A DNA stretch of 36,914 nucleotides from Rickettsiales bacterium. Its GTDB lineage: Bacteria > Pseudomonadota > Alphaproteobacteria > Rs-D84. Both the position numbers and the translations under genes were made by a program. Position 1 is the stretch's first letter; each line of letters opens with the position of its first letter. The stretch spans positions 1 to 36,914 of the forward strand of contig JAITQO010000010.1 in the NCBI GenBank assembly GCA_031288835.1. Reading direction: 5' to 3'. The notes under the pieces were generated by a model. The model saw nothing but the letters and a program-made list of their open reading frames with translations, searched no databases and had not been told where the DNA came from. Below, piece after piece: positions 1 through 36,914 of the stretch.

Positions 1-2
1 AT

Positions 3-194
3 GGAAATGACATTAGCGTTGTTCGGCCGGCGGTTCGCGTTGCGCACACGGCCATAGGAAAACCCGGCGGCGACACGCAAAGTTCTCTGACGGATTTAAT
101 GAGCAGGGCTAATGCGGCCGGCGGACAGGCAAGAACATTCGATAGCGATGCGGATGCGCAAAATGTTCTTAATTCTCTGCCTTTGACAAACTGA
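3..194 (+). CDS. C-terminal end of an unidentified protein (cut by window edge)
   Basis: Frame 3 is open from the first bases to a TGA at 192-194, giving about 63 residues of a C-terminus. The segment is hydrophilic, rich in Ala, Gly, Ser and Asp, with no recognisable domain. It ends 24 bases before the next start on the same strand, so it is probably the upstream member of the exported-protein operon that runs to 3338. I cannot assign a function; the rest of the gene lies outside the window. Confidence 0.55.
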   Translation, partial: GNDISVVRPAVRVAHTAIGKPGGDTQSSLTDLMSRANAAGGQARTFDSDADAQNVLNSLPLTN

Positions 195-218
195 CGGATG
201 GCAAATAAGGAAAATAAA

Positions 219-1172
219 ATGAAAAAGATTTTTGCAATATGCGCATTTGTTTTTGCGCCGGTTATGGCCAAGGCGCAGGATATGACCGATGTCTGGGCGG
301 CGTGCTGCCATCTGTCGGGCGGGTGCGCCGCGAATGCCACCGAATGTCGGCACAGGTACTCAAGCATGAGCAAAACATTTGAAGTTCATTGCACCAGGGC
401 AAGCGCAGCCGCCGCGCCGAACTGCACAAGAAAAGAAGTTTCCGCAACATTGGACGAAACGATTCAAAGAGAAAGAGATACCGCAGGGCACGGCGGATAT
501 ATCGTTCATCCGACGGATGCATGGTCGGCTCAAAAATGCGCCGAAGTTGTCGCGGCCGCTTTGCGCGGACTATGGTTCGGGCCGCAATATAATATGTTCG
601 CTCCCGACGGATTCTTTTACTGCCCGCAAGCGGATCTAGACCAACAGACGGCGAATAAAGCGGAGTTCCAGCGAACGCACACGGACGCGCAATATCTTGA
701 TGCCACACAAGGTCGTTTTAATCCAGACGCGCAGGACACTGAGTTGCGGTATTGTCTGGACGCCCTTGCCGAAGCTCAAGAACTTGTGGCGACCGCAAGG
801 CGGATTCTGAATCCATCTCCCAACGAAATGCAAATGAGAAACTATAAAGATTTCCAAAGCAAATGCGCCCGCTTTAAGCCGGACAACTCCCGGCCGGCCA
901 CATATACCAGCACAATCAGAAAAGTATTTGAAGATTTCCGCAAAGAAAGAAAGCAAGCGACGGCGGAAATGATAAGTTTGGCGGCTGGCAGCACAATAAC
1001 CGAAGATACTGTATTCTGTCGCGGGCTTGACGCGGTTTACAGCGGAACGAATTGGAGCGTGCCAAGGAAGGCGGATATAACGGAAGAAAGGCTGCTTGCC
1101 TGCGTAAAGCAAGGGTTTATCACGGACGGACTTGCGCTGGCAAGATTCAGAGCTGTCGAAGTGGTGCCGTAA
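219..1172 (+). CDS. exported Cys-rich protein of unknown function
   Basis: The 317-residue product opens with a basic, hydrophobic signal peptide and a likely signal peptidase I site after A-K-A (about residue 19). The mature part has roughly ten cysteines, several in pairs, suggesting a disulfide-bonded periplasmic or secreted protein. An in-frame ATG at 198 exists, but ATG 219 is preceded by AAGGA at 7 bases and starts directly with the signal peptide, so I chose 219. It is followed 22 bases later by another signal-peptide gene. I recognise no domain. Confidence 0.7.
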   Translation: MKKIFAICAFVFAPVMAKAQDMTDVWAACCHLSGGCAANATECRHRYSSMSKTFEVHCTRASAAAAPNCTRKEVSATLDETIQRERDTAGHGGYIVHPTDAWSAQKCAEVVAAALRGLWFGPQYNMFAPDGFFYCPQADLDQQTANKAEFQRTHTDAQYLDATQGRFNPDAQDTELRYCLDALAEAQELVATARRILNPSPNEMQMRNYKDFQSKCARFKPDNSRPATYTSTIRKVFEDFRKERKQATAEMISLAAGSTITEDTVFCRGLDAVYSGTNWSVPRKADITEERLLACVKQGFITDGLALARFRAVEVVP

Positions 1173-1194
1173 AAATTAGGAAAAGGAAAATGAC

Positions 1195-2166
1195 ATGAAA
1201 AAGTATCTAATAATTATACTCGCGGCCATAGCTCCCGTATCTGTTTTCGCAGACGCGGCGACGGATGAAATCCTTGGGCGGTATAACGCGAGTCTTGGTA
1301 AGGCGCAATCATTTTGCTCGGCTCTGCCGGAACAGATAGGCAGGGTAAAATTGATGTCCGGCATATCGCTCGGGGCGACCGCCGTCGGAACAATCGGCGG
1401 CGGCGCGGCCGTCGCCACCGGCATTATAAAATGGAATAATGATAAAAAAATTGACGGCATGGTTGACCCTGCCGTGGTAAAAGCCCGCGCCGAAGAATTG
1501 CAAACAAAAGCAAAAGACCGGACGATAACGCCGCAGGAAGCCGACGAATTGGTATTGCTGGCAAAACACATCAAAGATGACAAAGAAAAGTTCCCGCAGG
1601 CAGAAAAAGATTTGAAAGACGCGAAAGACCATTCCAATACGATGGGCAACGTCCGCACGGCCGGCGCGTTTGTTTCGGGCGCTGGCGGCGCGGTCGGGGC
1701 GGCGACATCGCTCGGCAGTCTTAAAACTTTGGACGATTTGATTACATATATGAACGCGTGCGATTCCTATGTAAACGAGATAGACAAGCAACTTATGGAA
1801 TTGCGTTTTGCCGAGCCGGATAATCCAGCCATTGCCAAAATGAATGCAGTCGTAAATAATTGCAAAGGCATGAGTTCCAAAAACATAGCCGACATAAAAG
1901 GCAAACTGAAAGTCGGGGGCGTTATTTCGGCGGTCGGTGGCGCCGCCGGAATCCTTGGCGGCATAACTTCAATGATGGCGAAGAATGGCGCAAGCGCGAC
2001 AGGCGCGGAAGGAAAGGAAAGCACCAAAGGGCTGAACATGGCCGCGAACATTTCATCCGGCGTCGCCTCTGTGGGTAATCTCGGCGGGGCGATAATTTCC
2101 GGCGTCGCGCTTTCCGGCCTTATGAAAAACGGCGACATTGCCAAAAAGTGCGCGGAATCGTTTTAA
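1195..2166 (+). CDS. exported glycine-zipper protein with four Gly-rich hydrophobic segments
   Basis: The 323-residue product has a signal peptide ending near V-F-A-D (about residue 19). It then alternates charged helical stretches with four Gly/Ala-rich hydrophobic segments, near residues 53-77, 153-175, 239-262 and 283-310. These have GxxxG spacing and resemble glycine-zipper membrane helices. A cysteine lies 7-13 residues before some of them, as in the proteins at 18430 and 18791. An AAAAGG ribosome site precedes the ATG. The stop TAA shares its last A with the ATG of the next gene, so the two are translationally coupled. Insertion in an envelope membrane is inferred; the function is unknown. 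Confidence 0.7.
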   Translation: MKKYLIIILAAIAPVSVFADAATDEILGRYNASLGKAQSFCSALPEQIGRVKLMSGISLGATAVGTIGGGAAVATGIIKWNNDKKIDGMVDPAVVKARAEELQTKAKDRTITPQEADELVLLAKHIKDDKEKFPQAEKDLKDAKDHSNTMGNVRTAGAFVSGAGGAVGAATSLGSLKTLDDLITYMNACDSYVNEIDKQLMELRFAEPDNPAIAKMNAVVNNCKGMSSKNIADIKGKLKVGGVISAVGGAAGILGGITSMMAKNGASATGAEGKESTKGLNMAANISSGVASVGNLGGAIISGVALSGLMKNGDIAKKCAESF

Positions 2167-3338
2167 TGAAAAAGCAAACAATAAAGGCTTTGATACTTGC
2201 GGGAGCGGGATTGCTTGCCAGGAAAAACGCCTGGGCAGACGCAGAAGTATTATATACCCCGAACACTGCGCCAGCGCAAAAGAATAAAATTGAATCGGCA
2301 TTGAATCTGTTGGCCGAAACGCATCCGCATTCGGCGGTATTAAAATATAGGCCTTTGCCTTCCGCGGCGGATTATATCGGCGATATAATAATAAATCCCA
2401 ATCAAATTGGCGCCCCTACATATCCGCACGGCACAAACCGCATCAATGTTTCATCCGAAGATTCACTGGTAAAACTGGCCGAATATTTGAACCATGAAGG
2501 CTTGCATTTGGCAAGCACATTGTCGTCGCCCGAACTCGTCGCATTGAATAAAGCTCTAACGCATGGCGGCTTTTATGCATATATGGCCCGAAGCATGCAA
2601 AGCGAAGCCGCGTCATGGGCAGACAGCACCATGTTCATGCTCCAAAGCGAAGGCCGCGCCGAGTTTATCAGAGAAAGTATAGAAAAATCGCGGGATTATG
2701 ATTTGTTGAGATTAGGAACAAAGCCGGATATGATAAATTACTGGATTCCAATGAATTATATTCACGCTTTGGTCGATTATTATTACGGCGGCGACCTTGA
2801 TATGACCGAAGCCCAAAAAGATTGGGCAATCTGTGACGAAATATACAACAATTTTTATAAAAACGGGCATTATTTGAACGAGCTTATGATGTCCGGCAGT
2901 AGGATGGCGGGGAACATAAGATTCATGGGCACAAAATACGCCGACGACCGCGCGGCCAATATATTTTTGGAACGATATATGCAACTGACCTGTCCGCAGG
3001 GCATAACGCGCACGTTGACAGGCGCAACGCTGCTGGAAGCAATACACCTAGTTGCCACGGACTCAAAAACGGATATATTGCTGGATATAAAAGGCGATTG
3101 GGCGAAGGCTCGTGACATACTTAAAGGCAACTTTGAAGAAGTTGGGCCGCTATGGGAACACAACAGCCGAATGGTGGCTATATCGCCATCTATAAGGCAA
3201 CCGTTTGACCCAAGGGAAGTCGAAACGCATTTCGGGAATATTTATTCCTTGCCGACGGACGAAGAATACGAATTGCTGGACGACTTGCTGGACGCTTCCC
3301 AACAAAGAACCGCCCCTGCAAATACTTGGAGCAGATAG
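2166..3338 (+). CDS. exported putative zinc metalloprotease-like protein (HExxH)
   Basis: The 390-residue product has an N-terminal hydrophobic signal segment ending near A-W-A-D (about residue 24). Residues 110-114 read HEGLH, a gluzincin-type HExxH motif in a helix-like context. Glutamates at 147, 162 and 166 downstream could serve as the third zinc ligand. The rest of the protein matches no family I know. The start overlaps the previous stop (TAATG) and a GGA lies about 9 bases upstream, implying coupled translation in the 1-3338 operon. Alternatively it is a structural envelope protein in which the motif is coincidental; HExxH alone is weak evidence for peptidase activity. Confidence 0.65.
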   Translation: MKKQTIKALILAGAGLLARKNAWADAEVLYTPNTAPAQKNKIESALNLLAETHPHSAVLKYRPLPSAADYIGDIIINPNQIGAPTYPHGTNRINVSSEDSLVKLAEYLNHEGLHLASTLSSPELVALNKALTHGGFYAYMARSMQSEAASWADSTMFMLQSEGRAEFIRESIEKSRDYDLLRLGTKPDMINYWIPMNYIHALVDYYYGGDLDMTEAQKDWAICDEIYNNFYKNGHYLNELMMSGSRMAGNIRFMGTKYADDRAANIFLERYMQLTCPQGITRTLTGATLLEAIHLVATDSKTDILLDIKGDWAKARDILKGNFEEVGPLWEHNSRMVAISPSIRQPFDPREVETHFGNIYSLPTDEEYELLDDLLDASQQRTAPANTWSR

Positions 3339-3459
3339 CGCGTTTGCGCCCACGAAGGCGCGGATAAAATTATACATAGAAAAATCCCTACACCGTCGGC
3401 GTTCCGTGGATTTTAAGATTTCTCATATCCGCAACTATCATAAAAAAGGAAAATTAAAA

Positions 3460-3481
3460 GGATTCAGAAATATCTGAATCC
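3460..3481 (-). terminator. intrinsic terminator on the minus strand, downstream of the tRNA-Phe 3'-half copy
   Basis: GGATTCAG and CTGAATCC form a perfect 8-bp stem around a 6-base loop. Read on the minus strand it is followed by TTTTAATTTT. It sits 11 bases beyond the CCA end of the minus-strand tRNA-Phe fragment, as expected if a tRNA-Phe gene once read leftward into this terminator. Confidence 0.55.
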
Positions 3482-3492
3482 CTTGAAATTAC

Positions 3493-3537
3493 TGGTGGCT
3501 AGAGATGGAATCGAACCAACGACACAAGGATTTTCAG
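3493..3537 (-). repeat. tRNA-Phe 3'-half copy (attachment-site remnant, copy 1)
   Basis: On the minus strand these 45 bases read as the 3' half of a tRNA-Phe, from the anticodon loop (CTGAAAA, anticodon GAA) through variable loop, T arm and acceptor strand to CCA. No 5' half adjoins it. It matches copy 2 at 9745-9789 at 42 of 45 positions but lies in the opposite orientation. A tyrosine integrase gene starts about 170 bases away, which is the usual layout of an att site. Confidence 0.75.
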
Positions 3538-3625
3538 TTTATGTTCTGGCGGGTTTCTGCGGTTTTTATATTTTTACATATTCTTATGATTTTGCTTGCA
3601 TTTCTGCGGGTTACAGATTATAATT

Positions 3626-3689
3626 GCTTACAAGAGATTACAAGCAGTTTTATTTTTTATGCTTACAATCTGCTTACAAGTGCTTACAA
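3626..3689 (+). promoter_or_regulatory. GCTTACAA direct repeats upstream of the integrase (arm-type or operator sites)
   Basis: GCTTACAA occurs at 3626, 3661, 3672 and 3682; the last three are 10-11 bp apart, on one helical face. A related TTACAAG lies at 3638. The cluster sits between the att copy and the integrase start, fitting either integrase arm-type binding sites or an autoregulatory operator. Confidence 0.5.
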
Positions 3690-3704
3690 GTTAAAAGGTG
3701 CCAA

Positions 3705-4901
3705 ATGGGAAAAATACTTACAAAAACACTTATTGACCGCGCACCTTTGCCGACCAGCGGGCAGACTTTTATATGGGATTCCGAATTAAAGGGCTTTGGC
3801 CTGCGCCTTACGCCAACGCGCAAGACCTATATTGTGCAATCCCGTGCCGGTGGGCGCAGTGTTCGTAAGACCATAGCCCAACATGGCGTATTTACGCCGG
3901 AACAAGCCCGCAAAGAGGCAAAGGCATACCTGGGACAGATGTCCCGCGATGTAGACTTGAACGCCGAGGATAAAAAAGGTAAAAAGCAACGCACTACCCT
4001 GCAAGAGGCAAGCGAAGTATATTTTGCCACACGTTCGCTTGCTGATTCCACACTGGAAAGTTACAAGGCGGCATTGGATAAAACGTTTAATGAAATTAAA
4101 GACCGCAAATTGGTATCCATAAATCGTGATACCATAGAACGAATTTTTAAGACGGCCAGTGCAAACAGCCCTGCCAACGCAAACCGCGATTTCCGATTTT
4201 TACGCGCAGTTTTCAATTTCGCAATGGAAAAATACGCAACCGGCGGAGAGCCATTGATTCCGTCCAATCCGTGCAATCGTCTGACTGCATTAAAACTTTG
4301 GAATAGGATAGAGAGAAAAACACGCTACATTACAGAAAAACAACTGCCTATATTTATGGCCGCCCTGCAAAAACAAAAGAACGATACTGATTATATCAAG
4401 GTTGTTAAAAGCCATTTAACATTTTTGATTTTTACAGGTTGTCGTGAACAAGAGGCCGCCCGCTTACGCTGGTGTGATATAGATTTTGCAAACAGAACCT
4501 TTACGCTTGAACGCACAAAAAACCACCATAGACATACATTGCCACTAGGAAACTGGCTTACAAAATACTTACGTGAAATGAGCCACGGGAAAAAGAAAAC
4601 TGATTTTGTATTTCCGGCCAATAATCGTCAAGGTCATATTGCAAACCACCGCAAAGCCGTTGGAGAAATCAGTATCGGCGCAGGCGTTCCCTTTGCTTTG
4701 CACGACTTGCGCCGAACATTTGCCACAATAGCGGATTTATTGGGCGGCGAGTCTTCCGGCTATACCATAAAGAAATTGTTAAACCATAGTTCTAGCGGCG
4801 ATGTGACGGGGGGATATATACAGCACCCTATTGAAAAATTGCGCCGCCCAATGCAAAACATAGAAACCTTTATACTTGAAAAAGCGAGAATGAAAAAATG
4901 A
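3705..4901 (+). CDS. int: tyrosine recombinase / P4-type integrase
   Basis: The 398-residue product has an N-terminal DUF4102-like domain (about residues 1-90, containing GFGLRLTP), a SAM-like core-binding region and a C-terminal catalytic domain. Catalytic residues are visible: Arg in TGCREQEAARLRW, His and Arg in LHDLRRTF, and the terminal His and Tyr in LNHSSSGDVTGGY. The family integrates elements into tRNA genes, and a tRNA-Phe 3'-half copy lies just upstream. ATG 3705 has AAAGGTG at a good distance and begins the family-like sequence, so the in-frame ATG at 3624 is rejected. The next gene overlaps its stop by 4 bases. Confidence 0.93.
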   Translation: MGKILTKTLIDRAPLPTSGQTFIWDSELKGFGLRLTPTRKTYIVQSRAGGRSVRKTIAQHGVFTPEQARKEAKAYLGQMSRDVDLNAEDKKGKKQRTTLQEASEVYFATRSLADSTLESYKAALDKTFNEIKDRKLVSINRDTIERIFKTASANSPANANRDFRFLRAVFNFAMEKYATGGEPLIPSNPCNRLTALKLWNRIERKTRYITEKQLPIFMAALQKQKNDTDYIKVVKSHLTFLIFTGCREQEAARLRWCDIDFANRTFTLERTKNHHRHTLPLGNWLTKYLREMSHGKKKTDFVFPANNRQGHIANHRKAVGEISIGAGVPFALHDLRRTFATIADLLGGESSGYTIKKLLNHSSSGDVTGGYIQHPIEKLRRPMQNIETFILEKARMKK

Positions 4902-5488
4902 CACACAATAAAACTTACACATTACAAGAGGCCGCTGAATGGATTGCTTATTATGGCGAGAAAGCGTCAGCCAGACAAATAGATTCTGATAGATTAAACT
5001 ATGCCAAGCAAACCCTGGAAACACACTTGAAACAACTTAAAATCCGCGCTACCGGCATAAGAAAAACCAATGCTCTTATAATTAAAGAACAAGAAATTAT
5101 AAAAATAAGAGATTCAAGCGTTCTAGATTTTGCCGCCAATAGCATAAGCAAAAGCGAACAATTTTCCCCTTATGAATCTGGCGATTATAGCGATATTGAA
5201 ATTGCCGCACAAGATTTGCACAAATACTTTCCTAAAAAGGATATTTCTATGTCAATAAAACCAACCAAATACACAACCCCATACCTTGAAATGATGTCAG
5301 AGGTTATACAAGAACAAAAAATAATTGCCACCAATCAAGGAAAGGCCGAATTGTTGCAACGTGCCTTTTTGAGCAAAATGGGCGAGAGAGGCATACGAGA
5401 ATCCAAAGCACTTGCAAAATCAATGGCTACTTGTATTCGCTTACCCGATTCGCAACACGGCGGAGCATATAAACAAAAAAAGGACTAG
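4898..5488 (+). CDS. unknown protein coupled to the integrase
   Basis: The ATG overlaps the integrase stop (ATGA), so the two genes are almost certainly co-translated. The product has 196 residues, is hydrophilic and Lys/Gln-rich, with no signal peptide or membrane segment. Its first 50 residues look helical and could be an HTH-like or excision-associated domain, but no motif is convincing. AT-rich codon use matches the integrase rather than the flanking chromosome. Position suggests an accessory or regulatory protein of the mobile element. Confidence 0.7.
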   Translation: MTHNKTYTLQEAAEWIAYYGEKASARQIDSDRLNYAKQTLETHLKQLKIRATGIRKTNALIIKEQEIIKIRDSSVLDFAANSISKSEQFSPYESGDYSDIEIAAQDLHKYFPKKDISMSIKPTKYTTPYLEMMSEVIQEQKIIATNQGKAELLQRAFLSKMGERGIRESKALAKSMATCIRLPDSQHGGAYKQKKD

Positions 5489-5549
5489 TTCCCGTCCATT
5501 AAATTACACTAATTTATCCAGCAGAAATCCGCCATTATTACCGGGTCTA

Positions 5550-5571
5550 CCCTTGTGGCTAGACCTGTAAT
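5550..5571. repeat. inverted repeat between element genes
   Basis: GGTCTA and TAGACC form a 6-bp inverted repeat around a 10-base spacer, in the gap between the unknown gene and the HTH gene. There is no T-run, so an operator for the neighbouring HTH protein is as likely as a terminator. Confidence 0.3.
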
Positions 5572-5630
5572 TCAATATTTTAATTTTTCTTTTGCCTGTA
5601 TATTGTTTGCATAACCGAAAGGAGTAAGTT

Positions 5631-5885
5631 ATGGCAAAGAATATAGGCAAGGCGGAAATTCGGGCGGATTTTTATAATTCTCCAAATGACGCATTTTTTG
5701 ACACGGCGGCGGTCGCTATCATTGTCGGGCGCAGTATTCAATGGCTACATTGTAAAGCGTGCGCTGGCAATGGGATTCCATTTTTCAAGTTTGGTAATTC
5801 AAGAAAATATAGAAAATCCGATGTCTTGGATTATATGGCAGAACACGCCCGCCGTTTTAATTCCACCAGTGAATACACAAATTGA
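5631..5885 (+). CDS. small helix-turn-helix protein (AlpA/excisionase-like)
   Basis: The 84-residue product has a winged-helix MerR/AlpA-like pattern: a helix-turn-helix at about residues 24-45, then GIPFFKFGNSRKYRKSDV, the typical wing and anchor of excisionase or AlpA-type proteins. AAAGGAG precedes the ATG. The next gene begins 25 bases after its stop in another frame. In satellite-type elements such proteins control integrase or replication genes; that role is inferred. Confidence 0.75.
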   Translation: MAKNIGKAEIRADFYNSPNDAFFDTAAVAIIVGRSIQWLHCKACAGNGIPFFKFGNSRKYRKSDVLDYMAEHARRFNSTSEYTN

Positions 5886-5910
5886 CCTCTTGCGTAGTCT
5901 TGTGCCACAT

Positions 5911-6489
5911 ATGGCCGTTTTTACGCTTCAAGGTTTCAACAGGGGACAATCTGTGTCAAAAACAGGCGCAGTTGAAGAAAATATGAAAGAAATACACGAA
6001 TGGTTATTAAAAATGGCAGGGGATAAAGCATTGTTTATTTCTGTGCGATTTGGCGTGCCGCCGGAAACAAAAGACGAATTGTGCAGACATTGTGGTATTA
6101 TATTTGCCAGGTGGTTTCGTGTCTTGGTTGGTCGCAGTTGGTATCGGTCGCATAATAGACGCATTGTAATTGTCGGATTTCAAGAAAACGGCTATGCAAG
6201 AAATATGCACGCACACTTTATCGTAGGGTTGCGACAGGACATAACGCCAGAAAGAGCAATCCAGACCCTCAAATCACTTTCCGACAGATTAAAAATAGAT
6301 GTGTGGGACAGCGAACAAGACAAAGAACAAAATCCAAAACGTTACGGCAATGACATTATGGTTAAAACTATATATTCTGAGGGCGCGTTCTCATATTCTA
6401 CAAAAGAAATGGTTTTTGTCGGGCGTAGAATTACAAATGACACTTTAATCCTAGATGTGGACTTATTTAATCGTGGACGGCGTAAATAG
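5911..6489 (+). CDS. putative HUH-type replication initiator of the island
   Basis: The open frame begins at 5686 but overlaps the HTH gene completely there. ATG 5911 lies just after that gene, though no clear ribosome site supports it, and TTG 5890 or GTG 5902 are alternatives. From 5911 the product is 192 residues. It shows a Rep-like order of motifs: a hydrophobic strand LFISVRFG (about 41-48), HAHF (100-103) as a candidate HUH metal site, and YSTK (162-165) as a candidate catalytic Tyr with Lys. This matches rolling-circle initiators in layout only, and the family call is tentative. A long inverted repeat follows at 6499-6569. Confidence 0.5.
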   Translation: MAVFTLQGFNRGQSVSKTGAVEENMKEIHEWLLKMAGDKALFISVRFGVPPETKDELCRHCGIIFARWFRVLVGRSWYRSHNRRIVIVGFQENGYARNMHAHFIVGLRQDITPERAIQTLKSLSDRLKIDVWDSEQDKEQNPKRYGNDIMVKTIYSEGAFSYSTKEMVFVGRRITNDTLILDVDLFNRGRRK

Positions 6490-6498
6490 ATTTTCCCG

Positions 6499-6569
6499 CC
6501 TAGGAAAACAGGCACTAAAACGTTATATTATATTTAATATACCATAGTGTTTTTATTAGTTTTCCTAGG
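6499..6569. repeat. 11-bp perfect inverted repeat around an AT-rich core, candidate origin or terminator
   Basis: CCTAGGAAAAC (6499-6509) and GTTTTCCTAGG (6559-6569) are perfect complements enclosing a very AT-rich 49-base core that itself contains TATATTATATTTAATATA. It lies directly after the Rep-like gene and between convergent genes. It could be an element origin or a bidirectional terminator; neither is proven. Confidence 0.5.
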
Positions 6570-6651
6570 TTTTGCAGGCATTATAGGCCGTGTTAAAAAT
6601 AATTTAACATTGCGGGTAATTTTACCATTTTTTACCTACCAGCGCACCCAA

Positions 6652-6999
6652 TCATTCGCAATACGCCGCGTTAAAGTTCATACTATCGGCGAATGGCGAA
6701 AAGTGGTTAGACCATACGCCGGTATTGCCGCCGATTTTGTAAATGGCCTTTGCTACAGCCTCAAATCGGCATTGGTCAAAACAAAATTGTTCGCCGGACG
6801 CATAAATATAGCCCAGGGCTTTACATTTCTTATTTTTCGGTGCGTCATATTTGTAAAGTTTTGTCCCGTGGCCGTCATACAAGAGGATTGCCTGGCCTTT
6901 GCCAGGATTGGCCGGTATCGGCTCCTCAAACAATTCCATTCTTATATTTGTGGAACACGCGGCCAGGAATAGGAACGATAATAAAACAGATTTTTTCAT
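6652..6999 (-). CDS. possible separate lipoprotein (internal start in the same frame)
   Basis: Starting at the internal ATG the product is 115 residues. It has a type II signal peptide ending in the lipobox LAAC (lipidated Cys about residue 14). The mature domain of about 100 residues carries four Cys. A ribosome site and textbook lipoprotein leader make initiation here plausible, either alongside or instead of the 299-residue form. Small lipoproteins in islands often act in immunity or exclusion, but nothing in the sequence shows this. Confidence 0.5.
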   Translation of the reverse strand: MKKSVLLSFLFLAACSTNIRMELFEEPIPANPGKGQAILLYDGHGTKLYKYDAPKNKKCKALGYIYASGEQFCFDQCRFEAVAKAIYKIGGNTGVWSNHFSPFADSMNFNAAYCE

Positions 7000-7551
7000 T
7001 ATTTTGCCTTTTTTATTTTCCTGTGTGTCTGTTATCCTTTTGTCAACGATTGCCCAGATTAAAGATATAAGCCATAGAAACATTGCACCAAAAGTCCAGA
7101 CAAAATCCGGTGTTCTGCTACCGTATTTCACAAGTTGCCGTTTAAGAATCTGTGTTGCCTGTTGACCTGTGAACACCGACACAATCAGTTCATTGCCGTC
7201 ATTGTCTGTTATTGACGGGTTATCTTTTAAGCGTATAATGTCTATATTGCCTTGTATATCGTGCCATTCTGGAATGTAGGGAACAGATATAGAAAAGAAC
7301 GCCAGCAATACAATCTTTCCCCAGTGGACTTTTTTATAATGTGTGGATATGAACATAGGGATAAATAACAATACTGCCGTCAGCAATAATCCTAATATAA
7401 AGCCCAATGCAGGCGCAGTCCCTATGTTATATGCGTTGTCGGCATAAATTAAACTATCGCCATAAATCCAAGACCACCCAAGACCGGCACCGGCCAAAGA
7501 ACCAAGTATCAACAATCCATAAGGAAAGCGTATTTTGTTGTCAGTTTTCAT
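6652..7551 (-). CDS. membrane protein with an in-frame C-terminal lipoprotein module
   Basis: From ATG 7551 (GGGGG 8 bases upstream) the 299-residue frame encodes an N-terminal membrane region with about four hydrophobic helices, then a polar loop. From M185 (codon 6997-6999) it encodes what looks like a complete separate lipoprotein: a basic-hydrophobic leader, lipobox LAAC, then a Cys-containing domain. An AAAAGG site 8 bases before that internal ATG supports independent initiation. No stop separates the two, so this is either a fusion through loss of a stop or overlapping in-frame genes. AT-rich like the other island genes; function unknown. Confidence 0.6.
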   Translation of the reverse strand: MKTDNKIRFPYGLLILGSLAGAGLGWSWIYGDSLIYADNAYNIGTAPALGFILGLLLTAVLLFIPMFISTHYKKVHWGKIVLLAFFSISVPYIPEWHDIQGNIDIIRLKDNPSITDNDGNELIVSVFTGQQATQILKRQLVKYGSRTPDFVWTFGAMFLWLISLIWAIVDKRITDTQENKKGKIMKKSVLLSFLFLAACSTNIRMELFEEPIPANPGKGQAILLYDGHGTKLYKYDAPKNKKCKALGYIYASGEQFCFDQCRFEAVAKAIYKIGGNTGVWSNHFSPFADSMNFNAAYCE

Positions 7552-7577
7552 TTCATAACCCCCGTTTTGTTTGCCAT

Positions 7578-7606
7578 TAAAAACCGCCGTATTGGAATAT
7601 GGCGGT
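7578..7606 (-). terminator. intrinsic terminator-like hairpin upstream of the membrane/lipoprotein ORF
   Basis: On the minus strand ACCGCC and GGCGGT enclose a 12-base loop, followed by TTTTTAATGG. It lies between the start codon at 7551 and any upstream promoter, so it may terminate an upstream transcript or attenuate this gene. Confidence 0.45.
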
Positions 7607-7662
7607 TGGAGGTTATAAACAATCGTATAAATTGCCGTGCCGTATTCAATATATTCTGGCAC

Positions 7663-7688
7663 CCTCCAACCATAGGTTGGAGGTTTTT
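7663..7688 (+). terminator. strong intrinsic terminator on the plus strand
   Basis: CCTCCAACC and GGTTGGAGG form a perfect 9-bp stem with a 3-base loop, followed by five T. No plus-strand gene ends just upstream, so it may end an antisense or small transcript from 7552-7660, or mark a former gene end. I see no other gene in 7552-7970. Confidence 0.55.
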
Positions 7689-7800
7689 ATCGTCCCCACG
7701 GACGTATACGAGAGGTTTATAAGTCCCCAAGTGCCGGAATACCCGACACCGACAAGATTATATTCCAATAATGTGGGTTTTGCAATAAAATATCTTTTGT

Positions 7801-7880
7801 GCGAATCAAACGCGAATCAAAAGCCCGTTTGATTCGCTATACAATCAAGTGCCATTTGATTGTTTTTGATTTTTTTGATT
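7801..7880. repeat. cluster of TTTGATT / AATCAAA repeats, partly phased at 10 bp
   Basis: GCGAATCAAACG (7801-7812) is a perfect 12-bp inverted repeat with 7826-7837, and GCGAATCAAA recurs directly at 7812. TTTGATT follows at 7855, 7865 and 7874, spaced 9-10 bp. The set lies about 90 bases before the Abi gene in AT-rich DNA. It looks like an operator array or an iteron cluster; it could regulate the Abi gene or serve element replication. Confidence 0.5.
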
Positions 7881-7970
7881 ATTTTTTATACACAGAACCA
7901 GCGCATTTTCGTTATTTGTGGTTGAAAATGGCTTATATAAAACTATATATAGATAAATAAAGGAAAGGAA

Positions 7971-8756
7971 ATGCAACTACCGCCATCACAAATTATGAAA
8001 TTGGCCGAAAGAATTGAGAAAGCATTATGGGCTAAATTTGATACTTCAAAATATGTGAATGTTCACAGATATATGAAACATTGGCAAAAAGCCGAAATTG
8101 AAACCGACTGGAATGGTAATGAAATCGGAAAGTATAATAATTTTGAGATTGTATATCAGCATAGCACAACCGTCATAGATTTAGGGGAAACTCTAAACGG
8201 AATAAAAGATATTGATTTGCTATTGAAGATTGCTTTTGATTTAGGGCTTGAAGTGCCAAGTGTTATATATACTATTCCCGAAGTCAAAACTATATTAGCG
8301 GCCGATTATACCGACGCTAGTTCTGTCTTTGACGATGCTTATAAAAAATTAGAATCAGAACCAGATATAGCAATAACAATGGCCTCGGCTGCGCTTGAAA
8401 GAATAATACGAGATATTTGTAAAGATATTGCCCCTTGTAAAAAAGGTGATACCTTGCACGACCTAGCATCTCATATATTAAAACATTTTAAGTATTTCCC
8501 GTCCGACAAACTAAACTCTGATATCCGTAATGTAGGTGGGGGGATATTAAAAATTGCACAAGGAATAGAAAATATACGAAGCAATTACACACGGGACGCC
8601 CACGGCTCATTGGAACCCAAATATATGCAAGACCAGCCGTTATACGCTAAGTTGATGTTTAATTCAATAACGACGATAGCACTATTTCTGCTGGGATTAA
8701 AGGCTCAGTATACGCCAACAAAAGCCGACCCCGCCACAGATGACATTCCTTTCTAA
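7971..8756 (+). CDS. abortive-infection protein with Abi_C domain
   Basis: The 261-residue product has a C-terminal region (about residues 124-205) matching the Abi_C family (PF14355). It starts with SEPDIAITMASAALERIIRD and ends with a GIENIRSNYTRDAHG block, the family's RN..DAHG signature. The N-terminal half is an unrecognised, probably helical, sensor or effector domain. Abi_C proteins are linked to phage-resistance systems in which the infected cell stops growing; the exact biochemistry is not evident here. A strong AAAGGAAAGGAA site precedes the ATG. It stands alone between the repeat array and tRNA-Phe, typical of island cargo. Confidence 0.8.
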   Translation: MQLPPSQIMKLAERIEKALWAKFDTSKYVNVHRYMKHWQKAEIETDWNGNEIGKYNNFEIVYQHSTTVIDLGETLNGIKDIDLLLKIAFDLGLEVPSVIYTIPEVKTILAADYTDASSVFDDAYKKLESEPDIAITMASAALERIIRDICKDIAPCKKGDTLHDLASHILKHFKYFPSDKLNSDIRNVGGGILKIAQGIENIRSNYTRDAHGSLEPKYMQDQPLYAKLMFNSITTIALFLLGLKAQYTPTKADPATDDIPF

Positions 8757-8796
8757 GCAAAACCTCTAAGTTTGCTTAAAATGAATGAGATAATTC

Positions 8797-8824
8797 TTGA
8801 TTTCGGGTATTTATAATGTATAAT
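8797..8824 (+). promoter_or_regulatory. promoter of tRNA-Phe
   Basis: TTGATT and TATAAT are separated by 16 bases. Predicted initiation near 8831 leaves about a 4-base leader before the tRNA, so the gene is probably expressed. Confidence 0.7.
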
Positions 8825-8834
8825 GGCACTCATT

Positions 8835-8910
8835 GGCTACGTAGCTCAGTTGGTAGAGCATCGGACTGAAAATCCGTGTGTCACTGGTTCAAATCCCGTC
8901 GTAGCCACCA
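8835..8910 (+). tRNA. tRNA-Phe (GAA)
   Basis: A full 76-nt cloverleaf: acceptor GGCTACG with CGTAGCC, D arm GCTC/GAGC, anticodon loop CTGAAAA with GAA at 8868-8870, variable loop GTGTC, a TTC-type T loop and encoded CCA. The anticodon stem has one T-T mismatch at its outer pair and the T stem one T-C mismatch, so it is slightly irregular. Its 3' half matches att copy 1 at only 35 of 45 positions. It has its own promoter and a terminator downstream. Confidence 0.93.
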
Positions 8911-8917
8911 AAAAATC

Positions 8918-8940
8918 CAAGTCCCTTTCGGGGCTTTTCC
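8918..8940 (+). terminator. intrinsic terminator of tRNA-Phe
   Basis: AGTCCC and GGGGCT pair around TTTC (one G-T pair), followed by TTTT. It starts about 9 bases after the tRNA CCA. Confidence 0.65.
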
Positions 8941-8946
8941 TGTGTA

Positions 8947-9207
8947 TCAAATGTGTAAAAACACACATCTAACATCATTCCAAAACGCAAGTCTCCAACA
9001 AGGAGATAGAACGACGACTTGCTCGCTATTTTTCACTGGTATATACACCGCGGGGCTGGGCGTAAGGCACAGAAGAAAATCTGTCGTGATTTCGCCAATC
9101 TTGGCGCGGGCGGCAGCGTAATTGATAGACACCGTTTTTCCAACACGCAAAAGATTATTCACGCGGCGAAATAGTTCCGCAACTTCGCGTCCATGCCCAA
9201 GCATCAT
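8947..9207 (-). pseudogene. truncated phage baseplate protein V (gpV/gp45-like)
   Basis: The 86-residue frame resembles the N-terminal OB domain of P2 gpV / Mu gp45-type baseplate spike proteins. A VAELFRRVNNLLRVGKTVSI block is followed by ARAKIGEITTDFLLCLTP and then EQVVVLSPCW, the same order as RR..NL.R.GTV, ARV..G...TDWLPWLT and GEQV.VLSPGG in the family. Full-length members are about 170-220 residues and this stops after the OB core, so it is a remnant. Its ATG overlaps the TGA of an upstream fragment, preserving phage-style coupling. It lies between tRNA-Phe and a tRNA 3'-half copy, as in a decayed prophage. Confidence 0.6.
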
Positions 9208-9335
9208 TTTTCATTTCCACTTGATAGGTCAACGAGAGCGCTAAGTGCACCGAGCCATATGTTTTGGCTTATATATGCTTTGACAATCCGATTTTCTATA
9301 TTAAAGGTGTATATTTTTCCGAAAGAAAGAAAACC
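9204..9335 (-). pseudogene. C-terminal fragment of a gene upstream of the gpV remnant
   Basis: A minus-strand frame of 43 codons ends in a TGA that overlaps the ATG of the gpV remnant. Its last residues (IWLGALSALVDLSSGNEK) look like genuine coding sequence. The 5' part is missing. It is probably the tail end of a neighbouring phage gene, but I cannot identify it. Confidence 0.3.
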
Positions 9336-9342
9336 TATTTAG

Positions 9343-9465
9343 GAGATAGGAATACTCGGCATCAGCAACAGAAGTGTTGAATATGAAATAAGAAAACTCG
9401 TGAAAGCGAAACTTTTACGCTGGACGGGAGCACGGAAAAACGGAAGGTGGATTGTCTTGCAATAG
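9343..9465 (+). pseudogene. C-terminal winged-helix fragment (AlbA_2-type regulator remnant)
   Basis: The frame encodes GISNRSVEYEIRKLVKAKLL, then RKNGRWIVLQ and a stop. This matches the C-terminal winged-helix tail common in putative ATP-binding/AlbA_2 transcriptional regulators (the pattern LGIS.R.VE..I.KL...GLL.R.G..K.G.W). The rest of the gene is missing and an in-frame stop lies just upstream. A hairpin terminator follows directly. Confidence 0.4.
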
Positions 9466-9484
9466 ACAACCCACTTTTGTTGTT
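9447..9484 (+). terminator. intrinsic terminator after the regulator remnant
   Basis: GTGG-a-TTGTCT pairs with AGACAA-c-CCAC (10 pairs and one 1x1 mismatch) around a 6-base loop, followed by TTTTGTTGTT. Confidence 0.55.
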
Positions 9485-9485
9485 C

Positions 9486-9683
9486 TAGGCCATTTTTAGT
9501 GCCGCAGTTATTTTGTGCATATTATCTAATGCGCCGCTATTGACCAATTTCTGCATAGCTGCCATCGTCAGAGTTTTCATATATTCCAGCATAATTTGCA
9601 CAACTTCCACTATCGTTGAACTTTGAGCCCAAGCAATACAAATGTAGTATTTTACATCTGTTTTACAGATTCCGCTTGACTGC
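9486..9683 (-). pseudogene. possible coding remnant on the minus strand
   Basis: A minus-strand frame ending in TAG near 9486 is open for about 60 codons without an early start. The downstream part (MLEYMKTLTMAAMQKLVNSG) has protein-like composition. No family is recognised. It occupies part of the otherwise empty 9485-9740 stretch and may be another phage fragment. Confidence 0.2.
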
Positions 9684-9744
9684 TAAAATAAAATGCCCTA
9701 AACTCCCCGCATGGCGCGGCGTTGAGCGAACCAAGCGTCGGATA

Positions 9745-9789
9745 CCGAAAATCCTTGCGTCGTTGGTTCGATTCCATCTCTGGCCACCA
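9745..9789 (+). repeat. tRNA-Phe 3'-half copy (attachment-site remnant, copy 2)
   Basis: The 45 bases run from the CGAAAATCC anticodon-loop region to CCA and match copy 1 (3493-3537, reverse complement) at 42 of 45 positions. The upstream bases do not form a tRNA 5' half. It is in direct orientation with the intact tRNA-Phe at 8835, so 8911-9744 is flanked like a decayed prophage. It ends 8 bases before the upstream region of the nuclease gene. Confidence 0.75.
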
Positions 9790-9812
9790 GTTTAACGTTG
9801 GAGAATATATTT

Positions 9813-10745
9813 ATGAATTACTTTCGTTTGTCATTGGGCAGGCACGCCGCCTATTTTCAAGAATATTATGAAAAAAACATCATCGGCATCGGGTTTATCC
9901 CAAAGCACGACCTTTCCAATCTCGGGTATGAAGACTGGGTGTCGTTCAGAACGCGGACAAAGCAATTGTTCACGGACAATCTTGAAAACAAAACCCCGGT
10001 GTCCATCGGCCTGTCCCAGGGGGTTGTTTACGGCTTTGTGCACGAGATGAAGACAGGCGATATAGTGATAGTTCAGAACGGGAACAGAACCTATTTTGTC
10101 GGCGAAATCACATCGAATTATATTTACGAGCCGCGCATGGAACTGCCGCATACCAGACAGGTTAAATGGCTGGGAAGCTTTCCGCGGGACGACATGAGCG
10201 ACGCGTTGAAAAACAGCACCGGCTCGCTGAACTGCCTGGTGCGCCTCGGCGCATACGGGGACGAGTTGGAGTCCATATTTTCCGCAAACAAAATCAGAAC
10301 CCTGGCCGCAAGGCAGAACGATGTCCCGGACGACGAGGATTCCTGCCGCTTTTCGCTGGAGCGGCATTTGGAAGACTTCATCGTTGCGAATTGGAATCAG
10401 ATAGAAATCAGCAAGAATTACGATATTTATTCCGACGAAAACGGCACCGGGCAGCAATACCAGACCGACACCGGAAGAATAGACATTCTCGCCATCAGCA
10501 AGGACGCCAAAACATGGCTTGTCATAGAACTGAAACGGGACCAGGCCAATGACGACACCGTCGGGCAAGTTTTGAGATATATGGGATATGTGAAAGACGA
10601 ACTGGCCGACAAAAATCAAGACGTAAAAGGGCTTATCATCGGACGCACCAACGACAGCAAAGGCCTGCGAAGGGCGCTGTCGATGCTCGGAAACGTCGAT
10701 TTTTATACCTATGAAATGTCTTTCAACATTAAAAAAGTCGACTGA
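9813..10745 (+). CDS. putative nuclease with NucS-like PD-(D/E)XK domain
   Basis: The 310-residue product has an N-terminal domain (about residues 1-110) with a PUA/EVE-like beta pattern. Its C-terminal endonuclease domain (about 180-305) carries GRIDILAIS, then WLVIELKRD, i.e. D...ExK, followed by GQVLRYMGYV. This is the PD-(D/E)XK layout of NucS/DUF91-type nucleases. Such proteins act in DNA repair or in defence restriction systems; position beside an att copy favours defence, by inference. ATG 9813 is preceded by GGAG at 9 bases; the alternative is TTG 9798. Confidence 0.75.
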   Translation: MNYFRLSLGRHAAYFQEYYEKNIIGIGFIPKHDLSNLGYEDWVSFRTRTKQLFTDNLENKTPVSIGLSQGVVYGFVHEMKTGDIVIVQNGNRTYFVGEITSNYIYEPRMELPHTRQVKWLGSFPRDDMSDALKNSTGSLNCLVRLGAYGDELESIFSANKIRTLAARQNDVPDDEDSCRFSLERHLEDFIVANWNQIEISKNYDIYSDENGTGQQYQTDTGRIDILAISKDAKTWLVIELKRDQANDDTVGQVLRYMGYVKDELADKNQDVKGLIIGRTNDSKGLRRALSMLGNVDFYTYEMSFNIKKVD

Positions 10746-10829
10746 TATTCTCGCAAAGCGCGCGGCAATATTGCAAATCCGGCGGGTATTGACGCTGGAT
10801 GACAATGTTGCCGCCGGCTCGATTCCAAT

Positions 10830-11152
10830 CTATTCCAATTTCCCGTTTTTTACGGAGAACACGTTGTCGAAGATTTCGTAAGAACCGAGTTTGTGCGCTA
10901 CGACCAAAATCGTCTTCGACTTTTTCAATTCTTTCACGACGTCGAGGAACAGGGCATGATTCTCCCTATCCAGCGCCGAGGTCGGCTCGTCGAACAGAAT
11001 CACGGGCGTGTCTTTAAGAATGGCGCGGGCAATCGCCATCCGCTGTCTTTGGCCGTCGCCATGACCGCGAGCAATGCCGCGAGCAGCGCCGCGCGCCTTT
11101 GAAAATAAAGCTTGAACCGGCGCAAATGCGAATATTTTTTTAAGAATAACAT
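10830..11152 (-). pseudogene. ABC exporter remnant with internal deletion and frameshift
   Basis: ATG 11152, with a good AGGGGAA site, starts a frame encoding a typical exporter N-terminus: basic residues, then a first membrane helix (ALLAALLAVMATA). In another frame, from about 11063, the sequence continues as the end of an ABC ATPase: GQRQRMAIARA (signature), VILFDEPTSALD (Walker B), VVAHKL (H-loop). The remaining membrane domain, Walker A and Q-loop are missing. This is best explained by an internal deletion of more than 1 kb that fused the two ends out of frame. Not functional. Confidence 0.65.
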
Positions 11153-11336
11153 AACGTTCCCCTTTTGTTGTTTGCAATAAAAAACACGGAGGATTCATCC
11201 CCCGCGCCATGCCATGCAAAACAACCACCGGGGAAAATCCTAGACGATTTCTTTCCGAACCTTGATTCTGTTTGCAAAAAATATAAACATTTTTTAGCCT
11301 TTGTGTTTCAGTTATATCACATTATTTTCAAATTGC

Positions 11337-11354
11337 AAAAAAAACCGCATGCGG
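11337..11354 (-). terminator. terminator of the metal-efflux operon
   Basis: On the minus strand CCGCATGCGG, a self-complementary hairpin, is followed by eight T. It lies about 70 bases after the stop of the pump gene. The stem is short, so efficiency is uncertain. I see no gene in 11153-11421. Confidence 0.45.
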
Positions 11355-11421
11355 CCGGGCAAAAAATCATCGGCGTTGCCAGAGGCGACGAAGGATGGTT
11401 TTGCGTTCGCTTCAACCTCGC

Positions 11422-14400
11422 CTATTTTTCCTTCATTTTTTTTCCGCCGTGCATAAACCTGTAATAAATGACCGGCAAGACTATCAGCGTCAGAAGCGTC
11501 GATGTGGTGATTCCGCCGATTATCACGACCGCCAGCGGGCGCTGGACTTCCGAACCTATGCCAATTGACACCGCCATCGGCAGGAATCCTATCACGTCCG
11601 TAGTCGCGGTCATCATTACGGCGCACAGGCGCGAGGTTGAGGCCGAGGCTATTTTTTCTTTTGTAGGCGTTTCTTTTCCGAACGCGCCGACAAGGATTAT
11701 GCTGTTCAATACCGCTATGCCGAGGAGCGCGATGAAGCCGACCGCCGCCGATATGCTGAACGGCAATCCGGCAAGAAACAATCCCGTTATCCCGCCGACC
11801 AGCGCGAACGGGATTCCCATGAATATAAACGCCGTTTGCCGCACGCTTCCGAAAGTCATGCAAATCATAAAGAACACTATCAGCAAAGTCAGCGGGATAA
11901 GGACGGCGAACCGCGCGGACGCCTGCTCCAGGTTCTTATATTGCCCGCCCCATTCGATAAAGTATCCTTCCGGCAGCTTTATATTGTCCGCCACGGCCTT
12001 TTGCGCCTTTTCCACAAAGGTCTTGGTATCAATTCCGCGAATATTGACCATAATCGTGGCGCGGCGGCTTCCGTCGTCGCGGTTGATTGAGCCATAGGTA
12101 TCCTTGAATCCGACATTCGCGATTTTGGACAGCGGCGCGGTCGTATCGAAGAAAACCGGAACCGGCAGATTCTTGATAACATTCAGGTCTTGACGGTTTT
12201 CTTCCGCCAATCTTACCAATATCGGGAATCGCCGGTCATTGTCGAAGAAATATCCGACTTCCTCGCCCGAAAGCGATAATGACACAAGCTCCAAGACATC
12301 CGCCTTTTTCACTCCGTAATCGCGCATTGCAGACATATCCGGCTCTATCACGAACATAGGGAATCCGCCCGTGCGGTCAAGTTCCACGTCGCTGGTCGGC
12401 GAAATCGGTTTTATGGTTTCTTCCACTTGTTCGCCGATTTCTTCCAGTGTTTTGAGGTCGGGGCCGAATATCTTTATCGTAAGGTCGGCGCGCGAGCCCT
12501 CCAGTAATTCGTTGAACCGCATTTGTATCGGCTGGGACGCAAGATAGGTCATGCCGGGCAAATCGGTTTTGAGCCGGTCAAGCAATCCCTCGGCAAACTT
12601 GTCGAAATCAAGCCCTTTGCCGAAATCTTTCAGAATTATGTAGGTGTCGGAAACATTCACGCCCATCGGGTCGGTCGCAACCTCGGCCGTTCCTATGCGC
12701 GTGAAGACATGGCTCACTTCGGGATAGCTCAAAATCAGTTTTTCCGCCTTGGTTTGCAAATCCGCGCTGATAGATAGGGACGCATTCTGCGGCCGTATCA
12801 TGTGGAACGCGAACGCGCCTTCTTTCAGTTGCGGAATAAACTCCGCGCCCAGTTTTGCGAACAGCATAAAGCCAATCGCGACCATCGCGGCGGCGGCGCT
12901 GATTATATAGCCGGATTTATTCAAAGCGGCGTTTATAAGCCGCCGGTATCCGCGTTCCAAAAACGCCATAAGCCGCGTGTCCTTTTGCTCCGCGCCGTTT
13001 TTCAAGAGATAGGCGATAAGCGCGGGCGCGAGCGTCAGCGACAGAATCAAAGCGCCGGCCAGCGCGATTATGAAGGTCGAGGCCATCGGCTGGAATGTCT
13101 TGGCCTCTATTCCCACCAGCGCAAAGATAGGAAGAAACACGATAATCAGAATCAGCTGTCCGAATCCGGCCGCCCGCCGTATCTCCGTCGCCGCGTCAAT
13201 CACGATGTCGTCCATTTCGGCGGTGGACAACGATTTTCTATTGCCGATTTTTTCCTTTATCTTGCGCATGCAATGGTCGACGACAATCACAACGCCGTCG
13301 ATTATGATTCCGAAGTCAAGAGCGCCTAGGCTCATAAGGTTGCCGGATATGCCGAGCGTTTTCATGCTGATAATCGTGAAAAAGAGCGCCAGCGGTATCG
13401 TAAGAGCGGTAATGAACGCCGCGCGAAGATTCCCGACAAGCAAAAGCAGGGTAATGATAACCAAAATCGAACCCGAAATTATGTTATGCCAAACCGTGCT
13501 TGTCGTCGCGTTCACAAGGTCGGAGCGGCTGTAAAGCGGCGTGATTTGCATATTGTCCGGCAGGGTTTTCGCAATCTCGGCTATCTTCGCGTCCGCGCGT
13601 TCGGCCACGGCGCGGCTATTCTCGCCGGTCATCATCATTATCGTTCCCAGCACCGCCTCGCGCCCGTTATAGGTCGCCGCGCCGTTGCGGTTTTCCCTGC
13701 CCTCCATTACCTTCGCCACATCCCCGAGCGTTATGATTTGCAGGTTCGGAAGGTTCTTGATTGGCAGATTCAGTATGTCGCCGGTATTTTTCAAGAACCC
13801 GACGGCCTGCACTACGAATTGTTCCGCGTCCTGCTCTATGGAGCCGCCGCCGACATTCTGCATGGATTTCGACACCGCGCTTTCTATATCGGCAAAAGAA
13901 ATGCCGTATCGCGCCAGCCGCCTAGGGTCGGGAACTATATGGATTTGCCGTTCGTATCCGCCGATTGTATTGACTTCGGCGACGCCGGGAACCCCGACAA
14001 GGCGGGGTTTTACAAACCAATCCTGCGTCGTCCGCAATTCCACCAGTTGTTTGAACCTGTCTTCGGGATTTTCGGCGATTTCCTTGAATTCCAAGACATA
14101 GTGATAAATTTCGCCAAGTCCCGTGCTTATGGGGCCAAGCTGCGGAATCGAGCCGTCCGGCAAATCGTCGATAGCGGAAATCCGTTCGGACACAAGCTGC
14201 CTTGCGCGATAGATGTCCGTCGAATCATCGAAAATAATCGTTATCTGCGAAAGCCCGAGGCGCGACAGCGAGCGTATAGCCGTCGCGTTCGGAATCCCGC
14301 GCACCGCGGCTTCGACGGGAAAGGTTATCGCCTTTTCCACTTCTTCGGCCGACCAACCCGCCGCCGTCGTGTTTATTTGAACCTGATTATTGGTTATGTC

Positions 14401-14520
14401 CGGCACCGCGTCTATCGGAAGCCGTCCCCAGCAGAATAATCCGTAGATTATTACAAGCAGCGTTATAGCGAATACGGCGAGTTTATTTTTAACGGAAAAT
14501 CTGATTATGCTGTTTATCAT
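11422..14520 (-). CDS. CzcA/CusA-family heavy-metal efflux RND pump
   Basis: The 1032-residue product is a complete HME-RND inner-membrane pump: an N-terminal helix, a large periplasmic loop starting with DAVPDITNNQVQI, a helix bundle, a second loop and a terminal bundle. It would export metal ions or other substrates from periplasm or cytosol using proton flux. The TM4 motif reads LDFGIIIDGVVIVVD, with D402, D408 and D415 at the positions of CzcA D402, D408 and E415; the last is conservatively changed. AAAGGGGG precedes the ATG and the adaptor gene ends 11 bases upstream. Last gene of the operon. CzcA-like rather than CusA-like by this motif; the metal is not certain. Confidence 0.92.
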   Translation of the reverse strand: MINSIIRFSVKNKLAVFAITLLVIIYGLFCWGRLPIDAVPDITNNQVQINTTAAGWSAEEVEKAITFPVEAAVRGIPNATAIRSLSRLGLSQITIIFDDSTDIYRARQLVSERISAIDDLPDGSIPQLGPISTGLGEIYHYVLEFKEIAENPEDRFKQLVELRTTQDWFVKPRLVGVPGVAEVNTIGGYERQIHIVPDPRRLARYGISFADIESAVSKSMQNVGGGSIEQDAEQFVVQAVGFLKNTGDILNLPIKNLPNLQIITLGDVAKVMEGRENRNGAATYNGREAVLGTIMMMTGENSRAVAERADAKIAEIAKTLPDNMQITPLYSRSDLVNATTSTVWHNIISGSILVIITLLLLVGNLRAAFITALTIPLALFFTIISMKTLGISGNLMSLGALDFGIIIDGVVIVVDHCMRKIKEKIGNRKSLSTAEMDDIVIDAATEIRRAAGFGQLILIIVFLPIFALVGIEAKTFQPMASTFIIALAGALILSLTLAPALIAYLLKNGAEQKDTRLMAFLERGYRRLINAALNKSGYIISAAAAMVAIGFMLFAKLGAEFIPQLKEGAFAFHMIRPQNASLSISADLQTKAEKLILSYPEVSHVFTRIGTAEVATDPMGVNVSDTYIILKDFGKGLDFDKFAEGLLDRLKTDLPGMTYLASQPIQMRFNELLEGSRADLTIKIFGPDLKTLEEIGEQVEETIKPISPTSDVELDRTGGFPMFVIEPDMSAMRDYGVKKADVLELVSLSLSGEEVGYFFDNDRRFPILVRLAEENRQDLNVIKNLPVPVFFDTTAPLSKIANVGFKDTYGSINRDDGSRRATIMVNIRGIDTKTFVEKAQKAVADNIKLPEGYFIEWGGQYKNLEQASARFAVLIPLTLLIVFFMICMTFGSVRQTAFIFMGIPFALVGGITGLFLAGLPFSISAAVGFIALLGIAVLNSIILVGAFGKETPTKEKIASASTSRLCAVMMTATTDVIGFLPMAVSIGIGSEVQRPLAVVIIGGITTSTLLTLIVLPVIYYRFMHGGKKMKEK

Positions 14521-14531
14521 TTCTGCCCCCT

Positions 14532-14897
14532 TTAATGTGAATGACCCGATGAGGGATTTTTGTTATTCAAGAAGATTATGCGAAGATATTTCGCGCCTTC
14601 GACGACGATTTCATCGTCAATGCCCAGCGAAACTCCGTCAAGCGTTTTCCCGTCTTCCAGTTCGACCTCGCGGAAATCGCCGCCGGATTTGATATAGGCG
14701 AAAAACCCATCCCTGGATTGGATAACGGCGCCCATCGGCAATTCCATTCCGGCGGCGGCCGGCATTGTTTTTACACCGTAATTTTGGATGGCCGCGGGCG
14801 ATAGTTCCACATCGGCAGCCTCGCCGTGCCGCTCTTCCGCAGCGGCGGGCGGCAAAGTTATCGCAACAAGAAAGACGGCAAGCAATTTATTTCTCAT
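14532..14897 (-). CDS. miniature periplasmic adaptor (C-terminal CzcB/CusB-like domain only)
   Basis: The 121-residue product has a signal peptide, a short linker, then a segment matching only the membrane-proximal end of metal RND adaptors: PMGAVIQSRDGFFAYI, a DGVSLGIDDEIVVEGAKYL-type block and a terminal His-containing GHSH tail. Normal CzcB/CusB adaptors have 350-520 residues including an alpha-hairpin, lipoyl and barrel domains, all absent here. The gene is intact, has overlapping neighbours on both sides and a normal start, so it looks selected rather than decayed. How it bridges pump and outer-membrane factor is unclear. Confidence 0.75.
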   Translation of the reverse strand: MRNKLLAVFLVAITLPPAAAEERHGEAADVELSPAAIQNYGVKTMPAAAGMELPMGAVIQSRDGFFAYIKSGGDFREVELEDGKTLDGVSLGIDDEIVVEGAKYLRIIFLNNKNPSSGHSH

Positions 14898-16110
14898 AAT
14901 ACACCTCGTCCAAATTCCTCAGCAGTTTCCGTTGCAGGATGTATATCCCCCACAACGCCTGCAAAGTCTCCATTTCATATCCGTGGTATGCGCGGACGGA
15001 ATCCACCATCTGCCGGTGCGCCTCTATAAGGAGGGCGCCCCCGACGCGGCCGCCCGCAAACAATTTCTCGGTTTCCGCGTGATGTTTTTCCATCCCGTCA
15101 ATGTCATAAGTCCCGAGAATGGAAACGCCGGCAGCATATTGCGATTTCAGATTTTCAAGAACCGCCCCCAATTCCCGCCTTTTCGCCTCCATTCCGTATT
15201 CGGCGGCGGCGACCGACGCCCGGCCGGCCTCTTTCAGTTTGAAATTGAAATGCAGCGGCAGCGGCATTGAAAATCTGACCCCGTATGCGTCGATACGGCT
15301 TGTATTTCCCGGCGCCGTCTGAATATACGGGCCCGCGCGGAATCCGCCGAAAGAAGAGGATTTCGCGCCAAGATAATCGGCGTTCGCCCTTATGACGTTC
15401 GCGGATTCTTTCAGAAGCTCCGCGCTGGAATCGAACCCGTCGTCCGAAATCGCCGGCCATCTTCGCGGCGGGTAAACGAACATTTCTTTTTCAATCCCCA
15501 GAATCGCGTTCAGATTGCCCAGCAATTTCTTATTTTCGGCGGCAAGCCGGTTTCTTTCTATGTCATAGTTCTTCAAGGCGAATCCGAACAAATCCTTCGA
15601 CACCCGGTCTTCTGGCGACAGAGCGGGACGGGCATTGTATTTTTTTACCAATCTTGCAAATGTTCCGATTGTTTCGTCCAGCGCCCGTCTTTCCCTGTCT
15701 ATCTGGCGCAGGCGGTTCAGAATGAACAGCATTTCCGCCGCCGCCTGCTCGCCCGCGCCGCCGGCCGCTGCATTCGCATGCGTATATTCGGCCAGGGCGC
15801 GGCCCTTTTTCGCGCCGCGCCGGGCGGGAGTTTCTATCGTCTGCATGACGCCGAGCTCAATTTGCGCGCCGCGCAGGCCGTTTTCTTCGGCATACCCGGC
15901 CCCGCCTTCCAATTCAAGGTTCAACCAGCGGCTCGCGATGTCCCTGCCGGCGTCGGCGGTCATCGCGCCGGCCTTCGACGCCAGAACATTCGGGTGGTTT
16001 TCTATCGCGCAAAGGATTGCGTCCGCGGGTTTGGTTACTTCGCAACCAGCGGCCAGCGCGTCAAAACCGGCGACGCCGAACGCAAAAGCGCATAAAATAA
16101 AGTATCTCAT
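14887..16110 (-). CDS. outer-membrane efflux factor (TolC/CzcC family)
   Basis: The 407-residue product has a signal peptide cleaved near A-L-A-A, then the paired helical repeats of the OMF family (PF02321): a first repeat around residues 35-210 (DAILCAIENHP near the start) and a second around 235-400. It would form the outer-membrane channel of the pump encoded by the next two genes. ATG 16110 has AGAGGAA upstream; the longer in-frame start at 16179 lacks a leader and is rejected. Its 3' end overlaps the adaptor start by 11 bases, so the genes are coupled. Confidence 0.85.
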   Translation of the reverse strand: MRYFILCAFAFGVAGFDALAAGCEVTKPADAILCAIENHPNVLASKAGAMTADAGRDIASRWLNLELEGGAGYAEENGLRGAQIELGVMQTIETPARRGAKKGRALAEYTHANAAAGGAGEQAAAEMLFILNRLRQIDRERRALDETIGTFARLVKKYNARPALSPEDRVSKDLFGFALKNYDIERNRLAAENKKLLGNLNAILGIEKEMFVYPPRRWPAISDDGFDSSAELLKESANVIRANADYLGAKSSSFGGFRAGPYIQTAPGNTSRIDAYGVRFSMPLPLHFNFKLKEAGRASVAAAEYGMEAKRRELGAVLENLKSQYAAGVSILGTYDIDGMEKHHAETEKLFAGGRVGGALLIEAHRQMVDSVRAYHGYEMETLQALWGIYILQRKLLRNLDEVYYEK

Positions 16111-16209
16111 AAAGTATTCCTCTGAATCAGTTTTTAATTGTCGGGCGCGCGAAAGAAAACGCAACCGAGACCGGCGCAAATAATTCGCGGCTATGCTGGT
16201 GAAAAATAA

Positions 16210-16560
16210 TTAGAGGCGCGGAGGATGTTCGACGCCCGATGCAACGGAAAACGACAGAGTATCGATCATCGATGCAAAATGCCTGTTTCCGGAAAGGTTT
16301 TTGATGAAAAGCGGACGATAATAATCCTCTGGCATCTGGTGGCAGCCGTGGCAGCAATGCCCGGAAACATGAAAACCCGCATGCCCGGGATTTTCGCCGC
16401 CGTTATGATTTGCGCCGCGGCCATAAGCATTCGCGACGACTTCCCGCGAATCGTTAATGGAAAAGCAATCGTCGGCGCAGAAGCATGACGCGGATACCGG
16501 TCCCGCAAAGAGCACGGCCAGCAGAAAGGTCGCTACAAACCCAAGATGTTTTCTCATCAT
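16210..16560 (-). CDS. small secreted Cys/His-rich protein, first gene of the metal-efflux operon
   Basis: The 116-residue product starts with a signal peptide (hydrophobic core, cleavage near V-S-A-S) and carries Cys/His clusters, SCFCADDC and HCCHGCH, that could bind metal ions. It leads the operon for the outer-membrane factor, adaptor and pump, suggesting a periplasmic metal-binding or sensing role, by inference. No ribosome site is present. A promoter with -10 TATGCT ends 6 bases before ATG 16560, placing the transcription start on that ATG. The TTG at 16563 would lie upstream of the predicted transcript. Confidence 0.7.
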   Translation of the reverse strand: MMRKHLGFVATFLLAVLFAGPVSASCFCADDCFSINDSREVVANAYGRGANHNGGENPGHAGFHVSGHCCHGCHQMPEDYYRPLFIKNLSGNRHFASMIDTLSFSVASGVEHPPRL

Positions 16561-16566
16561 CAATAT

Positions 16567-16595
16567 AGCATAACGGATAATTTAAATAATTTCAA
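16567..16595 (-). promoter_or_regulatory. promoter of the metal-efflux operon, predicted leaderless
   Basis: On the minus strand TTGAAA (16590-16595), a 17-base spacer and TATGCT (16567-16572). Counting 7 bases from the -10 end puts +1 at 16560, the A of the start codon. Confidence 0.65.
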
Positions 16596-16596
16596 G

Positions 16597-16946
16597 GGTA
16601 AAAAAGCGGTTTGTCCGCAAAAGCAGAATCGGCCGTGCCTGTTATCGGCGATAATATCGCAATCGACGGGCGCGCGCATGATTGACACGCCTAGAATCCG
16701 GATGATGGAAATTTCATGCATAATCGCGCCGGAATTATCCGGATATTTCCCTGAGTTCAACGAATACGCGGGCAAAATGCAAATACCGCGACTGTGCGCA
16801 TGCGACAGGAAAAACAATCTTTTTATTCGTCTTCATCCCGCATTCCACCTTGATAAAAATCAATATAATCCAGAGAACGAAAATTTCAATGGCAATACGG
16901 AAATTTTTTTAAGTTTTTACCTCCGCATCACGATGGATTTCTATTC
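16597..16946. other. intergenic stretch without a supported gene
   Basis: Open frames here on both strands lack signal peptides, ribosome sites and recognisable motifs. The word AATACGGAAATT occurs twice near 16891 and 16949. It could hold the end of the mpl transcript, but I see no clear terminator. Confidence 0.4.
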
Positions 16947-18248
16947 CTAATACGGAAATTCTCCGCGGGCAAGGATTTCCTTTAATTCGCGGGCGATTTT
17001 CCAACTCTGTCCCGCGCCCATTACAAGAATCGCCGCCGGGGCATCGCCGATTGAGGCAAGCGCGGCGTTCGCGGATTCCTGCAAATCGGGAATATAAGCC
17101 ATATTCTTTATTTCGAACCTTTCTATGTCCGCCGCCGCGTCCGGGACATCCAGATGCGCCTCGCGCCCGCCCCAGAATCGCGTGATGATTGCGAAATCCG
17201 CCGCCGCCAGCGCACGCAGGGTTTCCTCCGTATTCCGGACATATCTCGAAATCTGATGCGGCTCGTAAACAACAACCAGTTTGCGGCCGGGATATTCGCC
17301 GCGCATTGCGGCAATGCTGGCCGCCGCCTGGGTATGATGGTGGGCATAGTCGTCAATCACGGCCGCGCGGCCGTCGTCGAAGACTTTTTCCAGGCGATGC
17401 CCCGCCCCGGCAAAATCCGCCAGCGCGTTCCGTATAGTATCGTCCGAGATTCCAATCTCGCGCGAAAGTTTGACGACCGCCGCGGCATTGGAGACATTAT
17501 GCGCGCCCGCAAGCCTGAGCGCGAATCCGTCCGCGTCCGCCGCAGAGAACGGAACCCTGCGCCCGCGATACGCGCCAAGCACGTCCGGAATATTCTTATC
17601 CCCGGCGTTGTAAACCAGAACGCCATCCGAGGGGGCGTTCGCAAGGAAGTCGCTGAATACGGATTTGTAATGCTCAAAATCCGAAAAAAACTCCGGATGC
17701 TCCATTTCAAGATTATTCAGAATTATAAACCGAGGCCGATACGACGCGAAATTATCGCCGTATTCGTCCGCCTCTATCACCGCCCACCCCGTATCCTGCT
17801 CGCCGGCGTCAAGCTGCGGCACATTCGCGCCGATGAACAGCATCGGCTTCAATCCGGCGCGCTGCAGGACATATCCCAGCATGCTGCTGGTCGTGGTCTT
17901 CCCGTGGGTTCCGGCGACGGCGGCGCATTTCATTTTCGGAAAAATGCGCCCGCCGAGAAAATCCTGCCACGTCGTCAGTTTTCCCGCATCCTTCGCCGCG
18001 GCGACCTCCGCTATTTTTTTCGATTGGTGCAGCAGGGCCGGGGACACGGCGACTATGTCCGCGCCGGCGATGTGCGCGGCATCATGCCCGATTTCAACGG
18101 GGATTCCGGCGGAATCAATCGCGGCGGCATACGGGGTCTCGCCGTCCGCGCTGCATCCGGATACGCTGAAACCGAAGGCCTTGGCGGCAAGCGCGGCGCG
18201 AAAGCACCCGCTGCCGTATATTCCTATAAAATGCACAGACTCGGCCAT
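16947..18248 (-). CDS. mpl: UDP-N-acetylmuramate:L-Ala-gamma-D-Glu-meso-DAP ligase (Mpl) / MurC-like ligase
   Basis: The 433-residue product has the Mur ligase order: an N-terminal Rossmann domain (HFIGIYGSG), the ATP loop AGTHGKTTTSSML (about residues 112-124), the central domain and a C-terminal domain. The block EADEYGDNF followed by YRPRFIILNNLEMEH resembles Mpl (EADEYD...RPR..ILNNLEFDH) more than MurC (EADESDGSF). Mpl recycles tripeptide released from peptidoglycan by joining it to UDP-MurNAc. Length is close to the usual 450. No ribosome site precedes the ATG; TAAAAT ends 6 bases upstream, so it too may be leaderless, though the -35 box is poor. If the genome lacks another murC, this could cover that role. 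Confidence 0.8.
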   Translation of the reverse strand: MAESVHFIGIYGSGCFRAALAAKAFGFSVSGCSADGETPYAAAIDSAGIPVEIGHDAAHIAGADIVAVSPALLHQSKKIAEVAAAKDAGKLTTWQDFLGGRIFPKMKCAAVAGTHGKTTTSSMLGYVLQRAGLKPMLFIGANVPQLDAGEQDTGWAVIEADEYGDNFASYRPRFIILNNLEMEHPEFFSDFEHYKSVFSDFLANAPSDGVLVYNAGDKNIPDVLGAYRGRRVPFSAADADGFALRLAGAHNVSNAAAVVKLSREIGISDDTIRNALADFAGAGHRLEKVFDDGRAAVIDDYAHHHTQAAASIAAMRGEYPGRKLVVVYEPHQISRYVRNTEETLRALAAADFAIITRFWGGREAHLDVPDAAADIERFEIKNMAYIPDLQESANAALASIGDAPAAILVMGAGQSWKIARELKEILARGEFPY

Positions 18249-18349
18249 GCGCGTATTTTACAGCAAATCCGGCAAAAATGAAAACGGTTTTTTGAAAGTC
18301 AGATTATACGGTCAAATCGCAATATAAAATCTAAAAATTTAAAAAACAA

Positions 18350-18379
18350 CTTTTTACATAGTTACTTTTATGATACAAT
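18350..18379 (+). promoter_or_regulatory. promoter of the second exported-protein operon
   Basis: TACAAT at 18374-18379 lies 17 bases after a weak TTTTTA -35 box (or 15 after TTTACA). It precedes the 18430 gene by about 50 bases, which has a GAGGGAGAG ribosome site. Confidence 0.4.
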
Positions 18380-18429
18380 TCAGGCAATGGCGGAAGATAT
18401 AAACGGCCGTTAATCAAGAGGGAGAGATT

Positions 18430-18759
18430 ATGAAAAATTACCTATTTTGCGCGCTGGCTGCATGGTTTGCCGTATCCGGAAGCGCATTCGCGGATAGCGA
18501 CGCCGTGGCGGCGCTGAGGACCGAAAGAGACGCGCTGGAAAACCAATTGAAAGGATTGCGTTCGGAAAACGCCCGCTGCAATAAACAAAAGAGCGTATGG
18601 ACCGCCGCGACTGTCATCGGCGGACTTGGTGTTGTCGGAACAACTGCGGGCGCGATTTATCAGGGTGTGGATTGGAGCAAGGAAAACAAGAAACTGGAAC
18701 AAAAGAAACAAGAATTGGAAAAAGTGAATACAAACATCAATTCCATCAAAAGCAACTAG
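18430..18759 (+). CDS. exported small coiled-coil / glycine-zipper protein
   Basis: The 109-residue product has a signal peptide cleaved near A-F-A-D (about residue 21), a heptad-rich coiled coil (about 28-55), one Gly-rich hydrophobic segment (about 58-80: VIGGLGVVGTTAG) and a second Lys/Glu coiled coil to the end. A Cys sits about 7 residues before the hydrophobic segment. The same order (coil, Cys, Gly-rich helix, coil) occurs in the next protein and in repeated form in the protein at 1195. First gene of a three-gene operon; function unknown. Confidence 0.75.
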   Translation: MKNYLFCALAAWFAVSGSAFADSDAVAALRTERDALENQLKGLRSENARCNKQKSVWTAATVIGGLGVVGTTAGAIYQGVDWSKENKKLEQKKQELEKVNTNINSIKSN

Positions 18760-18790
18760 TCGAACCGATAAAAACTGGGGGAGGAGGAAA

Positions 18791-19357
18791 ATGAGAAAAA
18801 CGGCAATAATCATGGCAATCGCGGCAATCGCGGCCAACGCCGCAGACCTGCGCGCAGACGACGCGGCGGACGAGTTTCAGGCACAGGTTCTGAATCGCGA
18901 AATTGCCGAACTGCGCCAAAAGGTTCTGGATGAATCAAAAACCTTGGACGAATGCGCGAAAAAGGTAAAGGGATTTAAAATCGCGGGCGGAGTGACCCTT
19001 GGTCTGACAGCCGTCGGAGTCGGCGTGAATGTGTATCAGGCTATCGGGCGCAATAAAACGGCCAAAGAAATTACCAGTGTAGACAGCAAACTGACGGATG
19101 CAAAAAAAACACTAGAGGCATTGCAAACAGCCAGGAAAATGAGCAACCCAGACGCTATAGCAGGAATAGACATAGACGGACCGCTAAATGAACAGCAGAA
19201 AAACACTGTGCAACAATTTATAAATCAGGGAAAAACCGCAGTGGCGGACTTGAAAAAAGCGAGGACGGAAGGTCACTGCGTCCCTGATTGCTCCCAAACA
19301 ATCCAAGATTTGGAAACAACGATTGGAAAGTGGGAACACAAATTATCGGCAGCATAA
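18791..19357 (+). CDS. exported coiled-coil / glycine-zipper protein, paralogue-like
   Basis: The 188-residue product has a signal peptide (cleavage near L-R-A-D), an N-terminal coiled coil, ECAKKVKGFKIAGGVTLGLT as the Cys-plus-Gly-rich hydrophobic segment (about residues 54-80), and a C-terminal helical region with a Cys pair. A strong GGGAGGAGG site lies 4-12 bases upstream. Its stop sits next to the ribosome site of the 719-residue protein. Resemblance to the 18430 product is in layout and motif rather than strict sequence. Envelope location inferred; role unknown. Confidence 0.75.
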   Translation: MRKTAIIMAIAAIAANAADLRADDAADEFQAQVLNREIAELRQKVLDESKTLDECAKKVKGFKIAGGVTLGLTAVGVGVNVYQAIGRNKTAKEITSVDSKLTDAKKTLEALQTARKMSNPDAIAGIDIDGPLNEQQKNTVQQFINQGKTAVADLKKARTEGHCVPDCSQTIQDLETTIGKWEHKLSAA

Positions 19358-19367
19358 GGAAATGAAA

Positions 19368-21527
19368 ATGAAAAAGATTATTATTTTATCCGTCTTTGCA
19401 TCCATTTTGTTTGCAATGAACCCGAGAAAGGCGGCCGCAGCGGTCGATTGCTCGGGGGTCAGCATCACAAGCCTGAGTTATTTGCAATGCCTGACAAACA
19501 AGGCGAACGAGATGTATAGGCAAATCTTTTCCGCCATGCAGGAAACAATATCGACCAGAATAACGGCGAATAAATTGGCGGAGGCGGCGCAATTGAGACT
19601 AAAATATGCCGCGGGCGACGACGGAGCGACCGCTGAAAAAGTATACGAGGCGATGAATGCATTCATGGAGGCGCGCAACGCGCTGCAGACTTTCCTTATG
19701 GGTAACATAAAAACAGATTCCACCGAAAGATTGAACGGACTTGTTTCAACCGCCGCCAGCAAGTCAGCCAGCGCCACGAGCGCGGCAAGCGAAGAAAATA
19801 TTAACCAGGAAATAAAATCGTTCGCATCATACATATCAGCTGAAATAAATAAAATTCAGCCCGTTGCAGGGCTCATATCCGATGCAATGAAAAGTTATAA
19901 CGAAGCCAGCGAACTCCTAAGCCAAGGGAACTCTGCCGATATCGAGGTTTTGCTAAATACCTATAACAGGGCGAACGCATCAGTAATCATAGCTATTGCA
20001 AGTATCGAGAGGGCGGAAGGAGCTATCGAACGGGCAGACATGCAATCCCCCGGCATTCATAATCTGTCAGAAGACCTGCGGAACAGATTTAGCGGATTGA
20101 GCACAAAAGTTACCAACATGCAGGATGCGAGTTTGTTAAGCAATAACGCCGCTTCCCTTGCAGATAGCATTAAAAATCTTGTCAATGTTGGTGCCGCCGT
20201 CGGTGTAGCCATCCGGGTGGCTAATTTGCTGGATAACAGCGGCAAGCAAGAAGAAGCAAGAATTATACAGAATGGAGTCGAAGGAATTCCGGTAAAAATA
20301 AACGAAATCGCGCGCGCGGTCGAATCCGCGCAATCAAACATGTCCTCTATTTCTCCAATAACAAATATACCAGAAAATGGCGATAATGTGGTAAAAACAA
20401 CCCTAACCGGAATAAACTTACAAATCGAGAAATTGAACATGTTGATTAAAGACGCAAACGATGCGGGGGCAGAACTTGTGAAATTGAATAGCGAATTTTT
20501 GCAAGCTAAAACTAAAAGCACATTATCCGATCTGGAAATAGCATATTCCACATTGATGAACCTACAGGGCAACGCCGGGCGGGCAGCCGCAAGAGTCAGT
20601 GATACCGCAACAAACAGAGTCGGGGTAACCTTGGGAAAAAACGGATACCAGGATAAGTTAAAAGAAATCGACATAGCTATAATCGGCAATAAAATAGAGG
20701 ATGTCCGAAATAATCAAACCGCATTGCAGGCAAACCAACAGATTGAAAGATTGCTTGAAGATTTGAAAAGCCTGGCCGATGCCGTGTTGACATATGCGGG
20801 GCAATCGGATTTTAAAGGGACGGCGGCGGCAAACGACAATCTGGCAATTGTCGAAAGCGGTTTGGACAGCGTTAAAGAAAAATATCGCGCCATAGTGGTC
20901 GCGCTCGGAGGAGAGGCGGCCGCAATGGGAAGCAGCCAAGGCCAAAAGGCAAAGAGAGAACTTGAACGCGCAGAGAAATATCATGCATTTGCCAATGCCG
21001 CAATCAGTGCGCTGAGGTCGCATGAAGCACTGAATCTCGCGTTGAACAACGCAAGCGCATCAACAATGGTCAATTTTCTCACACAACTGACGTGGGCCAA
21101 AAGCGAACTGGAAAAAATCAAACAAGCCGCGACAGAGACGGTAACAAATGGCAACCGGGGGATAATAACCGGGCGAATCGCCATAAAGTTAGAAAATGCG
21201 ATAAATGAGGCGGAAAATAACAAATACATTAAAATCATCACATTGACCAGCAACGGAGACCAGAAGATAAATGACATCCGGCAAATCCTTGGCGGGGATA
21301 ATTTTAGTCACAGCTGGCAAAACCAAAGGTTCAGTAACGGAGAATGTGGGGAAATATGTCAATTCAAGGCATACGCAGGTTGGAAATTCTGCGGAAGCTG
21401 CGCGCATTTGCCAACCCAAATCGATAAAAAGGATACTACATGCACAGATGGGTCAGGGACATCGGTAGAAATAAATGGAATGAGACACGATTACTCAGAG
21501 CATAAATGCATGATAGAATTGAATTAA
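19368..21527 (+). CDS. large exported helical protein with Cys-rich C-terminus
   Basis: The 719-residue product has a signal peptide ending near A-A-A-A-V. About 620 residues follow that are almost entirely helical, Ala/Asn/Glu-rich and coiled-coil-like, then a C-terminal domain with seven Cys (beginning NGECGEICQF). ATG 19368 has AAGGA at 7 bases; earlier in-frame ATGs at 19323 and 19362 are poorly placed. Last gene of the operon, ended by a GC-rich terminator. It could be a stalk- or filament-like surface protein with a disulfide cap, but no family is recognised. Confidence 0.75.
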   Translation: MKKIIILSVFASILFAMNPRKAAAAVDCSGVSITSLSYLQCLTNKANEMYRQIFSAMQETISTRITANKLAEAAQLRLKYAAGDDGATAEKVYEAMNAFMEARNALQTFLMGNIKTDSTERLNGLVSTAASKSASATSAASEENINQEIKSFASYISAEINKIQPVAGLISDAMKSYNEASELLSQGNSADIEVLLNTYNRANASVIIAIASIERAEGAIERADMQSPGIHNLSEDLRNRFSGLSTKVTNMQDASLLSNNAASLADSIKNLVNVGAAVGVAIRVANLLDNSGKQEEARIIQNGVEGIPVKINEIARAVESAQSNMSSISPITNIPENGDNVVKTTLTGINLQIEKLNMLIKDANDAGAELVKLNSEFLQAKTKSTLSDLEIAYSTLMNLQGNAGRAAARVSDTATNRVGVTLGKNGYQDKLKEIDIAIIGNKIEDVRNNQTALQANQQIERLLEDLKSLADAVLTYAGQSDFKGTAAANDNLAIVESGLDSVKEKYRAIVVALGGEAAAMGSSQGQKAKRELERAEKYHAFANAAISALRSHEALNLALNNASASTMVNFLTQLTWAKSELEKIKQAATETVTNGNRGIITGRIAIKLENAINEAENNKYIKIITLTSNGDQKINDIRQILGGDNFSHSWQNQRFSNGECGEICQFKAYAGWKFCGSCAHLPTQIDKKDTTCTDGSGTSVEINGMRHDYSEHKCMIELN

Positions 21528-21537
21528 TGTATTATTT

Positions 21538-21560
21538 CGGGGCGCCGCCGCCCCGTTTTT
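21538..21560 (+). terminator. strong intrinsic terminator of the exported-protein operon
   Basis: CGGGGCG and CGCCCCG pair perfectly around CCGC, followed by TTTTTATT. It separates this operon from the convergent accDA gene. Confidence 0.8.
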
Positions 21561-21594
21561 ATTATATATCAACAAGCCAACTGACAAAAATATC

Positions 21595-23340
21595 TCATGC
21601 CTCGGCGTCGCGGTTGCTGGCGTGGATTTCAACGTCGCGCGTCATCGCGAAAAACTTTTTCGCGCGCAATGCCGGCAATTCATCGGCGGGCGTCTGCTGC
21701 AGCTCCGCGATGCTTCGGACAACGGAATCCGACAGCAACTCCATCGCGGCCTGCCAATCGGTGTGGGCGCCGCCGGCGGGCTCCTTGATTATTCCGTCTA
21801 TAACGTTCAATTCCAAAAGGTCGCTCGCCGTTAATTTCAGCGCATCGCTCGCCTCGGGCGCGAACTTGTTGTCCTTCCATAAAATCGACGCGCATGATTC
21901 GGGCGCAATCACCGAATAAATCGCGTTTTCCATCATCATGACGCGGTCGCCGGTCGCAAGCGCTATGGCGCCGCCGGAACCGCCCTGCCCCACAATCACG
22001 GATACGAGCGGAGTCGCAATCGACAGGCCTGTCTGGATAGAACGCGCGACCGCCTCGGATTGACCGCGCTCCTCGGCCTCGCGACCGGCGAACGCGCCGG
22101 TCGTGTCAACCAGCGTGATTACGGGCAGATGGAATCGTTCCGCCAGGCGCATCAGACGCTGCGCCTTGCGGTATCCTTCGGGATTCGGCATTCCGAACCT
22201 GTGTTTCTGCCGCGTCTCAATCGTCCGTCCCAATTCGTGCCCTAGCAGGACGCTCGGAATCCCGCGGAAATAGCATATTCCGCCGACCAGCGCCGGGTCT
22301 TCGGCAAACAATCTGTCGCCGGCAAGCGGCGTCCAGCCGCTGGTCAGCCCAACCACATAATCCAGAAAATGCGGGCGGTTCTCGTTCCGCGCAAGCATAA
22401 CCTTCTCAAACGCTTTCGGCAGCTCGACTTTTTCCCGCCTGCGGCCGTGATGATGCCTGCGCGTTTCGGCGGCCGGCGTTTCCGGCGCGGAAATTTTCGG
22501 CACATCCGGCAATTCTTTTTTGGTCAGAACCGACAGGATTGAAACAATTTTATCCTTCAAATCCTTGCGCTTGCAGACCAAATCGACCATTCCGTGCTCA
22601 TACAAATAATCCGCGGTTTGGAAATTGGACGGCAGTTTTTCGCGCAGGTTCTGCTCTATCACGCGCTTGCCCGCGAATCCTATGCGCGCGCCGGATTCCG
22701 CGATGTGAATGTCGCCCAGCATCGCGAACGACGCCGTGACGCCGCCATACGTCGGGTCGGCGAGGACGACCATATACGGAAGCCCCGCCGCGTTCAGCTT
22801 GTTAACCGCCGCCGTCGTGCGCGCCATCTGCATCAACGACAGAATGTTCTCCTGCATGCGGGCGCCGCCTGAACTAGTGAATATGATGTAGGGACGCTTC
22901 TCGGCAATCGCGTGATTAATTGACGCGATGATTCCGTCGCCAACCGTCCGCCCCATGGAGCCCATCATGAACTCGCCGTTCAGGACGCCGATTGTCGCGC
23001 CGATTCCGCCTATTTTCCCATCCGCCGCCGCAAACGCGTCCTTCATCCTTGTCTCTTCGCGCGCTTCGGCCAGACGCTCGGTATACGGCATCCTGTCCGT
23101 GAATTCCAACGGGTCGTCGGAAGCAACCGAGGTCGGAATCTCGACCCAATCCTTTTCGTCGAACATCAGACTGAACCGCTGGTGCGGCGTCATGGAGTAC
23201 GCGAACCCGCAGGACGGGCAGACGCGCAAATTGTCGCGGTAATCTTTATAGTAAATCAGTTTTCCGCAGTTGTGGCATTTCAGCCACAACAGGCGTTTGA
23301 TTGAATCATACCGCTCGTGGCGGCGGGTTTTTATGCTCAT
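21595..23340 (-). CDS. accDA: fused acetyl-CoA carboxylase carboxyltransferase (AccD-AccA)
   Basis: The 581-residue product joins the two carboxyltransferase subunits that most bacteria encode separately. Residues 1-275 are AccD with its zinc ribbon (C22, C25, C41, C44). A His/Arg/Pro linker of about 30 residues follows. Residues 306-581 are AccA, including FGMPNPEGYRKA, AEERGQSEA, GQGGSGGAIALATGDRV and KEPAGGAH. Together they transfer CO2 from biotin carrier to acetyl-CoA in fatty-acid synthesis. The usual AccA DTPGAYPG reads DTTGAFAG here. The ATG overlaps the stop of the upstream IHF/HU gene. Confidence 0.92.
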   Translation of the reverse strand: MSIKTRRHERYDSIKRLLWLKCHNCGKLIYYKDYRDNLRVCPSCGFAYSMTPHQRFSLMFDEKDWVEIPTSVASDDPLEFTDRMPYTERLAEAREETRMKDAFAAADGKIGGIGATIGVLNGEFMMGSMGRTVGDGIIASINHAIAEKRPYIIFTSSGGARMQENILSLMQMARTTAAVNKLNAAGLPYMVVLADPTYGGVTASFAMLGDIHIAESGARIGFAGKRVIEQNLREKLPSNFQTADYLYEHGMVDLVCKRKDLKDKIVSILSVLTKKELPDVPKISAPETPAAETRRHHHGRRREKVELPKAFEKVMLARNENRPHFLDYVVGLTSGWTPLAGDRLFAEDPALVGGICYFRGIPSVLLGHELGRTIETRQKHRFGMPNPEGYRKAQRLMRLAERFHLPVITLVDTTGAFAGREAEERGQSEAVARSIQTGLSIATPLVSVIVGQGGSGGAIALATGDRVMMMENAIYSVIAPESCASILWKDNKFAPEASDALKLTASDLLELNVIDGIIKEPAGGAHTDWQAAMELLSDSVVRSIAELQQTPADELPALRAKKFFAMTRDVEIHASNRDAEA

Positions 23341-23615
23341 TCGTTCATCTCTCTTACAAGTCGGCCCGACGGCCGGAACTTTACCGAGCGGCCGGCCGGA
23401 ACCGCGACGCGTTTTCCCGTTTTCGGATTAAAGCCGATTTTGGTCATGTGCGCGCGCGGTTGGAAAATGCCGAATCCGCGCAGTTCCACGCGGCTTCCGT
23501 CGGCGACGGAATCTTTCAGGTAATCGAATACCGCGTCGGTTATCGCAGCGGCGTTCCGCTCGCCCATATTCTTGAACTGCACTTGCACGCTGCGAATCAA
23601 ATCGGCTCGTTTCAT
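23337..23615 (-). CDS. integration host factor / HU-family DNA-binding protein
   Basis: The 92-residue product is a complete IHF/HU subunit. It has an N-terminal dimerisation helix pair, then RVELRGFGIFQPR, the arm block GFNPKTGKRVAVPAG and the tail VKFRPSGRLVRE. RGFG with NPKTG and a Pro at the arm tip fits IHF-beta slightly better than HU, but I do not fix the symbol. It bends DNA in replication, transcription and site-specific recombination. AGGTGA precedes the ATG. Translation is coupled (ATGA) to accDA. Confidence 0.88.
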   Translation of the reverse strand: MKRADLIRSVQVQFKNMGERNAAAITDAVFDYLKDSVADGSRVELRGFGIFQPRAHMTKIGFNPKTGKRVAVPAGRSVKFRPSGRLVREMNE

Positions 23616-23639
23616 TGTCTCACCTGTCTCTGATTATTC

Positions 23640-23668
23640 ATTATAGTATGTTTTCATGAAATTGTCTA
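23640..23668 (-). promoter_or_regulatory. promoter of the ihf-accDA operon
   Basis: On the minus strand TAGACA (23663-23668), a 17-base spacer and TATAAT (23640-23645). Initiation near 23633 gives an 18-base leader holding the ribosome site. Confidence 0.7.
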
Positions 23669-23714
23669 GTCGCGCGGCCTTTCGCGAGCGCAGCCGCAAA
23701 TCCCGCAATCCAAC

Positions 23715-24356
23715 CTACCTCGTTTTCTGGGCCGCGGCCGGCATCACAACGAAGGATTCTTCAGGAATACCCATCAGGAATTTATCATCCAGATTTTCCC
23801 CGTTCTTTTTGCGAAAATCCGACTCATCCGCGGACATCACAGTAACTGTTTCGCCCGTGTCGGGACGTCTGAACGTAGTGCCGCCCGGACGAATATCTTC
23901 GATTGAAATTTTTCTCGTCACCGGGTTATATATGACAACGCCGTTTTCCGCTATGTTGCGCGGACGGATTGCGATATACCATATTGCGAAAACTGGAATC
24001 CCCAGGGCAATCGCGGCGATGATAAGACGCTTTACCGCCGCATTGCTTTTCTCCTTGCGTTCCAATTCCCGCGCAACAGCCGCCGCCGCGACATCTTTAA
24101 GCGCCTGCCCAGCCCTGCGCGCTTCAGCCGCCTGTCTTTCGGCTTCCTCCTTTGCAAGCGCTTCGGCATAAGCCTTTCCTGATTCGGCCTCCCGCTCGCT
24201 CCGCGTCAAGCGTTGTTTCTCTTCAAACTCCAATTGCTCCGCACGTTCCCTGCGCGCGTTTTCTTCCTTGCATTTTTTCCATTCTTCGCTGGCATTCGCG
24301 CCCTCTGGCAATCCGGCTACAAAATCCATCCATTCATCTTTTTTCTTCTTTGACAT
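23715..24356 (-). CDS. coiled-coil inner-membrane protein of unknown function
   Basis: The 213-residue product has a charged N-terminal half (about residues 1-105) rich in Glu, Arg, Lys and Ala, strongly coiled-coil. A single membrane helix follows (about 109-130, LIIAAIALGIPVFAIWYIAI), then an about 80-residue domain probably on the periplasmic side. The frame also opens at GTG 24365, but ATG 24356 has AAGG at 8 bases. It stands alone between the IHF/accDA operon and the acyl-CoA ligase. No family recognised; topology is inferred. Confidence 0.65.
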   Translation of the reverse strand: MSKKKKDEWMDFVAGLPEGANASEEWKKCKEENARRERAEQLEFEEKQRLTRSEREAESGKAYAEALAKEEAERQAAEARRAGQALKDVAAAAVARELERKEKSNAAVKRLIIAAIALGIPVFAIWYIAIRPRNIAENGVVIYNPVTRKISIEDIRPGGTTFRRPDTGETVTVMSADESDFRKKNGENLDDKFLMGIPEESFVVMPAAAQKTR

Positions 24357-24462
24357 AATATTCACCTTACTTCAAGCGGGAAAATTATAATACATTTTCG
24401 AAAAATGTCAACTTGCGGGGAAATCGCCGGCCGCACACAGGAAATTCCCGAACGCCTTTGCG

Positions 24463-26052
24463 TCACTCTTCTCTGTTCGGGAACTCGCCCCTGTCGAGCA
24501 TGGCCCTGATTTCATGGTGTTTGATTTTTTTCGCCGATGTCTGCGGCAGTTCGTCCTCGGTAATCGCGAAATGCTTGACCCATTTGTATGGCGCGATTGT
24601 CAGATTAGACGCCTTGACCAACAGCCCGACCCTGGACAGAGCGGTGCCCGGTTTGACCTGAAACACCGCATACGGGACGACCTTTCCCTTTATAACGCGC
24701 TCCAAGACGGCCGCCGCGAGGATTTCGTCGTTCGCCAGATACAAATCCTCTAATTCGTCCGGGTAGACGTTTTTTCCGTTTTCCAAAACAATCACCTGTT
24801 TTTTGCGCCCCTTGATAATCAGGCGGTTCTTGGAATCCAATTTGCCTAGGTCGCCGGTTTTGAACCATCCGTCTTCGAACGCCTCGGCATTCGCGGCATC
24901 GTTGCCGACATAACCCGGCATGACCAGATTTCCGCGGACACAAACCTCGCCCACGCCGAACTTGTCGGGATTATGAATCTTGATTTCGTTTCCAGGCAGG
25001 GGCCCGGCATAGTGCATGCGGCCGTCCGGCAGGCGGAACGAAAAATTGAAATTGCTCGGCCCCGTCGTTTCGGTCAGACCGTAGCAATCGCCCACGACAA
25101 GGCCCAGCCTTTCGAAAAACCTGCGGATTCTGGGTTTCAAAGTCGCGCCGGCGGATACCAGAACCTTTGCGTTTCCGCCGAAGATTTCGTGAATCGGCCG
25201 CGTGACTTTCCGAACCAGCCACCCCATGCCGATAATACGCCAGAATCCGCGCAGGCCGATTACTATCTTCATAATCATATACGCTTTCTTTTTCTTCACT
25301 CCCTCGATTATTTTCTTATAAAAACCTTCCCATATCCGCGGGACGGCCGGAATCACCTGCGGGCGGTATTCCTGAAAATCCTTCAGGAACTCCGCCGGCT
25401 TCAGTTCCGTCTGCAACAACAGCGAGCCGCGCAGAACCAGCGGGGCGATAATATTGATGACCACTCCGTAAATATGATACAGCGGCAGAAAGCCGTAGAA
25501 TATATACCCCGGCCTTATCACGGGGCTGTAGAACATCGCCCCGTTCCCAAGCGATATGATATTTCCGTGCGTCAGGCCGACAATTTTCGGGTTTCCGGTA
25601 GAACCCGAAGTGAATGACAGCATCGCCAAATCGTCGGTTCCGACATCGGCGGCGGAAAACTGAGATTCGTCCGCATCGTCGGCGGTTTCGATATCGAACA
25701 TTTTCGGGCCGCCGTCAACAAAATACGACTTTTGCGCCAACGCCAGCTTGCAGTCCGTCCTTTTCATCATATTCAGGTGCTCGGTTCGGGAAAGACCGGT
25801 ATCCAGCATCAAGACCTTCGCGCCCTGGGAAATTATGGCGAAATAGGATTTTATGAACTCCGGCGTGTTTCCGGACAGAAGGGCGACGGTATCGCCTTTT
25901 TCAACCCCGAATCGCTCAGCCAGCATGACGGCGCGCTGTTTGACCTTTTTCAGCAGGTCCGCGTATGTTTCTCGCTGCCTGACAAAGAAGACATTGTCGT
26001 TGCAGGCCGTGCAGACATTTTTCAACATTTCATATATATTTTTTCCAAACAT
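24463..26052 (-). CDS. AMP-binding long-chain acyl-CoA synthetase-like protein
   Basis: The 529-residue product is an adenylate-forming enzyme: the nucleotide loop SFTSGSTGNPKIVGLTHGN (about residues 150-168), then GDCYGLTETTG, KTGDLGKLD and the hinge KGRKKQVIVLENGKNVYP. The catalytic-Lys region is LPQTSAKKIKHHEIR near the C-terminus. It would activate a fatty acid via an acyl-adenylate to acyl-CoA or acyl-carrier. It is most like FadD/long-chain AMP-forming ligases, with exact substrate unknown. ATG 26052 has AAAGGA at 8 bases; the frame's earlier start at 26109 lacks this. Confidence 0.85.
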   Translation of the reverse strand: MFGKNIYEMLKNVCTACNDNVFFVRQRETYADLLKKVKQRAVMLAERFGVEKGDTVALLSGNTPEFIKSYFAIISQGAKVLMLDTGLSRTEHLNMMKRTDCKLALAQKSYFVDGGPKMFDIETADDADESQFSAADVGTDDLAMLSFTSGSTGNPKIVGLTHGNIISLGNGAMFYSPVIRPGYIFYGFLPLYHIYGVVINIIAPLVLRGSLLLQTELKPAEFLKDFQEYRPQVIPAVPRIWEGFYKKIIEGVKKKKAYMIMKIVIGLRGFWRIIGMGWLVRKVTRPIHEIFGGNAKVLVSAGATLKPRIRRFFERLGLVVGDCYGLTETTGPSNFNFSFRLPDGRMHYAGPLPGNEIKIHNPDKFGVGEVCVRGNLVMPGYVGNDAANAEAFEDGWFKTGDLGKLDSKNRLIIKGRKKQVIVLENGKNVYPDELEDLYLANDEILAAAVLERVIKGKVVPYAVFQVKPGTALSRVGLLVKASNLTIAPYKWVKHFAITEDELPQTSAKKIKHHEIRAMLDRGEFPNREE

Positions 26053-26277
26053 GATAAAAATCCTTTCTTTTGACGGAGCAAGGTTACAACAATTTTTGGT
26101 ATTTTTCAATAAAAATTACAATGCGGATTCTTTCCCAATTTATTTTGAAAGAATCCTTAATCTGTAAAGATTAAATTAAAAAAAAAAGATGTTGATATTA
26201 TAGTAAAATCATGTTGGAAAATAAAAATGCTTTATGCTACTATCGGCCTGTGGAACACATTATGAAAAGGCAAATAA

Positions 26278-26817
26278 ATGTACTATTCAACTTTGTATCA
26301 ATCTCCAATCGGCGAAATCACACTGGGATGTTGCGGCGATAAATTGGTTGGCCTGTGGATGGACGGACAAAAATATTATGGCGGTACAGTGCCGGAAAAA
26401 ATGATACCAAAAGACGATTGCCCTGTGTTTTATGCGACAAAAAAGTGGCTCGGTAGGTATTTCGCGGGTGCAAGGCCCGAAATTTCAGAATTGTCATTGG
26501 CGCCAATCGGCGGCGAATTTCGCCAAAGTGTCTGGAAAATCCTAACTGAAATTCCATATGGAATGGTAATTACATATGGCGATATTGCGAAAAAAATAGC
26601 AAAAAAAATGGGCAAGCGAAACATGTCGGCCCAGGCAGTTGGCGGTGCGGTTGGCCATAATCCAATTTCAATTATTATTCCGTGTCATCGCGTGGTTGGG
26701 ACAAATGGCTCTTTGACCGGTTTTTCAGCAGGTGTCCACACAAAAGCCAAATTGTTGGAATTGGAGGGCGCCGATTTGTCCGTATGCTTTATACCAAAAC
26801 GCGGTTCAACACTATAA
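26278..26817 (+). CDS. ogt: methylated-DNA--protein-cysteine methyltransferase
   Basis: The 179-residue product is an MGMT/Ogt family repair protein. It has a short N-terminal domain (about residues 1-80) and the DNA-binding/transfer domain with FRQSVWKIL, IPYGMVITYGDIA and the active-site block IIPCHRVVG, whose Cys takes the alkyl group from O6-alkylguanine. It is full length. AAAAGGC lies 7 bases before the ATG. Its base composition is more AT-rich than its neighbours. It is monocistronic, with tRNA-Ser convergent downstream. Confidence 0.92.
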   Translation: MYYSTLYQSPIGEITLGCCGDKLVGLWMDGQKYYGGTVPEKMIPKDDCPVFYATKKWLGRYFAGARPEISELSLAPIGGEFRQSVWKILTEIPYGMVITYGDIAKKIAKKMGKRNMSAQAVGGAVGHNPISIIIPCHRVVGTNGSLTGFSAGVHTKAKLLELEGADLSVCFIPKRGSTL

Positions 26818-26870
26818 TAATAAACAGCGTCGCAAATACAGCATTATATCGAATCAATACACGTCAGAAC

Positions 26871-26960
26871 TGGCGGAGAGGGGGGGATTCGAACCCCCGA
26901 TAGGGTTGCCCCTATACTTGATTTCGAGTCAAGCGCATTCAACCGCTCTGCCACCTCTCC
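26871..26960 (-). tRNA. tRNA-Ser (CGA)
   Basis: A 90-nt class II tRNA on the minus strand: acceptor GGAGAGG with CCTCTCC, D arm, anticodon stem CTTGA/TCAAG around CTCGAAA (anticodon CGA at 26924-26926, reads UCG), a long variable arm, a T arm with TTCGAAT, G discriminator and encoded CCA. Confidence 0.95.
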
Positions 26961-27070
26961 GTAAAATATGCGCAAGGCATCCCTTGCCCATGATTTGTTC
27001 GCCGTAGAAAAATACCCGCCTTCCCGGTCTATCCCGGCGCAATTTTCAGCCGCCAACGCAAACTGGGCAT

Positions 27071-27098
27071 ATTATATTGAATAATATGCGTTTTGCAA
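27071..27098 (-). promoter_or_regulatory. candidate promoter of tRNA-Ser
   Basis: TTGCAA (27093-27098), 16 bases, TATAAT (27071-27076) on the minus strand. The -10 lies inside a 9-bp inverted repeat (27068-27090). The implied 5' leader before the tRNA is about 105 bases, longer than usual. Confidence 0.45.
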
Positions 27099-27117
27099 GA
27101 CTTTAATCGCAACGTCG

Positions 27118-27834
27118 TTATCGCAACAAGTGCGATGAACTGGCGGAGAATATCATGCCGTCGCTGACCAGAAAATGGTCTATCACCTCTATCTTCGTCG
27201 AATGCAGCACATTTATGATTTCCATCGTCACTGATATATCCTGTTCGGAAAAGAATCTGTTTCCGTCGGGATGATTATGCACCAGCAGAACGAAATTCGC
27301 ATTCACTTCCAGCGCACGGTGTAAAACTTCGCGCGGATATACCCCGACATTGTCCACAGTTCCGACAGAATGAACCTCATCCAGCAACAATCTTTTATTT
27401 TTATCCAAATATAATACATGAAACTCCTCCTGTTTTTTGTTCATCAGGAGCAACAGGCAGTAATTTTCCAATTTTTTGATATCGTTGAACAGGGGATTTT
27501 CCGACAGATGATGTTTGTAATCCAACAGCACAACCTTGTGTATCAATTTCAAAAATACCGCGGTGTTGATTTTCAATCCATGAAAAGCGCACAAATCTCG
27601 GATGGAAGCCATCGTCACCTCATGAACATTACCAAACTTCATCAGCAGATGACGAACCAAGGGCTTGACGTCAACCCTCGGAATAGCGTAAGTCAGCAGC
27701 AGTTCCAAGAGCTCGCTCTCCGATATCTTGTCTTCCAAAAACTTCTTCCGCAATCTCCCGCGATGTCCGGAATACCATTCCTTTGGGATTTTTTCAACTA
27801 CCAAGCTGCCTCTCCGTAAATATAACGCACCCAT
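27118..27834 (-). CDS. radC: RadC-like JAB/MPN-domain protein
   Basis: From ATG 27834 the product is 238 residues. An N-terminal helix-hairpin-helix region (GHRGRLRKKF, then SESELLELLL) precedes the JAMM metalloprotease-like domain with LLVHNHPDGNRFFSEQDI, giving the H-x-H-P-x-G-x4-S-x2-D zinc motif. RadC is widely conserved, but its role is unsettled. The 5' end overlaps map; TTG 27804, with GGAG 7 bases before it, is an equally good start and gives 228 residues. Confidence 0.85.
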   Translation of the reverse strand: MGALYLRRGSLVVEKIPKEWYSGHRGRLRKKFLEDKISESELLELLLTYAIPRVDVKPLVRHLLMKFGNVHEVTMASIRDLCAFHGLKINTAVFLKLIHKVVLLDYKHHLSENPLFNDIKKLENYCLLLLMNKKQEEFHVLYLDKNKRLLLDEVHSVGTVDNVGVYPREVLHRALEVNANFVLLVHNHPDGNRFFSEQDISVTMEIINVLHSTKIEVIDHFLVSDGMIFSASSSHLLR

Positions 27835-28561
27835 CCTCGGTGATTCCGACAGTATGTTCCCATTGCGCCGATAGTTTCCCATCCTTTGTTCTCGCAGTCC
27901 AGCCATCGGAATCCACAACACATTGCTCGGTTCCCTGATTCAGCATCGGCTCTATCGTGAACACCAATCCCGGCGTCATTAGAATCCTATCCTGCGACTT
28001 TTCATAATAGTGGTATATTACCGGCTCATCGTGCATGACCTTTCCTATTCCGTGCCCGACAAAGTCGCGCACGACGGAATATCCGTTCGCCTTTGCAATG
28101 CCCTCGACCGTCTTGCCGATTTCCGACAGCGGAACGCCCGGCGAGCATACGGCAATCGCCGAGTTCAGCGCGTCAAGCGTCACTTTCACCAATCTGCGCG
28201 CTTCGGGCGACACGTTTCCAATCATAAACATGCGGCTGGAATCGCCGTGGAATCCCTTCAACTCGGCGGTAAGGTCGATGTTGATTATGTCGCCGTCCTT
28301 CAGAACCTCATCGTCTTTCGGAATCCCGTGAACCACAACGTCGTTCACCGAAGCGCAGATATGCCTTGGAAACCCTTGATATCCGAAATCCGAAGACCGG
28401 GCGCCGTTTTCGCGCAAAAAATCCGCGACCATTCTGTCAATCCGGCCGGTGGTGATACCGGCAACCACGTGTGGGGTTATGAAATCGAAGCAGCGGGCGA
28501 CCAAATCACCAACCGCGCGCAATCTTTTGAAATCCTTCGGTGCATAGACGCTAGGCAGCAT
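27794..28561 (-). CDS. map: methionine aminopeptidase type I
   Basis: The 255-residue product is a complete type I enzyme that removes initiator Met from nascent proteins. The five metal ligands appear in order: Asp in NIDLTAELKGFHGDSSRMF (two), His in VGHGIGKVMHDEP, Glu in FTIEPMLNQG and Glu in QWEHTVGITEDG. AGGA lies 6 bases before the ATG. It overlaps the upstream membrane protein by 11 bases and the downstream radC start, so the three genes form one transcript. Confidence 0.95.
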   Translation of the reverse strand: MLPSVYAPKDFKRLRAVGDLVARCFDFITPHVVAGITTGRIDRMVADFLRENGARSSDFGYQGFPRHICASVNDVVVHGIPKDDEVLKDGDIINIDLTAELKGFHGDSSRMFMIGNVSPEARRLVKVTLDALNSAIAVCSPGVPLSEIGKTVEGIAKANGYSVVRDFVGHGIGKVMHDEPVIYHYYEKSQDRILMTPGLVFTIEPMLNQGTEQCVVDSDGWTARTKDGKLSAQWEHTVGITEDGCVIFTERQLGS

Positions 28562-29552
28562 GTTTTTTCCTGTGCGTAAGGTGCGGCAGATGCGGAATAT
28601 GCGAGAAAATCCGCCACTTCTTCATCTTGTTCCTGAGATACCTTTCGTAAATGAAAAACAGCGACCCTACGCCCACAAGCGGCAGCAAAAAATACACGAT
28701 TCTGAACGCCAGCAAACTGCCGAACAAAACAGCCTTGTCGACGCTGTCGGGCATCGCCAGCATGACGACGCTTTCGAACACGCCGATTCCGCCGGGAACC
28801 TGCGCGAAGATGCCGGCCGACTGCGCGACCACGAAAATCGATACAAACTCCACCATGGGAATATCGACGGCATGAAATGTCAGACAATACAGAACCAATC
28901 CGGCCAGAATACTGTCTGTCGCGCCCAGCGCGCACTGCATCAATCCGGTGTATATTGAGGGAACCTTGAACTCTATGCTGCCAATCCTGAACGTCCTTCC
29001 GCAAAAAAACACGCATGCGGCGAAATACGCGCCGAGAAAGCCGCAGCATGCGCCGAACAAAATATGCAGCATGCGGCTGTCCGCGAAACCGCCCGATGGC
29101 AGCAAAAAAAAGCCCGCGACAACGACGGTCGCAGCGCCGAGATAATACGTGAATCCGGAAAACGTCAGCATTCGGACAATCTCGCCCGCCTTGATTCGCC
29201 ATCTGGTATACAACCTGTATCGGATTGCCCCGCCGCTGATTGCGGCGTTCCCGGCATTATTTGACACAACGAAACCAAGCATTCCGGCCAGCATCCACTT
29301 CCACCACGCCAAACGCCTTCCGACATAATGCAATGCGAAAAAGTCATAGCATGACAAAACCAGATACTCCGCGACGCATACCAGGCATGCCCAAAATATA
29401 TGCCGCATCGGGATTTCGGTCAGCGCGTCAAAAATCTCGGCCAAGGAGTATTTGCGCAGCTGCCAATACAGCATACATGCGGCAAGCGCGAAAAATAGAA
29501 TGCCGATGCGCGAAACCGCTTTTTTAAAAATCCTCTTTGCCCGCGGCGACAA
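28551..29552 (-). CDS. YbhN/UPF0104-family inner-membrane protein
   Basis: The 333-residue product has about eight membrane helices and the family hallmark PGGIGVFESVVML (about residues 243-255), as in the flippase-like membrane domain of lysylphosphatidylglycerol synthases (PF03706). A soluble synthase domain is absent. Such proteins are thought to move or modify lipids, but the substrate is unknown. The start codon is TTG with AGGAGAG 5-7 bases upstream. Its 5' region shares bases with the divergent amidase promoter. Confidence 0.8.
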   Translation of the reverse strand: MSPRAKRIFKKAVSRIGILFFALAACMLYWQLRKYSLAEIFDALTEIPMRHIFWACLVCVAEYLVLSCYDFFALHYVGRRLAWWKWMLAGMLGFVVSNNAGNAAISGGAIRYRLYTRWRIKAGEIVRMLTFSGFTYYLGAATVVVAGFFLLPSGGFADSRMLHILFGACCGFLGAYFAACVFFCGRTFRIGSIEFKVPSIYTGLMQCALGATDSILAGLVLYCLTFHAVDIPMVEFVSIFVVAQSAGIFAQVPGGIGVFESVVMLAMPDSVDKAVLFGSLLAFRIVYFLLPLVGVGSLFFIYERYLRNKMKKWRIFSHIPHLPHLTHRKKHAA

Positions 29553-29563
29553 ATGTGCTCTCC

Positions 29564-29592
29564 TTGAAAGAAACGACTGTTTATGCTACAAT
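29564..29592 (+). promoter_or_regulatory. promoter of the amidase gene, predicted leaderless
   Basis: TTGAAA (29564-29569), a 17-base spacer and TACAAT (29587-29592). The predicted +1 at 29599 leaves a 2-base leader before ATG 29601. Confidence 0.65.
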
Positions 29593-29600
29593 TATTTGCG

Positions 29601-30764
29601 ATGAAAAACAAGAAAAAGTTTATTGCGCGCACCGCAGTTTCGCGCCGCGACTTTTTGTCAATTGCCGGCGCGGGCGTGGTTGTGATGACTTTTTTCCCAA
29701 AAATGGCGTTCGCCGGGGATAACGAAGTCGTTTCCATACGCACGGGGCTGCGTCCGGGCAGCCAGACCAGGCTGGTCATAGAAACCGCCAAAAGGCCGGA
29801 ATACTCTTTATCTTATCCGGACGGGAAACTGGTGGTATCCATAACCGCGAGGGGAAATCCAAAGCCGAAACTGGCCGACGGAACTCTGATAAAGAGCATT
29901 GACGTTCAGAGCAACAAAATCGTCGCCAATCTGAAGAAATCAATATCGCCAATTCCCAAAGGCCAGATTATGATTCTGAATCCCACAGGGGACAGCCAAT
30001 ACCGTCTGGTTCTGGATTTCGCGGCCGGCTCGGCGACGGACAAATCGAAATACGCGGCGGAAACTGCGGTCGCGAAACAAGGAGCGGCGCGAAAGCCCGT
30101 CATCGTGATTGACCCAGGGCACGGCGGCAAGGACCCCGGCTGCATCGGAAGCTCCGGAACGCAGGAAAAGGACATCGTGCTGTCGGTTGCGAAAAAACTC
30201 CATGACAAACTGAATAACGCCGGATATAATGTCCATTTGACCCGGAAAAACGACGCGTTCTTGAACCTTGACACGCGCAGCGACATAGCCGAAAAGAAAA
30301 AGGCGGACTTGTTCGTCTCAATCCACGCGAATAGCAACCCCAAGAAAACCGTAAAGGGATTTTCAGTCTATACCCTGTCGCAAACTGCGTCGGACGCCGA
30401 AGCGCAAAAACTGGCCGAGGCGGAAAACGCCGCCGACAAAATCGACGTCGACGGATTCAGGGGATTCGAGCCGGAAATACGCATCGCCCTGTCCTCTCTG
30501 CAGCAGCACGCAATCGCCGAAGAATCGGTTGTGTTCGCGCGGCAAATAATACAGGCGACGCAGAAGTCCGGAATCAGCCGTGTGGACAAGGCGCGCAGAT
30601 TCGCGCCGTTCGCGGTACTGAAAAGCACGGTGCCGTCATGCCTTGTAGAACTTGGGCATTTATCGAACAAGGATGAAGAAAAATTGTTAAAATCGACAGA
30701 TTATCAAAACAAGCTTGCCAGCGCCCTTTTGTCGGCGATAGGAAATTACGACTTTACGATATAA
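29601..30764 (+). CDS. amiC: N-acetylmuramoyl-L-alanine amidase (AmiC-like), Tat-exported
   Basis: The 387-residue product starts with a twin-arginine signal (SRRDFL at residues 14-19, then a hydrophobic core), followed by an AMIN domain (about 38-130) and an Amidase_3 catalytic domain (about 155-385). Zinc and catalytic residues lie in VIDPGHGGKDPG, EKDIVLS, VSIHANS and CLVELGHLSN. It cleaves the amide bond between MurNAc and L-Ala of peptidoglycan in the periplasm, usually for cell separation. No ribosome site precedes ATG 29601, while a good promoter ends there; the in-frame ATG 29583 lies inside that promoter. Confidence 0.9.
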   Translation: MKNKKKFIARTAVSRRDFLSIAGAGVVVMTFFPKMAFAGDNEVVSIRTGLRPGSQTRLVIETAKRPEYSLSYPDGKLVVSITARGNPKPKLADGTLIKSIDVQSNKIVANLKKSISPIPKGQIMILNPTGDSQYRLVLDFAAGSATDKSKYAAETAVAKQGAARKPVIVIDPGHGGKDPGCIGSSGTQEKDIVLSVAKKLHDKLNNAGYNVHLTRKNDAFLNLDTRSDIAEKKKADLFVSIHANSNPKKTVKGFSVYTLSQTASDAEAQKLAEAENAADKIDVDGFRGFEPEIRIALSSLQQHAIAEESVVFARQIIQATQKSGISRVDKARRFAPFAVLKSTVPSCLVELGHLSNKDEEKLLKSTDYQNKLASALLSAIGNYDFTI

Positions 30765-30800
30765 TCGCCGGGTGCCAATGGGAATGAAGGTGATTCTAAG

Positions 30801-31919
30801 TCATGCGGCGTCATCGATGCCTATCGTTTCCATGACTTTCGGCACGATTGAATCGGAACTGAAACGCGCCAGGCCCGCGTTGGCATTCGCAATCATTTTT
30901 GCGCAATCAACTTTGCCATGATATACATCCGACATTATTTGCGCCAGTTTGGCGTATTCGCCAACGGGAAAAAGCAACCCTGCTTTACCGTCCATCAAGA
31001 TTTCCCGCGGGCCGGATTTGCAATCCGAGGATATATTCAGCGTGCCGCAGGCAGCAGCCTCTATTATTGCAGTGGGTAATCCCTCCTGCGGACTAGAAAG
31101 TATATGCGCCATCGCGCCCTTCATATAACCATAAGGCTCCGGTATGGTCCCAGTAAAAATTATTTGCTTTTTGGATTCTAATTCGTTGGCCAGATTTTGC
31201 ATGATTTTACGCATAGGCCCGTCTCCGATAATATATAATTTTACATCTGGCTTACCGCCGTCACGCCAAAACTTATCAAATCCCAAAATTATCGTCGCCG
31301 GGTCTTTATCGTTGTTCAGCCTAGATACCGACACGAAGTATTTACCGCCCATCCCGACGTCTACTTTTTTGACTATGTCGGCAATCGGAATAATATTATA
31401 AATCTGCGCGGCCTTTCGGGCATGTTGCGGAAATACTGTAGCAAAGTCATTTTTCATAGATTCGGTCAGTAACACGATTTTGTCGTATTTCAATATCTCG
31501 GAAACATCGTGCGCTCTATCATTGAAAAACGAGTTTGTGCCGCCGTGAAACCACATTATTTTCCGCCCGCGAAATCCATAGATAATTTCTTGGCTGTATC
31601 CATTCTTGAAGTCTATCGCCGCAAAGGCGCCTTTTAAAGCCCTCCGCGCTTTTCCACGGGCCGCATGCAATCGCAGCAAGAAAAATATTTCCCTGAGAAA
31701 CCAACGCTTTTTTCTTCTCGGACATGCTGTATTATCAATAAGTTTTATTCTTTCGCGATTATCCCGAAACCAATTTCTGAAATAAGAATGCCGAACTTTC
31801 CCAACGACGACTATCTCCAAATCTTCACGGATTTTTAGAACATCCAGAAGATTTTTCAAAACCATTTCCGCCCCGCCCATTATCATAATGTCTGCGAAAA
31901 AAACCAATTTCTTCTTCAT
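30801..31919 (-). CDS. glycosyltransferase family 4
   Basis: The 372-residue product has the GT-B fold signatures of group 1 transferases. An N-terminal MIMGGAEMVLKNLLDVL loop is followed by VSRLNNDKDPATIILGF at the domain boundary, LYIIGDGPMRK, then SSPQEGLPTAIIEAAACG with the nucleotide-sugar-binding E-x7-E region. It transfers a sugar to an envelope glycan; donor and acceptor are unknown. ATG 31919 follows a weak GGGGG site. It starts 37 bases after the terminator of structured RNA copy A on the same strand, so it may be under leader control. Confidence 0.85.
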   Translation of the reverse strand: MKKKLVFFADIMIMGGAEMVLKNLLDVLKIREDLEIVVVGKVRHSYFRNWFRDNRERIKLIDNTACPRRKKRWFLREIFFLLRLHAARGKARRALKGAFAAIDFKNGYSQEIIYGFRGRKIMWFHGGTNSFFNDRAHDVSEILKYDKIVLLTESMKNDFATVFPQHARKAAQIYNIIPIADIVKKVDVGMGGKYFVSVSRLNNDKDPATIILGFDKFWRDGGKPDVKLYIIGDGPMRKIMQNLANELESKKQIIFTGTIPEPYGYMKGAMAHILSSPQEGLPTAIIEAAACGTLNISSDCKSGPREILMDGKAGLLFPVGEYAKLAQIMSDVYHGKVDCAKMIANANAGLARFSSDSIVPKVMETIGIDDAA

Positions 31920-31955
31920 TTTATTCAACCCCCATCGGTTCGACTTTTGTGCAAT

Positions 31956-31980
31956 AAAAAACCGCCAAGGACATTGGCGG
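31956..31980 (-). terminator. intrinsic terminator ending structured RNA copy A
   Basis: CCGCCAA/TTGGCGG (7 bp, 5-base loop) and TTTTTT on the minus strand. Stem and T-run equal those of copy B at 34665-34689. It lies between the RNA and the glycosyltransferase start. Confidence 0.85.
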
Positions 31981-32175
31981 TCAGGGAGCTAACAAACCAT
32001 AGTCAAGAATGATTCCGCGACTTTTCGGTTGCCCGTGTTTTATAGTCGACGGCTCCCCGACCACTGCCGGGGGATAATCTCAATGCAAAGACAACCGCTA
32101 TTTTCGGATACCAGTGTCACTGCACTGCTTGACTGTGGACTTGTTATAGCCCTGAACCAAAATCCCTTTGGATTC
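31956..32175 (-). ncRNA. structured RNA, copy A (novel family candidate, upstream of glycosyltransferase)
   Basis: About 220 nt from a predicted +1 at 32175 to the terminator T-run at 31956. It begins with a 5' hairpin AAUCC-AAAG-GGAUU. Three nested long-range helices close the molecule: CAGGG/CCCUG (32150-32154 with 31982-31986), UAACAA/UUGUUA (32141-32146 with 31990-31995) and AGUCAAG/CUUGACU (32128-32134 with 32001-32007). Interior hairpins include CAGUG/CACUG and CCCCG/CGGGG. The paralogue at 34481 keeps all three helices with different bases. No long open frame. I do not recognise tmRNA, 6S, SRP or RNase P signatures. Confidence 0.75.
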
Positions 32176-32181
32176 AGACAT

Positions 32182-32210
32182 ATTATATCCGGGGTCAAAA
32201 ATAAATGCAA
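32182..32210 (-). promoter_or_regulatory. promoter of structured RNA copy A
   Basis: TTGCAT (32205-32210), exactly 17 bases, TATAAT (32182-32187) on the minus strand. It gives +1 at G32175. Confidence 0.8.
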
Positions 32211-32305
32211 GAGAAAAATAGGAATAGGGGTTAGGGATAGGGAGAATACAAATCCCATTAACTTTGCCACTCAGCAACTTCATATTTATCTGTCTGTTAT
32301 CCCTT

Positions 32306-34369
32306 TTATTCTATCACCAATTCCTTGTTTTTCACGTCGACATTCACGCTTCCTCCATCGGTGATTTGACCCGACAGAATCTTTTCGGCAATCGGGTCCT
32401 CCAGAGCCGACATTATGAACCGCCTCAGCGGCCGCGCGCCGTATGCCATGTCGAATCCATTGGCCGCCAGCCATTCCGCCGCCTTGTCGGAAACGTGCAG
32501 CGTTATGCGGCGCTCGGCCAGACGTTTTTCCAGTTCGCGCAGCTGTATGCGCACAATCCGCGGCATTTCCTTTATCGTCAGCGCGTTGAAGAACACGAAT
32601 TCGTCGACGCGGTTTATGAACTCGGGCAAGAACTGCTTCTGCACGGCCTCCATGTCTTTCAGATTGCTGGTCATAATAATGATTGTGTTCGCAAAGCTGA
32701 CCGTGCGTCCCTGTCCGTCCGTTAGGCGCCCATCGTCCAGGATTTGCAGGAATATCTTGAAAATATCCGGATGCGCCTTTTCGATTTCGTCGAACAACAG
32801 AACCTGATACGGACGCCGGCGGATTGTTTCCGTCAGGGCGCCGCCCTGGTCGTATCCGACGTATCCCGGGGGCGCTCCGATAAGCCGCGCGACGCTGTGC
32901 GGCTCTTTATACTCGCTCATGTCGAACCGCGCAATGGCGGCATCGTCATTGAACAAATATTCTGCCAGGGTTTTCGCCAGTTCCGTTTTTCCAACACCAG
33001 TCGGTCCCAGAAACATAAACGAGCCCGTCGGCCGCCTCGGGTCCGCCAATCCGGCGCGCGAGCGTCGGATTGCCCGCGCGACGACGGAAAGAGCGTTGTC
33101 CTGCCCGACCACCCGCGCGCGCAGCGCGTCCTCTATTCCCAGCAGTTTCGCTTGCTCGTCGCCGGTCATCTTGTCGGCGGGCACACCGGTCCAGCGCGAG
33201 ACGACGGCCGCGATGTGCTCCGGCATGACGGTTTTATAATCATGCGCCGAATTGTTTTTTTCAAGCTCCGCGATTTGTTTTTCCAATTCCGGAACGCGTC
33301 CGTATTGCAGAGACGACGCCTTTTCGAAATCCCCGCCGCGCATTGCGATTGCGATTTCGTTCTTCACGTTTTCGAGCTCAGTCATGGCGTTGGAAAGCGC
33401 GTGGATTTGCTTTTGCTTCGCCTGCCATTCGGCCATCAATTTGTCCTCTTCCTCCTGCTCGGACGCAATCAGTTTTTCCAAATCATTCAGGCGTTTTTTG
33501 GAATCATCGTCCTTTTCTTTCTTCAGCGCGCTTTGTTCGATTTTCAACTGCATCAAATGGCGCGACACCTCGTCCAGTTTTTCCGGACGCGATGAAACCT
33601 CGATTCGCAGACGCGCCGCCGCCTCGTCCATCAAATCAATCGCCTTGTCCGGAAGAAACCTGTCGGCGATGTATCTGTCGGACAGTTTCACCGCGCTGAC
33701 CAGCGCGGCGTCGGAAATGCGGACGCCGTGATGCTGCTCGTATTTTTCCTTTAACCCGCGCAGAATTGAAATCGTGTCGTCAATCGTGGGCTCGTCGATA
33801 AACACCGGCTGGAAACGCCGCGCGAGCGCGGGGTCTTTTTCGATGTATTCGCGATATTCGTCCAAGGTTGTCGCGCCAAGGCAGTGCAGTTCGCCGCGCG
33901 CCAGCATGGGCTTCAACAGGTTTCCGGCGTCCATAGCGCCGTCCGCCTTGCCCGCGCCGACCATCGTGTGCAATTCGTCTATAAAGAGAATTATTTTTCC
34001 ATCCGCCTCCTTGATGCCGTTCAGAACGGACTTCAACCTTTCTTCGAATTCGCCGCGGTATTTCGCGCCGGCCAACAGCGCGCCCAAATCTAATGAAAGC
34101 AACTGTTTTTTCATCAGCGATTCCGGGACGTCGCCGGAAATTATGCGTCCGGCCAATCCCTCCACAATCGCGGTTTTCCCAACGCCGGCGTTCCCAATCA
34201 GAACGGGATTATTTTTCGTGCGGCGGGATAGAACCTGGATTGTGCGGCGGATTTCGTCATCTCGGCCGATTACAGGGTCAAGTTTCCCATTGGCGGCCAG
34301 TTCCGTAAAATCGGTCGTGAACTTTTTCAATGCCTCCGTCGGCTTCAATTCCTGTTCTTCGGGATTCAT
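32306..34369 (-). CDS. clpB: ClpB-type disaggregase lacking the N-terminal domain
   Basis: The 687-residue product has two AAA+ modules: Walker A GNAGVGKT (59-66) with ILFIDE, and GPTGVGKT (455-462) with VLLFDE. Between them a Lys/Glu-rich coiled coil (about 260-375) is the middle domain that marks ClpB rather than ClpA or ClpC. The double Clp_N domain of about 140 residues is absent, and normal ClpB has about 860. The start is firm: AGGTG lies 6 bases before ATG 34369, and the first residues already lead into the D1 domain. It works with DnaK to resolubilise aggregates. Structured RNAs flank it on both sides. Confidence 0.9.
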
Positions 34370-34389
34370 ACAAAACACCTCTTTTTCGG

Positions 34390-34419
34390 ATTATATAGTT
34401 CGCGGCGCAAGATTTTCAA
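34390..34419 (-). promoter_or_regulatory. promoter of clpB
   Basis: TTGAAA (34414-34419), 18 bases, TATAAT (34390-34395) on the minus strand; +1 near 34383 gives a 13-14 base leader. It looks like a housekeeping promoter; no clear heat-shock CCCCAT-type -10 is seen. It is back-to-back with the promoter of RNA copy B. Confidence 0.6.
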
Positions 34420-34445
34420 TAGGAACGGATTCTGTTTTTTTTCGC

Positions 34446-34474
34446 TTGCACTGGCGCACGGATAATTCTATAAT
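34446..34474 (+). promoter_or_regulatory. promoter of structured RNA copy B
   Basis: TTGCAC (34446-34451), exactly 17 bases, TATAAT (34469-34474); +1 at G34481. Same geometry as the promoter of copy A. Confidence 0.82.
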
Positions 34475-34480
34475 ATGACT

Positions 34481-34689
34481 GAATCCAAAGGGATTTGGGT
34501 TCGGGTTTATCAAAACCTATCTATTGCGGTGCGGAAGCGCCGTTATCCTAAGAATGCCGATGTTTGGCACCGGAATCCCGACTTGGTCGGGTATGTGTGG
34601 CTATATAATAGGATTCGTCCGAAGACCACGGAGTCATTCAATAGATGATTTTGATAATGCCCGACCGCCAATATCCTTGGCGGTTTTTT
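34481..34689 (+). ncRNA. structured RNA, copy B (novel family candidate, upstream of Cys-rich exported protein)
   Basis: About 209 nt. The first 16 bases equal copy A and form the same hairpin. The long-range helices are UCGGG/CCCGA (34501-34505 with 34660-34664), UUAUCAAAA/UUUUGAUAA (34507-34515 with 34649-34657) and AUCUAUUG/CAAUAGAU (34519-34526 with 34639-34646). Interior hairpins are CGGUGC-GGAA-GCGCCG (GNRA-type loop), UGCC/GGCA and CCCGAC/GUCGGG. Motifs shared with copy A are UAUCC.AA.A..GC and CGGARUCAUUC. Ends in a terminator 20 bases before the next gene. Confidence 0.78.
34665..34689 (+). terminator. intrinsic terminator ending structured RNA copy B
   Basis: CCGCCAA/TTGGCGG around TATCC, then TTTTTT. 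It directly abuts helix CCCGA (34660-34664). Confidence 0.87.
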
Positions 34690-34708
34690 AGTAATTTAGG
34701 AGTGGAAT

Positions 34709-35266
34709 ATGAAACTGTTGTTGTTTACCGTGATTATGTCTATTATAACTTTCAATCTTATGGCGATGATAAGGAGGAGCTATTACATCGTCACAAGCAA
34801 AGGCACAATCTCGCTCGGCATGCTCATTTCGATTGACCCGATTTTCGATAATTGCGGCGCTTCATCGATAAGCTGCGCAAATAATACATATTCTAATTCC
34901 GACGGCAGATTATGCGGGAACAACGGGGTGTGCACATCTCAGTCGAGCTATTACGGTAGCGATATTTATCACAAGTATACCGTCAATTTCGAGAATTGTT
35001 CTTCACCCCCCGGGTGGACCGATGTATCTGGGACAAACTACCAGAAAGCCAGTTGCGACGGAAACACATTTTACCGCTGCAAGGGCGGATTTTATGGGAA
35101 AAGCCAAAGTTGCAGCGAATGCCCGTCGTTTTCGTTTGATGGGGTAAATGTTCCTGTGACCAGCATTGCGGGTGATAATTTCGAGTTGGAAACATGTTAT
35201 GCAGTTCCGGGCGATTACAATGGCACCGTAGGCAGGTTCTCAATCCCTGGTTCATGTTATTATTAA
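34709..35266 (+). CDS. Cys-rich exported protein of unknown function
   Basis: The 185-residue product has a hydrophobic N-terminal segment (about residues 2-20) as signal peptide or anchor. An extracytoplasmic part with about a dozen Cys follows, several in short-spaced pairs (FYRCKGGFYGKSQSCSECPS), ending in FSIPGSCYY. The pattern suggests a disulfide-stabilised surface or secreted protein. TAGGAGTGG precedes the ATG. No separate promoter is evident between the RNA terminator (34689) and the start, so expression may depend on read-through of structured RNA copy B. No family recognised. Confidence 0.7.
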   Translation: MKLLLFTVIMSIITFNLMAMIRRSYYIVTSKGTISLGMLISIDPIFDNCGASSISCANNTYSNSDGRLCGNNGVCTSQSSYYGSDIYHKYTVNFENCSSPPGWTDVSGTNYQKASCDGNTFYRCKGGFYGKSQSCSECPSFSFDGVNVPVTSIAGDNFELETCYAVPGDYNGTVGRFSIPGSCYY

Positions 35267-35379
35267 TAAGCCGCGGTCTCTTTTTGCGTTCTGGACGGCT
35301 TGGACAGCTGGCGTCGCCGCTCCGCTGTCCTTGCATTGCCTTAATCTCCTTCGCCAGCGGAGGAGATTTTTCTGTCAAC

Positions 35380-35408
35380 TTGACAACAACCGGCAAATCA
35401 GATAGCAT
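35380..35408 (+). promoter_or_regulatory. promoter of the murD-like gene, predicted leaderless
   Basis: TTGACA (35380-35385), a 17-base spacer and TAGCAT (35403-35408). Predicted +1 at 35415 leaves one base before ATG 35416. Confidence 0.7.
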
Positions 35409-35415
35409 GCAGCGC

Positions 35416-36618
35416 ATGCGAACATTGGAACTTATCGGAAAGAAAGTCTACGTTTGGGGCATGGGCGTCGAAGGAAACGCCGTGCGTGATTTTCTGGCGG
35501 AAAAACATCCCGAACTAAAAGTCGGAACCATCGAAAACGATGTTGTTCCGGATGACGCAGAAATCGTCATAAAGTCCCCGGGCGTCAGCATTTATAAGGA
35601 CGAATATGTCCGCGCCGCCGCGCGGGGCGTCCGATTCACCAGCATGATGAACATATTCTTTGCCGAATTGCGCGCACAGCCAAAGCGCCCAATCGTCATC
35701 GCAATCACCGGAACAAAAGGAAAAACGACAACCGCTTCGATGCTTGCCTTCATGTTGGAAAAACTGGAAAAAAACGTCGGCCTCGGCGGAAATATCGGAA
35801 CCGTTCCCTTGGGATTTTTGGGCCGTGACTTGGATTACATCGTTTTGGAATTGTCCAATTTCCAAATTACGTCTTTGGAATACTGGCCGGATTATTGCCA
35901 GGTCGTTTCGATTTCCCCGGCGCATTTGGACTGGCACCTGAATTATGAAAACTACAAACGCGACAAATTGCGACTGTTGCCGCACTGCAAAAAGGTATTT
36001 TTATGCGGATATGACAAATACCTGAAAACGTTGGATTTGCCGAACGCAAAGTTTTATTACAAAACGCCCCTGCCAGTGCCGCCGCTGCAAGTAATGGGCG
36101 AGCATAACCTTATCAACCTTTCCGGAGCGTTGGAAATCATCGCGGAACTCGGGCTGGATGCGGAAAGGGCGCTATCGTTCATGCCGGACTTCAAGCCGGT
36201 GGAGCATCGGCTTGAAAAAGTCCATGAAAAAAACGGTTACATATTCATAAACGACTCAATCGCGACGGTCGCGGAATCTACGATTGCGGGAATCAAGGCG
36301 TTCGCCGGGAGGCCGCTTGCGGTGATTGTCGGCGGATACGACAATAAAAGCGCGAATTTTGGCGAATTATCGCGTTTCGTTACGGAAAACGACGATGTGA
36401 AAATCGCGGTCGGATTGCCGGATACGGGACGGCTGGTCGACAGCCCGAAACTTAAAATGGTCGGGGCAAGCATGAAAGAAGCGGTTGATGCCGCTATCGC
36501 CGCCCTGCCCGGCGGCGGCGTCGTCTTGCTTTCGCCCGCCGCACAATCGTTCAACATGTATAAGAACTATAAAGAACGCGGCGAAGATTTTACGAACTGC
36601 GCGAAAGCCGCTATTTGA
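35416..36618 (+). CDS. murD: UDP-N-acetylmuramoylalanine--glutamate ligase (MurD family)
   Basis: The 400-residue product has the three Mur ligase domains: N-terminal GKKVYVWGMGVEGNAV, ATP loop ITGTKGKTTTASML (about 95-108), LELSNFQI and SPAHLDWH in the centre, and MGEHNLINLSGA, EHRLEKV and FINDSIATVAEST in the C-terminal domain. It adds glutamate to UDP-MurNAc-L-Ala in the cytosol. It is somewhat short (MurD is usually 430-450), and the conserved DSKAT reads DSIAT. The start is chosen by the promoter ending just before ATG 35416; no ribosome site exists, and ATG 35407 overlaps the -10 box. The frame's extension to 35194 is not coding. Confidence 0.85.
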   Translation: MRTLELIGKKVYVWGMGVEGNAVRDFLAEKHPELKVGTIENDVVPDDAEIVIKSPGVSIYKDEYVRAAARGVRFTSMMNIFFAELRAQPKRPIVIAITGTKGKTTTASMLAFMLEKLEKNVGLGGNIGTVPLGFLGRDLDYIVLELSNFQITSLEYWPDYCQVVSISPAHLDWHLNYENYKRDKLRLLPHCKKVFLCGYDKYLKTLDLPNAKFYYKTPLPVPPLQVMGEHNLINLSGALEIIAELGLDAERALSFMPDFKPVEHRLEKVHEKNGYIFINDSIATVAESTIAGIKAFAGRPLAVIVGGYDNKSANFGELSRFVTENDDVKIAVGLPDTGRLVDSPKLKMVGASMKEAVDAAIAALPGGGVVLLSPAAQSFNMYKNYKERGEDFTNCAKAAI

Positions 36619-36645
36619 TAATACGCTAACCAGGATTGCGGTGTG

Positions 36646-36661
36646 CCCGCCGTTCGGCGGG
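36646..36661. repeat. GC-rich hairpin after murD
   Basis: CCCGCCG and CGGCGGG pair around TT. There is no T-run, so it is a possible weak terminator or RNA-stabilising hairpin. Confidence 0.4.
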
Positions 36662-36707
36662 TCGTCTGGATGACGAAGAGCATCGTTGCCTCTTTTCATC
36701 ATATTTG

Positions 36708-36755
36708 CTTTCCTCCTTGTCATTCCCGCGAAGGCGGGAATGACAAGGAGGAAAG
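36708..36755. repeat. 22-bp perfect palindromic hairpin (REP/MITE-like)
   Basis: The arms 36708-36729 and 36734-36755 are perfect reverse complements with a 4-base loop, GAAG. The core around ATTCCCGCGAAGGCGGGAAT resembles the palindromic repeat units common in many proteobacterial genomes. It lies between converging genes and has no T-run on either side. Confidence 0.8.
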
Positions 36756-36796
36756 ATATGAGAATGACAAATCTTTTTGAATTGTCTTGAGTTTTA

Positions 36797-36914
36797 TTAT
36801 GGCAGCGCGAGGACGGCGGAGCGAGCGCACGAATGGTGCGTGCCGTACAGAACGCAACTCGCGCAGTAGTACGCGCAGTAGTTCGCGCAAACAGCCGCCG
36901 ACGAATACGAGTAC
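36797..36914 (-). CDS. C-terminal end of a Cys-rich protein (cut by window edge)
   Basis: A minus-strand frame enters from the right edge and ends in tandem TAA stops (36797-36799 and 36794-36796). Its 38 residues include spaced cysteines (AVCANYCAYYCASCVLYG) and end RSAVLALP. The direct nucleotide repeat CGCGCAGTAGT underlies the Cys repeat. It resembles the Cys-rich style of the 34709 product, but this is a short piece and could be a chance frame. Confidence 0.4.
   Translation of the reverse strand, partial: YSYSSAAVCANYCAYYCASCVLYGTHHSCARSAVLALP

Follow-up and report, generated by a model that had tools for sequence, protein, structure and literature searches.

The structured RNA encoded upstream of a glycosyltransferase gene in this genome is probably the 5' leader of that gene, one that attenuates transcription by an antisense-type mechanism and that was domesticated from phages, where such leaders precede antirepressor genes. 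We give this reading, which rests on sequence comparison and predicted folding, a probability of about two in three. The window that we analysed, i.e., the whole stretch of 36,914 nucleotides, comes from a Rickettsiales bacterium of the order Rs-D84, a group of genome-reduced, probably partner-dependent gut bacteria (PMC12306168). The element, hereafter copy A, has the following parts, in order of transcription:

32182..32210, minus strand: promoter, TTGCAT (-35, 32210-32205), 17 nt, TATAAT (-10, 32187-32182); from the sequence, with a layout common to most own-genome copies.
32154..32175, minus strand: hairpin 1, GAAUCCAAAGGGAUUUUGGUUC, at the inferred 5' end of the structured RNA (~32175); kept in nearly all type-1 copies.
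32137..32152, minus strand: hairpin 2, whose loop is alpha, UAACAAGU (32146-32139), the complement of alpha', which lies in the junction on the 3' side of P3; from alignment by eye and the cis-versus-swapped test.
32128..32138, minus strand: beta strand, CCACAGUCAAG, the complement of beta' in the P3 loop; from alignment by eye and the cis-versus-swapped test.
32066..32073, minus strand: strand a, CCCCCGGC, the alternative partner for b; from the upstream alignment and strand comparison.
32053..32062, minus strand: strand b, GGUCGGGGAG, partner of a or c; b:c is paired in 98% of cells.
32021..32045, minus strand: conserved core of the Xcc1-like domain, CUAUAAAACA-hairpin-GAAAAG; from conservation and pair counts.
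31993..32014, minus strand: P3 hairpin, with beta' CUUGACUAUGG (32007-31997) and, directly after it, alpha' UUUGUUA (31996-31990); from pair counts and the cis-versus-swapped test.
31979..31988, minus strand: strand c, CUCCCUGACC, the partner of b, sharing ACC with the terminator stem; from pair counts.
31956..31981, minus strand: intrinsic terminator T2, ACCGCCAA-UGUCC-UUGGCGGU-U6; from the sequence, with a 9-pair stem in the terminator scan.
31929..31933, minus strand: ribosome-binding site GGGGG; from the sequence.
30801..31919, minus strand: regulated gene, a group 1 glycosyltransferase of 372 aa with its ATG at 31919 (Pfam PF00534, E=2.5e-29).

The earlier note had described a promoter, structured RNA, terminator, ribosome site and glycosyltransferase gene succeeding one another on one strand, and the sequence, the terminator scan and Pfam all agree with this. 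The motif CTTGC...TATAAT was found again in most own-genome copies; TTGCAT was absent from the consensus promoter scan because it has only three of the six consensus positions. The terminator lies 36 nt from the start codon, which is too short for a second promoter. Copy A thus has the layout of an attenuator: the terminator stands between the promoter and a same-strand gene, and a competing helix shares bases with it. At the gathering thresholds of Rfam, tRNAs were the sole matches in the whole window. Two further leaders were found there:

34469..34690, plus strand: copy B of the leader, from the -10 box to the terminator; the second copy in the window.
34709..35266, plus strand: the gene behind copy B, 185 aa, with a hydrophobic N-terminus and no Pfam match.
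7578..7673, minus strand (wider span 7753-7578): third leader, of subtype 2, with b GGUUGGAGG, c CCUCCAACC and a terminator; from the covariance model.
6652..7551, minus strand: the gene behind the third leader, 299 aa, with a hydrophobic N-terminus and no Pfam match.

The core of the third leader is GAAUAUAUUGAAUA in place of CUAUAAAACA...GAAA, and the plan of a/b/c, alpha/beta and terminator is unchanged. This subtype 2 is common within the family.

We searched for further copies with a covariance model (R1) of the 3' half, built from ten own-genome copies and used at E<=0.01. It found about 21 copies in the 789-kb assembly of the same genome. Standard pairs made up 92% of the helix pairs, compared with 31-48% in slid structures. 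The element is therefore not a chance structure, given its copy number, its pairing above that of slid structures and the second copy in the window. Two contigs of the same assembly (L017:1-155 and L018:1-134) start within a leader, at the same point. The repeats thus probably caused breaks in the assembly, so that the copy count is an underestimate. One locus (L021:4560-4880, minus strand) is an orphan with a promoter-like sequence and hairpin 1 and no recognisable Xcc1-like core. Among relatives, R1 matched 47 of 60 genomes, including nearly all of the same family, with a maximum of 58 copies per roughly 1-Mb genome (order Rs-D84, Candidatus Enterousia). In a wider sample of the class the element occurred in 33 of 385 genomes. 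A pattern scan also placed it in metagenome-assembled genomes of gut Alphaproteobacteria, e.g., Candidatus Enterousia intestinigallinarum, the record of which is 100% identical to genome G035 over 1,740 nt.

The copies are consistently placed in front of genes. We counted a downstream gene when a same-strand ORF with a ribosome site started no more than 110 nt after the terminator, and this was so for 70 of the 77 copies examined (median distance 26 nt). Several of the seven exceptions do have a start codon or ORF next, overlooked by the rule. Because the copies recur and a same-strand gene follows closely on the 3' side in 70 of 77, we read copy A as a leader. Hydrophobic (secretion-type) N-termini were called in 52 of the 70 downstream proteins (74%), against 35 of 128 background ORFs (27%; Fisher p=3e-10); the call is a simple hydropathy rule applied without a signal-peptide predictor, and the background ORFs are from the own genome alone. 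The Pfam domains found downstream include several glycosyltransferase families, Stealth, LicD, PMP repeats, the YadA anchor and autotransporters, as well as OMP barrels, trypsin, N6 methylase and ThyA. The families listed for 64 proteins downstream of bacterial copies include no antirepressor domain. In two relatives (L034 and L035) the element precedes an ObgE-like ORF (by eye) and a thymidylate synthase gene (Pfam); a purely surface regulon therefore does not fit. In G035 one leader (L312:1631-3109) lies before an N6 DNA methylase gene of type I restriction-modification type, and defence genes may thus also be part of the regulated set.

Model matches indicate that the 3' half of the leader is a divergent relative of sRNA-Xcc1. 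The Rfam model RF02221 matched copy A at 32061-31972 over its full length (E=1.4e-5). The score, 40 bits, is below the gathering score of 53 bits, as is that of the best family copy (50.7 bits); E-values among family copies were as low as 1.5e-6. The model match and the pair counts both show the structural features of Xcc1: the b:c closing helix, P2 with its AUA-AA-A...GAAA loop, and P3. Phage copies score above the gathering threshold (63-86 bits). The exact Xcc1 pattern had more than 120 matches in viral contigs, and a same-strand gene came next in 103 of the 115 assessable sites (median 89 nt from the pattern end). Among 73 distinct downstream phage proteins, Pfam identified Bro-N in 21, P22_AR_N in 16, KilA-N in 10, Rha in 9 and AntA in 9, i.e., about 65 of 73 of antirepressor type if these counts per family overlap little. 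Annotated phages concur: Bordetella phage antirepressors, ant of Rac-SA53, and Aaphi23, where Xcc1 lies between Q and ant. In a Neisseria record (L074:2690-2820), Xcc1 is followed by another structured element, which contains a long inverted repeat of its own, lies just 5' of a KilA-N-like ORF and may represent a further leader type.

Xcc1 has been treated in the literature as a trans-acting sRNA and not as a leader. Its position directly 5' of antirepressor genes makes a leader the best reading of Xcc1 generally, phages included. The literature searched (excluding subscription papers and preprints) describes neither a role of Xcc1 as the leader of antirepressor genes nor the expansion of this family. 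The proposal of the earlier note, a leader with an attenuating terminator, is strongly supported, as homologues lie nearly always directly 5' of same-strand genes. Its suggestion to examine the context of homologues gave, beyond the counts above for bacteria and phages, a set of mostly surface or secreted proteins with several glycosyltransferases. It overlooked the subtype-2 copy, the 5' antisense segment and the kinship with phage antirepressor leaders. Its candidate antiterminator, pairing of the terminator with GCGGU at 32096-32092, did not hold up: this sequence is missing from most copies, and the strand that is conserved and competes with the terminator is b.

The competition between helices is visible in the variation among copies. 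Covariation supports b:c, P2 and P2a. Strand c overlaps the terminator stem by three bases, its own last and the stem's first, and both a and c change along with b by subtype (GGUUGGAG with CUCCAAC, GGUCAGGAG with UCCUGA). In the second match of L042, ACC has become ACA, with a matching change in b and in the 3' strand of the terminator. Phage leaders are usually without a U-tract after c. We folded 36 copies as RNAs ending just after c. The 3' domain with strand a had a b:c probability of 0.72, which dropped to 0.04 when the 5' part was added, with a:b then at 0.65. Blocking the alpha' and beta' sites alone lowered b:c only to 0.56. For copy A, the full-length fold with alpha/beta paired reaches -89.8 kcal/mol, compared with -76.7 kcal/mol when b:c is forced, a gap of 13 kcal/mol. 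Because the folding program excludes pseudoknots, these results partly presuppose that alpha/beta and b:c cannot form together. With the terminator complete and no antisense, standard folding gave 0.14 for b:c and 0.81 for the terminator base. We therefore rejected the idea that the antisense alone sets the fold at equilibrium: the finished terminator prevails regardless, and b:c thus depends on timing during transcription, on tertiary contacts, or on a ligand or protein.

When the regions upstream of the copies were aligned side by side, alpha, in the loop of hairpin 2, was found to complement the strand between P3 and c, and beta, 3' of hairpin 2, to complement the P3 loop. The best-duplex energy of the whole upstream region against the target was too noisy (the own copy was best in 17 of 52), so we adopted an ordered two-part score. 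Over 52 copies it averaged 15.7 (sd 1.8) for own pairs and 11.4 (sd 1.4) for swapped ones, of which only 0.5% were as good as the own median. Within the single-contig genome G035, 26 leaders gave 15.1 for own and 10.7 for cross pairs, and one of 650 crosses reached the own median. Three paralogues (L327, L330 and L332) are 90-95% identical from b through the start codon and differ compensatorily in beta and beta' (CAGTAG:CTACTG, CCAATA:TATTGG and CCGTTG:CAACGG). These comparisons indicate that alpha and beta are hypervariable in sequence and that their complementarity is retained at each locus. Two leaders of one genome (L316 and L318) share alpha/beta (TGGTG and GCAGACG by score), a possible cross-regulated pair.

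Inspection by eye of phage loci gave the order hairpin, beta, CGG, terminator and then Xcc1, with the terminator present in most cases inspected. A first two-part score for phages, by which the own copy was best in 5 of 79, failed because its target segment contained strand c; it was replaced by a target limited to P3. With this target the phage beta score was 7.54 for own pairs, 6.22 for swapped pairs and 6.23 for the further-upstream region (p=3e-8). The nearest 130 nt upstream thus scored above the region further up, an effect that is significant and modest, with widely overlapping distributions of own and swapped scores.

The sequence shows that a single promoter serves first an antisense-like segment at the 5' end (both hairpins, the second with alpha in its loop, and strand beta), then the Xcc1-like domain (in order b, the conserved core, P3 with the beta' loop, alpha' and c), the terminator and the gene. 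In the mechanism that we propose, the 3' domain would fold alone in the ON state, b:c would occupy the base of the terminator stem, and polymerase would reach the gene. In the OFF state alpha and beta would pair with alpha' and beta', P3 and b:c would be lost, and a:b and the terminator would form. We infer that antisense pairing is the OFF side from the direction of C4 control and from folding. The antisense could come from within the same transcript or from a short RNA of the same locus. A separate short RNA is doubtful for many copies, because a T-run follows the antisense part in 36 of 75 copies and copy A has no clear terminator there. Some action in trans is nevertheless favoured, because beta and beta' co-diversify on a constant background, as would be expected of copies that do not cross-recognise; such divergence could also arise by neutral drift if the sequence of the helix is unconstrained. 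Locus-specific alpha/beta might let tens of switches coexist without cross-talk, like the C4 immunity sequences of P1 and P7. A broader proposal, to which we give somewhat less than an even chance, is that a genome-reduced gut symbiont controls tens of surface and secreted genes by orthogonal, locus-specific antisense RNAs, a phage immunity-type circuit that has multiplied and become specific as beta and beta' diversified together, and in which every copy would act in trans on the leader of its own locus.

Since b:c loses at equilibrium to the complete terminator, an extra stabiliser is plausible, which speaks for a riboswitch that senses a ligand or protein. Here the core (AUAAAACA...GAAA internal loop, P3 and b:c) would bind a metabolite or protein, stabilise b:c and block termination, and alpha/beta would be an alternative fold of the same molecule. 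The invariant unpaired positions of the core and the surface role common to many regulated genes fit this explanation. We nonetheless consider it unlikely: the Rfam search gave copy A no match to a known riboswitch family, phage antirepressors, symE, secreted proteins, ThyA and glycosyltransferases have no common metabolic pathway, and a purely cis switch would not need hypervariable alpha/beta specificity.

That same specificity, a complementarity of each locus to its own transcript, speaks against a stand-alone trans-acting sRNA of ~220 nt, as Xcc1 has been described, lying upstream of the gene by chance. The element does have its own promoter and a strong terminator, and its relatives were seen as discrete transcripts in Xanthomonas (PMC2996969) and Xylella (PMC12189769). 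The tight same-strand spacing to start codons in bacteria and phages and the bases shared by the switching helix and the terminator stem nonetheless make this explanation improbable. It is still less probable that the element has spread through mobility, as a promoter that moves or as a cassette for recombination (similar to integron attC, or a transposable leader), and is not retained for regulation. The copies are dispersed, contigs C4 and C12 end within a copy, and Xcc1 occurs in Xanthomonas integron cassettes, upstream of symE (PMC12444791). Against this, compensatory changes in alpha/beta, in a/b/c and in the terminator imply an RNA function, and a non-systematic look at the surroundings of copies A and B revealed no recombinase gene. 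An antisense-type attenuating leader thus remains our preferred reading.

A corollary of the broader proposal above is that the sRNA-Xcc1 family of Rfam would generally be a leader of antirepressor genes in phages, the target of an antisense RNA, and not a stand-alone sRNA. A leader role for an RNA published as trans-acting would predict its targets directly, and the Xcc1 family would be tied to the way in which phage antirepressors are controlled by C4-like RNAs. Up to dozens of such leaders would stand before surface proteins in an uncultured lineage of symbionts whose genomes measure ~1 Mb or less. Natural orthogonal pairs of antisense and attenuator would also serve as parts for synthetic regulation.

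The element shares with sRNA-Xcc1 (RF02221) the three-way-junction layout closed by b:c, the AUA-AA-A...GAAA core and the site directly 5' of a same-strand gene, whereas the leader described here is longer: a 5' domain is fused to it, and it has strand a and a strong terminator as well. With C4 of phages P1 and P7 (RF01695; features as in PMC5320573) it shares an upstream loop and a second segment that complement two segments of the downstream leader, are variable and set specificity. This two-segment complementarity was found in the bacterial copies and more weakly in phages, and the antirepressor-type downstream gene was found in the phage relatives and not in the bacterial copies. Unlike in C4, the target overlaps a transcription terminator and not a ribosome site, the regulated genes are chromosomal surface genes, and the antisense and target of copy A are on a single short transcript. 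We rejected membership in Rfam C4, since a search of copy A with RF01695 up to E=5 was negative, as were searches of the phage Xcc1 loci. The c4-a1b1 motif of Weinberg 2010 (PMC2864571) entered the comparison through its table entry alone. As in trp-type attenuators (1:2, 2:3, 3:4), a:b, b:c and the terminator compete in the same order, whereas no leader peptide logic was seen and the proposed controller is the antisense segment. The element, outside Rfam C4 and below the Xcc1 threshold, is thus predicted to act as an attenuator and, at the same time, in the way in which C4 controls ant. Acinetobacter baumannii has about 20 phage-derived group 1 C4-like sRNAs with a variable specificity loop (PMC5320573). 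The targets of those sRNAs are unknown, whereas here the antisense segment lies directly 5' of its own target and gene. They are the nearest precedent for such a domestication.
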